From the NCBI RefSeq assembly GCF_003258295.1, contig NZ_QKYN01000017.1, positions 1-64,000 on the forward strand: a stretch of DNA of 64,000 bases, read 5' to 3'. Under the pieces are notes generated by a model. The model had not been told where the DNA came from. It was given only the letters and a program-made list of their open reading frames with translations, and did not search any database. This stretch comes from Streptacidiphilus pinicola. GTDB taxonomy: Bacteria; Actinomycetota; Actinomycetes; Streptomycetales; Streptomycetaceae. Positions 1 to 64,000 of this stretch are shown one piece after another; the stretch's first letter is position 1; every line of letters begins with the position of its first letter. The position numbers and the translations under genes are program-made.

Positions 1-145
1 GCGCGGCCCCGAGCCACGTCCCGACCCCGGACAGCACCCCGCCTGCGCGGCTGGCTGGGGCGACGGCGCGGCGGGGCGGCGGAGCCGCAGCCGGGGCCGC
101 TCGGCGGGGTGCTGTCCGGGGTCGGGACGTGGCTCGGGGCCGCGC
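1..145. repeat. perfect 43-bp inverted repeat
   Basis: Bases 1-43 are the exact reverse complement of 103-145, with a 59-nt loop between; the match breaks at base 44/102. It could extend left of the window. It sits inside the reading frame of the alpha/beta hydrolase. Confidence 0.95.
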
Positions 146-1035
146 CGACGCCGCCGCTGACGGTCGTGTTCGTGCACGGCTACTGCCTGAACCAGGACAG
201 CTGGCACTTCCAGCGCGAGGCGTTCCGCGACGGCCTGCGGCTGGTCTTCTACGACCAGCGCAGCCACGGCCGGTCCGAGCGGTCGCGCAGCTACCTCGCC
301 GGGGAGCCCGCCTCGATCGACCAGCTCGGCGGCGACCTCGGGGCGGTCATCGACGCCGTCGCGCCCACCGGCCCGCTGGTGCTGGTCGGGCACTCCATGG
401 GCGGGATGACCGTGATGGCGCTGGCCGACCAGCGGCCCGAGCTCTTCGCCGAGCGGGTCGCCGGCGTCGCGCTGCTCGGCACCACCGCGGGGAACTGGCG
501 CGACGTCACGCTCGGGCTGCCCGGCGTCGGCGCGAAGGTGTTCCACCGGGTCGGACCGGGCGTCATCAAGGCGCTGGGCAGACAGGCCGGTCTGGTCGAG
601 CGCGGCAGACGTCTCAGCAGCGAGCTCACCTCCGCCGTCTACCACCGGTTCTCCTTCGGCACCGACGACGTCGACCCGGCCCGCGCCCGCTTCGCGCAGC
701 TGCTGCTGGAGTCGACGCCGGTGGACGTGGTCGCGGAGTTCTTCCCCGTCTTCTCCGCCCACGACAAGACCGCCGCGCTCGCGGTGCTGCGCGACCTGCC
801 GGCGCTGGTGCTGGCGGGAGACCGGGACCTGCTCACCCCGCCCGCGCACAGCGAGGCCATCGCGGAGCAGCTGCCCGAGGCCGAGCTGGAGATCCTGCCC
901 GACACCGGGCACCTGCTGATGCTGGAGCGCCCGGAGCTGGTCAACGCCCGCCTCGCGCGGCTGCTGGAGCGGGCCGCCGCCCACTGCGGCGCCGCGCTGC
1001 CGCCGCCCGTGCACCTGCTCGCCGAGCAGGCCTGA
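1..1035 (+). CDS. alpha/beta hydrolase, 5' end missing
   Basis: Alpha/beta-hydrolase fold enzyme whose frame is open to the left edge of the window, so the N-terminus is lost; the first ATG/GTG-like start inside the window (109) is too late for the family, whose members have a longer N-terminal extension. Visible parts are the oxyanion strand motif VVFVHGYC, the nucleophile elbow GHSMGGM, the acid in LAGDRDLLTP and the catalytic His in DTGHLLML. Substrate cannot be predicted. It lies 49 bp before tsaE on the same strand, an order common in Streptomyces. Bases 1-43 are an exact inverted copy of 103-145, so the codons at the very 5' end may be an assembly artefact. Confidence 0.85.
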   Translation, partial: ARPRATSRPRTAPRLRGWLGRRRGGAAEPQPGPLGGVLSGVGTWLGAAPTPPLTVVFVHGYCLNQDSWHFQREAFRDGLRLVFYDQRSHGRSERSRSYLAGEPASIDQLGGDLGAVIDAVAPTGPLVLVGHSMGGMTVMALADQRPELFAERVAGVALLGTTAGNWRDVTLGLPGVGAKVFHRVGPGVIKALGRQAGLVERGRRLSSELTSAVYHRFSFGTDDVDPARARFAQLLLESTPVDVVAEFFPVFSAHDKTAALAVLRDLPALVLAGDRDLLTPPAHSEAIAEQLPEAELEILPDTGHLLMLERPELVNARLARLLERAAAHCGAALPPPVHLLAEQA

Positions 1036-1084
1036 ACTTCGCAGGAACGCAGCACCCACGCACAAGGAAGGACCGCCGAACGCC

Positions 1085-1618
1085 ATGGGCAACGTCGCCA
1101 CCCTCACCGTCCCGGACCCGGCCGCGATGCAGGAGCTGGGCCGCACCCTGGCCACCGTGCTGCACCCGGGCGATCTGGTGCTGCTCTCGGGCGAGCTGGG
1201 CGCCGGCAAGACGACGCTGACCCGTGGGCTCGGCGAGGGCCTGGGCGTGCGCGGCGCGGTCACCTCGCCGACCTTCGTCATCGCCCGGGTGCATCCCTCC
1301 CTGGTCGGCGGCCCGGCGCTGGTCCACGTGGACGCCTACCGGCTCGGCGGCGGGCTGGACCAGATGGAGGATCTGGACCTGGACGTCTCGCTGCCGGACT
1401 CGGTGGTCGTCGTGGAGTGGGGCGAGGGCAAGGTCGAGGGGCTGTCCGAGTCCCGGCTGGAGGTCCGCATCGACCGGGCGCTCGGCGGCGAGGAGGCGCT
1501 CTCGCTGGAGCAGGACCTCGACCCGGAGGTCCCGGACGAGCGCACGGTGACGCTCGACGGCGTGGGTCCGCGCTGGGCCGGGGCCGACCTCGCGGCGCTG
1601 GCCGTCGCGCGCGCCTGA
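1085..1618 (+). CDS. tsaE: tRNA t6A biosynthesis ATPase TsaE
   Basis: P-loop ATPase that works with TsaB and TsaD to transfer threonylcarbamoyl to A37 of ANN-decoding tRNAs. The 177-residue protein has the family Walker A (GELGAGKT, residues 36-43), the TSPTFVI switch motif and the HVDAYRL strand. ATG 1085 follows a purine-rich AAGGA about ten bases upstream. tsaB, rimI and tsaD lie 3.2 kb downstream on the same strand, separated by the S53 peptidase gene and a minus-strand gene, so the t6A set is split here. The C-terminal extension after residue 130 is acidic and of no recognised function. Confidence 0.95.
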   Translation: MGNVATLTVPDPAAMQELGRTLATVLHPGDLVLLSGELGAGKTTLTRGLGEGLGVRGAVTSPTFVIARVHPSLVGGPALVHVDAYRLGGGLDQMEDLDLDVSLPDSVVVVEWGEGKVEGLSESRLEVRIDRALGGEEALSLEQDLDPEVPDERTVTLDGVGPRWAGADLAALAVARA

Positions 1619-1718
1619 GCCGCCCGGAGGGGTGAGGCCCGCCGGTCGGCGGTTGTGTTCCCGACGCACTGTCGGGAAGATGAACCAAGCCAGCGCCGAC
1701 ACCCCTCGGGGAGCCCGC

Positions 1719-1883
1719 ATGCCCGGTATGACCCCCCTCGCCCGGATCGCCGCCGATGCCCGGGAAGTCCCCGCGCACGGTCAGGAGAGCGACCAGAACC
1801 CGGCTGTCGCGGCCGAGGTGACGGTGGCTCGACTGCTCGCCTGCAACGCCTCCGTGGCGGCGGTCTCCCAGCCGCCCGAGTGA
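1719..1883 (+). CDS. small hypothetical protein
   Basis: A 54-codon frame starting at ATG 1719 with a GGGGAG ribosome-binding-like sequence at 1709-1714; an in-frame ATG at 1680 would give 67 residues. No signal peptide, membrane segment or known domain is visible. Third-position GC is high but so is that of the neighbourhood. I do not recognise it; it may be a real small protein or chance. Confidence 0.3.
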   Translation: MPGMTPLARIAADAREVPAHGQESDQNPAVAAEVTVARLLACNASVAAVSQPPE

Positions 1884-1903
1884 CGGCACATCATTTTTTG
1901 TGC

Positions 1904-1915
1904 ATGACACGTCAT
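1904..1915. promoter_or_regulatory. palindrome upstream of S53 peptidase
   Basis: ATGACACGTCAT is a 5-2-5 palindrome in an unusually AT-rich stretch (1890-2060) before the secreted peptidase gene. A regulator-binding role is inference. Confidence 0.3.
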
Positions 1916-2011
1916 TTGCGGTAAAGGGATTTGTCGACTCGTGCGAATTGTTGCCGATTGTTAAATCCGGCGGTGCCACCACTCCACTCGGTAACACCTC
2001 GTCTCGCACTC

Positions 2012-2040
2012 TTGACCGCTGAATCATTCCCCGGTTCGAT
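2012..2040 (+). promoter_or_regulatory. possible promoter of S53 peptidase
   Basis: TTGACC (2012-2017), a 17-nt spacer, then TTCGAT (2035-2040). The -35 is good for the principal sigma factor, the -10 is poor. It would give a leader of about 58 nt before ATG 2104, which has GGGGAGGGA upstream. Confidence 0.35.
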
Positions 2041-2103
2041 TCCCCCTATCACAACGGGGGGATCGACTAGGCCCTCCGTTCACGGCCCGGGGAGGGACGT
2101 TCC

Positions 2104-4059
2104 ATGCACATCAGGGGAGTAAACCGGCGCGCCGGCGTGGCGATGGCAGCGACGCTGCCGCTGCTCGCCGCCGCCGTGGCCGCGGGATCGCCCGCAGTCG
2201 CCGCCGCGTCGCCCCAGGGGCACGTCGTCGCGGGTGGCAAGCCGGCGTGGACCGCTGCCGCCGCCGACCGCGGGCAGACCGCGGCGAGCCACACCGTCAA
2301 CGCCCGCGTCTATCTGACGGGCGACCAGGCCGGGCTGGAGCAGTACGTCGCCCAGGCCTCCAACCCGAGCAGCAGCGCCTACGGGCACTACCTGAGCCCC
2401 GCTCAGGTGCAGCAGCGCTTCGGCGCCACCAAGGCGCAGATCGCCAAGGTCGTCGCCTGGCTGAACGGCGCCGGTTTCCACACCTCCGTGGACCCGGCGG
2501 GCACCTTCGTCTCCGTCTCCGGTGACGCCACCGCCGCGCAGCGCGCCTTCGGCGTGAAGCTGCACGACTACGCGGTCTCCGGCCACGTCTACCACGCCCC
2601 GGCCGGCGCCACCGTCGTGCCGGCCGCCGTGGCCGACGCGGTGCTCAGCGTCACCGGCCTGAGCGACAAGCCGACGATGGCGACGCACGACGACAGCCTG
2701 CCCGGCCCCGGCGCGGCCTTCGTCAACGCCGGTCCGATGTCCGGCTACTACGGCCAGGACCCGGCCAAGACGCTGCCCAAGGCCTACGGCCGGACCGTGC
2801 CCTACGTCGTCAAGGGCTACAACGGCCACCAGCTGCGCGCCGCCTACGGCGCGACGGCGTCCGGCAAGACCGGCAAGGGCGTGACGGTCGCCATCGTCGA
2901 CGCCTACGACTCGCCGACCATCAAGGCCGACATCCGCACCTACGCCCACCGCAACGGCGACGCGGCGTACAAGGCGGGCCAGTTCAAGCAGTACGACCCG
3001 GCCGCCTGGACGCAGACCGCGGACAACCAGTGCGGCGCCTCCGGCTGGTACGGCGAGCAGACGCTTGACATCGAGGCGGTCCACGCGGTCGCCCCGGCGG
3101 CGGACATCCGCTACGTCGGCGCGGCCTCCTGCCAGGACCCCGACCTGATCGACGCGCTCAACAAGATCGTCACCTCGCGCCTGGCCACCATCGTCTCCGA
3201 CTCCTGGGGCGAGCCCGAGAACGGCAGCGACCCGGCCAGCGACCCGGTCTACAACAACATCTTCCTGCGCGGCGCGGCCGAGGGCATCGGCTTCTACTTC
3301 TCCTCCGGTGACAACGGCGACGAGGTCGCCAACACCGGCACGAAGCAGAGTGACATGCCGGCCTCGCTGCCCTACGTGACGGCGGTCGGCGGCACCTCGC
3401 TGGCCGTCGGCAAGCGCGGCAACTACGAGTTCGAGACCGGCTGGGGCACCGGCAAGGCCTCCCTCTCCGCGGACGGCAAGAGCTGGACCGGCTTCCCGGG
3501 CAGCTTCCACGGCGGCGCGGGCGGCGGCACCAGCGCGCGCACCCCGCAGCCCTGGTTCCAGAACGGCATCGTCCCCTCGGCGCTCGCCAACGTGGGCGGC
3601 AAGGGCGCGAAGCGCGTCGTGCCGGACGTCGCGGCCGTCGCCGACCCGAACACCGGCTTCCTGGTCGGTCAGACCCAGACCTTCCCGGACAAGTCGGTCA
3701 AGTACAGCGAGTACCGCATCGGCGGCACCAGCCTCGCCTCCCCGGTCTTCGCGGCCATCCAGGCGCTGGCCCAGCAGGAGCAGGGCTTCCCGCTCGGCTT
3801 CGCCGACCCGGCGATCTACGCCCGCCACGGTCTCTTCCACGACGTGACCGACCACCCGTTCGGCCCGAAGGTCGGCCTGGCCGAGGCCCGCGTGGACTTC
3901 GTCAACAGCGTCAACGCGAGCGGCGGCCTCGCCGTCTCGGTCCGCACCCTGGGCCAGGACTCCTCGCTGCAGGCCACCAAGGGCTACGACGACGTCACCG
4001 GCGTCGGCAGCCCGACGGCGAAGTACATCGAGTCCTACAACTGGCGCGCGATCCCCTGA
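2104..4059 (+). CDS. secreted S53 (sedolisin/kumamolisin) peptidase
   Basis: Secreted acid serine-carboxyl protease, 651 residues. Residues 1 to about 36 form a signal peptide with an Ala-rich core. A pro-domain follows (about 55-190, with the AYGHYLSPAQ motif that sedolisin pro-regions share). The mature part carries the Ser-Glu-Asp triad: Glu318 and Asp322 in YGEQTLDIEA, the oxyanion Asp366 in SDSWG, and Ser543 in GGTSLASP. The RVDFVNSVNASGG and GYDDVTGVGSP regions near the C-terminus correspond to the calcium-site part of the family. Sedolisins are active at low pH, so it probably degrades proteins outside the cell under acid conditions. It is a single-gene unit ended by a strong bidirectional terminator, and it interrupts the tsaE-tsaB gene order. 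Confidence 0.93.
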   Translation: MHIRGVNRRAGVAMAATLPLLAAAVAAGSPAVAAASPQGHVVAGGKPAWTAAAADRGQTAASHTVNARVYLTGDQAGLEQYVAQASNPSSSAYGHYLSPAQVQQRFGATKAQIAKVVAWLNGAGFHTSVDPAGTFVSVSGDATAAQRAFGVKLHDYAVSGHVYHAPAGATVVPAAVADAVLSVTGLSDKPTMATHDDSLPGPGAAFVNAGPMSGYYGQDPAKTLPKAYGRTVPYVVKGYNGHQLRAAYGATASGKTGKGVTVAIVDAYDSPTIKADIRTYAHRNGDAAYKAGQFKQYDPAAWTQTADNQCGASGWYGEQTLDIEAVHAVAPAADIRYVGAASCQDPDLIDALNKIVTSRLATIVSDSWGEPENGSDPASDPVYNNIFLRGAAEGIGFYFSSGDNGDEVANTGTKQSDMPASLPYVTAVGGTSLAVGKRGNYEFETGWGTGKASLSADGKSWTGFPGSFHGGAGGGTSARTPQPWFQNGIVPSALANVGGKGAKRVVPDVAAVADPNTGFLVGQTQTFPDKSVKYSEYRIGGTSLASPVFAAIQALAQQEQGFPLGFADPAIYARHGLFHDVTDHPFGPKVGLAEARVDFVNSVNASGGLAVSVRTLGQDSSLQATKGYDDVTGVGSPTAKYIESYNWRAIP

Positions 4060-4076
4060 TCCGAGCGCCTGAGCGC

Positions 4077-4115
4077 GAACGGGCCCCTCACGCGGACGGC
4101 GTGAGGGGCCCGTTC
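4077..4115. terminator. bidirectional terminator
   Basis: A perfect 17-bp stem (4077-4093 with 4099-4115) and 5-nt loop between two convergent genes; no long T tract, as is usual in Streptomyces. Confidence 0.85.
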
Positions 4116-4131
4116 CACGTTCGCGCGCGGC

Positions 4132-4716
4132 CTACGCCACGACGACGACCTTGGTGTCGTAGGGCGCGAAGTCGAAGAGCGCCTGACCGTCGGTCAGGGC
4201 CTCGCGGATGCCGCCGGTCTTCTTGCTCGGGTCCGCCGGCGGCGTCGAGCCGTCGACCGCCGCGCTGAAGCCGATGATCACGCCCTCGTGCGAGGTGAAC
4301 AGCACGGCGTTCTTCACCTGCTTGCCGTCGGAGCCGGTGTAGGGGCCCTGCCGGACCCGGAACACCGCGTACGTCCCCGGCGCCGGAGCGACCGAGCCCG
4401 GCTGCACCGTGAAGGTGCGCGGCTCGCCGGACTGGCCCGGGTCGACCAGCCAGACCCGCTTCAGGCCCACCGAGTAGACCACGCGCTTGCCGGTGCCGGA
4501 GTCCTTGGGCACCGCGACGGCCTTACCCGGGCTGGCCTTGGCGCCCGGCGTGCTGCTGGCGGAGACGCCCGGCGACTTCCCGCTCGGGGCCGACGCCGTC
4601 GTCGAGGAGGCGGAGCTCTTCGCCTGCACGGCGAGCACGGCGACGACGGCGAGGGCACCGGCGGTCAGCGCGGTGACGACCGAGCCCGAACCGAGTTTCG
4701 CCACGGGATCCTCCAT
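4132..4716 (-). CDS. membrane-anchored YkuD-like protein lacking catalytic Cys
   Basis: 194-residue envelope protein: short cytoplasmic N-terminus, one hydrophobic anchor (about residues 12-32), a Ser/Thr/Ala/Pro-rich linker to about residue 75 and a compact beta-rich domain. The end of that domain reads KTGGIREALTDGQALFDF followed by VVVVA, which aligns by eye with the L,D-transpeptidase (YkuD) signature SHGC(V/I)R...D...LYD...VVV. The Ser, His and Cys positions are Lys166, Thr167 and Gly169, so transpeptidase activity is unlikely. Family assignment is inference from this short region; a cell-wall-binding or scaffold role is possible. It is transcribed against the S53 gene and divergently from tsaB. 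Confidence 0.6.
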   Translation of the reverse strand: MEDPVAKLGSGSVVTALTAGALAVVAVLAVQAKSSASSTTASAPSGKSPGVSASSTPGAKASPGKAVAVPKDSGTGKRVVYSVGLKRVWLVDPGQSGEPRTFTVQPGSVAPAPGTYAVFRVRQGPYTGSDGKQVKNAVLFTSHEGVIIGFSAAVDGSTPPADPSKKTGGIREALTDGQALFDFAPYDTKVVVVA

Positions 4717-4826
4717 CGAAGCGGCGACAGTGGCAACAGTGGCCTAAGCCTCTCATCCTCCCACCCGTCCCGGCGCGCAACCCGTGCGGCGTCGGCCCCC
4801 CGCCGCGCGCCGACTAGGCTGACCCT

Positions 4827-5507
4827 GTGCTGCTGCTTGCCTTCGACACCGCCACGCCCGCCGTCACGGCCGCCGTCCTGGACACCGGGACCGGGGAGGT
4901 CCTGGCGTCCGCCGACCAGATCGACGCCCGCCGGCACGGAGAGCTGCTGCTGCCGACCGTCGACGCGGTGCTGCGGGAGGCGGGTGTCGCCAAGGAGCGG
5001 CTCGGGGCGATTGCCGTCGGGGTGGGCCCCGGTCCCTACACCGGGCTGCGGGTGGGCCTCGCCACCGCCGCCGCGCTCGGGCACGCGCTCGGCATTCCCG
5101 TGCACGGCGTCTGCACCCTCGACGGCATCGCCCGCGCCGCGCGCGACGGCGGCTTCGTCGACGGGCCGTTCCTCGTCGCCACGGACGCCCGCCGCAAGGA
5201 GGTCTACTGGGCCCGCTACGACGCCGACGGTGTCCGCGTCGAGGGCCCCGCCGTGGACCGTCCCGCCGAGATCGACGAGAAGCTCGCCACGCTGCCCGCC
5301 GTCGGCGCGGGCGCACTGCTCTATCCCGACGCCTTCCCCGGCGCGCTCGAGCAGGCCCCGGCCCACCAGTCCGCCGCCGCGCTGGCCGCCTTCGCCGCCG
5401 ACGCGCTGGCCTCCGGCGCCGAGCTCCCCTCCCCGAGTACGCCGCTCTACCTGCGCCGCCCGGACGCCGAGGTGCCGAAGAACTACAAGACGGTGCTGCC
5501 GTCGTGA
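4827..5507 (+). CDS. tsaB: tRNA t6A biosynthesis protein TsaB
   Basis: Inactive ASKHA-fold partner of TsaD in the threonylcarbamoyl-transferase complex. The N-terminus MLLLAFDTAT and the GVGPGPYTGLRVGLAT segment (residues 69-84) are diagnostic; the protein is 226 residues, normal for the family. The start is GTG 4827. Its last four bases overlap the GTG start of rimI, implying translational coupling in a tsaB-rimI-tsaD operon. TsaC, needed for the first step of the pathway, is not in this window. Confidence 0.95.
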   Translation: MLLLAFDTATPAVTAAVLDTGTGEVLASADQIDARRHGELLLPTVDAVLREAGVAKERLGAIAVGVGPGPYTGLRVGLATAAALGHALGIPVHGVCTLDGIARAARDGGFVDGPFLVATDARRKEVYWARYDADGVRVEGPAVDRPAEIDEKLATLPAVGAGALLYPDAFPGALEQAPAHQSAAALAAFAADALASGAELPSPSTPLYLRRPDAEVPKNYKTVLPS

Positions 5508-6040
5508 CGGCGCAGGCAGAGACGCACGCCGTGCCGCAGACCGCCGTGCTGCGCGAGATGCGCTGGTGGGACATCGAGCCGGTGCTGGAGCTCGAACGGA
5601 CGCTGTTCCCCGACGACGCCTGGTCGGCGGGCATGTTCTGGTCCGAGCTCGCCGACTCCCGGCACGCCCGCGCCACCCGCTGGTACACCGTCGCCGAGGA
5701 CGCCGCGGGCCGCGTCGTCGGCTACGCGGGCCTGATGGCGATCGCCGGCGAGGGGGACGTGCAGACCATTGCCGTCGCCGAGAGCCAGTGGGGCACCGGC
5801 CTCGGCACCCGGCTGCTGCAGCGCCTGGTCGACCAGGCCGCGGCCGCCCGCTGCACCGAGCTGCTGCTGGAGGTGCGCGTCGACAACGACCGCGCGCAGC
5901 GCCTCTACCGGCGCTTCGGCTTCGAGCCGGTCGGCTTCCGCCGCAACTACTACCAACCGTCCGGCGTCGACGCCCTGGTGATGCGCCGTCCGATGACGGA
6001 GACGACCGACGAGGAAAGCAAGGACGACGATGGCCGCTGA
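5504..6040 (+). CDS. rimI: ribosomal protein S18-alanine N-acetyltransferase RimI
   Basis: GNAT-fold acetyltransferase of 178 residues. The acetyl-CoA loop is [12 protein letters not shown] (about residues 94-105), and [22 protein letters not shown] is the typical C-terminal half of RimI. In bacteria this family acetylates the N-terminus of S18 and perhaps other proteins. GTG 5504 overlaps tsaB by 4 nt, and the 3' end overlaps tsaD by 11 nt, so the three genes are one translationally coupled unit. The acidic C-terminal tail past residue 165 is dispensable-looking. Confidence 0.93.
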
Positions 6041-7106
6041 CGAACCGCTGGTCCTCGGGATCGAGACCTCCTGCGACGAGACCGGCGTCGGCATTGTCCG
6101 GGGCACCACGCTGCTCGCCGACGCCGTCGCCTCCAGCGTCGAGGAGCACGGCCGCTACGGCGGCGTCGTGCCCGAGATCGCCAGCCGCGCCCACCTGGAG
6201 GCGATGGTCCCGACCGTGCAGCGGGCACTGGACCAGGCCGGCGTCAAGGCGAGCGACCTCGACGGCATCGCCGTCACCGCCGGGCCCGGCCTCGCCGGCG
6301 CGCTGCTGGTCGGCGTCAGCGCCGCCAAGGCGTACGCGTACGCCCTCGGCAAGCCGCTCTACGGGGTCAACCACCTCGCCTCGCACATCTGCGTGGACCA
6401 GCTGGAGCACGGGCGGCTGCCCGAGCCGACGATGGCGCTGCTGGTCTCCGGCGGCCACTCCTCACTGCTGCTGACCGAGGACATCACCAGCAGCGTCCGC
6501 TCCCTCGGCGCCACCATCGACGACGCGGCGGGCGAGGCCTTCGACAAGGTCGCCCGACTGCTCAACCTCGGCTTCCCCGGTGGGCCGGTCATCGACCGCT
6601 ACGCCAGGGAGGGCGACCCGAAGGCCATCGCCTTCCCGCGCGGCCTGAGCGGCGCCAAGGATCCCGCCTACGACTTCTCCTTCTCCGGGCTCAAGACGGC
6701 CGTCTCGCGCTGGGTCGAGGCCAAGCGGCGGGCGGGCGAGGAGGTGCCGGTCCGCGACGTCTCCGCGTCCTTCCAGGAGGCCGTGGTGGACGTGCTGACC
6801 CGCAAGGCGATCCGCGCCTGCAAGGACGAGGGCGTCGACCACCTGATGATCGGCGGCGGCGTGGCCGCCAACTCCCGTCTGCGCGCCCTCGCCCAGGAGC
6901 GCTGCGACCGCGCCGGCGTCACGCTGCGGGTCCCGCGCCCGAAGCTCTGCACGGACAACGGGGCGATGGTGGCGGCGCTGGGGTCGGAGATGGTCCGGCG
7001 CGACCGGGCCCCGTCCGCCTTCGATCTCTCGGCGGATTCTTCCCTGCCGGTAACCGATACCCATGTACCGGCGGACCACGATCAGTTGCACCGTCTGTCG
7101 GAGTAG
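6030..7106 (+). CDS. tsaD: tRNA N6-threonylcarbamoyltransferase TsaD
   Basis: Catalytic subunit of t6A synthesis: transfers the threonylcarbamoyl group from TC-AMP to A37 of tRNA. ASKHA fold with the N-terminal phosphate loop [13 protein letters not shown], the metal-binding pair His115 and His119 in [14 protein letters not shown], and [11 protein letters not shown] near the C-terminus. 358 residues, typical. ATG 6030 lies inside the end of rimI. A lipoprotein deacetylase gene starts 19 bp after the stop and may be the last gene of the operon. Confidence 0.96.
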
Positions 7107-7124
7107 AGAGCAAGAGTCGTAGCA

Positions 7125-7988
7125 ATGAAGAAGTGGCTCGGCGCGGTGACCGCGCTCGGGATGGCCCTGACCGTCGCCGCCTGCGGGAGCAGCTCAGGAG
7201 GGGCGAAAGCCGCACCTGCCTCCGGAGCCACCGCGTCGGCCACGCCGCTCGGCGACGGCGGGGGTGTCTCCAACGACGGCGTCCCCCCGGGGCTGTGGGC
7301 CAAGTGGGGCCTCAAGCCGCTGCTGCCGGCCCCGGCCGCGCCGGGCGACAAGCCCGTCAAGCTGGCGAAGTCGGGCAAGGTCCCGGTCATCTCGCACATC
7401 CCGACGACCGACAAGGTCGTCTTCATCACGATGGACGACGGCGCCGAGAAGGACCCGAAGTTCGCGCAGTTGATGCAGGATCTGAAGATCCCGATCACGA
7501 TGTTCCTGACCCGGGACATCATCAAGAACAACTACGGCTTCTTCAAGCCGCTGCAGGCGCTGGGCAACCGCATCGAGAACCACACGGTCAGCCACCCGCC
7601 GATGAACACCATCTCGCTCGCCGCGCAGAAGCAGCAGATCTGCGGCGACCAGAAGACGCTGACCTCCGTCTACGGCACCGCGCCGTACCTCTTCCGCCCG
7701 CCGTACGGCGCCGGCGCCTACACCACCAGCCTCAACGAGGCGGTGCAGGCGTGCGGTCCGCGCGCGATCATCCTGTGGAAGGAGACCATGGAGATCACGA
7801 ACATGGAGTACCAGGCGGCGGACAAGAAGCTGCGCCCCGGCGACATCATCCTGGCCCACTTCCGCGGCCCGTCCGAGCTCAAGGGCGAGAGCGAGGTGGC
7901 CATGTTCGTCAACATGGTGAAGCACATCGAGGAGCAGGGCTTCACCGTGGCGCGGCTGGAGGACTACATCGCCCCGCCGGCCGGCTGA
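7125..7988 (+). CDS. lipoprotein polysaccharide deacetylase (NodB family)
   Basis: Predicted envelope lipoprotein with a carbohydrate esterase 4 (NodB) domain, 287 residues. The first 20 residues form a lipoprotein signal ending in the lipobox VAAC. NodB motifs are present: the Asp pair in TMDDG (Asp104, Asp105), metal ligands His153 and His157 in HTVSH, FRPPYG, and the C-terminal ILAHF. It probably removes acetyl groups from peptidoglycan or another cell-surface polymer; the substrate is not predictable. It begins 19 bp after tsaD and its 3' end overlaps the convergent methyltransferase gene by 25 bp. Confidence 0.88.
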   Translation: MKKWLGAVTALGMALTVAACGSSSGGAKAAPASGATASATPLGDGGGVSNDGVPPGLWAKWGLKPLLPAPAAPGDKPVKLAKSGKVPVISHIPTTDKVVFITMDDGAEKDPKFAQLMQDLKIPITMFLTRDIIKNNYGFFKPLQALGNRIENHTVSHPPMNTISLAAQKQQICGDQKTLTSVYGTAPYLFRPPYGAGAYTTSLNEAVQACGPRAIILWKETMEITNMEYQAADKKLRPGDIILAHFRGPSELKGESEVAMFVNMVKHIEEQGFTVARLEDYIAPPAG

Positions 7989-9199
7989 CCGAGCAGCATC
8001 ACGGGCGAACCGGCGGCGCGGGTCAACACCACGACCGCCGAGTTCGCTCCTTCGGGCTTCACCTTTTTGCGCAGCTCCTCCGGCTCGATCGCGGAGCCGC
8101 GCTTCTTGATGACCAGGGTGCCGATGGAGCGTTCGCGCACCAGGGCCTTCAGCTTCTTCAGGTTGAACGGCAGCACGTCGGAGATCTCGTACGCGGTGGC
8201 GTAGGGAGTGGGGGTCAGTTGATCCGTCGTCAGGTAGGCGATGGTGGGGTCGATCAGCGTGGCCTGCAGCTCCTCGGCCACCTCGGCCACCAGGTGCGCG
8301 CGGATCACGGCGCCGTCCGGCTCGTAGAGGTAGCGGCGCACGGGCCCCGCCTCCGGGTCCGGCAGCCGACCGCCCGTCAGGCTGACGCCGGCCGGCAGCA
8401 GGGTCGCCCGGTGCGGCTCGGCGGCTTTCGTGCCGAACCAGAGAACGGCCTCCTTCACGTCACCACGCTCGGAGACCCACTCCGCCTCGGCGTCGTGCGG
8501 CACGGCCTCGTGCGGGATGCCCGGCGCCACCTTGATCGCGCCGACCGGGGCCCTGCGCGCGGCCTCCACCGCCCAGCTGAGCGGCGGCGCGTACGCCTCC
8601 GGGTCGAAGATCCTCCCACCCGTCGCCCGACCACCGCCCCTGCTCGAGGCGCTTCGCACCGCCCCCCCTGTTGGTCCCGCGCGGCGCGCCGGGTCCACGA
8701 AGACGGCGTCGTAGGGCGTGGTGTCGATCTCGGCGACGTCCGCGCAGCGCGTCTCGATCAGGTCGGCCAGACCGAGGGCCCGGGCGTTCGCCTCGGCGGC
8801 CGCGCAGGCCGCCGGATCGCGGTCCACGGCCAGGACCCTGATGCCGGCCCGGGCCAGCGCCAGGGCGTCGCCGCCGATGCCGCCGCACAGGTCCGCCACC
8901 GAGGTGACGCCGAGCGCCTTCATCCGCCGGGCCCGCCACTCGGCGACGCTGGTTCGCGTGGACTGCTCGACGCCGTTGGGCGTGAAGTACATCCGCGCCG
9001 CGTCCGCCCCGAACTTCGCCGCCGCCCGGGTCCGCAGCCGCGCCTGGGCGAGGGCCGCCGTCACCACGGCCGCGTCGTGCGTGCGCCGCAGGCGCGTCGC
9101 CAGCGCGAGCTCGTCGCCGGGGGAGTGGTCCCGCAGCTCGGCCAGGAGTTCCTGGCCCTCGGGGGACAGCAGAAGGTCGAGGTTCTCGGTGTGCTGCAC
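7964..9199 (-). CDS. class I SAM-dependent methyltransferase, THUMP-like
   Basis: 411-residue protein of the actinobacterial THUMP-like-domain methyltransferase family. The Rossmann core has VADLCGGIGGDALAL for SAM binding, VLAVDRD at the end of strand 2 and DAVFVDPARR as motif IV; the C-terminal part (SDVLPFNLKKLKAL, GTLVIKKRGS) is the THUMP-like region. RNA modification is likely but the target base is unknown. GTG 9199 is chosen because AAAGGAC lies seven bases upstream; an upstream in-frame ATG at 9289 would run through the groES promoter. Between residues about 205 and 225 there is a basic, low-complexity insert (SSRGGGRATGG). Confidence 0.85.
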   Translation of the reverse strand: MQHTENLDLLLSPEGQELLAELRDHSPGDELALATRLRRTHDAAVVTAALAQARLRTRAAAKFGADAARMYFTPNGVEQSTRTSVAEWRARRMKALGVTSVADLCGGIGGDALALARAGIRVLAVDRDPAACAAAEANARALGLADLIETRCADVAEIDTTPYDAVFVDPARRAGPTGGAVRSASSRGGGRATGGRIFDPEAYAPPLSWAVEAARRAPVGAIKVAPGIPHEAVPHDAEAEWVSERGDVKEAVLWFGTKAAEPHRATLLPAGVSLTGGRLPDPEAGPVRRYLYEPDGAVIRAHLVAEVAEELQATLIDPTIAYLTTDQLTPTPYATAYEISDVLPFNLKKLKALVRERSIGTLVIKKRGSAIEPEELRKKVKPEGANSAVVVLTRAAGSPVMLLGQPAGGAM

Positions 9200-9229
9200 C
9201 CGACCATTGTCCTTTATGTAAGCGACGCG

Positions 9230-9256
9230 TTGGCACTCTGGTTGACCGAGTGCTAA
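9230..9256. promoter_or_regulatory. CIRCE element 1 (HrcA operator)
   Basis: TTGGCACTC-N9-GAGTGCTAA, one mismatch from the consensus TTAGCACTC-N9-GAGTGCTAA. It covers the -35 box of the groES promoter, which explains HrcA repression. Confidence 0.93.
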
Positions 9257-9270
9257 CCGCCGCCTACAGT
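9242..9270 (+). promoter_or_regulatory. groES-groEL1 promoter
   Basis: TTGACC (9242-9247), 17-nt spacer, TACAGT (9265-9270): a strong principal-sigma promoter lying between and within the two CIRCE operators. Confidence 0.8.
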
Positions 9271-9275
9271 CGTCG

Positions 9276-9302
9276 TTGGCACTCTCCACACGAGAGCGCT
9301 AA
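9276..9302. promoter_or_regulatory. CIRCE element 2 (HrcA operator)
   Basis: TTGGCACTC-N9-GAGCGCTAA, two mismatches from consensus, starting 46 bp after the first CIRCE and covering the expected transcription start. Confidence 0.9.
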
Positions 9303-9400
9303 GCGTGAGACGGTACGTCCGGCACCGCGACGACGGGCTTGCCATGTCTTCACGCCCCAAGACATGTGTACCCCGGATCTCCGAAGGGGGAGGTCGGATC

Positions 9401-9709
9401 GTGACGACCACCAGCTCCAAGGTTGCCATCAAGCCGCTTGAGGACCGCATCGTGGTCCAGCCGCTCGACGCTGAGCAGACCACGGCCTCTGGCCTGGTCA
9501 TCCCGGACACCGCGAAGGAGAAGCCCCAGGAGGGCGTCGTCCTGGCCGTCGGTCCGGGTCGCTTCGAGGACGGCCAGCGTCTTCCGCTCGATGTCGCCGT
9601 CGGCGACGTCGTCCTCTACAGCAAGTACGGCGGCACCGAGGTCAAGTACGCCGGCCAGGAGTACCTGGTCCTCTCGGCCCGCGACGTGCTCGCGATCATC
9701 GAGAAGTAA
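9401..9709 (+). CDS. groES: co-chaperonin GroES
   Basis: Heptameric lid of the GroEL chaperonin, 102 residues. [13 protein letters not shown], the mobile loop around [10 protein letters not shown] and the C-terminal DVLAIIEK are all typical. GTG 9401 is preceded by GGGGGAGG at good spacing; upstream in-frame ATGs (9305, 9344) lie in the leader. About 130 nt of leader separates the promoter from the start. Heat induction by HrcA release from the two CIRCE sites is expected from the promoter architecture. groEL1 follows after a 105-bp gap that contains a strong hairpin. Confidence 0.97.
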
Positions 9710-9733
9710 GACCTGACCTGACCTGACGCTTGA

Positions 9734-11449
<1,716 letters not shown>

Positions 11450-11465
11450 GCCCTGACGCTCGTTC

Positions 11466-11501
11466 GGAAGCCCGGCACCCCCTCGGGGGTGCCGGGCTTC
11501 C
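11466..11501 (+). terminator. groESL1 operon terminator
   Basis: Near-perfect 17-bp stem, 11466-11482 with 11485-11501, GC-rich with a minimal loop. Confidence 0.85.
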
Positions 11502-11502
11502 G

Positions 11503-11542
11503 GCCGTTCAGAGCCTCGCCGTTCAGAGCCTCGCCGTTCAGA
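11503..11542. repeat. 15-bp tandem repeat with in-frame stops
   Basis: GCCGTTCAGAGCCTC at 11503-11517 and 11518-11532 and partly again at 11533-11542. Read on the minus strand, each copy has a TGA in the same frame as the MOSC gene stop, so that gene is followed by three stop codons 15 nt apart. Confidence 0.9.
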
Positions 11543-12191
11543 CTCCCAGCCGCTTGGCGGCGGACTCGCGGTGGCCCTCCGCGAGCGCGGGCAGGTCGAG
11601 CATCCGGGGGAGCACCTCGGGCGCGCGCGAGTGCAGGGCGCGGAAGACGTCCGCGGAGCTGACGCCGTGGTCCGGCCGGTGCACCACGGTGATCTCGTCA
11701 CCGCCGCGGATCTCGCCCGGCGTGAGCACCCTCAGGTACGCGCCGGGGCGTGCGCGGTCCGTGAACGTCCTGACCCAACGCTCCTGCTCCATCCATCCGG
11801 CGAAGGTCCGGCACGGGATCCGGGTCGCGCTCACCTCCAGCAGCAGCGTCCCGCCGATCCGCCACCGCTCCCCGATGAGGGCGCCGGAGACGTCCAGGCC
11901 CTCGGTCGTCAGGTTCTCCCCGAAGACGCCGTTCGGCAGCGCCCGCCCGAGCTCCTCGGCCCAGCCGTCCAGCTCCTCGCGCGCGTAGGCGTACACGGCC
12001 TGGTCCACCCCGCCGTGGTGCCGCACGTCGCAGATCGCGTCCCCGACCAGGCCGCTCACGCCCTTGCGCTCGCTCGGCGCGGTCACCTGGACGGCGCCCT
12101 CCACCGGCTTCTTGCCGATCGCGGTGACGCCGGGATCGGAGTGCACGGTCGGCTCGGGTCGTCCGACATTGACGGAGAGCAGGGTTCCCAT
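11538..12191 (-). CDS. MOSC domain-containing protein (YiiM-like)
   Basis: 217-residue MOSC-domain protein of the YiiM type. MOSC proteins bind molybdenum cofactor or sulfur carriers and can reduce N-hydroxylated compounds. Visible marks are VRHHGGVDQAVYAY, GENLTTEGLDV, IGERWRIGG and the conserved Cys in TRIPCRTFAG, which is the expected cofactor or sulfur-binding residue. The start ATG 12191 is only 54 bp from the divergently transcribed LysR regulator gene, so that regulator may control it. The stop codon lies in a 15-bp tandem repeat. Confidence 0.88.
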   Translation of the reverse strand: MGTLLSVNVGRPEPTVHSDPGVTAIGKKPVEGAVQVTAPSERKGVSGLVGDAICDVRHHGGVDQAVYAYAREELDGWAEELGRALPNGVFGENLTTEGLDVSGALIGERWRIGGTLLLEVSATRIPCRTFAGWMEQERWVRTFTDRARPGAYLRVLTPGEIRGGDEITVVHRPDHGVSSADVFRALHSRAPEVLPRMLDLPALAEGHRESAAKRLGV

Positions 12192-12245
12192 GGGCCCAAG
12201 CGTAGGTCGGGGCACCCCGTGGCAGCAGGTGCTTATCCTGACCCC

Positions 12246-13136
12246 GTGATCGAGGCCAGACATCTCCGCGTGCTGCGCGCCGTCGCCCGCCAGGGCTCCT
12301 TCTCCGCCGCCGCGCGGGAGCTCGGGCTGACCCAGCCGGCGATCAGCCAGCAGATGAAGGCGCTGGAGAAGTCCGTCGGCACCCCGCTGGTGGTGCGGGT
12401 CGGACGCGGCGTCGCCCTGAGCGAGGCGGGCCGGGTGCTCGCCGAGCACGCGGCCGGGGTACTGGCCGGACTCGCCGCGGCGGAGGACGCCGTCGCGGGG
12501 ATCGCGGGACTGCACGCCGGGCGGCTGCGGCTGGTCTCCTTCCCGACCGCCAGTGCGACGCTCGTGCCCGCCGCGGTCGCCGCGCTGCGCGCGCAGGCGC
12601 CCGGGGTCCAGGTGTCGCTGACCGAGGCCGAACCGCCGGCGTCGATCGGGCTGCTGCGCGCGGCCGAGTGCGAGCTGGTGCTCGCCTTCCGTTACCCCGC
12701 GCCGTCCGAGCCCGAGGACTGGAGCGACCTGGCCGTCACCCGGCTGCGGCGCGACCCGCTGGTCGCGGTGCTGCCCGAGCGGCACCCGCTCGCGGGCGCG
12801 CCGGAGCTCCCCGATCTCGCCGCCCTCGCGGCGGAGCCCTGGATCGCCGGGTGCCCACAGTGTCGCGGGCATCTGGCGGACCTGTGCGAGGCGGCGGGCT
12901 TCGCCCCGCGGATCGACTTCGCGACCGACGACTACCCCGCCGTGCTGGGGCTCGTCGCCGCGGGCCTCGGCGTGGCGGTGCTGCCGCGCCTGGCCCTCTC
13001 CGCGACCAGGGCCGACGGGGTCGCCGTCGTCCCGCTGGCCGCCGGCATGTCGCGGGAGATCGTCGCGCTGACCCTGCCGGACCTGGGACGAGTTCCGGCG
13101 GTCGCGCTGATGGTGGAGAAGCTGAAGGGCCTGTAG
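12246..13136 (+). CDS. LysR family transcriptional regulator
   Basis: 296-residue LysR-type regulator. The winged-helix N-terminus reads VLRAVARQGSFSAAARELGL followed by TQPAISQQMKALE; the C-terminal two-lobe effector domain runs from about residue 88. The GTG at 12246 is the only start that keeps the helix-turn-helix complete. It is divergent from the MOSC gene with a 54-bp shared intergenic region, the usual arrangement for LysR autoregulation and target control. The effector is unknown; a Cys pair in WIAGCPQCRGHL is an odd feature of the effector domain that might sense redox state or metal. Confidence 0.9.
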   Translation: MIEARHLRVLRAVARQGSFSAAARELGLTQPAISQQMKALEKSVGTPLVVRVGRGVALSEAGRVLAEHAAGVLAGLAAAEDAVAGIAGLHAGRLRLVSFPTASATLVPAAVAALRAQAPGVQVSLTEAEPPASIGLLRAAECELVLAFRYPAPSEPEDWSDLAVTRLRRDPLVAVLPERHPLAGAPELPDLAALAAEPWIAGCPQCRGHLADLCEAAGFAPRIDFATDDYPAVLGLVAAGLGVAVLPRLALSATRADGVAVVPLAAGMSREIVALTLPDLGRVPAVALMVEKLKGL

Positions 13137-13157
13137 CGCGGCGAGCGACAGGCCCTT
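13125..13157 (+). terminator. terminator of the lysR gene
   Basis: AAGGGCCTGT (13125-13134) pairs perfectly with ACAGGCCCTT (13148-13157); the loop can pair further (CGC/GCG). The 5' arm overlaps the last codons of the gene. Confidence 0.75.
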
Positions 13158-13180
13158 GGGTGGACGGGTCGGGTGTGCGG

Positions 13181-13240
13181 GTAGCTGTGCAGAAGGTAGC
13201 TATGCAGAAGGTAGCTGTGCAGAAGGTAGCTGTGCAGAAA
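13181..13240. repeat. four tandem 15-bp repeats
   Basis: GTAGCTGTGCAGAAG repeated at 13181, 13196 (G to A variant at position 7), 13211 and 13226 (last base A). It lies between the lysR terminator and the 3' end of whiD. No spacers, so not a CRISPR. Confidence 0.95.
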
Positions 13241-13261
13241 CGTTCCGTCAGCTCGATCGTT

Positions 13262-13579
13262 TCAGTCGACGGGCAGCAGTGAGAGCGGATCGAGGGTGCG
13301 GCGGCGCGCACGCCCCAGCAGGTCCTCCCGCTCGTCCTCGGTGAGTCCGCCCCAGACCCCGTAGGGCTCACGTACCGCCAGTGCGTGCGACGCGCACTCC
13401 GCGCGCACCGGGCACCGCATGCAGACCTCCTTCGCGGACTGTTCCCGCGAGGTCCGTGCGGCTCCGCGCTCTCCCTCCGGATGGAAGAACAGAGAACTGT
13501 CCACGCCGCGACACGCGGCGGAGAGCTGCCAGTCCCACAGGTCTGCGTTCGGGCCAGGGAGCCGTGAGTAGTCGGCCAT
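13262..13579 (-). CDS. whiD: WhiB-family iron-sulfur regulator WhiD
   Basis: Wbl protein needed for spore maturation in Streptomyces, 105 residues. The four [4Fe-4S] ligands are Cys23, Cys53, Cys56 and Cys62 (CMRCPVRAEC), followed by the G(V/I)WGG turn and a basic C-terminal segment, RARRR. The N-terminus MADYSRLPGPNADLWDWQL is that of WhiD rather than WhiB or WblA, and the position beside divergent bldM agrees with the arrangement known in S. coelicolor. Wbl proteins act by binding the principal sigma factor and using oxygen- or NO-sensitive clusters. AAGGGA precedes ATG 13579. Confidence 0.93.
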   Translation of the reverse strand: MADYSRLPGPNADLWDWQLSAACRGVDSSLFFHPEGERGAARTSREQSAKEVCMRCPVRAECASHALAVREPYGVWGGLTEDEREDLLGRARRRTLDPLSLLPVD

Positions 13580-13663
13580 GGTCGTTGATCCCTTGAGTGG
13601 CGCTAGCGATTCAGTACGAACTGATGGAAATATGACTCATGAAGATCTAACGGACAAGAGGTC

Positions 13664-13687
13664 ATCAGCGTTACATAACGTGCTGAT
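13664..13687. promoter_or_regulatory. inverted repeat, likely operator
   Basis: ATCAGCGTTA-CA-TAACG-TG-CTGAT: the two 10-bp arms pair perfectly apart from an extra TG in the right arm. It is 85 bp upstream of whiD. Confidence 0.5.
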
Positions 13688-13897
13688 AACCATCAAATCC
13701 CATGAAAACGGACTAATCCACCACGTGGCGGGGAAGCGTGTCCTGCATGCGGGTGCACTCGTTGGGCCTAACGGCAAGCCCGGCGAGGCGCACGGTCGTC
13801 GTACGAGCGACGCATTCGCGCCGGTGCGCACCGCGCGCTGGATGATCCGTAGCGGGTCGGACACGTAGAGTGGTGGAGGCTGCTGCCAGGCCGTAAC

Positions 13898-13909
13898 TCA
13901 TTCGGGTGA
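13898..13909. promoter_or_regulatory. possible BldM-type half site
   Basis: TCATTCGGGTGA. The right half, GGGTGA, matches the half-site I recall for BldM homodimer targets; the left half is poor. It is 135 bp upstream of bldM, so autoregulation is possible. Confidence 0.3.
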
Positions 13910-14043
13910 CGGTCGTTGGGAGTGCGGAGGCGGCAAACGGCACGGGCGTCGGGGAAGACGCCGGTCCACCGGAGGCCGTGCCGGTGACGATTCGTACCAG
14001 CCAGGAGGCTCAAGGTGACGTTCATCAGCTGCGGAGGCGGGTC

Positions 14044-14655
14044 ATGACTTCCGTTCTCGTCTGTGACGATTCCCCGCTCGCCCGCGAGGCGCTGCGTCGC
14101 GCGGTCGCGACGGTGCCAGGAGTCGACCGAGTGACCACGGCCACCAACGGGGAGGAGGTGCTCCGCCGCTGGGTGGCGGACCGCTCCGACCTGGTGCTGA
14201 TGGACGTCCGCATGCCGGGCCTGGGCGGGGTGGAGACGGTCCGTCGGCTGCTCTCGGCCGACCCGGGCGCCCGCATCATCATGCTGACCGTGGCCGAGGA
14301 CCTCGACGGCGTGGCCCTCGCGGTCGCCGCCGGCGCCCGCGGCTACCTGCACAAGGACGCCTCCCGTGCCGAGCTGCGCGCCACGGTCACCCAGGCCCTG
14401 GCCGACCCGACGTGGCGGCTCGCGCCGCGCCGGCTGCGCTGTGCCGAGATGGGCGCGGCGCCCACACTGACGGCTCGTGAGATCCAGGTGCTGGAAGGCA
14501 TGAGCCATGGCCGCAGCAACGCCGAGATCGGTCGTGAGCTGTTCCTCTCCGAGGACACCGTCAAGACCCACGCGCGCCGGCTCTTCAAGAAGCTGGGCGC
14601 CTCCGACCGTGCGCACGCCGTGGCGCTGGGCTTCCGCTGGGGCCTGGTCCGCTGA
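14044..14655 (+). CDS. bldM: developmental response regulator BldM
   Basis: NarL/FixJ-type response regulator required for aerial hyphae formation and spore-gene expression; it forms homodimers or heterodimers with WhiI. 203 residues: receiver domain with Asp8, Asp9 and Asp54, and a LuxR-type helix-turn-helix (LTAREIQVLEGMSHGRSNAE, about residues 141-160). No histidine kinase gene is adjacent, in keeping with its known phosphorylation-independent action. ATG 14044 is chosen because it gives the full receiver start MTSVLVCDDSPLAREAL. Divergent from whiD; ends at a hairpin. Confidence 0.95.
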   Translation: MTSVLVCDDSPLAREALRRAVATVPGVDRVTTATNGEEVLRRWVADRSDLVLMDVRMPGLGGVETVRRLLSADPGARIIMLTVAEDLDGVALAVAAGARGYLHKDASRAELRATVTQALADPTWRLAPRRLRCAEMGAAPTLTAREIQVLEGMSHGRSNAEIGRELFLSEDTVKTHARRLFKKLGASDRAHAVALGFRWGLVR

Positions 14656-14658
14656 TTC

Positions 14659-14680
14659 CCCCCTCCCGGGTGGGAGGGGG
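14659..14680 (+). terminator. bldM terminator
   Basis: CCCCCTCCC (14659-14667) pairs with GGGAGGGGG (14672-14680) around a GGGT loop, directly after the stop codon. Confidence 0.75.
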
Positions 14681-14830
14681 CATGGCCCGCTTCCCACCCG
14701 AGGGCGCACCATGGAGATGGTGTGACGCGGAGTCCGGCAGGGCGGGGGTGGTGGCGTGGCGGATAACGTTCCGATGCACAAGTCAGGGTGCGGTGTCACG
14801 TTTTCTTCGGTGACCAGGCACCATGGACCA

Positions 14831-17223
<2,393 letters not shown>

Positions 17224-17236
17224 CCCGCTCATCTCA

Positions 17237-17264
17237 CGGAGGGGCCGCCTGGGCGGCCCCTCCG
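17237..17264 (+). terminator. guaB terminator
   Basis: 13-bp perfect stem, 17237-17249 with 17252-17264, GC-only with a two-base loop. Confidence 0.8.
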
Positions 17265-17323
17265 GCGTTGTGCGGGATACTGGGCGATGGCAGTCGCTGA
17301 GCACAACCGAGGGAGCAGTTCAG

Positions 17324-18436
17324 GTGACCGAGATCGAGATCGGGCGGGGCAAGCGGGGCCGGCGGGCGTACGCCTTCGACGACATCGCGGTCGTTCCGAG
17401 CCGCCGCACGCGGGACCCGAAGGAGGTCTCGATCGCGTGGCAGATCGACGCCTACCGCTTCGAGCTCCCGTTCCTGGCCGCGCCGATGGACTCGGTCGTC
17501 TCCCCGGAGCAGGCCATCGCGATCGGCCGCATGGGCGGTCTCGGTGTGCTGAACCTCGAGGGCCTGTGGACCCGCTTCGAGGACCCGCGCCCGCTGCTGC
17601 AGGAGATCACCGAGATCAAGGACGAGCGGGCCGCGACCCGCCGCCTGCAGGAGATCTACAGCGAGCCGATCAAGGCCGAGCTGATCACCCAGCGGCTGAA
17701 GGAGATCCGCGAGTCCGGCGTCGTCACCGCCGCGGCCCTGTCGCCGCAGCGCACCGCCGAGTTCTCCAAGGTCGTCGTCGACGCCGGTGTCGACATCTTC
17801 GTCATCCGCGGCACGACCGTCTCCGCCGAGCACGTCTCCAGCGCCGCCGAGCCGCTGAACCTCAAGCAGTTCATCTACGAGCTCGACGTCCCGGTCATCG
17901 TCGGCGGCTGCGCCACCTACACCGCCGCCCTGCACCTGATGCGCACCGGCGCGGCCGGCGTCCTGGTCGGCTTCGGCGGCGGCGCGGCGCACACCACCCG
18001 CACCGTGCTGGGCATCCAGGTCCCGATGGCCACCGCCGTCGCGGATGTCGCGGCGGCGCGTCGCGACTACATGGACGAGTCCGGCGGCCGCTACGTTCAC
18101 GTCATCGCGGACGGCGGCGTGGGCTTCTCCGGCGACCTGTCCAAGGCGATCGCCTGCGGCGCCGACGCCGTCATGATCGGCGCGGCGCTGGCCCGCGCCA
18201 CGGACGCGCCCGGCCGCGGCTTCCACTGGGGCAGCGAGGCCGTCCACGAGGAGCTGCCGCGCGGCAAGCGCGTCGACCTCGGCACCGTCGGCACGACCGA
18301 GGAGATCCTCCTCGGCCCCTCCCACACCCCCGACGGCACCATGAACCTCTTCGGCGCGCTCCGCCGCGCGATGGCGACCACGGGCTACTCGGAACTCAAG
18401 GAGTTCCAGCGCGTCGAGGTCACCGTCGCGCGCTAG
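17324..18436 (+). CDS. guaB3: GuaB3 family IMP dehydrogenase paralogue
   Basis: 370-residue IMPDH/GMPR-fold protein of the GuaB3 type, without CBS domains. It keeps the barrel motifs (FDDIAVVPSRRTRDP, FLAAPMDSVVSPEQA, HVIADGGVGFSGDL). The loop that carries the catalytic Cys in GuaB reads GFGGGAAHTTR, with His223 at the Cys position. By family knowledge the role of actinobacterial GuaB3 is unresolved; the missing Cys argues against a standard IMPDH mechanism. GTG 17324 is chosen by the start of homology (VTEIEIGRGKRGRRAYAFDD). It sits between the guaB terminator and glpD and may have its own promoter. Confidence 0.9.
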   Translation: MTEIEIGRGKRGRRAYAFDDIAVVPSRRTRDPKEVSIAWQIDAYRFELPFLAAPMDSVVSPEQAIAIGRMGGLGVLNLEGLWTRFEDPRPLLQEITEIKDERAATRRLQEIYSEPIKAELITQRLKEIRESGVVTAAALSPQRTAEFSKVVVDAGVDIFVIRGTTVSAEHVSSAAEPLNLKQFIYELDVPVIVGGCATYTAALHLMRTGAAGVLVGFGGGAAHTTRTVLGIQVPMATAVADVAAARRDYMDESGGRYVHVIADGGVGFSGDLSKAIACGADAVMIGAALARATDAPGRGFHWGSEAVHEELPRGKRVDLGTVGTTEEILLGPSHTPDGTMNLFGALRRAMATTGYSELKEFQRVEVTVAR

Positions 18437-18446
18437 CGCGCCAGCA

Positions 18447-18496
18447 CTCAAGGGGCGCGAGGCTCCGCCGCATGGGCAGAGCCGCGCGCCCCTGAG
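18447..18496 (+). terminator. guaB3 terminator
   Basis: Long imperfect hairpin: CTCAAGGGGCGCGAGGCTC on the left faces AGAGCCGCGCGCCCCTGAG on the right, loop about 12 nt. Confidence 0.6.
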
Positions 18497-18587
18497 GTGT
18501 TCCCGCAACTGACTCCGTGCCTTCAAGCGGATCCCGTCTGCTCTTCCGTACTGTTGATCGGAAGGCCGGGCTATCCGCGGAGGCGTC

Positions 18588-20297
18588 ATGCGAAGCACCA
18601 AGCTGGGTCCCACCGAACGCGCGGCGGCGCTCGCGCGGATGGCTGAGCGCGAGCTCGACGTGCTGGTCGTCGGCGGCGGGGTCGTCGGCGCGGGGACCGC
18701 GCTGGACGCGGCGACGCGCGGGCTGGTGACCGGGATGGTGGAGGCCCGGGACTGGGCCGCCGGCACCTCCTCGCGGTCCAGCAAGCTGATCCACGGCGGG
18801 CTGCGCTACCTGGAGATGCTGGACTTCGCCCTGGTCAAGGAGGCGCTCCAGGAGCGCGGCCTGCTGCTGGAGCGGCTCGCGCCGCACCTGGTCAAGCCGG
18901 TGCCGTTCCTGTATCCGCTGCAGGGGCGCGGCTGGGAGCGGCCGTACGTCGGCTCCGGCGTCGCGCTGTACGACGCCATGTCCGTCTCCTCCGGCCACGG
19001 CCGCGGCCTGCCGCTGCACCGTCACCTCAGCCGGCGTCAGGCGCTGCGCCAGTCACCCGCGCTGCGCAAGGACGCGCTGGTCGGCGCGGTGCAGTACTGG
19101 GACGCGCAGATGGACGACGCGCGCTTCGTGACGACGCTGGTGCGGACCGCCGCCGCCTACGGCGCGCACGTGGCGAACCGGGCCAAGGTCATCGGCTTCC
19201 TGCGCGAGGGCGAGCGCGTGGTCGGCGCGCGCGTGCACGACCTGGAGAGCGGCGGGCAGTTCGTCGTCCGGGCGCGGCAGATCGTCAACGCGACGGGCGT
19301 GTGGACGGACCAGACCCAGGCGCTGGTCGGCGAGCGGGGCCAGTTCCACGTGCGCGCCTCCAAGGGCATCCACCTGGTGGTGCCGCGCGACCGGATCCAC
19401 TCGGCGACGGGGCTGATCCTGCGCACCGAGAAGAGCGTCCTGTTTGTCATTCCGTGGGGCCGCCACTGGATCGTCGGCACGACGGACACCGAGTGGACCC
19501 TCGACAAGGACCATCCGGCCGCCAGCAGCGCGGACATCGCGTACCTGCTGGACCACGTCAACAGCGTGCTTGCGGTGCCGCTGACCCGCGAGGACGTCGA
19601 GGGCGTCTACGCCGGCCTGCGCCCGCTGCTCGCGGGCGAGTCCGAGGCGACGTCCAAGCTCAGCCGCGAGCACGTGGTGCAGCACGCCGCGCCGGGGCTG
19701 GTCGTCGTGGCGGGCGGCAAGTACACCACGTACCGGGTGATGGCGAAGGACGCGGTGGACGAGGTCGTGCACGGGCTCGATCAGCGCGTGGCGCCGTGCT
19801 GCACCGACACCGTTCCGCTGGCGGGCGCGGAGGGCTACCGGGCGCTGTGGAACGCGCGCGCCGAACTGGCCCGCGAGAGCGGCCTGCACGTGGCGCGGGT
19901 CGAGCACCTGCTGAACCGCTACGGCGCGTTGACCGAGGAACTGCTCGAACTCATCGCGCAGGAGCCCGGGTTGGGCGAACCGCTGAGCGGTGCGGACGAC
20001 TACCTGCGGGCCGAGGTGGTCTACGGGGCCCGCGCGGAGGGCGCCCGTCATCTCGACGACGTGCTCGCGCGCCGCACCCGCATCTCGATCGAGACCTTCG
20101 ATCGCGGTACCGCGGTCATGGCGGAGGCGGCGGCGCTGATGGCGCCCGAACTCGGCTGGGACCAGGCGCAGATCGACAAGGAGATCGAGCACTACCGGGT
20201 CCGCGTGGCCGCGGAGCGCGAGTCCCAGGAGCAGCCCGACGACCTGACGGCGGACGCGGCGCGGCTCGGTGCGCCCGACATCGTTCCGTTGAAGTAG
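18588..20297 (+). CDS. glpD: glycerol-3-phosphate dehydrogenase/oxidase GlpD
   Basis: FAD enzyme that oxidises sn-glycerol 3-phosphate to dihydroxyacetone phosphate at the membrane. 569 residues: the FAD dinucleotide fold VLVVGGGVVGAGTALDAATR (residues 25-44), SSRSSKLIHGGLRYLE, GIHLVVPRDR and the C-terminal helical cap (about residues 400-560) are all present. ATG 18588 follows GCGGAGGCGTC. Glycerol uptake and kinase genes are not adjacent, so it is a stand-alone unit here. A small hairpin follows 13 bp after the stop. Confidence 0.95.
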   Translation: MRSTKLGPTERAAALARMAERELDVLVVGGGVVGAGTALDAATRGLVTGMVEARDWAAGTSSRSSKLIHGGLRYLEMLDFALVKEALQERGLLLERLAPHLVKPVPFLYPLQGRGWERPYVGSGVALYDAMSVSSGHGRGLPLHRHLSRRQALRQSPALRKDALVGAVQYWDAQMDDARFVTTLVRTAAAYGAHVANRAKVIGFLREGERVVGARVHDLESGGQFVVRARQIVNATGVWTDQTQALVGERGQFHVRASKGIHLVVPRDRIHSATGLILRTEKSVLFVIPWGRHWIVGTTDTEWTLDKDHPAASSADIAYLLDHVNSVLAVPLTREDVEGVYAGLRPLLAGESEATSKLSREHVVQHAAPGLVVVAGGKYTTYRVMAKDAVDEVVHGLDQRVAPCCTDTVPLAGAEGYRALWNARAELARESGLHVARVEHLLNRYGALTEELLELIAQEPGLGEPLSGADDYLRAEVVYGARAEGARHLDDVLARRTRISIETFDRGTAVMAEAAALMAPELGWDQAQIDKEIEHYRVRVAAERESQEQPDDLTADAARLGAPDIVPLK

Positions 20298-20309
20298 CGC
20301 ACGAAACTT

Positions 20310-20324
20310 CGGGGTCGAACCCCG
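20310..20324 (+). terminator. short hairpin after glpD
   Basis: CGGGGT-CGA-ACCCCG, a perfect 6-bp stem in the 96-bp gap before the first kinase gene; weak as a terminator. Confidence 0.4.
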
Positions 20325-20393
20325 TGTGCTTACGCTTGCGTCTCTCACGGGATGATGGACGCGACAGCGGCACCGCGGAGGGAACGAACCGGC

Positions 20394-22241
20394 ATGAACG
20401 GCGATCAACACCGCGACACGACTCCGCAGGAGTCCGGTGGAAAGCTTCTGGCGTCGCGTTACCGGCTCGACGCCGTCCTCGGCGAGGGCGGCATGGGGAC
20501 GGTATGGCGGGCCACGGACGAGTTCCTGCGACGCGAGGTCGCGGTCAAGGAGCTGCGGTTCGCCGCCGGGGTCGACGAGGACGAGCAGCAGCGGCTCGTC
20601 GCACGGACGCTGACGGAGGCGAAGGCGATCGCCCGGATCCGCCACAACGGCGCCGTCACCGTCTACGACGTCGTCGAGGAGGACGGCCGGCCCTGGATCG
20701 TCATGGAGCTGGTCGAGTCCCGTTCGCTCAGCGAGGTGATCCGCAAGGACGGCGTGCTGCCGCCGCAGCGGGCCGCCGAGGTGGCGCTGGAACTGCTCGG
20801 CGTGCTGGCCGAGGCGCACCGGGTGGGCATCCTGCACCGGGACGTGAAGCCGTCCAACGTGCTGATCGGCCACGACGGCCGGGTCGTGCTGACCGACTTC
20901 GGCATCGCCCGGGTCGAGGGAGACCCGTCGGTCACCTCGACGGGCATGCTCGTCGGCGCGCCCTCGTACATCTCCCCGGAGCGGGCGCGCGGCGGCGTGC
21001 CGGGACCGCCCGCCGACCTGTGGTCGCTCGGCGCGACCCTGTACGCGATGGTCGAGGGCGTGCCGCCGTACGACAAGGGCTCGGCCCTGTCGACGCTGAC
21101 CGCAGTGATCACCGAGCCGGTCCCGCCGCTGACCGGTGACCGGCTGCTGCAGCCGGTCATCTCCGGCCTGCTGCGCAAGGACCCGGCCGAGCGGCTGGAC
21201 GCCCCCAAGACACGGACCATGCTGCGCGGCGTCATCGGCGAGTACGAGCGCCGCGCCCGCGCGACGGTGCAATTGGGCGCCGCGGCGGAGACCTCGACGC
21301 AGGCCGTTCCGGCGCCGGAGCGCACGCGGGTGCAGGGGGCGGTGCCGTCGCCCGCCCCGTCGGCGGAGGAGCCGGGGGCGGGGGCCGGAGCCGGGACGGG
21401 TGTCTCCGTGGGTGCGGACGAGGGTGCGCCGGGAAGCGCGGCGGACGGTGAGGCCGCGTCGGCGGCCGTGCTGTCGCCCGGCGCCCGTGGTGGGTCCGGC
21501 GGGGTCGGTGGGTCCGGCGGCTCCGGCGGTGTGACCACGACGTACTCCGCCGGGTCCGGGCTGACCGGACCGCGGCGGCGGGCGCTGCTGATCGCCGCGA
21601 TCGTGGTGGCGGCGGTGCTGCTGGTCGCCGCGACGGTGGCCGCGCTGAGCGACAACGGCAGTCAGGGGCACGGCAAGAGCGGCACGAGCCAGGACGGCGC
21701 CTCGTCGTCGGCCCGCGCCGGCGCGCCCGACGGTCAGTCCGGCGGCTCCCCGGCGCCCGGTACGGGCGCGGGGACGGGCACCGAGCCCGCCCCGGCGGGC
21801 GCCTACCACCGCGTGGCCGGACCGGGCGGCTCCACCCTGGAGATCCCGACGAGCTGGCGGCAGACTTCGACGAGCGACACCAAGGCCACCTTCACCGGCG
21901 CGGCCGGGGTCCTCGTCGTCGAGTTCACCCCGCACCCGGTCAAGGCCGGTGCGCTGAAGGCCTGGCAGGACGAGGAACCGCGGGTCGCCCCCACGCTCGC
22001 CGGCTACCACCTGATCCGGCTGAACCAGGTCGCCGGCTGGCACGGCTGGGACGCCGCCGACTGGGAGTGGACCTTCCGCTCCGGCGCGGCGGTGCGGCAC
22101 TCGCTGAACCGCGGCTTCGTGGTGGACCCGTCCCACGCGTACGCGATCTACTGGACCGCTCCCGAGTCGACCTGGCAGTCCGGCCGCAGCGCCGCACTGC
22201 TCGGGCACTTCTTCGGCAGCTTCGAGCCGGCGGGGGGCTGA
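20394..22241 (+). CDS. receptor-type Ser/Thr protein kinase 1
   Basis: 615-residue eukaryotic-like kinase. The catalytic domain (about 22-290) is complete: GEGGMGTVW loop, Lys52 in VAVKEL, Asp150 in HRDVKPSN, Asp168 in TDFGIA and the SPERARGG substrate loop. A Gly/Ala/Pro-rich juxtamembrane region follows, then one membrane helix (about 397-420) and a 195-residue outside domain that starts with a Ser/Gly-rich linker. No PASTA repeats; the folded outside part (STLEIPTSWRQ... onward) resembles that of kinase 2. ATG 20394 has GGAGGGA upstream. The pseudokinase gene starts 4 bp after the stop, so the two are co-expressed. Confidence 0.93.
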   Translation: MNGDQHRDTTPQESGGKLLASRYRLDAVLGEGGMGTVWRATDEFLRREVAVKELRFAAGVDEDEQQRLVARTLTEAKAIARIRHNGAVTVYDVVEEDGRPWIVMELVESRSLSEVIRKDGVLPPQRAAEVALELLGVLAEAHRVGILHRDVKPSNVLIGHDGRVVLTDFGIARVEGDPSVTSTGMLVGAPSYISPERARGGVPGPPADLWSLGATLYAMVEGVPPYDKGSALSTLTAVITEPVPPLTGDRLLQPVISGLLRKDPAERLDAPKTRTMLRGVIGEYERRARATVQLGAAAETSTQAVPAPERTRVQGAVPSPAPSAEEPGAGAGAGTGVSVGADEGAPGSAADGEAASAAVLSPGARGGSGGVGGSGGSGGVTTTYSAGSGLTGPRRRALLIAAIVVAAVLLVAATVAALSDNGSQGHGKSGTSQDGASSSARAGAPDGQSGGSPAPGTGAGTGTEPAPAGAYHRVAGPGGSTLEIPTSWRQTSTSDTKATFTGAAGVLVVEFTPHPVKAGALKAWQDEEPRVAPTLAGYHLIRLNQVAGWHGWDAADWEWTFRSGAAVRHSLNRGFVVDPSHAYAIYWTAPESTWQSGRSAALLGHFFGSFEPAGG

Positions 22242-22245
22242 CCCG

Positions 22246-23511
22246 ATGCCCAAGGCCTCCGGTGGCCGACTGCTCGCCGAGCGCTACCAGTTGACGGACC
22301 GTCGACGGGCGGGCGCGGTCGAGGCGCGCGATCTGCGCAGCGGCGCTCCGGTGCTGCTGGAGGCGGTGCCGTTGCCGGAGCTGGTGACCCCGTTCGACCA
22401 GGACGCCTTCGGCGAGGCTGCGTTCGACAAAGCTGCCGACGACGTGGCGTCCGGGCGGATATCCGAGCCGGACGGCGAGGACGCGCGCGCACTGGCGCTG
22501 CGGCACGCCACGACCGCCGCGGGCGCGGTGCCCGACCACCCGCGGCTCAGCCAGGCGTTCCAGGTCTTCGCCGAGGACGGCTACCTGTGGGTGGCGGGGG
22601 AGTGGGTCGCGGGTGTGCCGCTGGCCCAGCTGCTGGAGCGCGGGCCGATGTCGCCCTACCGGGCCGCCGAGGTCGCCTACGACGTCAGCGCGGGGCTGGA
22701 GGCGGTGCACCGGGCGGGCCTGGTCCACGGCAACCTGACCGCGGCGACCGTGACCGTCTGCGAGGACGGGGCCGCGCTGCTGGGCGGTCTCGCGGTCGCC
22801 GCCGCGCAGGAGGCGCTGTGTGGGGGACCGGGCGCGGTGGAGGCCGGCGCGTCCGTGCCGACGGCCCTGTGGAGCCCGGCGCGGGTCCGGGCCCGCGACG
22901 CGCGGGCGGTCATCGTGGGCGCCGCCGCCGAGCGGTGGGCGCCCGAGCAGCTCGGCATCGTCGGCGGCGCCGGCCAGCCCGTCGGCCCTGCGGCGGACGC
23001 GTGGGCCCTCGGGGTGCTGCTCTACCGCTCGGTGACGGGCGTGCCGCCGTATCCGGAGACCGGCGTCGACGACCTCTTCGACGCGGTCCGGGCCGGTTTC
23101 CGGCCGGACACCCGACCGACCGGGCCGCTGCGTCCGCTGCTGGACCGCCTGCTGGACCAGGACCCCGCACGTCGTCCGGGCCTCGCCCAGACCCGGGCCA
23201 CCTTGCGCCAACTGCTGCTGCGCGCCCCGGAACCCTTGGACCGGGCGGCGCAGCTCGACGCGCTGCCGCCGGGGGTGGCGGGCTTCACCGAACTGCCGAC
23301 CGGCACCCGCCTGCCCGTGCCGCGCCCCGGTCATCTCCCGGCGCAGCGCTCGCGGGCCTCGCGCGAGCTCGTCGAGCAGGCCGGGCCCGCGCACCCGCAC
23401 CACCATGCCGCGCCGCGACGCCGCAACGTCCTGCTGGGGCCGCTGCTCGTGGGTGCGATTATCCTTGTGGTTCTGGTCGCTCTGGCGCTGGCGGCGACGC
23501 TCAAGGGCTGA
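22246..23511 (+). CDS. membrane-anchored pseudokinase
   Basis: 421-residue kinase-fold protein with the catalytic residues lost. The glycine loop is missing (TDRRRAGAVEARD), the VAVK lysine segment reads VLLEAVPL, HRD is replaced by His161-Gly162-Asn163 (VHGNLTAATV), and DFG is replaced by GGLAVA. The back of the C-lobe is kept (DAWALGVLLYRSVTGVPPYP, DPARRPGLAQ), so the fold is probably intact. One membrane helix near the C-terminus (about 395-417) leaves almost no outside part, so it is an inward-facing membrane protein. It is flanked by two complete kinases and may scaffold or regulate them; that is inference. Confidence 0.88.
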   Translation: MPKASGGRLLAERYQLTDRRRAGAVEARDLRSGAPVLLEAVPLPELVTPFDQDAFGEAAFDKAADDVASGRISEPDGEDARALALRHATTAAGAVPDHPRLSQAFQVFAEDGYLWVAGEWVAGVPLAQLLERGPMSPYRAAEVAYDVSAGLEAVHRAGLVHGNLTAATVTVCEDGAALLGGLAVAAAQEALCGGPGAVEAGASVPTALWSPARVRARDARAVIVGAAAERWAPEQLGIVGGAGQPVGPAADAWALGVLLYRSVTGVPPYPETGVDDLFDAVRAGFRPDTRPTGPLRPLLDRLLDQDPARRPGLAQTRATLRQLLLRAPEPLDRAAQLDALPPGVAGFTELPTGTRLPVPRPGHLPAQRSRASRELVEQAGPAHPHHHAAPRRRNVLLGPLLVGAIILVVLVALALAATLKG

Positions 23512-23701
23512 ACCGGGGCGGGCGCTCTGGAACCGGGGCGTGGGCGCACGACGTGTCATCCGCTGCCGAAGCGTCACATCCCGGTCTCAAGGCCATGCCC
23601 GGGACGCCGGAGTGTTCGACGATCGGGATAGGGTGCGCGGTACCGCGGTCCCTGCCGCGGAACTGGAGCGTTCGGCAGGAGCCGCGACGAGGGGGCAGAC
23701 G

Positions 23702-25654
23702 GTGGGCACGGATGCGGGCCGCGTGCTCGCGGGCAGATACCTGCTCGGCGCGCGCCTGGGGCGTGGCGGCATGGGCACGGTCTGGCGTGCGACGGATCAG
23801 ATGCTGGACCGCGAGGTCGCGGTCAAGGAGCTCTCCGTCGGGCACCTGGCCGAGGAGGATCTGCAGATCGTCCAGTCCCGGATGAAGCAGGAGGCCCGCG
23901 CGGCCGCCCGGATCAAGCACCCGGGTGTGATCACCATCCACGACGTCGTCGAGCAGGACGGCAAGCCGTGGATCGTGATGGAGCTGATCGACGGGCGCTC
24001 GCTGTCCGAACTGGTCGAGCAGGACGGCGTGATCGACCCGCGCGAGGCGGCGCGGATCGGTGCGCAGGTGCTCGCCGCGCTCGAACGCGCCCACGCGGTC
24101 GGCGTGATCCACCGCGACGTGAAGCCCGCCAACGTGCTGCTGGAGCGCGGCACCGGCCGCGTCGTGCTGACGGACTTCGGCATCGCCACCTTCGTCGGCG
24201 ACTCGGCGCTCACCCGCACCGGCGACCTGGTCGGCTCGCCCGACTACCTGGCCCCCGAGCGCGTCCACGGCGGCCGTCCCGGCCCGGAGTCGGACCTGTG
24301 GGCGCTCGGCGCGACCCTGTACGCGGCGGTGGAGGGCCAGTCCCCGTTCCGCCGTGAGTCGCCGCTGACGACGCTGGCGGCCGTGGTCACCGACCCGCTG
24401 CCGGAACCGCGCAACGCCGGGGCGCTGGCGCCGGTGCTGTCCGCGCTCATGGCCAAGGAACCGCAGGAACGCCCCGGCTCGGCGGACGTGCTCCGGATGC
24501 TGGAGAACATCGCGGCCGGGCACACCACCAACATCACGCTGGAGAGCCTGGGCGCGAGCCCGCTGCGCACCCCGACGCAGTCCGTGCCGGCCGTGGACCG
24601 GCAGGGCGGCGCGGAGACCGATCCGGACGCCGCCTACAGCGCGACGGTGCTCGGCACGGCGGTCGACGGGACCGCGGTGTCTGCGGCTTCGATGTCCGGG
24701 GGCGCGATGTCCGGGGAGGCGGCTCCGCTCGCGGCCGAGGGGCTCGCGGGCGGCATCCCGACCGGGCCGACGGCCCGCGTCCCGGCCAAGCCGGGCGGGC
24801 ACGTCCCGGCGTCGGCCTCGGGCGCGCCGCGCGCGCTCGGCGGTCCGCTCTACGCCGACGAGTCGGTGCGCTCGACGCACCGCGCGACGCACCACACGAC
24901 GAACGCGGCCGGGCACGAGTCCGGATACGAGTCCGGATACGGCACGTCCCGGGAGCCGGTCCCCGGGCAGGCGACGGCCACGGTGCCGGGCGCCGGTCAG
25001 GGGCAGGCGCGGCGGCCGCGTCGTGGGCGCCGCTGGGCGTGGCTGCTGGTCGCCGCGCTGGTTGCGGGCGCGGGTGGCGCCGGGGCCACCTACTGGTACA
25101 ACCACAGGCATCAGAGCAGCGGGACGAACACGCAGCAGCCGCCGAGCACCTCGCCGTCGGCGGTGGCGTCGCCCTCCGCGTCCGGCGCCCCGGGCACGAT
25201 TCCGTCGGGCTACCAGCTGGTCCACGACGGCTTCGGCTTCAGCTTCGGCCTCCCGGTCGGGAGCCCGGCCTGGACCAGGAACGCGGCCAAGGCCCCGGGA
25301 TCGATCGACTACTCCCCGGACGGCGGGAAACACCTGATCCGCTTCGGCGTCACCATCGCCAACTCGCGCACGGCCATGGAGCAGGCGGAGTGGCTGCGGG
25401 AGCAGATCAAGGCCCACGACAGCAGCTACCAGGAGCTGCACTTCGGCGGCAACACGTACAAGGGCAGCCCGGGCGCGCAACTGGACTTCCTGTTCACCGA
25501 TCTCAAGACCGGGCAGCAGCGGCACGGCATCGAGCAGTTCTACAAGGCGCCCGACGGCAACGAGTACGACGTCTTCGTGTCGTATCCGGTCGACGACTGG
25601 GGCCACGGCTACGAGCGCTTCGAGGAAGTTCTGCAGACGCTCACAGTGCCGTAG
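23702..25654 (+). CDS. receptor-type Ser/Thr protein kinase 2
   Basis: 650-residue kinase. Catalytic motifs are complete: GRGGMGTVW, Lys42 in VAVKEL, Asp139 in HRDVKPAN, Asp158 in TDFGIA. The linker (about 285-440) is Ala/Gly/Ser-rich with a His-rich stretch (THRATHHTTNAAGHESGYES). One membrane helix (about 445-467) is followed by an outside domain of some 180 residues without PASTA repeats (GFGFSFGLPVGSPAWTRNA...). GTG 23702 is chosen for the GAGGGGG seven bases upstream; GTG 23633 would add 23 residues. 190 bp separate it from the pseudokinase gene, so it may have its own promoter. Confidence 0.92.
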   Translation: MGTDAGRVLAGRYLLGARLGRGGMGTVWRATDQMLDREVAVKELSVGHLAEEDLQIVQSRMKQEARAAARIKHPGVITIHDVVEQDGKPWIVMELIDGRSLSELVEQDGVIDPREAARIGAQVLAALERAHAVGVIHRDVKPANVLLERGTGRVVLTDFGIATFVGDSALTRTGDLVGSPDYLAPERVHGGRPGPESDLWALGATLYAAVEGQSPFRRESPLTTLAAVVTDPLPEPRNAGALAPVLSALMAKEPQERPGSADVLRMLENIAAGHTTNITLESLGASPLRTPTQSVPAVDRQGGAETDPDAAYSATVLGTAVDGTAVSAASMSGGAMSGEAAPLAAEGLAGGIPTGPTARVPAKPGGHVPASASGAPRALGGPLYADESVRSTHRATHHTTNAAGHESGYESGYGTSREPVPGQATATVPGAGQGQARRPRRGRRWAWLLVAALVAGAGGAGATYWYNHRHQSSGTNTQQPPSTSPSAVASPSASGAPGTIPSGYQLVHDGFGFSFGLPVGSPAWTRNAAKAPGSIDYSPDGGKHLIRFGVTIANSRTAMEQAEWLREQIKAHDSSYQELHFGGNTYKGSPGAQLDFLFTDLKTGQQRHGIEQFYKAPDGNEYDVFVSYPVDDWGHGYERFEEVLQTLTVP

Positions 25655-25725
25655 CACCCGCATCCCGGTACCGTGGTGTGAACCGAGCCATCCCCTGAAG
25701 TTCACCCGCTCACCGGGAGGCCGTC

Positions 25726-27129
25726 ATGTCCGCAACGGTGCGAGAGACCCCGGACGCGGTGGTCATCGGTTTGGGGCCCGGGGGTGAGGACCTGGCCGGG
25801 CGGCTGGCCGACGCGGGCTGGGACGTGGTCGGCGTGGACGAGCGCCTGGTGGGCGGCGAGTGCCCGTACTGGGGCTGCATCCCGTCGAAGATCATGGTGC
25901 GCTCGGCCGACCTGGTCGGCGAGGCCCGCCGGATCCCCGGTATGGCCGGCATCGTGCGGGTCCATCCCGAGTTCCGACCGGTGGCGCGGCGGGTGCGCGA
26001 GGCCACCGACGACTGGAACGACAAGATCGCCGTCGACCGCTTCACCGCCCGCGGCGGCCGCTTCCTGCGCGGCACCGCCCGGCTCACCGCCCCGGGTGAG
26101 GTCACCGTGCTCGGCGCGGACGGCCGGGAGACGGAGCTGAGGCCGCGTCAGGCCATCGTGCTGGCCAGCGGATCGGAGCCGGTCGCCCCGCCCGTGCCGG
26201 GCCTGGCCGCCACGCCGTACTGGACCAACCGGGAGCTGATCGAGGCCGAGGAGCTGCCCGAGTCGCTGCTGGTCCTCGGTGGCGGCGCGATCGGCCTGGA
26301 GCTCGGCCAGGCCTGGCAGCGGCTCGGCTGCGCGGTCACCGTCATCGAGGCCGGCCCGCGGCTGATCGGCCGCGAGGAGCCGGAGGCCGGGGACTTGCTG
26401 ACGCGGGTGCTGAGCGCCGACGGGGTCGCCGTCCACACGGGGGTGGAGGTGCAGGGCATCGAGTACCGCGACGGACGTTTCCAGATGCTCTGCAAGCGCG
26501 GGGAGCGCTTCTCCGCGGAGCGGCTGCTCGTCGCCACCGGCCGTCGGATCGCGGTGGACCGCATCGGCGGCGGGGTGCTGGGCCTCTCCTCGGACGCCCG
26601 TGCCGTCCCGGTCGACGAGCGGCTGCGCGTCGTCGGCACGCCGGGCGTCTGGCCGGTGGGGGTCTGGGCGATCGGGGACATCACCGGCAAGGGCGCCTTC
26701 ACGCACATGTCGATGTACCAGGCGGATGTGGCGGTGCGCGCCATCCTCGGCCGGGGCGGCGCGCCCGCCCGCTACCACGCGGTGCCGCGAGTGACCTTCA
26801 CGGACCCGGAGATCGGCGCGGTGGGCGCCACCGAGGCCCAGGCCCGGGCGGACGGCCACCGGGTGCGCACGGCCACCACCGAGCTGTCCGGCAGCAGCCG
26901 CGGCTACATCCACGGCGCCAACGGCAACGCGGGCTTCATCAAGCTCGTGGCCGACGGCGACGTCCTGATCGGCGCGACCTCCGCCGGCCCGACCGGCGGC
27001 GAGGTCCTGGGCCTGCTCTCGCTGGCGGTCTCGGCCCGCATCCCGCTCGATGAGCTCGCCTCGACGATCTGGGCCTACCCGACCTTCCACCGCGCGGTCG
27101 GCACGGTGGTGGCGGAGCTGGCCCGATGA
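25726..27129 (+). CDS. FAD pyridine nucleotide-disulfide oxidoreductase
   Basis: 467-residue flavoprotein of the lipoamide dehydrogenase / mercuric reductase class. The N-terminal FAD fold is VVIGLGPGGEDLAGRLADAG; the redox pair is Cys46 and Cys51 in GGECPYWGCIPSK; the NAD(P) fold is LVLGGGAIGLELGQAW; FAD is also bound by WAIGDITGKGAFTH. In the C-terminal dimer domain the position of the catalytic His (HPT in lipoamide dehydrogenase) reads AYPTFHRAV, i.e. Tyr. It is therefore unlikely to be a true E3 subunit; no E1/E2 genes are near. Substrate unknown. ATG 25726 follows CGGGAGG. Confidence 0.88.
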   Translation: MSATVRETPDAVVIGLGPGGEDLAGRLADAGWDVVGVDERLVGGECPYWGCIPSKIMVRSADLVGEARRIPGMAGIVRVHPEFRPVARRVREATDDWNDKIAVDRFTARGGRFLRGTARLTAPGEVTVLGADGRETELRPRQAIVLASGSEPVAPPVPGLAATPYWTNRELIEAEELPESLLVLGGGAIGLELGQAWQRLGCAVTVIEAGPRLIGREEPEAGDLLTRVLSADGVAVHTGVEVQGIEYRDGRFQMLCKRGERFSAERLLVATGRRIAVDRIGGGVLGLSSDARAVPVDERLRVVGTPGVWPVGVWAIGDITGKGAFTHMSMYQADVAVRAILGRGGAPARYHAVPRVTFTDPEIGAVGATEAQARADGHRVRTATTELSGSSRGYIHGANGNAGFIKLVADGDVLIGATSAGPTGGEVLGLLSLAVSARIPLDELASTIWAYPTFHRAVGTVVAELAR

Positions 27130-27178
27130 GGCGGGGCGGGGTGCTTTCTCGTGCCACCTATGCGCCCACAAACAGTTC

Positions 27179-27201
27179 GTAACCGGAACGCTTTCTGTTA
27201 C
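27179..27201. promoter_or_regulatory. palindrome upstream of gabD2
   Basis: GTAAC-N13-GTTAC, an imperfect 23-bp palindrome located 44 bp upstream of the ATG; it looks like a TetR- or MarR-type operator, but no regulator gene is adjacent. Confidence 0.4.
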
Positions 27202-27244
27202 TGGTGGGTATCGCAACGGCCCGAAACGGCCTACGCTGCCTGGC

Positions 27245-28867
27245 ATGACTGACATCAGCACTGGCAGCAGCACCGCGGTCCAAGGCAATCCCGTGGCCAC
27301 CTCCGGGGCGCGGAGCGTCGCCGACGCGGTGCCGCCACAGCTGGTCACGCGCCTGGTCAGCGCCGTCGTGACGGGAGACCAGCCGACGCTGGCGACCAGC
27401 CGGTGCCCGTTCACCGGAGACGTGCTGGCAGAGATCCCCGAGTCGTCCCCGGCCGACGTGGCCACCGCCTTCGTGCGGGCCCGCGCCGCCCAGCTCGACT
27501 GGGCCAAGCGGCCGGTACGCGAGCGCGCCGCCGTGCTGCTGCGCTTCCACGACCTGGTGCTGAAGCACCGGGACGAGCTGCTCGACCTGATCCAGGTCGA
27601 GACCGGCAAGACCCGCGCCCACGCCTTCGAGGAGGTGCTGGCCTCCGCGATCGAGGCCCGCCACTACGGGCGCGCCGGTGCCGGCTACCTCAAGCCGCGC
27701 CGCCGCGGCGGTGTCTTCCCGGTGCTGACCCAGGTGCTGGAACTGCGCCAGCCCAAGGGCGTGATCGGCCAGATCTCCCCGTGGAACTACCCGCTGGCGC
27801 TGTTCACCGGCGACGCCGTCCCGGCCTTCGTCGCGGGCAACGCGGTGGTCACCAAGCCCGACTCGCAGACCGCTCTCACCGCGCTGCGCGCCCGGGAGCT
27901 GATGATCGAGGCCGGACTGCCCGCCGAGGTCTGGCAGATCGTCATCGGCGACGGTCCCGTCGTCGGCCCCGAGGTCGTCGCCCACGCCGACTATGTCTCC
28001 TTCACCGGCTCCACCCGCACCGGCCGCGATGTCGCGCAGCGTGCCGCGGCGCGCCTCATCGGCGCGTCCATGGAGCTCGGCGGCAAGAACGCCATGCTGG
28101 TCCTGGCCGACGCCGACCTGGACAAGGCCGCCGAGGGCGCCGTCCGCGCCTGCTTCTCCTCGGCCGGTCAGCTGTGCATCTCCATCGAGCGCCTCTACGT
28201 GGCCTCCTCGGTCGCTGACGCGTTCCTGGAGAAGTTCGTCGCCCGCACCAAGGCCCTCAAGCTCGGCAACAGCCTCGCCTGGGGCGCGGACATGGGCTCG
28301 CTGGTTTCCCAGCGTCAGCTCGACACCGTCACCCGCCACGTCGAGGACGCCGTCAAGAACGGCGCCGAGGTGCTGACCGGCGGCAAGCCGCGCGCCGACG
28401 TCGGCCCGCTCTTCTTCGAGCCGACCATCCTCGACGGCGTCACCACCGAGAGCGCGGTCTGCAACGAGGAGACCTTCGGCCCGGTCGTCTCCATCTACCG
28501 GTTCGACGACGAGGAGGAGGCCGTCGCACGTGCGAACGGCACCTCCTACGGTCTCAACTCCAGTGTCTGGAGCAAGAACCTGCGTCACGCCAAGGCCGTC
28601 GCGGCCCGGCTGCACACCGGCACCGTCAACGTCAACGAGGGCTACGCGCCGGCTTACGCGAGCGTGGCCGCGCCGATGGGAGGCATGCGCGACTCCGGCA
28701 TCGGCCGCCGCCACGGCTCCGAGGGCATCCTCAAGTACACCGAGGTGCAGACCGTCGCCGTGCAGCGGGTGATGCAGATGACGCCGTCCTTCGGCCTGGA
28801 CGACGAGGGCTACGCGAAGCTGCTGGGCAAGTCGCTCGGCATGCTCAAGGCCCTGCGCTTCAAGTAG
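27245..28867 (+). CDS. gabD2: succinate-semialdehyde dehydrogenase GabD2-like
   Basis: Aldehyde dehydrogenase of 540 residues, closest to the actinobacterial GabD2 branch that oxidises succinic semialdehyde to succinate with NADP. Catalytic Cys311 in SAGQLCIS, general base Glu277 in SMELGGKN, the oxyanion Asn in SPWNYPLAL and EETFGPVVS are present. ATG 27245 is the first start with full homology after the intergenic palindrome. Succinate production links it loosely to sucCD elsewhere in the window, but no GABA transaminase gene is near. A GMC oxidoreductase gene follows 116 bp later. Substrate range beyond the family name is not proven by sequence. Confidence 0.85.
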   Translation: MTDISTGSSTAVQGNPVATSGARSVADAVPPQLVTRLVSAVVTGDQPTLATSRCPFTGDVLAEIPESSPADVATAFVRARAAQLDWAKRPVRERAAVLLRFHDLVLKHRDELLDLIQVETGKTRAHAFEEVLASAIEARHYGRAGAGYLKPRRRGGVFPVLTQVLELRQPKGVIGQISPWNYPLALFTGDAVPAFVAGNAVVTKPDSQTALTALRARELMIEAGLPAEVWQIVIGDGPVVGPEVVAHADYVSFTGSTRTGRDVAQRAAARLIGASMELGGKNAMLVLADADLDKAAEGAVRACFSSAGQLCISIERLYVASSVADAFLEKFVARTKALKLGNSLAWGADMGSLVSQRQLDTVTRHVEDAVKNGAEVLTGGKPRADVGPLFFEPTILDGVTTESAVCNEETFGPVVSIYRFDDEEEAVARANGTSYGLNSSVWSKNLRHAKAVAARLHTGTVNVNEGYAPAYASVAAPMGGMRDSGIGRRHGSEGILKYTEVQTVAVQRVMQMTPSFGLDDEGYAKLLGKSLGMLKALRFK

Positions 28868-28880
28868 GCCGACCGGGCTT

Positions 28881-28940
28881 CCACCAGGCCCATCGGACCC
28901 CCCACCAGGTCCATCGGGCCCCCACCAGGCCCACCAGGCC
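28881..28940. repeat. three imperfect 20-bp tandem repeats
   Basis: Units begin at 28881, 28901 and 28921, each containing CCACCAGG followed by (C/T)CCA(T/C)C. It fills the gap between gabD2 and the GMC oxidoreductase gene. Confidence 0.75.
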
Positions 28941-28983
28941 CACCCGTTCCACCACCGACACACATCCGAAGGCGGGCGCGTAG

Positions 28984-30834
28984 ATGAGTTCTCAGGATCA
29001 GGGGAAGCCGAAGCCGACGGCCGACGCGGGCTACGACTACGACGTGGTCGTGGTCGGCTCCGGCTTCGGCGGCTCGGTGTCGGCCCTGCGGCTGACCGAG
29101 AAGGGCTACAAGGTCGGCGTGCTGGAGGCCGGTCGTCGGTTCACGGCACAGACGCTGCCGAAGACCTCCTGGGACACCAAGAACTACGTCTGGGCGCCCG
29201 CCCTCGGCCTCTACGGCATCCAGCGCATCCACGTGCTGGACAACGTGATGGTGCTCGGCGGCGCAGGCGTCGGCGGCGGCTCGCTCAACTACGCCAACAC
29301 GCTCTACGTGCCGCCGAAGCCGTTCTTCCAGGACCCGCAGTGGAAGGACATCACCGACTGGTCCGAGGAGCTCGCGCCCTACTACGACCAGGCGCAGCGG
29401 ATGCTGGGCGTGCGGAAGAACCCCACTGTCACGCCGTCGGACGTGCACCTGAAGTCGGCCGCCGAGAAGCTCGGTTACGGCGACACCTTCCACATGGCCC
29501 CCGTCGGCGTCTTCTTCGGCGACGGCCAGGACTGCGGCGGGGCCGGCGCGAAGGCCGAGCCGGGCGCGGCCGTGGACGACCCGTACTTCGGCGGCGTCGG
29601 CCCGCAGCGCCGCGCCTGCACCGAGTGCGGCGAGTGCATGACGGGCTGCCGGCACGGCGCCAAGAACATGCTGACGGAGAACTACCTCTACCTCGCCGAG
29701 AAGGCGGGCGCGGAAATCCTCCCGATGACGACGGTGGCCGCGATCCGGGTCGACGGCGACGGCTACGCCGTCGACACCCAGCGCACCGACTCGCGGTCCA
29801 AGAACCCTGCCAAGAACGGCTTCCGGACCGTCCGGGCCAAGCACGTCGTGGTCTCGGCCGGCACCTACGGCACGCAGAAGCTGCTGCACCGCCTGCGCGA
29901 CGAGGGCGTGCTCCCGGGCATCTCGGCCAAGCTCGGCGAGCTGACCCGCACCAACTCCGAGGCGCTGGTCGGCGCGATGACCACCGACCGCCGCTACGGC
30001 AAGCGCGCCGACTTCACCAAGGGCGTCGCGATCACCTCCTCGGTCCACCCCGACGAGCACACCCACATCGAGCCGGTCCGCTATGGCAAGGGCTCGAACG
30101 CGATGAGCCTGATGACGACGCTCCAGGTGCCCGGCGAGGGTCGGCTGCCGCGCCTGCTGCGCGCCGTCGGGCGCGGCCTGCAGCGCCCGGACCTGATGAT
30201 CCGGATCATGGACAAGCGTCGCTGGTCCGAGCGCACCATCATCGGCCTGGTGATGCAGTCGCTGGACAACTCGATCGTCGTCACCCGGCGCCAGAGCGGC
30301 CTGCTCAAGGGCCAGCTGAGCTCGCGTCAGGGCCACGGGGCGCCGAACCCCAAGTTCATCCCCGCCGCGGAGGTCGCGGCCGGGGCGATCGCCACCGAGA
30401 TCGGCGGCTACCCGGGCGGCAACGTCGGAGACCTGATGGGCCGCACTCTGACCGCACACTTCCTGGGCGGCTGCGCCATCGGCGAGTCCCCGGAGCGCGG
30501 GGTCGTCGACCCCTACCAGCGCCTGTGGGGCTACCCGGGCATCACCGTGGCGGACGGTTCCACGGTCTCCGCCAACCTCGGCGTCAACCCGTCGCTGACC
30601 ATCACCGCCCAGACCGAGCGCGCGATGGCGTTCTGGCCCAACAAGGGCGAGGCGGACCCGCGTCCGGCCCAGGGCGAGCCCTACGAGCGCGTCGCCCCGG
30701 TCGAGCCGACGCACCCGGTCGTCCCCGAGACCGCCTTCGGCGCCCTGCGACTGCCGCTGCTGGCGGTGCCCCAGGTGCCGCCGCGCGAGGCCGCGGAGGC
30801 AACGGAGACCGCCGAGACCGCCGAGGTGGAGTAG
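28984..30834 (+). CDS. GMC-type FAD oxidoreductase with Cys cluster
   Basis: 616-residue flavoprotein of the GMC / cholesterol-oxidase-like superfamily. FAD fold VVVVGSGFGGSVSALRLTEK (residues 21-40), the GGAGVGGGSLNYANTL phosphate-binding loop, and the C-terminal GGCAIGESPERGVVDPYQR with DGSTVSANLGVNPS. Unlike classical cholesterol oxidase it has Cys212, Cys215, Cys218 and Cys222 (CTECGECMTGC), spaced as in [4Fe-4S] ferredoxins. No secretion signal is seen, so it is cytoplasmic. Substrate may be a sterol or another alcohol; not determinable. The tail (about 580-616) is Glu/Ala-rich. ATG 28984 is preceded by a weak purine run. Confidence 0.88.
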   Translation: MSSQDQGKPKPTADAGYDYDVVVVGSGFGGSVSALRLTEKGYKVGVLEAGRRFTAQTLPKTSWDTKNYVWAPALGLYGIQRIHVLDNVMVLGGAGVGGGSLNYANTLYVPPKPFFQDPQWKDITDWSEELAPYYDQAQRMLGVRKNPTVTPSDVHLKSAAEKLGYGDTFHMAPVGVFFGDGQDCGGAGAKAEPGAAVDDPYFGGVGPQRRACTECGECMTGCRHGAKNMLTENYLYLAEKAGAEILPMTTVAAIRVDGDGYAVDTQRTDSRSKNPAKNGFRTVRAKHVVVSAGTYGTQKLLHRLRDEGVLPGISAKLGELTRTNSEALVGAMTTDRRYGKRADFTKGVAITSSVHPDEHTHIEPVRYGKGSNAMSLMTTLQVPGEGRLPRLLRAVGRGLQRPDLMIRIMDKRRWSERTIIGLVMQSLDNSIVVTRRQSGLLKGQLSSRQGHGAPNPKFIPAAEVAAGAIATEIGGYPGGNVGDLMGRTLTAHFLGGCAIGESPERGVVDPYQRLWGYPGITVADGSTVSANLGVNPSLTITAQTERAMAFWPNKGEADPRPAQGEPYERVAPVEPTHPVVPETAFGALRLPLLAVPQVPPREAAEATETAETAEVE

Positions 30835-30869
30835 CGGGGGAGCGCGCACCGAGCGCGCTGCCGAGTCTT

Positions 30870-30904
30870 GCGGGCCGGGACGCCGAGGGGGCGTTCCGGC
30901 CCGC
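30870..30904. terminator. bidirectional terminator
   Basis: 15-bp stem with one G.T pair, 30870-30884 with 30890-30904, loop GAGGG, between convergent genes. Confidence 0.82.
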
Positions 30905-30937
30905 GACGCGTTCCGGGCCGGGAGCGTCAGCGGGGGC

Positions 30938-31810
30938 TCAGTGCAGGGTCATCAACCGCGCCAGGACCGAGGACGCCGCGGCGTGGCCGGCCGCGATCGC
31001 GGCGGCATCCTTGACGCCCACCGCGCCGGAGTTCGGGCCGGACATGGTCAGGTAGAGGAAGCGGCCCTCGACAGCGTGGCTCTGCGCGCAGGCCACCTTC
31101 TTGCAGAAGGCCACGTCGCCCTTGTGCCAGAGCGGGTTGATCTTCCCGCGGAACTGCGTGGCGGTCGCCATGGCCTCGCTCACGTCGGGGAGCGCGGCGA
31201 CCCCGACCGTGACCGAGACCTTGCCGGAGCTGTAGGTGGCGCGGAGCACCTGCTCGCAGTGCTGCCCGGTCAGCAGACCGGCCAGGCCACCGCCGACCGC
31301 CTTCGAGCAGACGGTCTGCACGTCGGTCGCGACCCGGCTGAACGGCTTGCCGCCGATCTTCAGCGACGCGGCGAAGAGCTGGTCGGGATGGAGCGCCGGC
31401 GGCGTGCTGACCTGGGGCGAGGGGGAGACGGACGGCGCGGCGCTCGCACTCGGCGACGCGGGGACGCTGGCCGTCGGGGCCGCGCCGGCGGTCGGACCGG
31501 TCGACTTCGCCGAGTTCCAGGCGAACGCGGTGACGCCGCCGACCAGTCCGACCGCGAGCACGCCGCCCGCGACGGCCAGGATCCGCTTCCGCTTGGCCTG
31601 GGCGTCGTAGTGATCCGCCATCACCGACCAGTCCGGTTCCCCGGCTGCCGCCTGGTACGCGGGCTCGCCATAGGGCTGCGCGGTGTACGGCTCCCCGTAG
31701 GGCTGCGCCGGCAGCGGTTGGGTGGGCAGCGGTTGGGTGGGCTCAGCCCCGTAGCCTGCCGCTGGGCCGAAGCCGGGTATGTGCGGGCCGGGCTGTTGGG
31801 GTGTGGTCAT
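30938..31810 (-). CDS. single-pass membrane protein, unknown function
   Basis: 290 residues. A cytoplasmic Pro/Gln/Tyr-rich N-terminus (about 1-70) with short repeats (TQPLP, PYGEP), a membrane helix (about 78-100, ILAVAGGVLAVGLVGGVTAF), a Pro/Ser/Ala linker, and an outside domain with four Cys residues that could form two disulfides (VCSKAVGG, HCEQVL, FCKKVACAQS). ATG 31810 (MTTPQQPG) is preferred over 31840 since AAGG precedes it and the Pro-rich start is typical of such proteins. I do not recognise the outside domain. It stands alone, convergent with the GMC gene and divergent from the TMEM175-like gene. Confidence 0.8.
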   Translation of the reverse strand: MTTPQQPGPHIPGFGPAAGYGAEPTQPLPTQPLPAQPYGEPYTAQPYGEPAYQAAAGEPDWSVMADHYDAQAKRKRILAVAGGVLAVGLVGGVTAFAWNSAKSTGPTAGAAPTASVPASPSASAAPSVSPSPQVSTPPALHPDQLFAASLKIGGKPFSRVATDVQTVCSKAVGGGLAGLLTGQHCEQVLRATYSSGKVSVTVGVAALPDVSEAMATATQFRGKINPLWHKGDVAFCKKVACAQSHAVEGRFLYLTMSGPNSGAVGVKDAAAIAAGHAAASSVLARLMTLH

Positions 31811-31954
31811 CTTCGCGGCGGCCTTCCTCGGCGACGGCAACGCTGGAACTGAGGCGCGATTGTGCCATGTACATGTGTCGACGCGTCAGCCACAGCCGTC
31901 GCACCCGGCCACGAGCACCCCACAATTCCCTTGCGGCGTCTAGAGTTGCGGGCC

Positions 31955-32605
31955 ATGAACGAATCCGGCCGCGTCGAGGCGTTCAGTGACGGCATCTTCG
32001 CCATCGCCATCACCCTGCTGGTCCTGCAGTTGACGGTGGTGAACCCCAGTCAGGTGACCACGTCGAAGGATGCCTGGTCCCAACTGGGCCACCTCTGGAC
32101 GGCCTACGACGCCTATCTGGTCAGCTTCCTGGTCATCGGGATCATGTGGCTCAACCACCACACCGTCTTCAGCTACGTGGCCCGGGTGGACCGCGGCCTG
32201 TTGGTGATCAACCTGGTGCTGCTCCTGGTGGTGGCCGCGCTGCCGTTCCCGACGGCCCTGGTCTCCGACTGGCTGAATCAACCCGGCCCGGCCGAGGTGG
32301 CGGTGGCCGTCTTCAGCTGCTTCATGGTCGTCCACGCGCTGGCTTTCCAGTCGCTGTGGTGGTGGCTGACCCGGACCGGGCATCTCTTCGACCGGCGCGT
32401 GGACGTGGAGGCCGCCCGGCAGACGCGGCGCCGCTTCGCGCTCGGTACCGTCGTCTACCCGATTCTGGTGGGGCTGTCCTTCGTCTCCCCGGTGCTCACC
32501 CTGGGCCTGCACTTCGCGCTGGCCGTCTACTACGCCTTCAACCAGCTCCCCATCCCGCTCAAGCCCGACGCGTCCACGGACGACGAGGGCCACGTGTCGC
32601 TCTGA
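31955..32605 (+). CDS. TMEM175/DUF1211 family membrane protein
   Basis: 216-residue integral membrane protein of the bacterial TMEM175 family, which forms potassium-permeable channels. The signature RVEAFSDGIFAIAITLLVLQ at residues 6-25 is the pore-lining first helix; about six helices follow (for example YLVSFLVIGIMWLNHHTVF, LLVINLVLLLVVAALPF, YPILVGLSFVSPVLTLGL). ATG 31955 has no good ribosome-binding site; TAGAGT at 31941-31946 could be a -10 box giving a near-leaderless message. Ends at a perfect hairpin. Confidence 0.9.
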   Translation: MNESGRVEAFSDGIFAIAITLLVLQLTVVNPSQVTTSKDAWSQLGHLWTAYDAYLVSFLVIGIMWLNHHTVFSYVARVDRGLLVINLVLLLVVAALPFPTALVSDWLNQPGPAEVAVAVFSCFMVVHALAFQSLWWWLTRTGHLFDRRVDVEAARQTRRRFALGTVVYPILVGLSFVSPVLTLGLHFALAVYYAFNQLPIPLKPDASTDDEGHVSL

Positions 32606-32628
32606 TTCCGATCGGCTCGCCGGATTGG

Positions 32629-32662
32629 CAAGGGGCCCCGCGGGGGAAGACGGGGCCCCTTG
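32629..32662 (+). terminator. terminator of the TMEM175-like gene
   Basis: Perfect 12-bp stem CAAGGGGCCCCG (32629-32640) with CGGGGCCCCTTG (32651-32662), loop 10 nt. Confidence 0.85.
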
Positions 32663-33391
32663 CTGTCAGCACGCGACGTCAGGGCAACGTCGGTGCTGTG
32701 GCAACGGCACCGGGGGAGGGCGCCGTCGGTCATGTGGTTCCGGTCGGCTTTCGGGTCACTGCTGAGCAAGGGGCGCGCGGTGGGTGTGTGCGCCCGTCAT
32801 CCTCAGCTTGAGGCCGTCTCGCTACCGAGTGTCACCGAATGCTGTCGGTGACCAGCCTCCTACCGCTTCAGGGACCGGCCTGCTGCCGGGCGCCCCCGAT
32901 GCCTGTGGTCCACCCCCTCACCAGCATCGTGGGGGATATGGCCTACTCGGCGCAACCAGTTCGACAGACTTCGGCCTTGTCGATTTTCGTCACGCTCCGC
33001 AAGGATCGACTCATGGTGAGAGACCGGTAGCGCGGAGTCCGCTGTGCGCCGGGTGGCGTTGCGCCACCCCGGGCTGGCGGGGACGGCGACACGGGAAGGG
33101 ACAGGCGAGATCGGGGGTGGCCGACGCCGGGCGTCCCCCTCGCCGGCCACCCCTTCTCCGCAGTCGCAACCGGGCCGCTGTCCCCTGCTGTCCGGTCACA
33201 GCGTGGCCGCGAGGTCCCACGGCGCGCGCCACAGCACACGCCTCATCGCGTCCACGGACTGGGTCACTCCCACGCGTGGTCCTGCCTGCCGCACGACCGC
33301 CCCGGAAGGAGGCTGGTGCTTGTCCCTGGCGGGGACAACCACCCCGTGCGGTCATGGGGGACAACGATTCTCCTTGCGGCGGGTCACGCGC
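32663..33391. other. long intergenic region without a clear gene
   Basis: About 730 bp. Several short frames exist (for example 32839-33030, 63 codons; its inner start at 32938 gives 31 codons beginning MAYSAQPV), but none has recognisable homology or convincing codon use, and GC skew by position is weaker than in neighbours. The right end has a TTGTCCC/GGGACAA hairpin (33320-33338) and a second GGGGACAAC (33357-33365), likely regulatory for the attenuator-controlled gene that follows. Confidence 0.5.
33320..33365. promoter_or_regulatory. repeated GGGGACAAC elements
   Basis: TTGTCCC (33320-33326) pairs with GGGACAA (33332-33338); GGGGACAAC occurs at 33331-33339 and again at 33357-33365, 26 bp apart, just upstream of the -10 box at 33392. 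An operator role is inferred. Confidence 0.4.
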
Positions 33392-33397
33392 TAGGAT
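33392..33397 (+). promoter_or_regulatory. -10 box of the chorismate mutase leader
   Basis: TAGGAT, with no clear -35. Transcription would begin near 33404, which is the ATG of the leader peptide, so the leader would be leaderless. Confidence 0.45.
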
Positions 33398-33403
33398 CGG
33401 CGC

Positions 33404-33472
33404 ATGTTCCAGATGGCGTACATCTTTAGCTATGGCACCGGAGGCTCCGGTCGCCATGGTGATGCCGTCTGA
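33404..33472 (+). CDS. Phe/Tyr leader peptide of an attenuator
   Basis: 22-codon frame ATG 33404 to TGA 33470, peptide MFQMAYIFSYG then TGGSGRHGDAV. Four of the first ten residues are Phe or Tyr (Phe2, Tyr6, Phe8, Tyr10), and two of their codons are TTT and TAT, which are very rare in this genome. A strong hairpin (33432-33457) starts in the Tyr10 codon, and an intrinsic terminator (33491-33528) lies between this frame and chorismate mutase, whose product feeds both Phe and Tyr. This is the classical layout of transcription attenuation. It is inference from sequence; expression has not been shown. Confidence 0.75.
   Translation: MFQMAYIFSYGTGGSGRHGDAV
33432..33457 (+). promoter_or_regulatory. 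attenuator 1:2 (pause) hairpin
   Basis: ATGGC-ACCGGA-GGC-TCCGGT-C-GCCAT: 11 paired bases with a single bulged C, beginning in the last Tyr codon of the leader peptide. A ribosome stalled at Phe8 or Tyr10 would melt it. Confidence 0.7.
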
Positions 33473-33490
33473 ACTGACGCAGACCCTGCA

Positions 33491-33528
33491 GGCGCCCCGG
33501 GCCGATGGCCCAGGGCGTCTTTGTTTTT
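33491..33528 (+). terminator. attenuator terminator with T tract
   Basis: Stem 33491-33503 with 33507-33519 (one C.A mismatch, one G.T pair, loop GAT), directly followed by TCTTTGTTTTT. An intrinsic terminator with a real T run is rare in this GC-rich genome. CCCTG (33484-33488) plus ACG (33477-33479) can pair with its right arm as an antiterminator. Confidence 0.8.
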
Positions 33529-33575
33529 GCCGCCGGGGCCCTCGGAGCCGGAGCCGGACCCCGGAGGACCCAGAG

Positions 33576-33923
33576 ATGAACACCGTCACCAGCCCCGTGA
33601 ATCACGCCCCGAGCCGCATCGCGCCCAAGGCCGGGGAGACAGCGGAACCCCTGACAGCGGAGCCTCTGACGAAGGAGGCCGCCGAGGCCGTCATCGCCGA
33701 GGCGCGCGGACGGATCGACGCGCTGGACGCCGAGATCCTGGACGCGGTGCGCCGCCGGATCGCCACCTCGGCCGAGGTGCAGGCGGCGCGGATCGCCGTG
33801 GGCGGGCCCCGGCTCTCGCTGACCCGGGAGATGGAGATCCTCGACCGCTACCGCGCGCAGCTCGGCGGTCCGGGCACCGAGGTCGCGATGCTGCTGCTGG
33901 AGCTGTGCCGCGGGCGGGTGTGA
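33576..33923 (+). CDS. chorismate mutase (AroQ class)
   Basis: 115-residue helical chorismate mutase converting chorismate to prephenate, the branch to Phe and Tyr. The first long helix holds EARGRIDALDAEILDAVRRR and continues to TSAEVQAARIA; REMEILDRYRAQLG forms the second. The start ATG 33576 has GGAGG at 33563-33567. The N-terminal 30 residues are variable and contain a small repeat (AEPLTAEPLTKE). The gene follows an apparent Phe/Tyr attenuator and precedes guaA by 90 bp; a TAGAAT box at 33968-33973 could give guaA its own promoter. Confidence 0.92.
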   Translation: MNTVTSPVNHAPSRIAPKAGETAEPLTAEPLTKEAAEAVIAEARGRIDALDAEILDAVRRRIATSAEVQAARIAVGGPRLSLTREMEILDRYRAQLGGPGTEVAMLLLELCRGRV

Positions 33924-34013
33924 TCATCGCCGCCCTCGTCGTGGCAGGGGGTCGGCGGCTCGACCGTTAGAATGAGGGTCGACCCCCCATAGCAACCGCC
34001 GGAAGGCCGCACT

Positions 34014-35611
<1,598 letters not shown>

Positions 35612-35625
35612 CTCCCGTAGGCCCC

Positions 35626-35659
35626 GACGGGCCCCAGCCGCTCCCGGCTGGGGCCCGTC
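35626..35659 (+). terminator. guaA terminator
   Basis: Perfect 14-bp stem, 35626-35639 with 35646-35659, six-base loop. Confidence 0.85.
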
Positions 35660-35726
35660 CCCGTTGGGCCCGGAAGGGGTGGGCGGTCCTCTGGTGCAAT
35701 GTGCAACCCGGCGGTAACTTCCGGTC

Positions 35727-36524
35727 ATGACGAACCCACCCCCGCAGCCGATCCCTGTGGACCAGCTCCACTTCGCCATGCCGCCGACCTTCCAGACCGT
35801 CGAGGAGGAGCGGGCCCATCGCAAGGCCCGCCTCGTGACGGCGCTGCGGCTGTTCGGCAAGTTCGGATTCGAGGAGGGCGTCGCCGGGCACATCACCGCG
35901 CGCGACCCGGAGTGGACCGACCATTTCTGGGTCAACCCCTTCGGAATGTCCTTCAAGACGATCAAGCAGAGCGATCTGCTCCTGGTCAACCACGACGGCC
36001 GGGTTGTCCACGGGCGGCACCACGTCAACCAGGCCGCCTTCGCGATCCACTCCGAGGTGCACGCCGCCCGCCCCGACGTCGTCGCGGCCGCCCACAGCCA
36101 CTCCACCCACGGGCGCGCCTTCTCCACGCTCGGGCAGTTGCTGGACCCGATCACCCAGGACGTGTGCGCCTTCTACCAGGACCACGCCCTGTTCGACGAC
36201 TACACCGGAGTCGTCCTCGACCGGGAGGAGGGCCGCCGTATCGGCGTTGCCCTGGACCGGCACAAGGCCGTGATCCTGCGCAACCACGGGCTGCTGACAG
36301 TGGGGACCACCGTCGACGCGGCGGCCTGGTGGTTCATCACCATGGAGCGCTCCTGCCAGGTGCAGCTCCTGGCCCAGGCCGCCGGCAAGGCCGTGTCGAT
36401 CGACCACCAGAGCGCGGTGCTGACCCGCGACCAGATCGGCAGCGATCTGGCCGGTTGGGTCAACTACCAGCCGCTCACGACCGGCCACGCTGACGCGCTG
36501 GTCGGCGCCTACGACGAGGACTGA
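35727..36524 (+). CDS. class II aldolase/adducin family protein
   Basis: 265-residue protein of the class II aldolase/adducin fold, which binds a divalent metal and cleaves or epimerises sugar phosphates or related substrates. The N-terminus LRLFGKFGFEEGVAGHITARD carries the substrate loop; probable metal ligands are the His residues in AAAHSHSTHG and RNHGLLTVG. It lacks neighbours that would indicate a sugar pathway. ATG 35727 is chosen because homology begins soon after; no strong ribosome-binding site is visible. Specific function unknown; some relatives are annotated L-fuculose-phosphate aldolase-like. Confidence 0.87.
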   Translation: MTNPPPQPIPVDQLHFAMPPTFQTVEEERAHRKARLVTALRLFGKFGFEEGVAGHITARDPEWTDHFWVNPFGMSFKTIKQSDLLLVNHDGRVVHGRHHVNQAAFAIHSEVHAARPDVVAAAHSHSTHGRAFSTLGQLLDPITQDVCAFYQDHALFDDYTGVVLDREEGRRIGVALDRHKAVILRNHGLLTVGTTVDAAAWWFITMERSCQVQLLAQAAGKAVSIDHQSAVLTRDQIGSDLAGWVNYQPLTTGHADALVGAYDED

Positions 36525-36678
36525 CCCCGCCCGCTCGCCCCGGCAACCGGCCGCGTACCGTTCCGGCGTGTCCGCAGCGGTACACGGCCGTGAACCCGAA
36601 CGGGTGCCGCAGCGTAGTAACCCCAGGACGGGTCGGGGAACGGGAAGCGTGCGTCGAGGAAGGCCGGGAGCAGTCGAC

Positions 36679-37170
36679 ATGGGTGGAACGCTGACGCTGC
36701 AGCGTCTGAAGGCACAGGGCACCACGTATGCACTGCTCCCGCTGCGGGTCTTCCTGGGGGTGACGTTCGTCTACGCCGCCCTCTACAAGTACACCGACCC
36801 GCACTATCTGGGCGGCCTTTCGGACCCGACGTCCTTCGCCGCCATGACCCAGGGGGTCAAGGGGTCCAGCCCCATCGGCCCGCTGCTGGATCTCGCCCTG
36901 AAGGCGCCGACCGCCTTCGCGGTCGTTTTCGCGGTGGGTGAGTTGGCGGCCGGCCTCGGCATCCTGTTCGGTCTCCTCGGCCGGGTCGCCGCCGTGGGCG
37001 GTGTGCTGCTGAACCTGAGCCTCTTTCTCACCGTCAGCTGGCAGGTGTCCCCGTACTTCCTGGGCAACGACCTGATCTACCTGATGGCCTGGCTGCCGCT
37101 GGTTCTCGCGGGCACGCCCTACCTCTCCGTGGACTCCTGGCTGGCCTCGCGGCGCGGTCGCCGGGAGTAG
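36679..37170 (+). CDS. DoxX family membrane protein
   Basis: 163-residue protein with four predicted membrane helices (LLPLRVFLGVTFVYAALYKY, AFAVVFAVGELAAGLGILFG, VAAVGGVLLNLSLFLTV, LIYLMAWLPLVLAGTPYLS) matching the DoxX family, associated with thiosulfate or redox metabolism and membrane stress in other bacteria. GGGAG lies seven bases before ATG 36679; an in-frame GTG at 36649 is an alternative. Its last 52 bases overlap the convergent small membrane gene. Confidence 0.85.
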   Translation: MGGTLTLQRLKAQGTTYALLPLRVFLGVTFVYAALYKYTDPHYLGGLSDPTSFAAMTQGVKGSSPIGPLLDLALKAPTAFAVVFAVGELAAGLGILFGLLGRVAAVGGVLLNLSLFLTVSWQVSPYFLGNDLIYLMAWLPLVLAGTPYLSVDSWLASRRGRRE

Positions 37171-37349
37171 ACGGCGGCCAGCAGGCCGGCCAGGACCAGG
37201 CCGCCGGCTCCCAGGGGGAGGACCACCCAGCTGGCGAGCCGGAAGGCCCCTCCCGCTTGCAGCAGGTAGAGCACCCCGACGAGCAGGAAGAGGAGCCCTG
37301 CGAGCACCGGGAAGAGCTGGACCCGTCGGGGGCGGAGCGGCGTGGTCAT
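37119..37349 (-). CDS. small two-helix membrane protein
   Basis: 76 residues with two hydrophobic helices (LFPVLAGLLFLLVGVLYLL and VVLPLGAGGLVLAGLLAAV) and a basic C-terminal tail. The ATG overlaps the TGA of the upstream PspC/LiaF-like gene (ATGA at 37346-37349), so the two are translationally coupled and probably act together at the membrane. It overlaps the end of the opposite-strand DoxX gene by 52 bp. No family recognised. Confidence 0.78.
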   Translation of the reverse strand: MTTPLRPRRVQLFPVLAGLLFLLVGVLYLLQAGGAFRLASWVVLPLGAGGLVLAGLLAAVYSRRPRREASQESTER

Positions 37350-38785
37350 CGGACCACCTCCAACTGGCCGACGCCGATCTGGAGATCGAGCTGGATCGTG
37401 CCGTGGCCGGCCGCCCCCGACTGGTTCAGGTCGATGGTGCGTGAGTCGCCCACGCCCGAGATGCGGGTGCCGTCGGGGAGCCTCAGCTGCCCCGCGCCCG
37501 TCTGGGCGTTGATCTTGACCTCGGGGCTGTCCGCCCCGTCGCCTGGCAGCAGGACCTGCAGCGATCCTGCTCCGAGGCTGACGTGGGAGGAGACAGTCTG
37601 GCCCGAGGCGGGCAGGACCTGGGTGAGGTCCAAGGTGGCGTCCCCGTAGTGCAGCGAGTAGCCCGTCTGGAGCTGGGCAGCCGAGACCGGGGCCCAGGTC
37701 GTGCGGGACCAGTGCTGCCACGGGGCGGCTCCCACGGTGACCGTGGCCAGGGAGAGCAGCAGCGCCACCACGGTCAGGCCGATCGCCCGTCGGCGCAGGA
37801 ACCCGTTGACCACCAGGCCCAGGGCCAGGACCACGAGGGCCGAAGCCAGCACGGCCACGGCATTCACCTCGTGGTGGGACTTGCCGACGCCGTACACGAC
37901 GGCGGCGGCGCCCGCCGCGAGCAACAGGGTGAGCAGTCCCCAGGGACCGCGGACCCGGCGCGGAGCCGCGGACTCCGGTTCGGAGGCCCGGGACCCGGCC
38001 TGGGCCGGGGGCGGCGGTGTCGTACGCCCCGCGTAGGCCCAGGCGCTCGGTTCGTCCATGCCGGACGCGCTCGCGGGCGAGTCGGTGAGCGAGGCGCCCC
38101 AGGACGGGCCGTCCGTCGGCGGAAGGTCCGCCGGGGCCGTACCCGCAGGCAGCGGGCCCGAGGACAGCAGGTCGGGCGCCTCGTCGGCCGGGACCGCCGG
38201 TGCGGCGGCCTTCAGCAGCGGATCGGGTCGCTGCCACCAGTTCGGTGCGGCCGGGGGCGGTTCCGGTGCGACCGGGGTCTTCGGTTCGCGCGGCGGGAAC
38301 TGGTGCCGCTTGGGGTCGTAGCGCAGGGCCGCGAAGGCCAGCGCCGCGATGAGCAGCAGCGGGAACACGTGGTCCCTTGCACCCATGTAGGAGAAGAAGA
38401 TGCCGGTGCCGAGCACGGTGACCAGCACCGCGCCGAGCGACTGTCCGTCCACCCGGCCCGACATCAGACGCTGCAGCTCGTTCTTGCCCGTGCCCTCCAT
38501 CGGGATCATCAACCAGGCCACGCCGTAGATGAAGAGCCCGACACCGCCCCACAGACAGAGCACGGCGATGACGACGCGGAACACCAGCGGATCGATGTCC
38601 AGCCGGCGGCCGAGCCCGCCGCACACACCCGTCACGACGCGGTGGCTGGCACTGCGCTCGAGCGGCGGGCGGGAGCGCTCGGGCTCCTGGCTGCCGTCGG
38701 TGACGCTGTCGCCGTCCGGTCGGGGCTGCGTGCTGGTGGTCGCGTCCATGCCCCCATCCTGCAGGCCGTCGGTGTCTGTGCCCAT
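37346..38785 (-). CDS. PspC-domain protein with LiaF-like C-terminus
   Basis: 479 residues. A PspC domain at about 45-100 (HRVVTGVCGGLGRRLDIDPL, then a hydrophobic helix ending VAWLMIPMEG), two further hydrophobic helices, a long Pro-rich loop (about 165-285), three more helices and a beta-rich C-terminal domain (VSLGAGSLQVLLPGD, GVGQLEVVR) like the cell-wall-antibiotic-response domain of LiaF. PspC and LiaF proteins report or buffer envelope stress. It is divergent from a PspC-domain histidine kinase, and the intergenic region has repeated motifs, so it is a likely target and modulator of that two-component system. GGGAG precedes ATG 38785. Confidence 0.87.
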   Translation of the reverse strand: MGTDTDGLQDGGMDATTSTQPRPDGDSVTDGSQEPERSRPPLERSASHRVVTGVCGGLGRRLDIDPLVFRVVIAVLCLWGGVGLFIYGVAWLMIPMEGTGKNELQRLMSGRVDGQSLGAVLVTVLGTGIFFSYMGARDHVFPLLLIAALAFAALRYDPKRHQFPPREPKTPVAPEPPPAAPNWWQRPDPLLKAAAPAVPADEAPDLLSSGPLPAGTAPADLPPTDGPSWGASLTDSPASASGMDEPSAWAYAGRTTPPPPAQAGSRASEPESAAPRRVRGPWGLLTLLLAAGAAAVVYGVGKSHHEVNAVAVLASALVVLALGLVVNGFLRRRAIGLTVVALLLSLATVTVGAAPWQHWSRTTWAPVSAAQLQTGYSLHYGDATLDLTQVLPASGQTVSSHVSLGAGSLQVLLPGDGADSPEVKINAQTGAGQLRLPDGTRISGVGDSRTIDLNQSGAAGHGTIQLDLQIGVGQLEVVR

Positions 38786-38794
38786 CCGGCATCT

Positions 38795-38869
38795 CCCTGG
38801 TCGAACCCTTAGTTCAACCCTGACACAGGGCCGCGGCCGAACCAGGGCGACCTTCGGGGTCGACCCTGA
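38795..38869. promoter_or_regulatory. repeats in the PspC/kinase divergent promoter
   Basis: TCAACCCTGA (38814-38823) and TCGACCCTGA (38860-38869) are direct repeats 46 bp apart; CCCTGGT (38795-38801) and ACCAGGG (38841-38847) are inverted repeats. They are candidates for binding by the adjacent response regulator. Confidence 0.45.
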
Positions 38870-38904
38870 TGCTTTTCCCTTGCGTGTCGTGTGACGATCG
38901 ACCC

Positions 38905-40290
38905 GTGGCAACCAGCGAGCTCAACCCCGACCGCCCGGACCCGCGGACCGATCCGGCCGCAGGGTCCGCGGCGCCGGTCCGCAAGCTCTACCGCCGCCCC
39001 GAGGGGCGCGTGGTGGGTGGCGTGGCCAGCGGCCTCGCCGCCCACCTGGGCATCCCGGTGCTCTGGGTGCGGGCCGCCTTCGTCGTGCTGACGTTGGGCC
39101 AGGGGCTGGGCCTGGTGCTGTACGCCGCCTTCTGGTTCGTGGTGCCCATGGGCCGGGCCGGGGGAGCCGGCGTGTCCGGGCGGTCCTCGGGGGCCGCCGA
39201 GACAGCCCTGGACGAGCGACGGCCCGGTGCGCTGAGGCGCGCCCGGACCGCACTGCAGCAGCTCTTCCGGGGCGACCCCACCGAGGGCGAGGTCGCCCCG
39301 GCCGGGGCGGGGACCGGCGCACGGGACCGCGGGCGTCTGCTGGTGCTCGTGGCCGTGCTCGCCGGCATCCTCGTGATGATCAACGTGCTGACCGCCGGCC
39401 AGGACGACCCGTACTTCTGGCCGGTGATCATCTCCGGGGCCGGTGTGGCCCTGGTCTGGCGGCAGGTGGACGACGCCCGTTGGGCCCGCTGGTTCTCGCT
39501 GGACGAGAGCAGCAGGGGCGCGGTCACGCTGCGGCTGGGCGCGGGGGTGGTGCTGGTCGCCGGCGGGGTGATCAGCTTCCTGGTGGTCTCCGGCTCCCTG
39601 GCGGAGTTCGGCAAGGTCATGCAGGCCGTCCTGGTGGTCCTGGCCGGGGTGCTCCTCCTGGCGGGTCCTTACCTGCTGCGGATGTGGCAGGACCTGACCG
39701 CGGAGCGCCGCGAGCGCATCCGGGCCCAGGAGCGGGCCGAGGTCGCCGCCCACATCCACGACTCGGTGCTGCACACCCTCACGCTCATCCTCCGTCACGC
39801 GGACGACCCGAAGGAGGTCGCCCGTCTGGCCCGGGCCCAGGAACGGGACCTGCGCCAGTGGCTCTACCGCTCCGGCGAGCCCAAGGACGAGGGCACCCCG
39901 GAGACGCTCGCCGAATCCGTCCGCAAGGTCGCGGCGGAGGTGGAGGATCTCCACGGCGTGCCGGTCGAGGTGATCTGCGTGGGCGACGCCCCCATGGACG
40001 ATGGACTCGGCGCCCAGCTCCAGGCCGCCCGGGAGGCCATGGTCAACGCCGCCAAGTACGGTGGCGGGGAGCCCGTCTCCGTCTACGCGGAGGTCGAGGG
40101 CAGTACGGTGTGGGTGTTCGTCCGTGACCGCGGGCCCGGCTTCGATCTGGACGCGGTACCGGAGGACCGGATGGGCGTGCGCGGCTCGATCATCGGGCGG
40201 ATGCAGCGCAACGGCGGGCACGCCCGCGTCCGCCCGGCCCCCGCGGGCGGCACCGAGGTCGAGCTGGAGATGGAGAGGGCGAGCGGATGA
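38905..40290 (+). CDS. PspC-domain sensor histidine kinase
   Basis: 461-residue membrane kinase. N-terminal PspC domain (about 25-85: KLYRRPEGRVVGGVASGLAA...), then four more hydrophobic helices (LLVLVAVLAGILVMINVL, ITSGAG region, VVLVAGGVISFLVVSGSL, VLVVLAGVLLLAGPYLL), a NarX/DesK-type dimerisation helix with His285-Asp286 in HIHDSVLHT, and an ATPase with EAMVNAAKYG and RDRGPGF. GTG 38905 lacks a ribosome-binding site and may be leaderless. It overlaps the response regulator by 4 nt. Signal probably comes from the membrane itself, as with Lia/Psp systems; that is inference. Confidence 0.92.
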   Translation: MATSELNPDRPDPRTDPAAGSAAPVRKLYRRPEGRVVGGVASGLAAHLGIPVLWVRAAFVVLTLGQGLGLVLYAAFWFVVPMGRAGGAGVSGRSSGAAETALDERRPGALRRARTALQQLFRGDPTEGEVAPAGAGTGARDRGRLLVLVAVLAGILVMINVLTAGQDDPYFWPVIISGAGVALVWRQVDDARWARWFSLDESSRGAVTLRLGAGVVLVAGGVISFLVVSGSLAEFGKVMQAVLVVLAGVLLLAGPYLLRMWQDLTAERRERIRAQERAEVAAHIHDSVLHTLTLILRHADDPKEVARLARAQERDLRQWLYRSGEPKDEGTPETLAESVRKVAAEVEDLHGVPVEVICVGDAPMDDGLGAQLQAAREAMVNAAKYGGGEPVSVYAEVEGSTVWVFVRDRGPGFDLDAVPEDRMGVRGSIIGRMQRNGGHARVRPAPAGGTEVELEMERASG

Positions 40291-40955
40291 GCGGCGCGAA
40301 CATGGACAAGCCCACGGCGCGGGTCGTCCTCGTCGACGACCACCGGATGTTCCGCACCGGAGTCCGCGCGGAGATCGGCCAGACCGAGCGCACCAACGTC
40401 GACGTGGTGGGCGAGGCGGCGGACGTGGAGCAGGCCGTCTCCGTCGTCACCTCCACCATGCCTGACGTGGTGCTGCTCGACGTCCACCTGCCCGGTGGCG
40501 GGGGCGTCGAGGTGCTGCGCCGCTGCGCCTCCCTGGAGGGCGTCAAGTTCCTCGCGCTGTCGGTCTCCGACGCGGCCGAGGACGTGATCGGCGTCATCCG
40601 CGGCGGAGCCCGTGGCTACGTCACCAAGACCATCACCGGTACCGACCTGGTCGACGCCGTCTTCCGGGTCCGGGACGGGGACGCGGTCTTCTCGCCCCGC
40701 CTGGCCGGCTTCGTCCTGGACGCCTTTGCCGCCACCGACACCCCGCCGGTCGACGAGGACCTGGACCGGCTCACGCAGCGCGAGCGCGAGGTGCTGCGCC
40801 TGATCGCCCGCGGCTACGCCTACAAGGAGATCGGCAAGCAGCTGTTCATCTCGGTCAAGACGGTGGAGAGCCACGTCTCCGCGGTGCTGCGCAAGCTGCA
40901 GCTGAGCAACCGTCACGAGCTGACGCGCTGGGCGACGGCCCGCCGGTTGGTGTAG
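40287..40955 (+). CDS. NarL/LuxR-type response regulator
   Basis: 222-residue partner of the PspC-domain kinase. Receiver domain with Asp13, Asp14 and phospho-acceptor Asp65 in VVLLDVHLPG and the Lys in GYVTKTI; LuxR helix-turn-helix LTQREREVLRLIARGYAYKE continuing to SVKTVESHVSAVLRKL. ATGA overlap with the kinase gene. Probable targets are the divergent PspC/LiaF-like gene and its own operon. Confidence 0.94.
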   Translation: MSGANMDKPTARVVLVDDHRMFRTGVRAEIGQTERTNVDVVGEAADVEQAVSVVTSTMPDVVLLDVHLPGGGGVEVLRRCASLEGVKFLALSVSDAAEDVIGVIRGGARGYVTKTITGTDLVDAVFRVRDGDAVFSPRLAGFVLDAFAATDTPPVDEDLDRLTQREREVLRLIARGYAYKEIGKQLFISVKTVESHVSAVLRKLQLSNRHELTRWATARRLV

Positions 40956-41018
40956 CGGAGGGCGCGGCCTGCGGGTGGTGAGGGCCGCCAGGGCGGCGGC
41001 AGCCCGCCCGCACGCTGT

Positions 41019-41960
41019 TCAGCCGCGTCGAAGCGTGCTCGTGCCGACGCCTGTGACCAGCGCGGTGCCACCTACGCGCACGACCGGCGACGATCCCCTG
41101 CCCGGGGTGACGCTCGTCGTGATCGTGGCCGGGCTCCCCAACGAGTCGCCCATGTCGACGGCCGGCCCGGTGACCGGTCGCCCCGCCTCGGGTGATCCGC
41201 CGCCGAGGGTGCCGCTCGCGTGCAGGTGCGCGGCCAGGCAGGCGGTGCTGTTGGCGTTGGCGATGTCCTCCGGCACACCGATGGCGGGCGCGAACATTCG
41301 CGCGGCGTAGCGCTGTCCCGGGAAGGTGGGGGCGGCGTAGGTGTAGCAGCCGAGCAGGTCGAGGTCGTGGCAGGCCTGCTCGAGCGCGCGCAGGTCCGGG
41401 GCCAGCGCCTCGAGTGAGGCCCGGCTCTGCACCCGGGCCAGTAGGCGAGGGCGCCCCAGCGTGGCTATCCGGGCCGTCGCGACGAGCGGCAGCCCGAGTG
41501 CCGGGAGCAGCAGGCCCAGTTCCTCGGTGGTCGGTTCGCGCAGCGCCACCGGACCTGCGTCGAACTCGGCCTGGACGAGCGCGCCCTGACGGGTCGTCCG
41601 GCCATGGATGAGGCGGCCGTCCGTGGAGCGCAGGGTCTGCTCGTGCTCCTGCGTGCCGGCCTGTTCGGCGAGGTAGGCGAGCGCCGCCACGGTGCCGTGA
41701 CCGCAGGCGGGCAGCTCGCCCTCGGCGGTGAAGAACCGCACGGCGGTGGCGCCGCCGGCCTCCGGGCGCGCGCCGACGAAGACGGCGTGGGAGGCGCCGG
41801 ACAGAGCCGGGATGCGGCGGCGCGCCTCGTCGTCGAGGACACCGGTGTCGGCGACGACGGCGGTCGGACTGCCGCCCGTCCCGTCGCGCAGGCAGGCGTG
41901 GACGAGTGTCACGGGGACCGGGCCCGCCTGACCGGTCGAACGCGGGCGGGGAGGAGCCAT
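41019..41960 (-). CDS. PhzF family protein, catalytic Glu replaced
   Basis: 313 residues of the PhzF (phenazine biosynthesis isomerase / epimerase-like) fold. GGSPTAVVAD and ELPACGHGTVAAL match the duplicated-domain family. The usual SETTF/SETVF segment that carries the catalytic Glu reads SHAVF here (His58), so standard isomerase chemistry is doubtful. ATG 41960 has GAGGAG... upstream. It is the second gene after the NlpC/P60 gene, 10 bp away on the same strand, and no phenazine genes are near. Function unknown. Confidence 0.8.
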   Translation of the reverse strand: MAPPRPRSTGQAGPVPVTLVHACLRDGTGGSPTAVVADTGVLDDEARRRIPALSGASHAVFVGARPEAGGATAVRFFTAEGELPACGHGTVAALAYLAEQAGTQEHEQTLRSTDGRLIHGRTTRQGALVQAEFDAGPVALREPTTEELGLLLPALGLPLVATARIATLGRPRLLARVQSRASLEALAPDLRALEQACHDLDLLGCYTYAAPTFPGQRYAARMFAPAIGVPEDIANANSTACLAAHLHASGTLGGGSPEAGRPVTGPAVDMGDSLGSPATITTSVTPGRGSSPVVRVGGTALVTGVGTSTLRRG

Positions 41961-41970
41961 GGGATCGACC

Positions 41971-43020
41971 CTAGCCCGGCCGTACGGCCCCCACGATCGG
42001 CATCTCACCGATCGGGGCGTACTCCACCGACGCGCCCGGGTGCGGGGCGTGGATGATCTCGCCGTTGCCCACGTACATGGCGACATGGGTGACGCCGGGG
42101 TAGTAGAAGACGAGGTCGCCCGGCCGCAGGTCGGCCGTCGAGACCCGCTGACCGGCGTTGATCTGGTCGTACGTGGTACGGGGCAGCGCCACGCCGGCGG
42201 TGGCCCAGGCGGCCTGCACAAGGCCCGAGCAGTCGTAGGAACCCGGCCCGGTGGCGCCCCAGACGTAGGGCTTGCCGACCTGGGCGCGGGCGAAGGAGAC
42301 CGCGAGGGCGGCGCGGCCGGTGGCCACGACCGAGCCGAAGTCGGCCGGGGGCTGCACGCCGGTACCGGCGGCACCCGCGCCGTCCAGCGAGGAGGTGACG
42401 GAGTTCCGGGTGGCCGCGTCGAGGCTGTCGAGCAGCTGCTGGGCGGCGGCGAGCTTGCGCTGGATCTGCTCCTTGGCGGCGGCCAGGCGTCGCTGCTCGG
42501 CCTGCAGGGCCGACAGTTTGGTCCGGGCGGCCGAGCGCTGGGCGGCGAGGCTGCGCGCCTGCGCCTCGAACTCGCGGACCAGGCCGGTCTGGGAGGCGAG
42601 GGCCTGGGAGAGGTCGCCGGCCTGCTGCAGGTAGTCGTCCGGGTGGGCGGACATCAGCAGCTGCAGCTCGGGGTCGAGAGCCCCGTTGCGGTACTGGAGG
42701 GCGGCCATGCCGCCGAGGCGGCCCCGCAGCGTGTTGAGCTGGTCGTCGGTGACGGCGGCCTGTTGCTGCAGTTGGTTGGCCTGTGCTTGCAGGGCCTGTG
42801 CGGCCGCGGCGGCGCCGTCGTACTGCTGGGTCGCCTGCTCGGCCTGCTGGTACAGCGCGTCGACCTGCGCCCTGACCTGGTCGGCGGTCGGCTTGGGGTC
42901 GGCCTGTCCCGGTTGGGCCAGCGCGGCGACCGAGGCCGCTGCGGCCGTCGCCAAGGTGGCGGCGGTGCGGGCCGCGTGGCCCGCGAGCGGGGAGGTCCTG
43001 GGTTTTCGGTGCGACGCCAC
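41971..43020 (-). CDS. secreted NlpC/P60 peptidoglycan hydrolase
   Basis: 349-residue secreted endopeptidase of the RipA type. Signal peptide about 1-42 (ATLATAAAASVAALAQPGQA), a long coiled-coil of Gln/Ala-rich helices (about 45-215), and a C-terminal NlpC/P60 domain with Cys264 in YDCSGLVQ, His312 in THVAMYVG and His324 in HAPHPG. It cleaves the D-Glu/meso-DAP-type bond of stem peptides. GTG 43020 follows GAAGGGAA; upstream in-frame codons give an unlikely N-terminus before the signal. 300 bp of upstream DNA hold CGATCGTC direct repeats (43169-43209). Probably co-transcribed with the PhzF-like gene. Confidence 0.92.
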   Translation of the reverse strand: MASHRKPRTSPLAGHAARTAATLATAAAASVAALAQPGQADPKPTADQVRAQVDALYQQAEQATQQYDGAAAAAQALQAQANQLQQQAAVTDDQLNTLRGRLGGMAALQYRNGALDPELQLLMSAHPDDYLQQAGDLSQALASQTGLVREFEAQARSLAAQRSAARTKLSALQAEQRRLAAAKEQIQRKLAAAQQLLDSLDAATRNSVTSSLDGAGAAGTGVQPPADFGSVVATGRAALAVSFARAQVGKPYVWGATGPGSYDCSGLVQAAWATAGVALPRTTYDQINAGQRVSTADLRPGDLVFYYPGVTHVAMYVGNGEIIHAPHPGASVEYAPIGEMPIVGAVRPG

Positions 43021-43318
43021 GAGGGCGTTCCCTTCGCCGGGAGAGGTGTTGGTCGGCGACGCTAGCCCCAGCGGGTGGCGCTCGCCCCCTGGTTGACGAG
43101 CCTGCTCGGAAGTGCGCGGAGCGGACCGTTCCGGCTGCTGCTTCAGGTCCATTCCAAGGCGAATGGAGACCGATTGACGATCGCCCAGTGAATCAATCCG
43201 ACGATCGGACCGTCGTTCGTGAACGGGTTCGAGCGATGGACGGGTGGGCGCATCGGGTGCGCAGGCGGCGGGGGTGGCGGCGCGAGGGGCGCGCGGCCGA
43301 ACGGGAGGGCGAGAGTAG

Positions 43319-43867
43319 CTAACCGGATCCCAGGTACTCCGGCGGGACACGCTCTGTCAGCCATACCCCGTTCGCGCTGACCTGGAACACGAAGCCCGCC
43401 GTCGACATCGCCGCCGCGTCGACGGTGAACAGCACCGGGCGGCCGCGTCGGCCGCCGACCCGCTCGGCCGTCGCCCGGTCCCGGGAGAGGTGGACGGCGT
43501 GGCGCTGCATCGGCCGCAGCCCCTCGCGCCAGATCGCGTCCACCGCACCCGGGTGGGTGCCGTGGTAGAGCACGGCGGGCGGCGTGGCCGTCTCGTAGCC
43601 GAGCTCCACCGGCACCGTGTGGCCCTGGCTGGCCCGGATCCGCAGCCCGTCCGCGCTGAACGCGAACCGCCGCTTGTCGTTCTCGGCGACGATCCGCTCC
43701 AACTCGGACCGGGTGATCGGGCGGCCGTGCGCGCCCGCCGCCGCAAGCAGTTCGGCCACGTCCACCCAGCCCGCCTCGTCCATCCGTACGCCGACCAGGC
43801 CCGGTTCGTGCCGCAGGACCCGGGAGAGGAACTTGGAATTCCGGACCATCGTTCTGTTGTCTTCCAT
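43319..43867 (-). CDS. kptA: RNA 2'-phosphotransferase KptA/Tpt1
   Basis: 182 residues. Tpt1/KptA removes an internal 2'-phosphate from RNA by ADP-ribosylation with NAD. Motifs: LSRVLRHEP near the N-terminus, NDKRRFAFS, LYHGTHPGAVDAIWREGL, RHAVHLSRD and LFTVDAAAM; the Arg-His-Arg-Arg set expected for activity is present. Bacteria have no known tRNA splicing that makes this mark, so the substrate here is open. ATG 43867 gives MEDNRTM; ATG at codon 7 is an alternative. Divergent from the LMW phosphatase gene with 108 bp between. Confidence 0.9.
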   Translation of the reverse strand: MEDNRTMVRNSKFLSRVLRHEPGLVGVRMDEAGWVDVAELLAAAGAHGRPITRSELERIVAENDKRRFAFSADGLRIRASQGHTVPVELGYETATPPAVLYHGTHPGAVDAIWREGLRPMQRHAVHLSRDRATAERVGGRRGRPVLFTVDAAAMSTAGFVFQVSANGVWLTERVPPEYLGSG

Positions 43868-43975
43868 ACCGCGACGGTAGGGGCGGTCGAAGCGGGCTGT
43901 CCTGCGAGTTTCGGCGTCTGCTCCCGCCCGGTGCGGGGCACGGCCTCGGGGCAGCAGGGGAACATGGTGCCTGTG

Positions 43976-44452
43976 ATGCGCATCTGCTTCGTCTGCACCG
44001 GGAACATCTGCCGCTCGCCCATGGCCGAGCAGGTCATGCGGGAACGCCTCGCGGAGGCCGGGCTGGAAGGGCTCGTCGCGGTCGACAGCGCCGGCACCGG
44101 CTCCTGGCACGAGGGAGACCCGGCCGACGAGCGGGCGGTCCGCGTCCTGCGGAAGGCCGGATACGGCAGCGGGCACGTCGCGCGGCAGTTCCACCCCGAG
44201 TGGTTCCGCCGGCTGGACCTGGTGATCGCGCTCGACCAGGGGCACGAGCGCGTGCTGCGCCGCCTGGCCCGCACCCCTGAGGAGGCGGCCAAGATCCGCC
44301 TGCTCCGCTCCTACGATCCCGGCGCCGATGCCGGGGAGCTCGACGTTCCCGACCCCTACTACGGCGACGAGGCGGGCTTCGAGGAGGTGCTCCGGCTCTG
44401 CGAGGCGGGCTGCGACGGGCTGCTCGCCGAGGTCAGGAGCCAGGTGGGGTGA
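43976..44452 (+). CDS. ptpA: low-molecular-weight protein-tyrosine phosphatase
   Basis: 158-residue LMW-PTP. The phosphate loop CTGNICRS gives nucleophile Cys7 and Arg13; the general acid Asp is in DPYYGDEAGF. ATG 43976 gives MRICFVC; in-frame ATG 43964 and GTG 43967/43973 are alternatives and the AGGGG at 43956 fits GTG 43967 best. In Streptomyces PtpA affects development and secondary metabolism. Tyr kinases are not in the window. pcrA starts 43 bp later with its own TAGACT -10-like box. Confidence 0.92.
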   Translation: MRICFVCTGNICRSPMAEQVMRERLAEAGLEGLVAVDSAGTGSWHEGDPADERAVRVLRKAGYGSGHVARQFHPEWFRRLDLVIALDQGHERVLRRLARTPEEAAKIRLLRSYDPGADAGELDVPDPYYGDEAGFEEVLRLCEAGCDGLLAEVRSQVG

Positions 44453-44495
44453 AGCCGTCCCGGGCTGTCCGTGGGGCGTCCTAGACTCGTGGGTG

Positions 44496-47108
44496 ATGAG
44501 CAGCCTCTTTGACGACATCCCCCTGCCCGGCCTGGATGCCCCCGCGCCCACTCCGCCACCCGCCGCGGACGAGCCCCCCTACGAGGGCGACTTCGGCCCT
44601 GCCTTCGGCGACGCGTACGGGGAGGCGGGCGGCTACGAGGAGGAGATCCCCAGCGGGCTCTTCCAGACCTTCGACCCGGCCGAGCCGGTGCCGGCGTCGT
44701 ACTACCGCAACGGGACGGCCCACCCGGTCATCGACGCCGAGACGCTGCTCGACGGGATGAACCCGCAGCAGCGCGAGGCCGTCGTGCACGCCGGTTCCCC
44801 GCTGCTCATCATCGCGGGCGCCGGCTCCGGCAAGACCCGGGTGCTCACCCACCGCATCGCCTACCTGCTGGCCGCGCGGCGGGTGCAGCCCGGCGAGATC
44901 CTGGCGATCACCTTCACCAACAAGGCCGCCGGGGAGATGCGCGAGCGCGTCGAGGCGCTGGTCGGTCCGCGGGCCAAGGCCATGTGGGTGTCCACCTTCC
45001 ACAGCGCCTGCGTCCGCATCCTGCGCCGGGAGAGCAAGCGGCTCGGCTTCACGTCGAGCTTCTCGATCTACGACGCGGCCGACTCGCAGCGCCTCATGGC
45101 GCTGTGCTGCCGCGACCTGGACCTCGACCCCAAGCAGTTCCCGCCGAAGTCCTTCAGCGCCAAGGTCTCCAACCTCAAGAACGAGCTCATCGACGAGGAG
45201 ACCTACGCGGCCAAGGCCGAGAACCCGATGGAGCGCAAGCTGGCCGAGGCCTACGCGCTCTACCAGCGGCGCCTGCGCGAGGCCAACGCGCTGGACTTCG
45301 ACGACATCATCATGACCACGGTCAACCTGCTCCAGGCCTTCCCGGACGCCGCCGAGCACTACCGTCGCCGGTTCCGGCACATCCTGGTCGACGAGTACCA
45401 GGACACCAACCACGCCCAGTACATGCTGGTTCGCGAACTCACCGGCGGCGCCAGCGGCCAGGGCCCGAAGATGACCGTCGACGGCGAGTTCGTGAACCCC
45501 GCCGAGGCGCAGCTGGCCGAGATCCCGCCCGCCGAACTCTGCGTGGTCGGTGACGCGGACCAGTCGATCTACGCCTTCCGCGGCGCGACGATCCGCAACA
45601 TCCTCGATTTCGAGGAGGACTACCCGAACGCCACCACGATCCTGCTGGAGCAGAACTACCGCTCCACGCAGACGATCCTGAGCGCGGCCAACTCGGTCAT
45701 CGAGCGCAACAGCAACCGGCGCAAGAAGAACCTGTGGACAGCCGGCGCCGAGGGCGTAAAGATCATCTCTTATGTCGCCGACGACGAGCACGGCGAGGCT
45801 CAGTTCGTGGCCGACGAGATAGACAAACTGAGCGACAAGGGCGAGGCCAAGCCGGGCGACGTCGCGGTCTTCTACCGCACCAACGCGCAGTCCCGTGTCT
45901 TCGAAGAGGTGTTCATCCGCGTCGGCCTGCCCTACAAGGTCGTCGGCGGGGTGCGCTTCTACGAGCGCAAGGAGGTCCGGGACGTCCTGGCCTACCTGCG
46001 GGTGCTGGCCAACCCGGAGGACGCGGTGCCGCTGCGCCGCATCCTGAACGTGCCCAAGCGCGGCATCGGCGAGCGGGCCGAGGCGATGATCGAAGCGCTG
46101 GCGAGCCGAGAGCGCATCTCCTTCCCGCAGGCGCTGCTGCGCGTGGACGAGGCGTACGGCATGGCCGCGCGCTCCGCCAACGCGGTGAAGAAGTTCAACG
46201 AGTTGATGGCCAAGCTGAGCGGCGTCGTCGAGTCGGGTGCCGGTCCCGCCGCGATCCTCGAGGCGGTGCTGGAGGAGACCGGCTACCTGGCCGAGCTCCA
46301 GGCCTCCACCGACCCGCAGGACGAGACGCGCGTCGAGAACCTGCAGGAACTCGCGGCCGTGGCCCTGGAGTTCGAGCAGGAGGAGCCGCTGGAGGGTCCC
46401 GACGGCGAGCCGGTCCAGACCGGCCTGCCCGGCTTCCTTGAGCGGGTCGCGCTCGTCGCCGACTCCGACCAGATCCCGGACGAGGACGGCGAGGGCAGGG
46501 GCGTCATCACGCTGATGACCCTGCACACCGCCAAGGGCCTGGAGTTCCCGGTGGTGTTCCTCACCGGCATGGAGGACGGCGTCTTCCCGCACATGCGGGC
46601 GATGAACAACACCAAGGAGCTGGAGGAGGAGCGCCGGCTCGCCTATGTCGGCCTCACCCGCGCCCGAGAACGGCTCTACCTCTCGCGCGCGGTGCTGCGC
46701 AGCGCCTGGGGCCAGCCCTCCTACAACCCCGCCTCCCGGTTCCTGGAGGAGATCCCGACGACGCTGGTCGACGAGCGCCGCACGGCTGCCGCGGCGATGC
46801 CGGGCGGCTACGGGAGTCGATCCGCCGCTTCCGGCTCGGGCTACGGCGGTGGCTCGGGCGCTGGAGGCGGGGCCGGGGCCGGTCGACGTTCCTCGCCGGC
46901 GGCGGGCTGGGGCAAGAGCAAGGGCCGGGTCAACGACCGGCCGATGATCACCTTGGCCGTGGGGGACCGCGTCACCCACGACCGCTTCGGACTGGGCACC
47001 GTGGTCTCCGTCGCCGGCCCGGCGGACGACGCCAAGGCGACGATCGACTTCGGCGCCGAGGGCACCAAGCAGCTGCTGCTGCGCTACGCGCCGGTCGAGA
47101 AGCTGTAG
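44496..47108 (+). CDS. pcrA: ATP-dependent 3'-5' DNA helicase PcrA/UvrD
   Basis: 870-residue superfamily 1A helicase for repair and replication restart. Motifs: NPQQREAVV (Q motif), GAGSGKTRVLTHR, AITFTNKAAGEMRER, DEYQDTN, VVGDADQSIYAFRGA, QNYRSTQTIL, TLHTAKGLEFPVVFL and VGLTRARERLYLS. A 90-residue acidic N-terminus precedes the core, and the C-terminus has a Gly/Ser-rich linker then a Tudor-like end (VGDRVTHDRFGLGTVVS...) typical of PcrA that contacts RNA polymerase. ATG 44496 lies about nine bases after TAGACT, so the message may be nearly leaderless. Confidence 0.95.
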   Translation: MSSLFDDIPLPGLDAPAPTPPPAADEPPYEGDFGPAFGDAYGEAGGYEEEIPSGLFQTFDPAEPVPASYYRNGTAHPVIDAETLLDGMNPQQREAVVHAGSPLLIIAGAGSGKTRVLTHRIAYLLAARRVQPGEILAITFTNKAAGEMRERVEALVGPRAKAMWVSTFHSACVRILRRESKRLGFTSSFSIYDAADSQRLMALCCRDLDLDPKQFPPKSFSAKVSNLKNELIDEETYAAKAENPMERKLAEAYALYQRRLREANALDFDDIIMTTVNLLQAFPDAAEHYRRRFRHILVDEYQDTNHAQYMLVRELTGGASGQGPKMTVDGEFVNPAEAQLAEIPPAELCVVGDADQSIYAFRGATIRNILDFEEDYPNATTILLEQNYRSTQTILSAANSVIERNSNRRKKNLWTAGAEGVKIISYVADDEHGEAQFVADEIDKLSDKGEAKPGDVAVFYRTNAQSRVFEEVFIRVGLPYKVVGGVRFYERKEVRDVLAYLRVLANPEDAVPLRRILNVPKRGIGERAEAMIEALASRERISFPQALLRVDEAYGMAARSANAVKKFNELMAKLSGVVESGAGPAAILEAVLEETGYLAELQASTDPQDETRVENLQELAAVALEFEQEEPLEGPDGEPVQTGLPGFLERVALVADSDQIPDEDGEGRGVITLMTLHTAKGLEFPVVFLTGMEDGVFPHMRAMNNTKELEEERRLAYVGLTRARERLYLSRAVLRSAWGQPSYNPASRFLEEIPTTLVDERRTAAAAMPGGYGSRSAASGSGYGGGSGAGGGAGAGRRSSPAAGWGKSKGRVNDRPMITLAVGDRVTHDRFGLGTVVSVAGPADDAKATIDFGAEGTKQLLLRYAPVEKL

Positions 47109-47139
47109 CGCCGACTGGGGCCGGGGCCGGTGGACGCGC

Positions 47140-48441
47140 TCAGCGCGGGTCCAGGCCCCGGGCCAGCAGCCACGGCAGCGGGTCGACGGCAGGGCCCCCG
47201 TCGGGGTGCACCTCGAAGTGGAGGTGCGGACCCGTGGAGTTCCCGGTGTCGCCGGAGTAGGCGATTATGTCGCCGACCTTCACGTGCCCACTGCGCACGC
47301 GGTACGAGCTGAGGTGGCAGTACCAGGTGACCGTGCCGTCGGGCGCGGTCAGCTTCACCATGTAGCCGTAGAAGGGGTTCCACTCCGTCGTCACCGTCCC
47401 GCCCGTGACGGCGTGTACGGGCGTGCCCTCGGGGACAGGGAAGTCGATCCCGGTGTGCAGCTGCATCCAGTGCGTGCCGGCCTGCCCGAACAGGGCGCTC
47501 AGGCCGGAGTGGAACGAGATCGGCAGGACGAAGCGTGGTGCCTCGGCCGCGGCCTTGCGGGCGGCGGCCTCGCGCAACTGCAGGGCGGTGCGAGCCTTGT
47601 CGCGGGCCGCGCGCTGGGCGGCGTCGCGCGCCTCCGAGGTGGCCAGCGCCTGCGCCTTGGCCTGGGCGGCGGCTTCGGTCCTGGATGAGGAGGCTGCCGT
47701 CGTGTCGTGGTGGTGCGCGCGCAGCGGACCGATGGTCGCGGCGGCGGCGCCGGCGACCCCGATTACCGCGATGGACGGGACCGCGATGGTCAGCACCGCC
47801 GAGCGGCGCCGCGCGCCGCGCCGTCGGCCGGCGCGCCCGCCGGGACAGACCTCGTCCGGCTGCGGCGCCTCGGGGTCGTCGAAGGCCACGTCGCCAGGGT
47901 CCGTGTGGTCCTCGGGGCCGTCCGTCCTTCCGAATCCCTCGACCGGCAGGGCGTCCGCTTCGTCGAACCGGGTCAGTGGTGCCGTCTCGGCGTAGCTCCA
48001 GGAGTCGGCGAGCGCGCTCGTGAACGAGACGTCGGCGACGGTGTCATAGGCGCTGTAGTCCGGCTGGGCGGGGTGCGGCGGATAACCGTGCTGGGCCTCG
48101 TAACCGTGGTAAGCGCCGTGGTCGACGTGGCCCGGGTAGCCCTCGAACGTGGTGACCAGGGTCGGCTCGTGGTACGCCGCGTAGTAGTCGGGCTGGGCGG
48201 CGTAACCCGCGTCGTGGTACCCGCCGTGTCCGTATCCGTACTGCTGCCCGTAGCCCTGCGGCTGTTGGTGTCCGTACTGCTGGGCGTAGCCGTACTCTTG
48301 TGGGTGGCCGTGCTGCGCGCGGCCCGCGTACGGATCCGGGTGGCTTCCGTCCGGGTAGGTCCCGTAGGGCGCGTACGGCTGGTGGTTGTAGTCGGGGTGA
48401 ACCAGTGCCTGCTGGCCGTACCAACTGGTGTCAGCGGTCAC
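47140..48441 (-). CDS. membrane-anchored M23 metallopeptidase
   Basis: 433 residues. The C-terminal lysostaphin-like zinc peptidase (about 310-425) has HxxxD (His329, Asp333 in HTGIDFP) and HxH (His406, His408 in GPHLHFEV) and cleaves peptidoglycan cross-bridges. Before it are an Ala/Arg/Glu coiled-coil (about 255-305) and one membrane helix (about 214-238). The first 200 residues are a cytoplasmic low-complexity region rich in Tyr, His, Gln, Gly and Pro (YGYAQQYGHQQPQGYGQQYG), unusual for the family. ATG 48441 follows GATAGGATCC. Convergent with pcrA. Confidence 0.9.
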   Translation of the reverse strand: MTADTSWYGQQALVHPDYNHQPYAPYGTYPDGSHPDPYAGRAQHGHPQEYGYAQQYGHQQPQGYGQQYGYGHGGYHDAGYAAQPDYYAAYHEPTLVTTFEGYPGHVDHGAYHGYEAQHGYPPHPAQPDYSAYDTVADVSFTSALADSWSYAETAPLTRFDEADALPVEGFGRTDGPEDHTDPGDVAFDDPEAPQPDEVCPGGRAGRRRGARRRSAVLTIAVPSIAVIGVAGAAAATIGPLRAHHHDTTAASSSRTEAAAQAKAQALATSEARDAAQRAARDKARTALQLREAAARKAAAEAPRFVLPISFHSGLSALFGQAGTHWMQLHTGIDFPVPEGTPVHAVTGGTVTTEWNPFYGYMVKLTAPDGTVTWYCHLSSYRVRSGHVKVGDIIAYSGDTGNSTGPHLHFEVHPDGGPAVDPLPWLLARGLDPR

Positions 48442-48549
48442 GGGATCCTATCCACCTCGACAGCGGGAAAGTGACCGTGACTGTATCCCTCTGGGTGGAG
48501 CTTGAACAAGGGATCCGACTCTTTGTCGCCCGCCTGGCGAATTGCCCGA

Positions 48550-49347
48550 TCAAGCGATCTGACTACTGGTCATATCGCTTTCGGCAATCGGATCTTGAGT
48601 TTGTGCGAGCCATTCGCGAACCCGTGCGAGCACTTCGCCGTGGATCGGAAGGGAGAGGTGGCCTGCATTCCGGATCAGCAGATTCTCTGCATGAAGATCC
48701 GGATGGTTCAGCGTGGCGTTGCGCGGCGGCAGGATCAATGGGTCCAAATCACCTGAGATGCACAGGAAATGCGTATAGCAGCCCGGCGCGGGCCTGTTCA
48801 GCTCGGCCAGTACCTCGCTGTTCGGGCGCAGTTGTCGCACGATCGGTAACGGGTGCAGCAGCCGGGCCGTCTCGGTGCCCTGGTGCGGGGTGGCCAGCGT
48901 GACGACGCGTGGGACCAGTGCGCCGCCGCCCAGTCGCTGCACGTAGTAGCGGGCGATGACGCCGCCCAGGCTGTGGCCGATGATCGTCACCGGGTCGCCG
49001 TCGTAGACGCGGTGCAGGCGCTCGACGTGGCGGCCGAGGAGAACCGCCGCGCGCGGTATGTCGAGGCTGAACGGACTGTAGTTCACCGCGTGGACATGGT
49101 CCCACCCGTGGACGAGCAGGCTGTTTCGGAGCACCGTGAAGACGGCCCGGTTGTCGAAGAGTCCGTGGATCAGCAGTACCGGTCTGTGCCCGGAACCTGA
49201 CGGGTGCGCGCAGTGCAGATCGTCGCGGGAGGGGCGTCGCTCCGGCGCGATGCCGCCCGGGTAGAGCAGCAGATGGCCGGTGAGGGCGGCCCCCTCGAGA
49301 CCGACGCCGCGGGCGAGTGCGGCGGCACGACAGAACGGGATGCTCAC
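48550..49347 (-). CDS. lipase-like alpha/beta hydrolase
   Basis: 265 residues. Oxyanion motif RPVLLIHGLFDN, nucleophile elbow GHSLGGVIARYY, acid in SGDLDPLI and His in AGHLSLP: the layout of bacterial triacylglycerol lipases and esterases (class 2-like). The start GTG 49347 follows GGGAGGTGGGAG; the N-terminal segment is weakly hydrophobic and no clear signal peptide is seen. Substrate unknown. It is divergent from icmB with a 316-bp region between. Confidence 0.85.
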   Translation of the reverse strand: MSIPFCRAAALARGVGLEGAALTGHLLLYPGGIAPERRPSRDDLHCAHPSGSGHRPVLLIHGLFDNRAVFTVLRNSLLVHGWDHVHAVNYSPFSLDIPRAAVLLGRHVERLHRVYDGDPVTIIGHSLGGVIARYYVQRLGGGALVPRVVTLATPHQGTETARLLHPLPIVRQLRPNSEVLAELNRPAPGCYTHFLCISGDLDPLILPPRNATLNHPDLHAENLLIRNAGHLSLPIHGEVLARVREWLAQTQDPIAESDMTSSQIA

Positions 49348-49663
49348 GGCTCCCACCTCCCCCTTGGTGCGGGCCCCGCGCGCGGCGAACGACGGACACA
49401 AGGGTGTGAAGAAGAGGCCCGGGTGACAAGAAGGGTCCCCGGGACGGGTGCAGACTGGCTTGAGAACCGGTGGCGAGCCGGCAGGCGAACGAGCGGAAGA
49501 CGAGCGGCGAACGGGTGGGAGAACGCGCGAATCGATGTGATTCTCCCCTCGCTTGGGTCGCCGAAACGGCGTTTGGGGCCTGCTGGCGATAACGTTCCAC
49601 CACCGGGTGGTAACGCCCGTTAACGCAAGCGCTGCAAGGACGCAGAAACGCAGGAGGCAGAAG
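49348..49663. promoter_or_regulatory. lipase-icmB divergent region
   Basis: 316 bp without a gene. It holds ACCACCGGGTGGT (49599-49611), an odd-centred perfect palindrome, overlapping TAACG-CC-CGTTA (49611-49622), and GATAACGTTCC (49588-49598), an 11-mer also found before shbA. These lie 40-75 bp before icmB and look like operators. Confidence 0.5.
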
Positions 49664-50077
49664 ATGGGCGTGTCCGGCCCGATCCGCGTTGTGGTGGCCA
49701 AGCCCGGGCTCGACGGTCATGACCGCGGTGCCAAGGTGATCGCGCGGGCCCTGCGCGACGCCGGCATGGAGGTCATCTACACCGGCCTGCACCAGACCCC
49801 GGAGCAGATCGTGGACACCGCGATCCAGGAGGACGCCGACGGTATCGGCCTGTCCATCCTCTCCGGTGCACACATGACGCTCTGCGCCAAGATCGTCGAG
49901 CTGCTGCGTGAGCGCGACGCGGAGGACATCGTCGTCTTCGGCGGCGGCATCATCCCCGACGACGACATCCCAGAGCTCAAGGCGCTCGGCGTGGCCGAGA
50001 TCTTCACCCCGGGCACGCCGACGCACGCCGTCGTCAGCTGGGTCGAGTCCCACCTGCGCGCGGGCGCGACGGCCTGA
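49664..50077 (+). CDS. icmB: isobutyryl-CoA mutase small subunit IcmB
   Basis: 137-residue coenzyme-B12-binding subunit of isobutyryl-CoA mutase, which interconverts isobutyryl-CoA and n-butyryl-CoA. The Rossmann B12 fold has the base-off signature DGHDRG (His ligand to cobalt), SILSGAH and FGGGIIP. AGGAGG precedes ATG 49664. The large subunit icmA is not adjacent, which is normal for Streptomyces. The next genes form the DUF5691/SWIM/MoxR cluster; a functional link is only positional. Confidence 0.92.
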
Positions 50078-50140
50078 CCCGAGCGTCCCACGGAGCCACA
50101 GTCGTAGCTCCGGTTGCAGCCGCAGTTGGGCGCGGGCGGC

Positions 50141-51688
50141 TCAGTCCTGCGCCAGCTCGGCGAGCATCGCCGCGCGCGTACGCAGCGTGTCGGCGAGCCG
50201 GGTGAGGACCTCCGCCCAGGCGGAGGACGCCTCGCCGGCCAGAGCGTCGATCCGGGCCGCTGCCGCGAAGGGCAGGCAGCGCTCGGCGACGCCCAGCACC
50301 CCGCTGTGGCTCCACGGATAGGAACCGGTGCCGGCGGCTTGGGCCAAGGCGCCCAGCACCGCGCCGGAGAGGTCCTCCGGCCAGGGCGCCGGGCAGGTCA
50401 CCAGCAGCTGGAACGCCTCGGCGAGCCCGTGCTCCGCCACGAACCGGGCCGTCCACGACGCCCGCTCCGTGGCGGGCAGCACGGAGAGCAGGCGCGACGG
50501 CGCGCCGCCCGATGCGGCCCGCGCGTTCTCCTCCCCGCGCCGCTCGGCCAGGAGCGCCCGCGCCCAGGCGGCGTCGTGCTGGCGCACGGCGGCCCGTGCC
50601 CAGGCCTCGCGCAGTTCGTCGGCCCAGGCCGGGGTGACGGCGCGGCCCAGCACCCGGGTGGGTGCGTCCGCTCCGTCTGCGGCGTTCGCGTCTCCCGAGG
50701 AGCCGGCCAGCTCCACCCAGCACGACAGCGGCGTCGCCGCGACGATCTCCCCGAGCCAGAAGGCCCGGTCGCCGCGCCCCGTCGGCGAGGTGGCGGCGAT
50801 GCCGTCACGCTGCATGGCCGCGTCGCAGCTGTCGGGCGGCTCGACGAGCAGCCCGCCGTCCTCGGTGACCCTGACCGCCTGCCGGGCACGATCGGCCATC
50901 CGCGCGGCGAGTGCGGACCCGGGAAGCGTGGAGAGCAGCTCGGCAGCGGTGGCCCGGACGTTCTTGGCCCGGTCCCTGAGCGCCGCCTCCAGGAACGGCT
51001 CGTCGTCAAGGTTCAGCCCCTCCTGCAGGGCGTCCAGGAAGAGCAGGCGGTCCTCCGCGCGCTCGCTGCTCCAGGTGGAGTGCAGCAGCGCCAGGCCGGC
51101 CGCGGGATCGCGGCGTCGGAGCCGGGTGAGGTGGGTGACCCGTTCGGCGAAGAGGCCCTCCTGCCAGACGGCGTCCGCCCCACCCGTGGGCCCGGCTGCC
51201 GAGTCCGCCCCCGCCGGGTGCGGCTCGGTGGGGCTCTCCTCGAGCGGGACGCGGAGCGCGTAGCGCCAGTCGGGATTGAGGGCCGCGAGCCAGTGGCCGC
51301 GCGGTCCGGCGAAGGCCACGGCGTCGCCGCGCAGATCACTGCGCTGGCGGGCGGCGTCGAGCAGCGCGGGCAGCAGCTCCGGAGGCGCGGCGAAGCCGCG
51401 GCCGCGTGCGGTGGCCAGCCACTGGGGCAGTAGTTCGCTGCTGTTCTCCGCGAGCAGCGCGGCCAGCCGCCGGACCGCCGGCGCGGGAAGCGCGGCGCGC
51501 TCGTCGAACGGCGCGGGCGCGGGTAGCTCCGGTGCGGGGGCGGGTCGCAGCCCGGCGCGCCGGGCGACCGTCGCCAGGGCGGCGTGGTCGAGCAGACCGG
51601 GACTCGGCCGGCGGTTGGTGCCGAGCAGCGCGTCCTCGACGAGGTCGGTCCAGGATCCGGCCGGCCTGGTGTCAGCAGTCGTGGTCAC
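50141..51688 (-). CDS. DUF5691 family protein
   Basis: 515 residues, no signal peptide or membrane helix. The N-terminus WTDLVEDALLGTNRRPS is the family mark. The middle is helical with HEAT-like segments (LFLDALQEGLNLDDEPFLEA, RATAAELLSTLPG), then a Trp/Cys-containing part (SPTGRGDRAFWLGEIVAATP, LSCWVELAG). Molecular role unknown; HEAT-like repeats would suit a protein-protein scaffold. It lies downstream of the SWIM gene on the same strand and belongs to the MoxR/DUF5682/VWA neighbourhood. A 227-bp gap before it may hold its own promoter. Function is not known. Confidence 0.85.
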   Translation of the reverse strand: MTTTADTRPAGSWTDLVEDALLGTNRRPSPGLLDHAALATVARRAGLRPAPAPELPAPAPFDERAALPAPAVRRLAALLAENSSELLPQWLATARGRGFAAPPELLPALLDAARQRSDLRGDAVAFAGPRGHWLAALNPDWRYALRVPLEESPTEPHPAGADSAAGPTGGADAVWQEGLFAERVTHLTRLRRRDPAAGLALLHSTWSSERAEDRLLFLDALQEGLNLDDEPFLEAALRDRAKNVRATAAELLSTLPGSALAARMADRARQAVRVTEDGGLLVEPPDSCDAAMQRDGIAATSPTGRGDRAFWLGEIVAATPLSCWVELAGSSGDANAADGADAPTRVLGRAVTPAWADELREAWARAAVRQHDAAWARALLAERRGEENARAASGGAPSRLLSVLPATERASWTARFVAEHGLAEAFQLLVTCPAPWPEDLSGAVLGALAQAAGTGSYPWSHSGVLGVAERCLPFAAAARIDALAGEASSAWAEVLTRLADTLRTRAAMLAELAQD

Positions 51689-51915
51689 TGCGGTCCTTTC
51701 AGAGAGGAGAGAGCTCGCCGCGCTGACGCGGGCCGGTGGCCGGCGTGCGTGGTCAGCGGGTGCGGTCCGTGAGCTCGGTCAGTGAGCGCGGTCGGCCATG
51801 TGGGTCGGCCGGGCGGCTCGGCCGGGCGGGTTGGGCGCGCGCGGCTCGGGGGTGGTGCCGCAGCAGCGACGTGACCCGCCGAGACACGCCGGAGGGGACG
51901 CCGCAACCCGCGCCG

Positions 51916-53274
51916 TCACAGTGTCAGCGGACCGTTGTCCGTCCAGCAGGTGACGGCGTGGAAGCCGCGGTGGCCGCACTCACCGAAGACGGTGAGCGGC
52001 CTGCCCGTCGAGGCGGCCAGCAAGCGCCACGGCGAGGGGGTGAACAGCGGCACGGCGCCCGTGGCGTCGACGAGCTGCCAGCCGTGGTCGGTGGGCACGG
52101 GGGTGGCCTCGGTGATGACGGCGGGCCAGGAATCGAGCCACGGGTCGTCGCCGAGAGCGGCCGCGTAGGAGCCCAGCGCCGCGTCGACGGAGCCGCCCGC
52201 CGGGTGTGGTGCGGAGGGCGCCGCAGGGGCCGCGTGGCGCGGGCCGAGAGCCGCGCGCAGGGCCGGGGCCGTGGGATGGAAGGCCAGCTCGGCGTCCAGC
52301 TCCAGGCCGGTGGGCAGGGACAGCTCCGGCGCGACGCCCGGCCGGCCGAAGGAGAGCAGCAGCGCGTCCCGACCGGACTGAGTGCCCCGCAGCCAGAGGC
52401 GACGCGTCGTCAGACGGTCGTCGGAGGTGTCCCGGGAGCCGAGGACGAGCCAGCGGTCGCGGACCAACGGGCCGGTGCGCAGGACTTCGGCGTTGTCGAC
52501 GGTGAAGCCCACACGGGAGCGGACGGTGGCCGCGAGCGGTGCGGGGAGGGCGTCGCGGCCCTGGTAGCCGGTGGCGAGGAGGTGGAGCATCGCGTACTCC
52601 TCCAGCAGGCGGGTGGGCCACTGCGCGCCGGAGGCCGGAAGCGCGCCCAGATCGCGGGCGCGGGAGGCGAGCCCGGGTGCCTGGGCGTCGACCATTCGGG
52701 CCGCGACGCCGTCCCAGAAGGCGTAGCCGCGCGATGGGGCCTCGGCGAGGCCGCCGCGCAGCTGGTCGGCGAGGCGGGCCAGCAACTCCTCGGCGCCGGA
52801 GGCGACTCGGGCCTCACGCCGCTGGCGCCTGGCCGCTGCGGCCGCCTCGTCCCGCGGCCCGGCCTGCGACGAGCCGGCGTCGTCTCCTGGTGCTGCGCCT
52901 CCTGATGCCGCGTCGCCGGGCATGTCGGCGCTCGCTCGTTCGGCACGCCTGCGCCGCCCCGACAGCCAGGACTCGGCCCACTCCGGCGCGCCGGCGCCGG
53001 TCAGGGTGTCGGCGGACCAGAGCAGCAGCAGACCGAGAGCGTGCTTGCAGGGGAACTTCCGGCTGGGGCAGGAGCAGTGGTACGCGGGCCCGTCCAGGGC
53101 GACGACCGTCTGGTACGGGCGGGACCCGCTGCCTTTGCACGCGCCCCAGACCGCCTCGGCGCTCGCGCCCGTGCCCGACCAGGGATCGGGCCTGCCGAGC
53201 TTGGCCGCGGCCTTCTGTGAGGAGGCGTCAGGAGCGAGGGAGAGAACGTGATCGGTAGTCCAGCGATCGTTCAT
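51916..53274 (-). CDS. SWIM zinc-finger protein
   Basis: 452 residues. A SWIM zinc finger, Cys67-x-Cys69-x6-Cys76-x-His78 (YHCSCPSRKFPCKHALGLLL), sits near the N-terminus after a start typical of the family (MNDRWTTDHVLSLAPDASSQ). A charged low-complexity linker (about 110-165) leads to a long helical region and a C-terminal beta-rich part with several Trp residues. SWIM fingers bind DNA or proteins. ATG 53274 is preferred over the ORF start at 53337. It is the first minus-strand gene of the cluster and is divergent from the MoxR-like ATPase with 221 bp between. Confidence 0.9.
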   Translation of the reverse strand: MNDRWTTDHVLSLAPDASSQKAAAKLGRPDPWSGTGASAEAVWGACKGSGSRPYQTVVALDGPAYHCSCPSRKFPCKHALGLLLLWSADTLTGAGAPEWAESWLSGRRRRAERASADMPGDAASGGAAPGDDAGSSQAGPRDEAAAAARRQRREARVASGAEELLARLADQLRGGLAEAPSRGYAFWDGVAARMVDAQAPGLASRARDLGALPASGAQWPTRLLEEYAMLHLLATGYQGRDALPAPLAATVRSRVGFTVDNAEVLRTGPLVRDRWLVLGSRDTSDDRLTTRRLWLRGTQSGRDALLLSFGRPGVAPELSLPTGLELDAELAFHPTAPALRAALGPRHAAPAAPSAPHPAGGSVDAALGSYAAALGDDPWLDSWPAVITEATPVPTDHGWQLVDATGAVPLFTPSPWRLLAASTGRPLTVFGECGHRGFHAVTCWTDNGPLTL

Positions 53275-53297
53275 GCACTCGACGTTAGAGGGGCCCA

Positions 53298-53356
53298 CTG
53301 ACAACCCGCCGAGCCGTCCACGGGCTGGGTTGTCCACAGGCCGGCGCGATTGTCAG
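53298..53356. promoter_or_regulatory. clustered operator-like repeats, SWIM/MoxR divergent region
   Basis: GACAACCC (53300-53307) is inverted at GGGTTGTC (53327-53334) with AGCC/GGCT inside, giving 12 paired bases with a four-base bulge. CTGACAA (53298-53304) recurs inverted as TTGTCAG at 53350-53356. Three TTGTC half-sites in 59 bp suggest one regulator for both arms of the cluster. Confidence 0.5.
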
Positions 53357-53495
53357 ACCCAGGGTGCAGAGTTGTTCTCGCAGGCGGCGCTTCGCACAGC
53401 GAGCGCCCTTCCAATGCCTTTGACCTGCTCACTTTCCTTCTGTCGCTTCCTGTCGCCCTTTCGACGCCCTGGTGCCTCTCTCTTCGAGGAGAAGT

Positions 53496-54626
53496 ATGTC
53501 CACGTCCCTGTCATCATCCGTGTCACGGCCGTCCGACCAGGCTCCGGCTGTGCTCCGAGCGCACGCGGAGACGGCGTACGCCGCCGAGCTCGACGCGCTC
53601 GCGGCGGCGGACGACCGGCCGCGTCCGGAGCGCTGGCGGCTCTCGCCCTGGGCGGTCGCCACCTACCTGCTGGGCGGCACCCTGCCGGACGGCACGGTCG
53701 TCACCCCCAAGTACGTCGGCCCGCGCCGGATCGTCGAGGTCGCGGTGACGACGCTGGCCACGGACCGCGCCCTGCTGCTGCTCGGGGTGCCGGGCACCGC
53801 CAAGACCTGGGTGTCCGAGCACCTCGCGGCCGCGGTCAGCGGCGACTCGACGCTGCTCGTCCAGGGCACGGCCGGCACGCCCGAAGAGGCCATCCGCTAC
53901 GGCTGGAACTACGCCCGGCTGCTCGCCGAGGGGCCGAGCCGGGAGGCGCTGGTGCCGAGCCCGGTGCTGCGCGCGATGGCCGAGGGCAAGACCGCGCGGG
54001 TCGAGGAGCTGACCCGCATACCGGCCGACGTGCAGGACACCCTGATCACCATCCTCTCCGAGAAGACCCTGCCGATACCGGAGTTGGGGGAGGAGGTACA
54101 GGCGGTCCGCGGCTTCAACCTGATCGCCACGGCGAACGACCGCGACCGCGGGGTCAACGAGTTGTCCTCGGCGCTGCGCCGCCGCTTCAACACGGTGGTG
54201 CTCCCGCTGCCGGCCACGCTGGACGACGAGGTCTCGATCGTCGCCCGCCGGGTCTCCGAGCTGGGCCGCTCGCTCGATCTCCCGGAGCCGCCCAGCGCGT
54301 TGACGGAGATCCAGCGGGTGGTCACGGTCTTCCGTGAGCTGCGCGCCGGGGTCACCGCCGACGGGCGGACCAAGCTCAAGTCGCCCTCCGGCACGCTCTC
54401 CACGGCCGAGGCGATCTCCGTCGTCACCAACGGGCTCGCGCTGGCGGCGCACTTCGGCGACGGGCAGCTGCGCGCCGGGGACGTGGCGGCCGGCCTGCTC
54501 GGCGCCGTGGTGCGGGATCCGGCGACGGACCGTCTGATCTGGCAGGAGTACCTGGAGTCCGTGGTGCGCGAACGCACGGACTGGAAGGACTTCTACCGCT
54601 CGTGCCGCGACGCGGCGGCGCTCTAG
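53496..54626 (+). CDS. MoxR-like AAA ATPase
   Basis: 376 residues. Walker A GVPGTAKT (Lys103), a MoxR-type helix 2 insert, sensor 1 LIATANDRDRGVNELSSALR and an Arg finger in LRRRFNTVVLPLP. The Walker B segment reads ARVEELTRIP, with Glu at the usual Asp position, so ATP hydrolysis may be altered; the sequence around it matches the branch that pairs with DUF5682 and VWA proteins. MoxR ATPases act with VWA partners as chaperones for metal or cofactor loading or in protein remodelling. ATG 53496 has GAGGAG upstream. First gene of MoxR-DUF5682-VWA, spaced 18 and 11 bp. Confidence 0.9.
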   Translation: MSTSLSSSVSRPSDQAPAVLRAHAETAYAAELDALAAADDRPRPERWRLSPWAVATYLLGGTLPDGTVVTPKYVGPRRIVEVAVTTLATDRALLLLGVPGTAKTWVSEHLAAAVSGDSTLLVQGTAGTPEEAIRYGWNYARLLAEGPSREALVPSPVLRAMAEGKTARVEELTRIPADVQDTLITILSEKTLPIPELGEEVQAVRGFNLIATANDRDRGVNELSSALRRRFNTVVLPLPATLDDEVSIVARRVSELGRSLDLPEPPSALTEIQRVVTVFRELRAGVTADGRTKLKSPSGTLSTAEAISVVTNGLALAAHFGDGQLRAGDVAAGLLGAVVRDPATDRLIWQEYLESVVRERTDWKDFYRSCRDAAAL

Positions 54627-54644
54627 GAACGGGGGGTTCCTGCT

Positions 54645-57185
54645 TTGGCTTCGACACAGGTTTCCACTTCGTCACATGGTTCGTCCTCGCCGAGGGGGGT
54701 GAAGGGAACGACGACGGCACTGCTCGGGGTGCGCCATCACGGGCCCGGTTCGGCGCGGGCCGTGGGGGCGGCGCTGGCCCAGTTCCGGCCCGACGTCGTG
54801 CTGATCGAGGGCCCGCCGGAGGCGGACGCGCTGCTGCCGCTGGCGGCGAGCAAGGAGATGACGCCGCCGGTCGCGCTCCTCGCGCACGTCGTGGACGAGC
54901 CCGCCCGTGCCGCGTTCTGGCCGTTCGCCGCGTTCTCCCCGGAGTGGGTCGCGCTGCGGTACGCACTCGACGCAGAGGTTCCGGTCCGATTCATCGACCT
55001 GCCGGCCGCGCACACCTTCGCGCTCGCCGCCCAGGCCGAGGCCGCCCGCGACTCCGTCTCCAGCGACGACGGTGCCGAGGGTGACGCGGACGAGTGTGAT
55101 GCGGACGAGGACGCGCACGAGGGCGAGGAGCGGCACGCCGCGCGCTTCGATCCGATCGCCGAACTCGCGCGTGCCGCAGGGCAGGAGGACGCGGAGCGCT
55201 GGTGGGACGACGTGGTCGAGCACGTGGGCCACCAGGCGCGCGGCAGCGGCGACGGATCGGACGTGGGGCCGGACGTGGGAGCCGTTCCCGGAGCGGCGGG
55301 GGCCCGCGCGGCGCCCGACGCCATGGCGCCGTTCCAGGCGCTCGCGACGGCGATGACCGTGCTGCGCGAGCAGGCACCCGAGGTGCCGGAGGACGCACGC
55401 CGCGAGGCGTACATGCGCAAGCAGATACGCGCGGCCTCCCGGGCCGGGCACCAGCGGATCGCCGTTGTCTGCGGGGCCTGGCACGTGCCGGCTCTCTCGG
55501 CGAAGGTGTCCGTGGCGGCGGACAACGCGCTGTTGCGGGGTCTGCCGAAGGCCGCGGTGGAGGTCACCTGGGTGCCGTGGACGCACCGGCGGCTGTCCCA
55601 ACACACGGGCTACGGCGCGGGGATCGCCTCGCCGGGCTGGTACCAGCATCTCTTCGAGTCCGGCGGGCGGCACGTCGTCGAGCGCTGGTTCACCAGGATG
55701 GCGGCGCTGCTGCGGGAGGAGGACCACCCGGTCTCCTCGGCGCACGTCATCGAGGCGGTGCGGCTCGCCGAGACGCTGGCGGCCGTGCGCGGCCGTCCGC
55801 TCGCGGGGCTGACGGAGACGACCGACGCGGCACGGGCGGTGCTCTGTGACGGCTCGGATGTGCCGCTGCGCCTGATCGAGGACCGGCTGATCGTCGGCGA
55901 CGCGCTGGGCCAGGTGCCGGAGGCGGCGCCCGCGGTGCCGCTGCAGCGTGATCTGACGCGGCTTCAACGGTCGCTGCGCCTCAAACCGGAGGCGCGGGTG
56001 CGGGTCCTCGAGCTCGACCTGCGCAAGGACCTGGACGCCGAGCGGAGCCGGCTGCTGCACCGGCTGGCACTGCTCGGTATCGACTGGGCGGTGCCGACCG
56101 CCTCCCAGACCCGCTCGACCGGCACGTTCCGGGAGAGCTGGGAGCTGGCCTGGGAGCCGGAGCTGGCGGTCCGGGTGGCCGAGGCGGGTGTGTGGGGCAC
56201 GACGGTCGAGGCGGCCGCCTCGACCAGGACGGCGTCGCGCGCGGTCGAGGCGCGGAAGCTGGCGGACGTCACCGCGCTGGCGGAGCGCTGCCTGCTCGCC
56301 CGGCTGCCCGAGGCGCTGCCGATCGTGCTGCGGTGCCTGTCCGACCGGGCCGCGCTGGACACGGATGTCGCCCACCTCGCTGAGGCGCTGCCGGCTCTGG
56401 TCCGCTCGTTGCGCTACGGCGACGTACGGGCGACCGGCACCGCGCTCCTCGCCGAGCTGGCGGACTCCCTCGCCACCCGCGTCTGCATCGGCCTCCCGGC
56501 CGCGGCCGCCGCACTCGACCCGGCGGCGGCGCAGCCGCTCGCCGAGCAGGTCGCCGCGACGCACGCGGCGATCGGCCTGCTGGCCGCGGCCAGGGCGGGC
56601 GAGGACAGGTCACCCGCCGATGCGGGCGCAGGCGCAGGTCGTGGCTCGGACGCGCGCGCAGACGCAGGCGCAGACGGTGTGCAGGCGCGCTGGGAGGCGT
56701 GCCTGCGGACGCTCGTCGCGCGGGAGACGGCGGCCGCCGTGGTCCGTGGGCGGGCGGCAAGGCTGCTGCTGGACGACGGGCGGCTGCCGGACGAGGAGGC
56801 GGCCCGGTTGCTGGGGCTGGCGCTCACGCCCGGGGTGCCGCCGGCCGAGGGCGCGGCCTGGGTGGACGGGTTCCTCGCCGGGAGCGGCGTGCTGCTGGTC
56901 CACGACCAGCGGCTGCTGCGGCTCGTCGACGAGTGGATCACGGCGATCCCGGCCGCTGCCTTCCCGGACGTGCTGCCGCTGCTGCGACGCACCTTCTCCC
57001 GGTTGGAGACCGGCGTGCGGCGCGGCGTCGGCGAGCTGATCCGGGCGGGCGGCCGGGACGTGGCCGCAGGTGCGCCGGGCGAGGCGCCGCGCGGCTTCGC
57101 CACCGAGCTGGACACCGCGCAGGCCGGACCGGCTCTCGCGACCGTCCGGCTGATTCTCGGAACCCTGAGCATCAGTGAGAAGTGA
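54645..57185 (+). CDS. DUF5682 family protein, TraB/Tiki-like motifs
   Basis: 846 residues. The N-terminus has LLGVRHHGPGSARAV (His31, His32), then PDVVLIEGPPEAD (Glu55), and later RIAVVCGAWHVPAL (His280). By eye these match the GxxH...PDxVxxE...GxGH pattern of the TraB/PrgY/Tiki/EreA superfamily of metal-dependent hydrolases; this is inference. Residues about 420-830 are helical, Ala/Leu/Arg-rich and may be repeats. TTG 54645 is the start as drawn; GTG 54699 (MKGTTTALLG) has a better purine run and is a real alternative. It is the central gene between the AAA ATPase and VWA genes. Confidence 0.85.
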   Translation: MASTQVSTSSHGSSSPRGVKGTTTALLGVRHHGPGSARAVGAALAQFRPDVVLIEGPPEADALLPLAASKEMTPPVALLAHVVDEPARAAFWPFAAFSPEWVALRYALDAEVPVRFIDLPAAHTFALAAQAEAARDSVSSDDGAEGDADECDADEDAHEGEERHAARFDPIAELARAAGQEDAERWWDDVVEHVGHQARGSGDGSDVGPDVGAVPGAAGARAAPDAMAPFQALATAMTVLREQAPEVPEDARREAYMRKQIRAASRAGHQRIAVVCGAWHVPALSAKVSVAADNALLRGLPKAAVEVTWVPWTHRRLSQHTGYGAGIASPGWYQHLFESGGRHVVERWFTRMAALLREEDHPVSSAHVIEAVRLAETLAAVRGRPLAGLTETTDAARAVLCDGSDVPLRLIEDRLIVGDALGQVPEAAPAVPLQRDLTRLQRSLRLKPEARVRVLELDLRKDLDAERSRLLHRLALLGIDWAVPTASQTRSTGTFRESWELAWEPELAVRVAEAGVWGTTVEAAASTRTASRAVEARKLADVTALAERCLLARLPEALPIVLRCLSDRAALDTDVAHLAEALPALVRSLRYGDVRATGTALLAELADSLATRVCIGLPAAAAALDPAAAQPLAEQVAATHAAIGLLAAARAGEDRSPADAGAGAGRGSDARADAGADGVQARWEACLRTLVARETAAAVVRGRAARLLLDDGRLPDEEAARLLGLALTPGVPPAEGAAWVDGFLAGSGVLLVHDQRLLRLVDEWITAIPAAAFPDVLPLLRRTFSRLETGVRRGVGELIRAGGRDVAAGAPGEAPRGFATELDTAQAGPALATVRLILGTLSISEK

Positions 57186-57196
57186 GAGGAGTCCTC

Positions 57197-58402
57197 ATGA
57201 CGCTCCCGACCGTCAGCCCGACCTCCGAGCAGACGTCCCACCAGACCGCCGACACCCCAGGGGCAGCGCGTGAGGAGCGGCTGCGGCGGTGGCGGTTGGT
57301 GTTGGGCGGGGAATCGGACGGCACCGGGTGCGCGCTGAGCGGCCGGGACGCGGCGATGGACCGGACGCTGGCCGCCGTCTACGCGCCGGGCGCGGCCGCC
57401 ACGGGCGGCGGGTCGCGCAGCGGTGGGCTCGGCGGGTCGGCGCCGCAGGTCGCGCGGTGGCTGGGCGACATCCGCAGCTACTTCCCGACCAGCGTCGTGC
57501 AGGTGATGCAGCAGGACGCGATCGAACGCCTGGGCCTGACCCGGCTGCTGATGGAGCCGGAGATGCTGGAGGCGGTCGAGCCCGACGTGCATCTGGTCGG
57601 GACGTTGATATCGCTCGGCAAGGCGCTGCCTGAGACGACGCGGGAGACGGCCCGGGCCGTGGTCCGCAAGGTGGTCGCGGATCTGGAGCGGCGCATCGCG
57701 ACGAAGACCCGGTCCGTGGTCGGCGGGGCGCTGGACCGCAGCGCGCGGACCAGCCGGCCGCGCCACCGTGACATCGACTGGGACCGCACCATCCGGGCCA
57801 ACCTGCGCAACTACCTCCCCGAGCAGAGGACGGTCGTGCCGGAGCGGCTGGTCGGGTTCGCGCGGGCGCACCAAGCGTTGAAGAAGGAGGTGATCCTCTG
57901 CATCGACCAGTCCGGCTCGATGGCGGCCTCGGTCGTGCACTCGTCGGTCTTCGGCGCGGTGCTGGCCTCGATGCCGTCGCTGCGCACCCGGCTGGTGGTC
58001 TTCGACACCGCCGTCGTGGATCTGACGGAGGAACTGTCCGATCCGGTCGACGTGCTGTTCGGGGTCCAGCTCGGCGGGGGGACGGACATCAACCGGGCGC
58101 TGGCCTACTGCCAGTCGAAGATCTCCCGGCCGGCCGACACGGTCGTGGTGCTGATCAGCGACCTGTACGAGGGCGGCATCCGTGACGAGATGCTCAAGCG
58201 GGTGGCGGCGATGAAGGCGGCCGGGGTGGAGTTCGTCGCGCTGCTGGCGCTGAGCGACGAGGGCGCGCCGGCCTACGACCGGGAGCACGCGGCGGCGCTG
58301 GCCGCGCTCGGCGCACCGGCCTTCGCCTGCACACCGGACCTGTTTCCCGAGGTGATGGCCGCGGCGCTGCAGAGGCGCCCGCTGCCGATCCCCGAGCCGT
58401 GA
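57197..58402 (+). CDS. VWA domain protein (CoxE-like)
   Basis: 401 residues. A helical N-terminal half, then a von Willebrand A domain with a complete MIDAS: Asp237-x-Ser239-x-Ser241 (DQSGSMAAS), Thr296 (GGTDIN) and Asp322 (ISDLYEGG). VWA partners of MoxR ATPases hold substrates or metals. ATG 57197 has GAGGAG upstream; the frame opens slightly earlier. Last gene of the MoxR-DUF5682-VWA unit. The C-terminus after the VWA domain is short. Confidence 0.92.
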   Translation: MTLPTVSPTSEQTSHQTADTPGAAREERLRRWRLVLGGESDGTGCALSGRDAAMDRTLAAVYAPGAAATGGGSRSGGLGGSAPQVARWLGDIRSYFPTSVVQVMQQDAIERLGLTRLLMEPEMLEAVEPDVHLVGTLISLGKALPETTRETARAVVRKVVADLERRIATKTRSVVGGALDRSARTSRPRHRDIDWDRTIRANLRNYLPEQRTVVPERLVGFARAHQALKKEVILCIDQSGSMAASVVHSSVFGAVLASMPSLRTRLVVFDTAVVDLTEELSDPVDVLFGVQLGGGTDINRALAYCQSKISRPADTVVVLISDLYEGGIRDEMLKRVAAMKAAGVEFVALLALSDEGAPAYDREHAAALAALGAPAFACTPDLFPEVMAAALQRRPLPIPEP

Positions 58403-58429
58403 CGAGTAGAGCTCTTGTCGGCTGAGCTC

Positions 58430-58999
58430 TCAGCGGGGGAGGGGGAGGGCGGCCCAGACGGTCTTGCCCACCTGGCCGGGGCGGGGGAGGGAGCCCCACG
58501 CGGTGGCGAAGGTGTCGATCAGCAGCATGCCGCGGCCGCACTCGTCGTCGTCGCCGGGCTGCTCGACGTGCGGGATGTCGCTCCCCTGCTCGTCGTCGAC
58601 CTCGACGAAGAGCAGGCCTCGCGCGCTCCACAGGCGGCAGTGGAGGCGGTGGCTGGCGGTGTGGCGGACGGCGTTGCCGACCAGCTCGGACATGCACAGC
58701 TCGGTGTCGGCGAGGGTCTCGGGGCGCAGCCGCCACATGGCTCCGGTGATCCGGACGAACAGGCGGGCCCTGGTCACCGACTCGGCTTCGGCACAGAAGG
58801 TGGCGGCGGCCTGCCGGTCCATGGGCCAGGTGGAGCGGGCGGCGCCCAGTTGCGAGGGCGAGAGGTCCGATGCTGAGAGCGGTGAAGGAGACATCGAGGG
58901 CGCGGAAGGCTCCGGGAGGGCCGGTGAGGACGGGTCCGGTTCGGGAGGTTCCTCGGTCCAGCCGGTACCGAGGCCGGGTCTGTGCGTACTGCTCTGCAT
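58430..58999 (-). CDS. ATP-binding anti-sigma-like protein (RsbW/HATPase)
   Basis: 189 residues: a disordered Pro/Ser-rich N-terminus (about 1-60) and a GHKL ATPase like RsbW anti-sigma or serine kinase proteins of Streptomyces. Marks: the N box ELVGNAVRHTASH, the acidic loop VDDEQGSDIP and the G box DECGRGMLLIDTFA. Many such proteins exist per Streptomyces genome and control sigma-B-like factors or anti-anti-sigma factors; no partner gene is adjacent. ATG 58999 is the only start that precedes the low-complexity part. Convergent with the VWA gene. Confidence 0.85.
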   Translation of the reverse strand: MQSSTHRPGLGTGWTEEPPEPDPSSPALPEPSAPSMSPSPLSASDLSPSQLGAARSTWPMDRQAAATFCAEAESVTRARLFVRITGAMWRLRPETLADTELCMSELVGNAVRHTASHRLHCRLWSARGLLFVEVDDEQGSDIPHVEQPGDDDECGRGMLLIDTFATAWGSLPRPGQVGKTVWAALPLPR

Positions 59000-59210
59000 C
59001 GTGCGTCCGCTTCCAGGGGCACAGGTGGTGGCGACCCACCGTTCGCTGTGACGTATCCGTTATACCGGGCGCGCCCGTGCCGTACGGGCGGTTCCGGTGA
59101 TCCCGATCTTCCCGCTCGCCACGGATGCATGCGCACCGGTGGCGACCGGCCCGGACGGTCGCCCGGGCGTGCGCGAGGCGGGGCGGGAGCGGGCCGGTCC
59201 CCGGGCGTGT

Positions 59211-59278
59211 CGGCCCGACATCGGCCCGGCATGGGCCCCCGGCATCGGCCCGGAATGGGCCCGGCATCGGGCCCGGTG
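59211..59278. repeat. imperfect 12-bp tandem repeat
   Basis: Repeated CGGCCCGGCAT/GGGCCCGGCAT units with variants, five to six copies, GC-only apart from the AT in each unit. Confidence 0.7.
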
Positions 59279-59343
59279 GCAGCCCGGTCACGGCCTGGCG
59301 CCGGCCCGTCCCGAGCCCGGCGGGTCACCGGTCGTACCCCCGT

Positions 59344-59359
59344 TGTGATGGTTATCACC
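59344..59359. promoter_or_regulatory. possible Crp-family binding site
   Basis: TGTGATGGTTATCACC: TGTGA and TCACC half-sites with a six-base spacer, close to the Streptomyces Crp pattern GTG-N6-GNCAC except for A in place of the first G. It is 203 bp upstream of sucC. Confidence 0.4.
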
Positions 59360-59561
59360 GGCGCTGGAGGCCTCCCAGGTGAACCCCGCCCCCCGGACGG
59401 CGATAACCTGCGAGACGGACATGCCGCGTGCCACGCCGCCGTGTGCTCCCCGTAGCGATGGCGTCGACGCGAGGCCCCTGCCAGGGCCCGCGTACCCCGC
59501 CGGAGCGGTCCGTGCGGCACGCTGGGAAGACAAGCAGTCGCGATCACAAGGACGGACGCGC

Positions 59562-60737
59562 GTGGACCTCTTTGAGTACCAGGCGAGGGACCTCTTCGCC
59601 AAGCACGGTGTACCGGTGCTGGACGGTGAAGTCATCGACACCCCGGAGGCCGCTGCCGCGGTGACCGAGCGCCTGGGCGGCCGTGCCGTCGTCAAGGCTC
59701 AGGTGAAGGTCGGTGGCCGCGGCAAGGCCGGCGGCGTCAAGCTGGCGGCCGACCCGGCGGACGCCGTGGAGAAGGCCCGCGCCATCCTCGGGATGGACAT
59801 CAAGGGCCACACGGTCCACAAGGTGATGCTCGCCCAGACGGCGGACATCAAGGAGGAGTACTACGTCTCCTTCCTCCTCGACCGGACCAACCGCACCTTC
59901 CTGGCCATGGCCTCGGTGCAGGGTGGCGTGGAGATCGAGGTCGTCGCCGAGGAGAACCCCGAGGCGCTCGCCAAGATCGCCGTGGACGCGGTCGAGGGCG
60001 TGACCCCGGCCAAGGCCGCCGAGATCGTCGCCGCGGCCAAGTTCCCGGCCGAGATCGCCGACCAGGTCGCCGAGGTCCTGCAGAAGCTGTGGGTCGTCTT
60101 CGTCAAGGAGGACGCCCTCCTCGTCGAGGTCAACCCGCTGGTCAAGACCGGCGAGGGCAAGATCGTCGCCCTTGACGGCAAGGTCTCCCTGGACGAGAAC
60201 GCCGACTTCCGCCAGCCGGAGCACGAGGCGCTCGAGGACAAGGCCGCCGCGAACCCGCTCGAGGCGAAGGCCAAGGAGAAGGGCCTCAACTACGTCAAGC
60301 TCGAGGGCGAGGTCGGCATCATCGGCAACGGCGCGGGTCTCGTCATGAGCACCCTGGACGTCGTCGCCTACGCCGGTGAGAACCACGGTGGCGTCAAGCC
60401 CGCCAACTTCCTCGACATCGGCGGTGGCGCCTCCGCCGAGGTCATGGCGAACGGCCTGGAGATCATCCTGGGCGACCCGGACGTCAAGTCCGTCTTCGTC
60501 AACGTCTTCGGTGGCATCACCGCGTGCGACGCGGTCGCCAACGGCATCGTCCAGGCCCTGGAGCTGCTCTCCAGCAAGGGCGAGGCCGTCACCAAGCCGC
60601 TGGTCGTCCGTCTGGACGGCAACAACGCCGAGCTGGGTCGCAAGATCCTGACCGACGCGAACCACCCGCTGGTGCAGCAGGTGGACACCATGGACGGCGC
60701 GGCCGACAAGGCCGCTGAGCTCGCGGCTGCGAAGTAA
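59562..60737 (+). CDS. sucC: succinyl-CoA synthetase beta subunit
   Basis: 391-residue ADP-forming subunit, TCA cycle. The ATP-grasp N-terminus [20 protein letters not shown], the [16 protein letters not shown] nucleotide segment, and the C-terminal CoA-ligase fold with [16 protein letters not shown] are present. GTG 59562 has AAGGA upstream. sucD starts 16 bp after the stop, forming the usual sucCD operon. A Crp-like element lies in the long upstream region. Confidence 0.97.
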
Positions 60738-60753
60738 GGGCTGGGGAACCGAA

Positions 60754-61635
60754 ATGGCTATCTTCCTCACCAAGGACAGCAAGGTCATCGTCCAGGGCAT
60801 GACCGGCTCCGAGGGCATGAAGCACACCCGCCGCATGCTGGCCTCGGGCACGGACATCGTCGGTGGCGTGAACCCGCGCAAGGCCGGCACCAAGGTCGAC
60901 GTCGACGGCACCGAGGTGCCCGTCTTCGGCACCGTCAAGGAGGCCATCGAGGCCACCGGCGCCGACGTCTCCGTCATCTTCGTGCCGCCGGCCTTCACCA
61001 AGGCCGCCGTCATCGAGGCCATCGACGCCGAGATCCCGCTGGCCGTCGTCATCACCGAGGGCGTGCCGGTCCACGACACCGCCAACTTCTGGGCGTACAA
61101 CAACCAGAAGGGCAACAAGACCCGCATCGTCGGCCCGAACTGCCCCGGCCTGATCAGCCCCGGACAGTCCAACGCGGGCATCATCCCGGCCGACATCACC
61201 AAGGCTGGCCGCATCGGTCTGGTGTCGAAGTCCGGCACCCTGACCTACCAGATGATGTACGAGCTGTCCGACATCGGCTTCTCCTCGGCCGTCGGCATCG
61301 GTGGCGACCCGGTCATCGGCACCACCCACATCGACGCGCTGCAGGCGTTCCAGGACGACCCCGACACCGACATCATCGTGATGATCGGTGAGATCGGCGG
61401 CGACGCCGAGGAGCGCGCGGCGGCGTACATCAAGGAGCACATCACCAAGCCGGTCGTCGGCTACGTGGCGGGCTTCACCGCGCCCGAGGGCAAGACCATG
61501 GGCCACGCCGGCGCCATCGTCTCCGGCTCCTCCGGCACCGCGCAGGCGAAGAAGGAGGCCCTCGAGGCCGCCGGCGTCAAGGTCGGCAAGACGCCGTCCG
61601 AGACCGCTCGCCTGGCGCGTCAGCTGATCGGCTGA
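60754..61635 (+). CDS. sucD: succinyl-CoA synthetase alpha subunit
   Basis: 293-residue subunit with the CoA-binding Rossmann fold ([18 protein letters not shown]), [10 protein letters not shown] and the phospho-histidine loop [15 protein letters not shown]. With SucC it makes succinate and a nucleotide triphosphate from succinyl-CoA. 293 residues is the usual length. It ends at a strong hairpin with a TTT tail. Confidence 0.97.
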
Positions 61636-61682
61636 TCACTGCACGGCACTGCGTCGAGCTGAGCCGAGTTGAGCTGAGCTCG

Positions 61683-61718
61683 AAGGGCCGTCCCCGCGTT
61701 GCGCGGGGGCGGCCCTTT
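61683..61718 (+). terminator. sucCD terminator
   Basis: 16-bp stem with one T.G pair (61683-61698 with 61702-61717), loop TTG, followed by TTTC. Confidence 0.87.
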
Positions 61719-61735
61719 CGCGTCCACGGCGCGGG

Positions 61736-63712
61736 TCAGTGGTGCTTCTTGGCCGGTGGCTGGTGCGGGTGGGCGTGCTGGGCGTGCGCGTTCGCGCCGC
61801 CGGCCCCCGAGCCGGAGCCGTGGCCGCCACCACCGGAACCGCCCGAGCCACCCGAGCCGCCCGGGGCCGCCGGATTGCCGGCGTTCGTGGCGCCCTTCCC
61901 CTTGCCCGGCTTGCGGGCGTCGACGGAGTTGCCCGGGGACTTCTGCACGAGCCCCGGGCCCGTGGTGTACGGGGTGAGCGGTGGCGCGGGGACCTTGGGT
62001 GGCTGGATCTCGTCGGTGGTCGCACTCCCCGCCGTCCCGATGACGGTGGCGCGGGTGGGGTGTGGCACGACCGGATGCTCCGCCGGGTGCAGCGGCGTGC
62101 CCCAGACGAGACCCGCGCCCAGGAAGCCGGCCGTCGCCAGGGTCAGCGCACCCGCGGCCAGGGTCAGGCCGCGGTCGTGCAGGCGCGCGCGGGTGCGGGT
62201 GAGGCCGGCAGAGCCGGCGCCCCCCTTTCCCGGGATGTGGCCGGTCGCGTGCGCCTGCCTCTGTGCGCTCCCGCGCGAGTGTCCGTCCGGTTCGGCGCAG
62301 GCGCGCTCGGCAGCCGCCCGGAGGCGAGCCCCGAGCCGGCGTCCGAAGCCCGGTGCCTCCGCGTCGGTGCCGGCGATCCCCGGCACACTCCGGGCGAGAC
62401 CGCGCCGCGCGCGGACGACGCGCCCGAAGGTGACGGGTGTGCTGCCCTCGACCTCGGCCGCCGTCTGGGCCCAGTCCAGGCCGATGACGTCGTGCAGGAC
62501 CAGCGCCCGGCGCTGGGTGTGCGGTACGTGTGCCAGCGCCTTGAGCAGCTGGCGGTCCTGTTCGGGGAGCGGCAGATCCGCAGCGGCGGAGTCGGCGGAC
62601 GCCGCTCCCTTGGACCCGGGGTGAGGCAGGTGGATCGCGTCCCGCAGGTGCGGTCCGGCGACGTGCCAGGGCGACAGCGCGAGGTCGAACGCGGTGGCGC
62701 GGAGCCAGCCCTCCGGCGACGGGTCGGCGCTGACGGTCTGCCAGTCCGACCAGGCGAGCTGGAAGGCCCGCCGCACGCAGTGCGCCGCGCGGCGGCGGTC
62801 CAGGGTGAGCAGGTAGGTCTGCCAGGTCAGTCGTGGCGCGGCGGCCGCGTGGAGCGCGTCGTAGGCCTCCGGGGTCGCCGGGACGGCGCGTGACGGTTGG
62901 GGCAGTGGGGTGGGGGCGGCGGAGCGCGGGCCGAGTGGCGTGCCGTTCGCCCCCTCCCGTCCGGCGCCGTGCCCGACCGCCTGGGCCTCGACGCTCCGCG
63001 TCCCGGCCACCGCCGCGTGCCCGGACCCACCCCCGCTGTGTCGTCCCCCGCCGGGAACCGGGGTGAGCGACGACAGCGACGGCGCGTCCCCGGCGTCGCA
63101 CGGGCCATCGCCTGCCCGCGTAGGAGGCGGGGTCGGCGCGGGGGAAGGTGGTGCGGGCGAGGACGGGGCGCCGGTTCGATCCGGTCCGTCCGGGGGCGTC
63201 GCCTCCTGGCCGGACATGGCCGCCTCCGCGGCACCCGCTGCCGCAGCGTCTCCCACAGTGGCCCGTTGCTGCGCTGTGGGCATGGCGGCCCCGCCCGGGT
63301 GGCCGGTGCCCGGCTGGGCGCCGGCCCGCTTCCCGCCGCGCTCGGGCTCGGCGCCGGACCCGACCTCGGCCGCGGCCCCGGTCCGGCCCCCGGTGCCTGC
63401 CCTGCTCCCAGTTCCGGCCTGGCTCCCGGTTTCAGCCTTGCCCTCTGCACTCGGGCCGAGTCGGGGGTCAGAGCCGCCGCCGTGCGTCACAGCCGCGACA
63501 GCGGCGGTCCCTGACGGGGCGTCGCCGGAGTCTCGCTTCGCGGCGCGCTTCGCGCCGTCGTCACTCTTCGGAGTCACTGACGAGGCGTCGGATGCTGTCC
63601 CGCGTCGGGTTGACAGAGTGTCGGCGCGGGTGCGCGACGCCCTGCGGGCGGCCTGGGCTTGGCGTTTGGTGCGGGCGCGCGAAGGGTTGGGGGACTCCGG
63701 AGGCGGCGTCAT
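61736..63712 (-). CDS. sigma-like protein with membrane anchor
   Basis: 658 residues. About 1-275 is low-complexity, basic then Gly/Ala/Ser/Pro-rich. Residues about 284-350 resemble ECF region 2 (LLTLDRRRAAHCVRRAFQLA), with the core-binding acidic signature changed, and about 384-437 resemble region 4 (LKALAHVPHTQRRALVLHDV continuing to DWAQTAAEVEG). A membrane helix follows (about 514-537, LAAGALTLATAGFLGAGLVW), then an outside tail rich in Gly/Ser and ending in His (AHAQHAHPHQPPAKKHH). ATG 63712 (MTPPPESP) is chosen; a start at 63901 would pass through the promoter. Function unknown; a membrane-tethered regulator is possible. Confidence 0.72.
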   Translation of the reverse strand: MTPPPESPNPSRARTKRQAQAARRASRTRADTLSTRRGTASDASSVTPKSDDGAKRAAKRDSGDAPSGTAAVAAVTHGGGSDPRLGPSAEGKAETGSQAGTGSRAGTGGRTGAAAEVGSGAEPERGGKRAGAQPGTGHPGGAAMPTAQQRATVGDAAAAGAAEAAMSGQEATPPDGPDRTGAPSSPAPPSPAPTPPPTRAGDGPCDAGDAPSLSSLTPVPGGGRHSGGGSGHAAVAGTRSVEAQAVGHGAGREGANGTPLGPRSAAPTPLPQPSRAVPATPEAYDALHAAAAPRLTWQTYLLTLDRRRAAHCVRRAFQLAWSDWQTVSADPSPEGWLRATAFDLALSPWHVAGPHLRDAIHLPHPGSKGAASADSAAADLPLPEQDRQLLKALAHVPHTQRRALVLHDVIGLDWAQTAAEVEGSTPVTFGRVVRARRGLARSVPGIAGTDAEAPGFGRRLGARLRAAAERACAEPDGHSRGSAQRQAHATGHIPGKGGAGSAGLTRTRARLHDRGLTLAAGALTLATAGFLGAGLVWGTPLHPAEHPVVPHPTRATVIGTAGSATTDEIQPPKVPAPPLTPYTTGPGLVQKSPGNSVDARKPGKGKGATNAGNPAAPGGSGGSGGSGGGGHGSGSGAGGANAHAQHAHPHQPPAKKHH

Positions 63713-63758
63713 GCGAGCCCCGTAGGGGTCGTCGAGGCCATGGTGAGGCTCAGTCGCA

Positions 63759-63788
63759 TATATGAATTGTTGGAGCAAAGAGTGACAA
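63759..63788 (-). promoter_or_regulatory. promoter of the sigma-like gene
   Basis: On the minus strand TTGTCA (63788-63783), 18-nt spacer, CATATA (63764-63759), 47 nt before the ATG at 63712; AT-rich for this genome. Confidence 0.45.
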
Positions 63789-63836
63789 CTGCATGTTTTG
63801 CGACAGATCGGGCGTGTCACGTGCCGACCCTGGACC

Positions 63837-64000
63837 ATGGCACTCTTCGACCGACCCGCTCTCCTCGCCGGTGCCGGCGCCGCCGCCGCGGGGTGGGGCA
63901 TCGTGGCGGTGCCCGTGCTGCTGCTGTGGGTGGCGACCCCGTACGCGGACGGGGATCTGACGGCGGTTCCGCGGCTCGCGGGCGCGCTCTGGCTGCTTGC
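63837..64000 (+). CDS. DUF6350-like membrane protein, 3' end missing
   Basis: First 54 codons only: MALFDRPALLAGAGAAAAGW then hydrophobic VAVPVLLLWVATPYADGDL and LAGALWLL. The pattern of a helix ending in LLLWVATPY followed by LAGALWLL resembles the N-terminus of DUF6350 membrane proteins that follow sucCD in Streptomyces. The start codon is uncertain since the ribosome-binding site is weak and the frame is open further upstream. Function unknown. Confidence 0.6.
   Translation, partial: MALFDRPALLAGAGAAAAGWGIVAVPVLLLWVATPYADGDLTAVPRLAGALWLL

Follow-up and report, generated by a model that had tools for sequence, protein, structure and literature searches.

A candidate ribosome-mediated attenuator with phenylalanine and tyrosine codons upstream of actinomycete chorismate mutase

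The chorismate mutase leader region

The DNA analyzed here, a 64-kb stretch from Streptacidiphilus pinicola (hereafter the window), carries on its forward strand a gene for a monofunctional, AroQ-type chorismate mutase (CM; 33576–33923). The assignment comes from family profiles, with matches over cut-off to NF005894 (107.1 bits), TIGR01808 (60.4 bits) and PF01817; the first two are NCBIfam profiles for the chorismate mutase family of high-GC Gram-positives. Over the best segment, the protein is 93–94% identical to the CMs of S. neutrinimicus, S. anmyonensis and S. melanogenes. The gene starts at ATG 33576, preceded by a GGAGG Shine-Dalgarno sequence (33563–33567), and the start lies 48 nt after a T tract, exactly where a preliminary description of this region had placed it. 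A GMP synthase gene (GTG 34014) follows downstream of CM.

Upstream of CM on the same strand lies a leader peptide ORF of 22 codons (33404–33472), reading MFQMAYIFSYGTGGSGRHGDAV to its stop codon. Its ATG at 33404 sits 6 nt after the sequence TAGGAT (33392–33397), a predicted −10 box of the leader promoter, and by this spacing the ORF would be leaderless. Inspection by eye upstream of the −10 box found no convincing −35 box. The ORF contains the four aromatic codons attributed to it in the preliminary description: Phe2 (TTC), Tyr6 (TAC), Phe8 (TTT) and Tyr10 (TAT). The last two, separated by Ser9 (AGC), form the putative sensor at 33425–33433, and both are rare synonyms. In 31 long open frames of the window with high GC3, 7 of 325 Phe residues are encoded by TTT and 13 of 290 Tyr residues by TAT, with the caveat that choosing high-GC3 frames works against TTT. 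Five Pfam-supported window genes taken with no GC3 filter give 1 of 50 and 3 of 31, respectively.

The leader RNA is predicted to fold into an overlapping series of structures. Hairpin 1 (1:2; 33429–33460) starts beside the Tyr10 codon and has 14 predicted pairs with C33452 bulged; 11 of these run from inside the Tyr10 codon inward and correspond to the 11-bp hairpin noted earlier. A helix around the leader stop codon (33464–33489) forms part of the 2:3 structure, and a predicted antiterminator (2:3; 33447–33500) pairs 33447–33455 with 33491–33500. The last hairpin (3:4; 33490–33520) is a predicted intrinsic terminator, followed by the T tail TTGTTTTT at 33521–33528. The preliminary description was right about the terminator and its tail; its count of 12 pairs was not, as the stem has 13 pairs with one C–A mismatch. 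A simple consensus terminator scanner did not list the hairpin at 33490–33520; the mismatch probably put the stem outside what its rule accepts. The region from 33404 to 33580 folds to an energy below all 200 of its dinucleotide shuffles (z −4.2), and an Rfam search of 33000–34200 returned nothing at gathering score, the best hit having an E-value of 0.76 to an unrelated family.

Conservation of the leader and its RNA

We assembled two sets of CM loci to follow the leader across actinomycetes. CM homologues were present in 327 of the 394 Streptomycetaceae genomes searched, and the near set comprised 101 CM loci from Streptomycetaceae and Glycomyces, including 39 usable fetched regions together with named GTDB contigs. 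Removing seven repeats of one assembly or species (L018–L021, L074, L080, L093) left 94. At class level, searching with a CM profile gave homologues in 169 of 394 genomes, some forty of them from Streptomycetaceae. The far set took 39 of 40 upstream regions, excluding L183 (165 bases, at a contig end); it consists of 36 loci outside Streptomycetaceae and three second CM copies inside that family.

The Phe/Tyr leader is nearly universal in the near set. It precedes CM on the sense strand at 93 of 94 loci and on the antisense strand at none, and demanding a leaderless start changes the tally only to 92 versus 0. L072 is the sole near locus without a leader. Ninety-one rows entered the positional comparisons, namely the 94 loci minus L072 and minus L040 and L079, where the leader is present and lies outside the coordinate filter. 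A [TC]ANNNT box stands 6–7 nt before an in-frame start in 90 of these 91 rows, the window included (85 ATG, 5 GTG), and the remaining row, L120, has AATAAT there. The leaderless spacing on which the preliminary description had drawn is thus a conserved property of the locus.

The leader extends well beyond this group. It occurs at 23 of 39 far loci (antisense, 0) and spans nine families (f3, f6, f84, f88, f91, f99, f102, f111, f113), none of them Streptomycetaceae, although Glycomyces of the near set may or may not be among the nine. By the −10 spacing rule, 20 of the 23 are leaderless. Sixteen of the 39 far CM loci have no F/Y leader, and these include five second CM copies (L203, L208, L209, L211, L212) and seven loci of family f3 (L196–L201, L207), where the absence could reflect loss or a shift of control to another gene. 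Three g19 loci of f3 carry FFYG leaders, unlike those seven, which belong to other genera. Different short leaderless ORFs, containing some F/Y, occur at L189 and L204 and were left uncounted.

It is this conservation, rather than odds from shuffled sequence, that is decisive for the leader being real. On both strands of the window, exactly one ORF fits a leaderless rule (TANNNT, 5–8 nt, ATG or GTG, 9–45 codons), and it is the CM leader with its four F/Y codons. Mononucleotide shuffles produce 12.4 rule-fitting ORFs per window and 0.25 with four or more F/Y (5 in 20 shuffles).

A covariance model of the leader, R1, was tried as a distribution count and rejected. It matched 47 of 346 phylum genomes at an E-value of 0.01 and just 11 at 1e-13, these being ten Streptomycetaceae (source genome included) and G590. 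CM-anchored loci were used for distribution instead because weaker R1 matches often cover the terminator part alone. In the source genome, R1 finds one strong full-length copy (E 4.7e-22), followed by a match at 3.7e-4, which is partial, and one at 9.3e-4.

Both hairpins are retained in relatives, and the terminator covaries. From 84 rows with parsable ends, 47 non-redundant leaders were chosen, and all of them except L044 make up alignment A1; the A1 rows for the window, L005 and L006, all Streptacidiphilus, begin at the inner Met4. Across these 46 leaders, 94.8% of the cells of hairpin 1 and terminator together are paired, and 92.7% of those of hairpin 1. Changes on both sides of a pair occur at 6 of the 13 terminator pairs, a number found in 1 of 500 shuffles, and at none of the hairpin 1 pairs. 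Downstream of the stem, the 10-nt tails average 3.8 T over 88 rows, versus 12% T in the following 20 nt. The window's seven T are the highest of the 88 rows, and tails are short elsewhere: 16 rows have two T and one has none.

The stop-codon helix passes an alignment-free test of the same kind. A further near row set contained 90 of the 91 rows (68 unique), and the helix test used 66 segments, with L044 and L078 left out as mis-parsed. Helix halves fold more stably with the partner from the same leader than with a swapped one (−11.74 versus −10.25, s.d. 0.25), and the difference holds with one segment from each of 19 clusters (−12.87 versus −10.15, s.d. 0.57; 0 of 20000 permutations). As controls, reversed halves keep a smaller shift (z −1.8, 177 of 5000) and complemented halves keep none. 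Both the terminator and the stop-codon helix therefore show the covariation that the preliminary description had proposed looking for, and the Phe/Tyr codons and terminator it pointed to are kept in relatives.

The fold of the predicted antiterminator recurs in relatives. When the RNA that a stalled ribosome would leave free is folded as it stands before terminator completion, four or more pairs are predicted between arm 2 and the terminator's 5' arm. This is so in 89 of the 91 near rows and in 14 of the 21 far leaders; the two near rows without this pairing, L042 and L044, are both mis-parsed. In the window, the pairs join 33447–33450 to 33497–33500 and 33452–33455 to 33491–33494. The preliminary description had named a different alternative, between 33477–33488 and 33511–33518; that complementarity exists, but it is not the one that recurs. 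The 2:3 fold excludes hairpin 1 and the terminator alike. Each of arms 2 and 3 also has a partner in those two hairpins, so their pairing with one another is not independent evidence. We scored pairing of the terminator 5' arm in 26 hand-picked near rows and 23 far leaders, of which 47 of 49 could be scored (L186 and L187 yielded no arm). The mean over these 47 was 0.593 against 0.582 in shuffles, which is no excess. Individually, 35 of the 47 exceed their own shuffles, and those below include the seven scored f88 leaders, in which the terminator arm is difficult to locate, together with three f84 leaders. In the window the terminator (−26.0 kcal/mol) is more stable than the predicted antiterminator (−21.7 kcal/mol), so switching would have to be kinetic.

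Conservation after the core follows the RNA and not the peptide. Among 34 unique leaders of the same length, codons +4, +7 and +9 after the core vary at positions 1 and 2, exchanging amino acids (T/I/N, S/A/T, C/R), while position 3 is fixed. A frozen third base under changing amino acids is the opposite of what selection on a peptide would leave. Moreover, L084, L089 and L110 retain the hairpin with the reading frame shifted. The peptide beyond F-T-Y-G is probably a by-product.

Rare codons in the leader core

In every one of the 91 near rows, the Phe of the core is encoded by TTT. Two codons further on stands TAT in 87 of the 91, the exceptions being four Glycomyces rows shifted by one repeat. 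All 23 far leaders have a TTT in the core; the far-leader pattern demanded Phe and Tyr and so guaranteed that both occur there, but it did not fix the choice of TTT. Rare U-ending UUU is accordingly kept in the leader core of at least ten actinomycete families by this comparison of sequences, and UAU in several. Upstream of the core in the near leaders, over twelve in-frame codons, Phe and Tyr are instead encoded by TTC or TAC in 126 of 127 cases, a count in which the codons of short leaders reach past the start.

Pairing at the base of hairpin 1 accounts in part for TAT. It does not account for TTT, which sits outside the hairpin. A stalled ribosome covers about 12 nt beyond the A-site codon. 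With that footprint, all fourteen bases of arm 1 would be masked by a ribosome stalled at Tyr10, and about nine of them by one stalled at Phe8. Waiting at TTT8 or TAT10 would thus hide the 5' arm of hairpin 1 largely or completely, which waiting at TAC6 would not do. Only TTT8 and TAT10 are both rare and fixed; Tyr6 is not. Because a stall would matter at TTT8 and TAT10 and not at Tyr6, the fixed rare codons coincide with the predicted switching positions.

A bolder proposal is that the sensor is codon-specific and reads the decoding of U-ending codons by G34/Q34 tRNAs, beyond the level of the amino acid alone. We consider this unlikely. If true, the switch would read tRNA charging plus wobble-base modification such as queuosine.

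A putative attenuator and its alternatives

The observations in the preliminary description are confirmed, and its interpretation as an attenuator is supported by the comparisons above. We consider it very likely that the leader region is a ribosome-mediated transcription attenuator of CM that senses Phe-tRNA and, probably, Tyr-tRNA. The leader, its codons, the −10 spacing, the hairpins and the T-rich tail are conserved, and the terminator and stop-codon helix covary. From these we infer the start site, leader translation, switching, sensing of both amino acids and a role for the rare codons, which would combine as follows. Transcription would begin on the leader ATG or close to it. Starting from the 5' end of the message, a ribosome would translate the leader. 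With charged tRNA-Phe and tRNA-Tyr in ample supply, the ribosome would reach the stop codon and cover arms 1 and 2, leaving the terminator at 33490–33520 to halt RNA polymerase at the T tail. If either charged tRNA were scarce, the ribosome would wait at UUU8 or UAU10, covering most or all of the hairpin 1 5' arm. The freed segment 33447–33455 could then bind 33491–33500, the 5' arm of the terminator, and polymerase would continue into the CM gene. CM commits chorismate to Phe and Tyr, which makes an OR-type sensor of both amino acids a reasonable design at this step.

Known attenuators supply close parallels. In the pheL-pheA attenuator of E. coli, the leader has a ribosome-binding site. Our candidate would share with it a Phe-rich leader peptide, ribosome-mediated attenuation and a chorismate mutase target. 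The E. coli target is a fused CM-prephenate dehydratase and the switch senses Phe, whereas the window encodes a monofunctional CM; unlike pheL, the window leader is leaderless by spacing and has both Phe and Tyr codons. Neshat et al. reportedly described in 2014 an aroR-aroF attenuator in Corynebacterium glutamicum. Like our candidate, aroR is an actinobacterial leader, with Phe-Tyr-Phe, in ribosome-mediated attenuation of an aromatic pathway gene, but its target is DAHP synthase rather than CM, and the two are compared here by description, not descent. Sections of PMC11802643 also tell the pheL precedent, and aroR before aroF, the nearest Phe/Tyr case, appears in the sampled parts of PMC11802643, PMC4046766 and PMC7356990.

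The architecture also resembles Streptomyces trpL and the leaders of Streptomyces lividans TK24, which, in the portions of PMC1262725 and PMC8079986 sampled, are short, mostly leaderless ORFs with hairpins before an amino acid gene. Those leaders serve Trp, Leu, Ile/Val, Ala, Thr or Met in the same portions, whereas the window leader is Phe/Tyr. The S. lividans reannotation tabulates, in the part sampled, eight leaders, none for Phe or Tyr (PMC8079986), and the sampled part of a 2005 comparative study gives Actinobacteria leaders for Trp, Cys and branched-chain amino acids and states that it saw none for Phe or Tyr (PMC1262725). Partial coverage of the open-access literature, including PMC1262725, PMC8079986, PMC4833913, PMC2965389, PMC13236596, PMC4633059, PMC11802643, PMC4046766 and PMC7356990, yielded no Phe/Tyr attenuator before an actinomycete CM. 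Unusual for attenuators are the breadth across actinomycete families and the fixed rare codon. According to the same 2005 study, as far as sampled, mutating candidate upstream regulatory codons of S. coelicolor ilvB was reportedly without effect, which counts against attenuation (PMC1262725).

Several alternatives bear weighing. Rather unlikely, but tenable, is the same attenuator sensing Phe only, with the Tyr codon fixed as the base of hairpin 1. TAT does lie within the stem, and in Glycomyces TAC is accompanied by GCCGTA in the 3' arm. The AroR peptide of C. glutamicum (Phe-Tyr-Phe) bears on both readings: one review, in its sampled part, has it answer to Phe and not Tyr (PMC11802643), whereas a sampled passage of PMC7356990 describes control by both. 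Against sensing of Phe only, a Tyr10 stall masks arm 1 more fully than a Phe8 stall. That the far leaders contain Tyr says nothing about Tyr sensing, because the search pattern demanded it. A different terminal step, in which the hairpin controls CM translation or Rho instead of an intrinsic terminator ends the RNA, seems unlikely to us. It would fit the short T tails of many relatives and the few intrinsic terminators in Actinobacteria reported in the sampled part of one survey (PMC2965389). Yet the window hairpin ends 42 nt before GGAGG, which is outside it, and the tails are T-rich relative to the following DNA behind a stem that covaries.

We give very little credence to a leader peptide that acts as an arrest peptide stalling the ribosome, or as a small protein: a C-terminal GxxPxGCHGRAA looks conserved in many Streptomyces-like leaders, but the frozen third positions and the shifted frames with hairpin retained speak against selection on the peptide. 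Coincidence, a random short ORF beside an ordinary terminator, has a negligible claim. Strong hairpins do arise easily in GC-rich DNA, and the consensus scanner lists no terminator here; this reading is already refuted by the occurrence of the leader at 93 of 94 loci in the near set and 23 of 39 in the far set, against none in the antisense control.

If the attenuator is real, it would constitute a control common to many actinomycete families at the step committing chorismate to Phe and Tyr, in families that include antibiotic producers drawing on aromatic precursors. It would also fill a gap in the S. lividans list, in whose sampled part a Phe/Tyr leader is absent (PMC8079986). Finally, a leader that encodes one amino acid by two synonymous codons in different places would allow a clean test of the reason for which rare codons are fixed in attenuators.

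Neighboring genes and sequences

In the source genome we searched up to 1.5 kb upstream of the Pfam matches for three further aromatic-pathway enzymes: prephenate dehydratase, prephenate dehydrogenase and class II DAHP synthase. We found no leaderless F/Y leader at these three, and no short leader ORF there has more than two F/Y/W. Class II DAHP synthase matches lie on four source-genome contigs (L214–L219; G000 C200, C89, C21, C203), and a Phe/Tyr leader was not seen at them.

Around the window locus itself, the CM frame is open for 379 codons (32784–33923) and crosses the leader region in a frame other than the leader's, so automatic annotation could set the CM start much too early. On the downstream side, a TAGAAT at 33968–33973 upstream of GMP synthase gives that gene a possible promoter of its own, 90 nt after chorismate mutase. 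Upstream of the leader promoter are a palindrome, TTGTCCC-TGGCG-GGGACAA (33320–33338), and a third half site, GGGGACAAC (33357–33365), possibly the operator of a DNA-binding regulator. The closest Streptacidiphilus relatives retain the palindrome with altered arms (e.g. L002) and have the stretch CAACGATTC in common.
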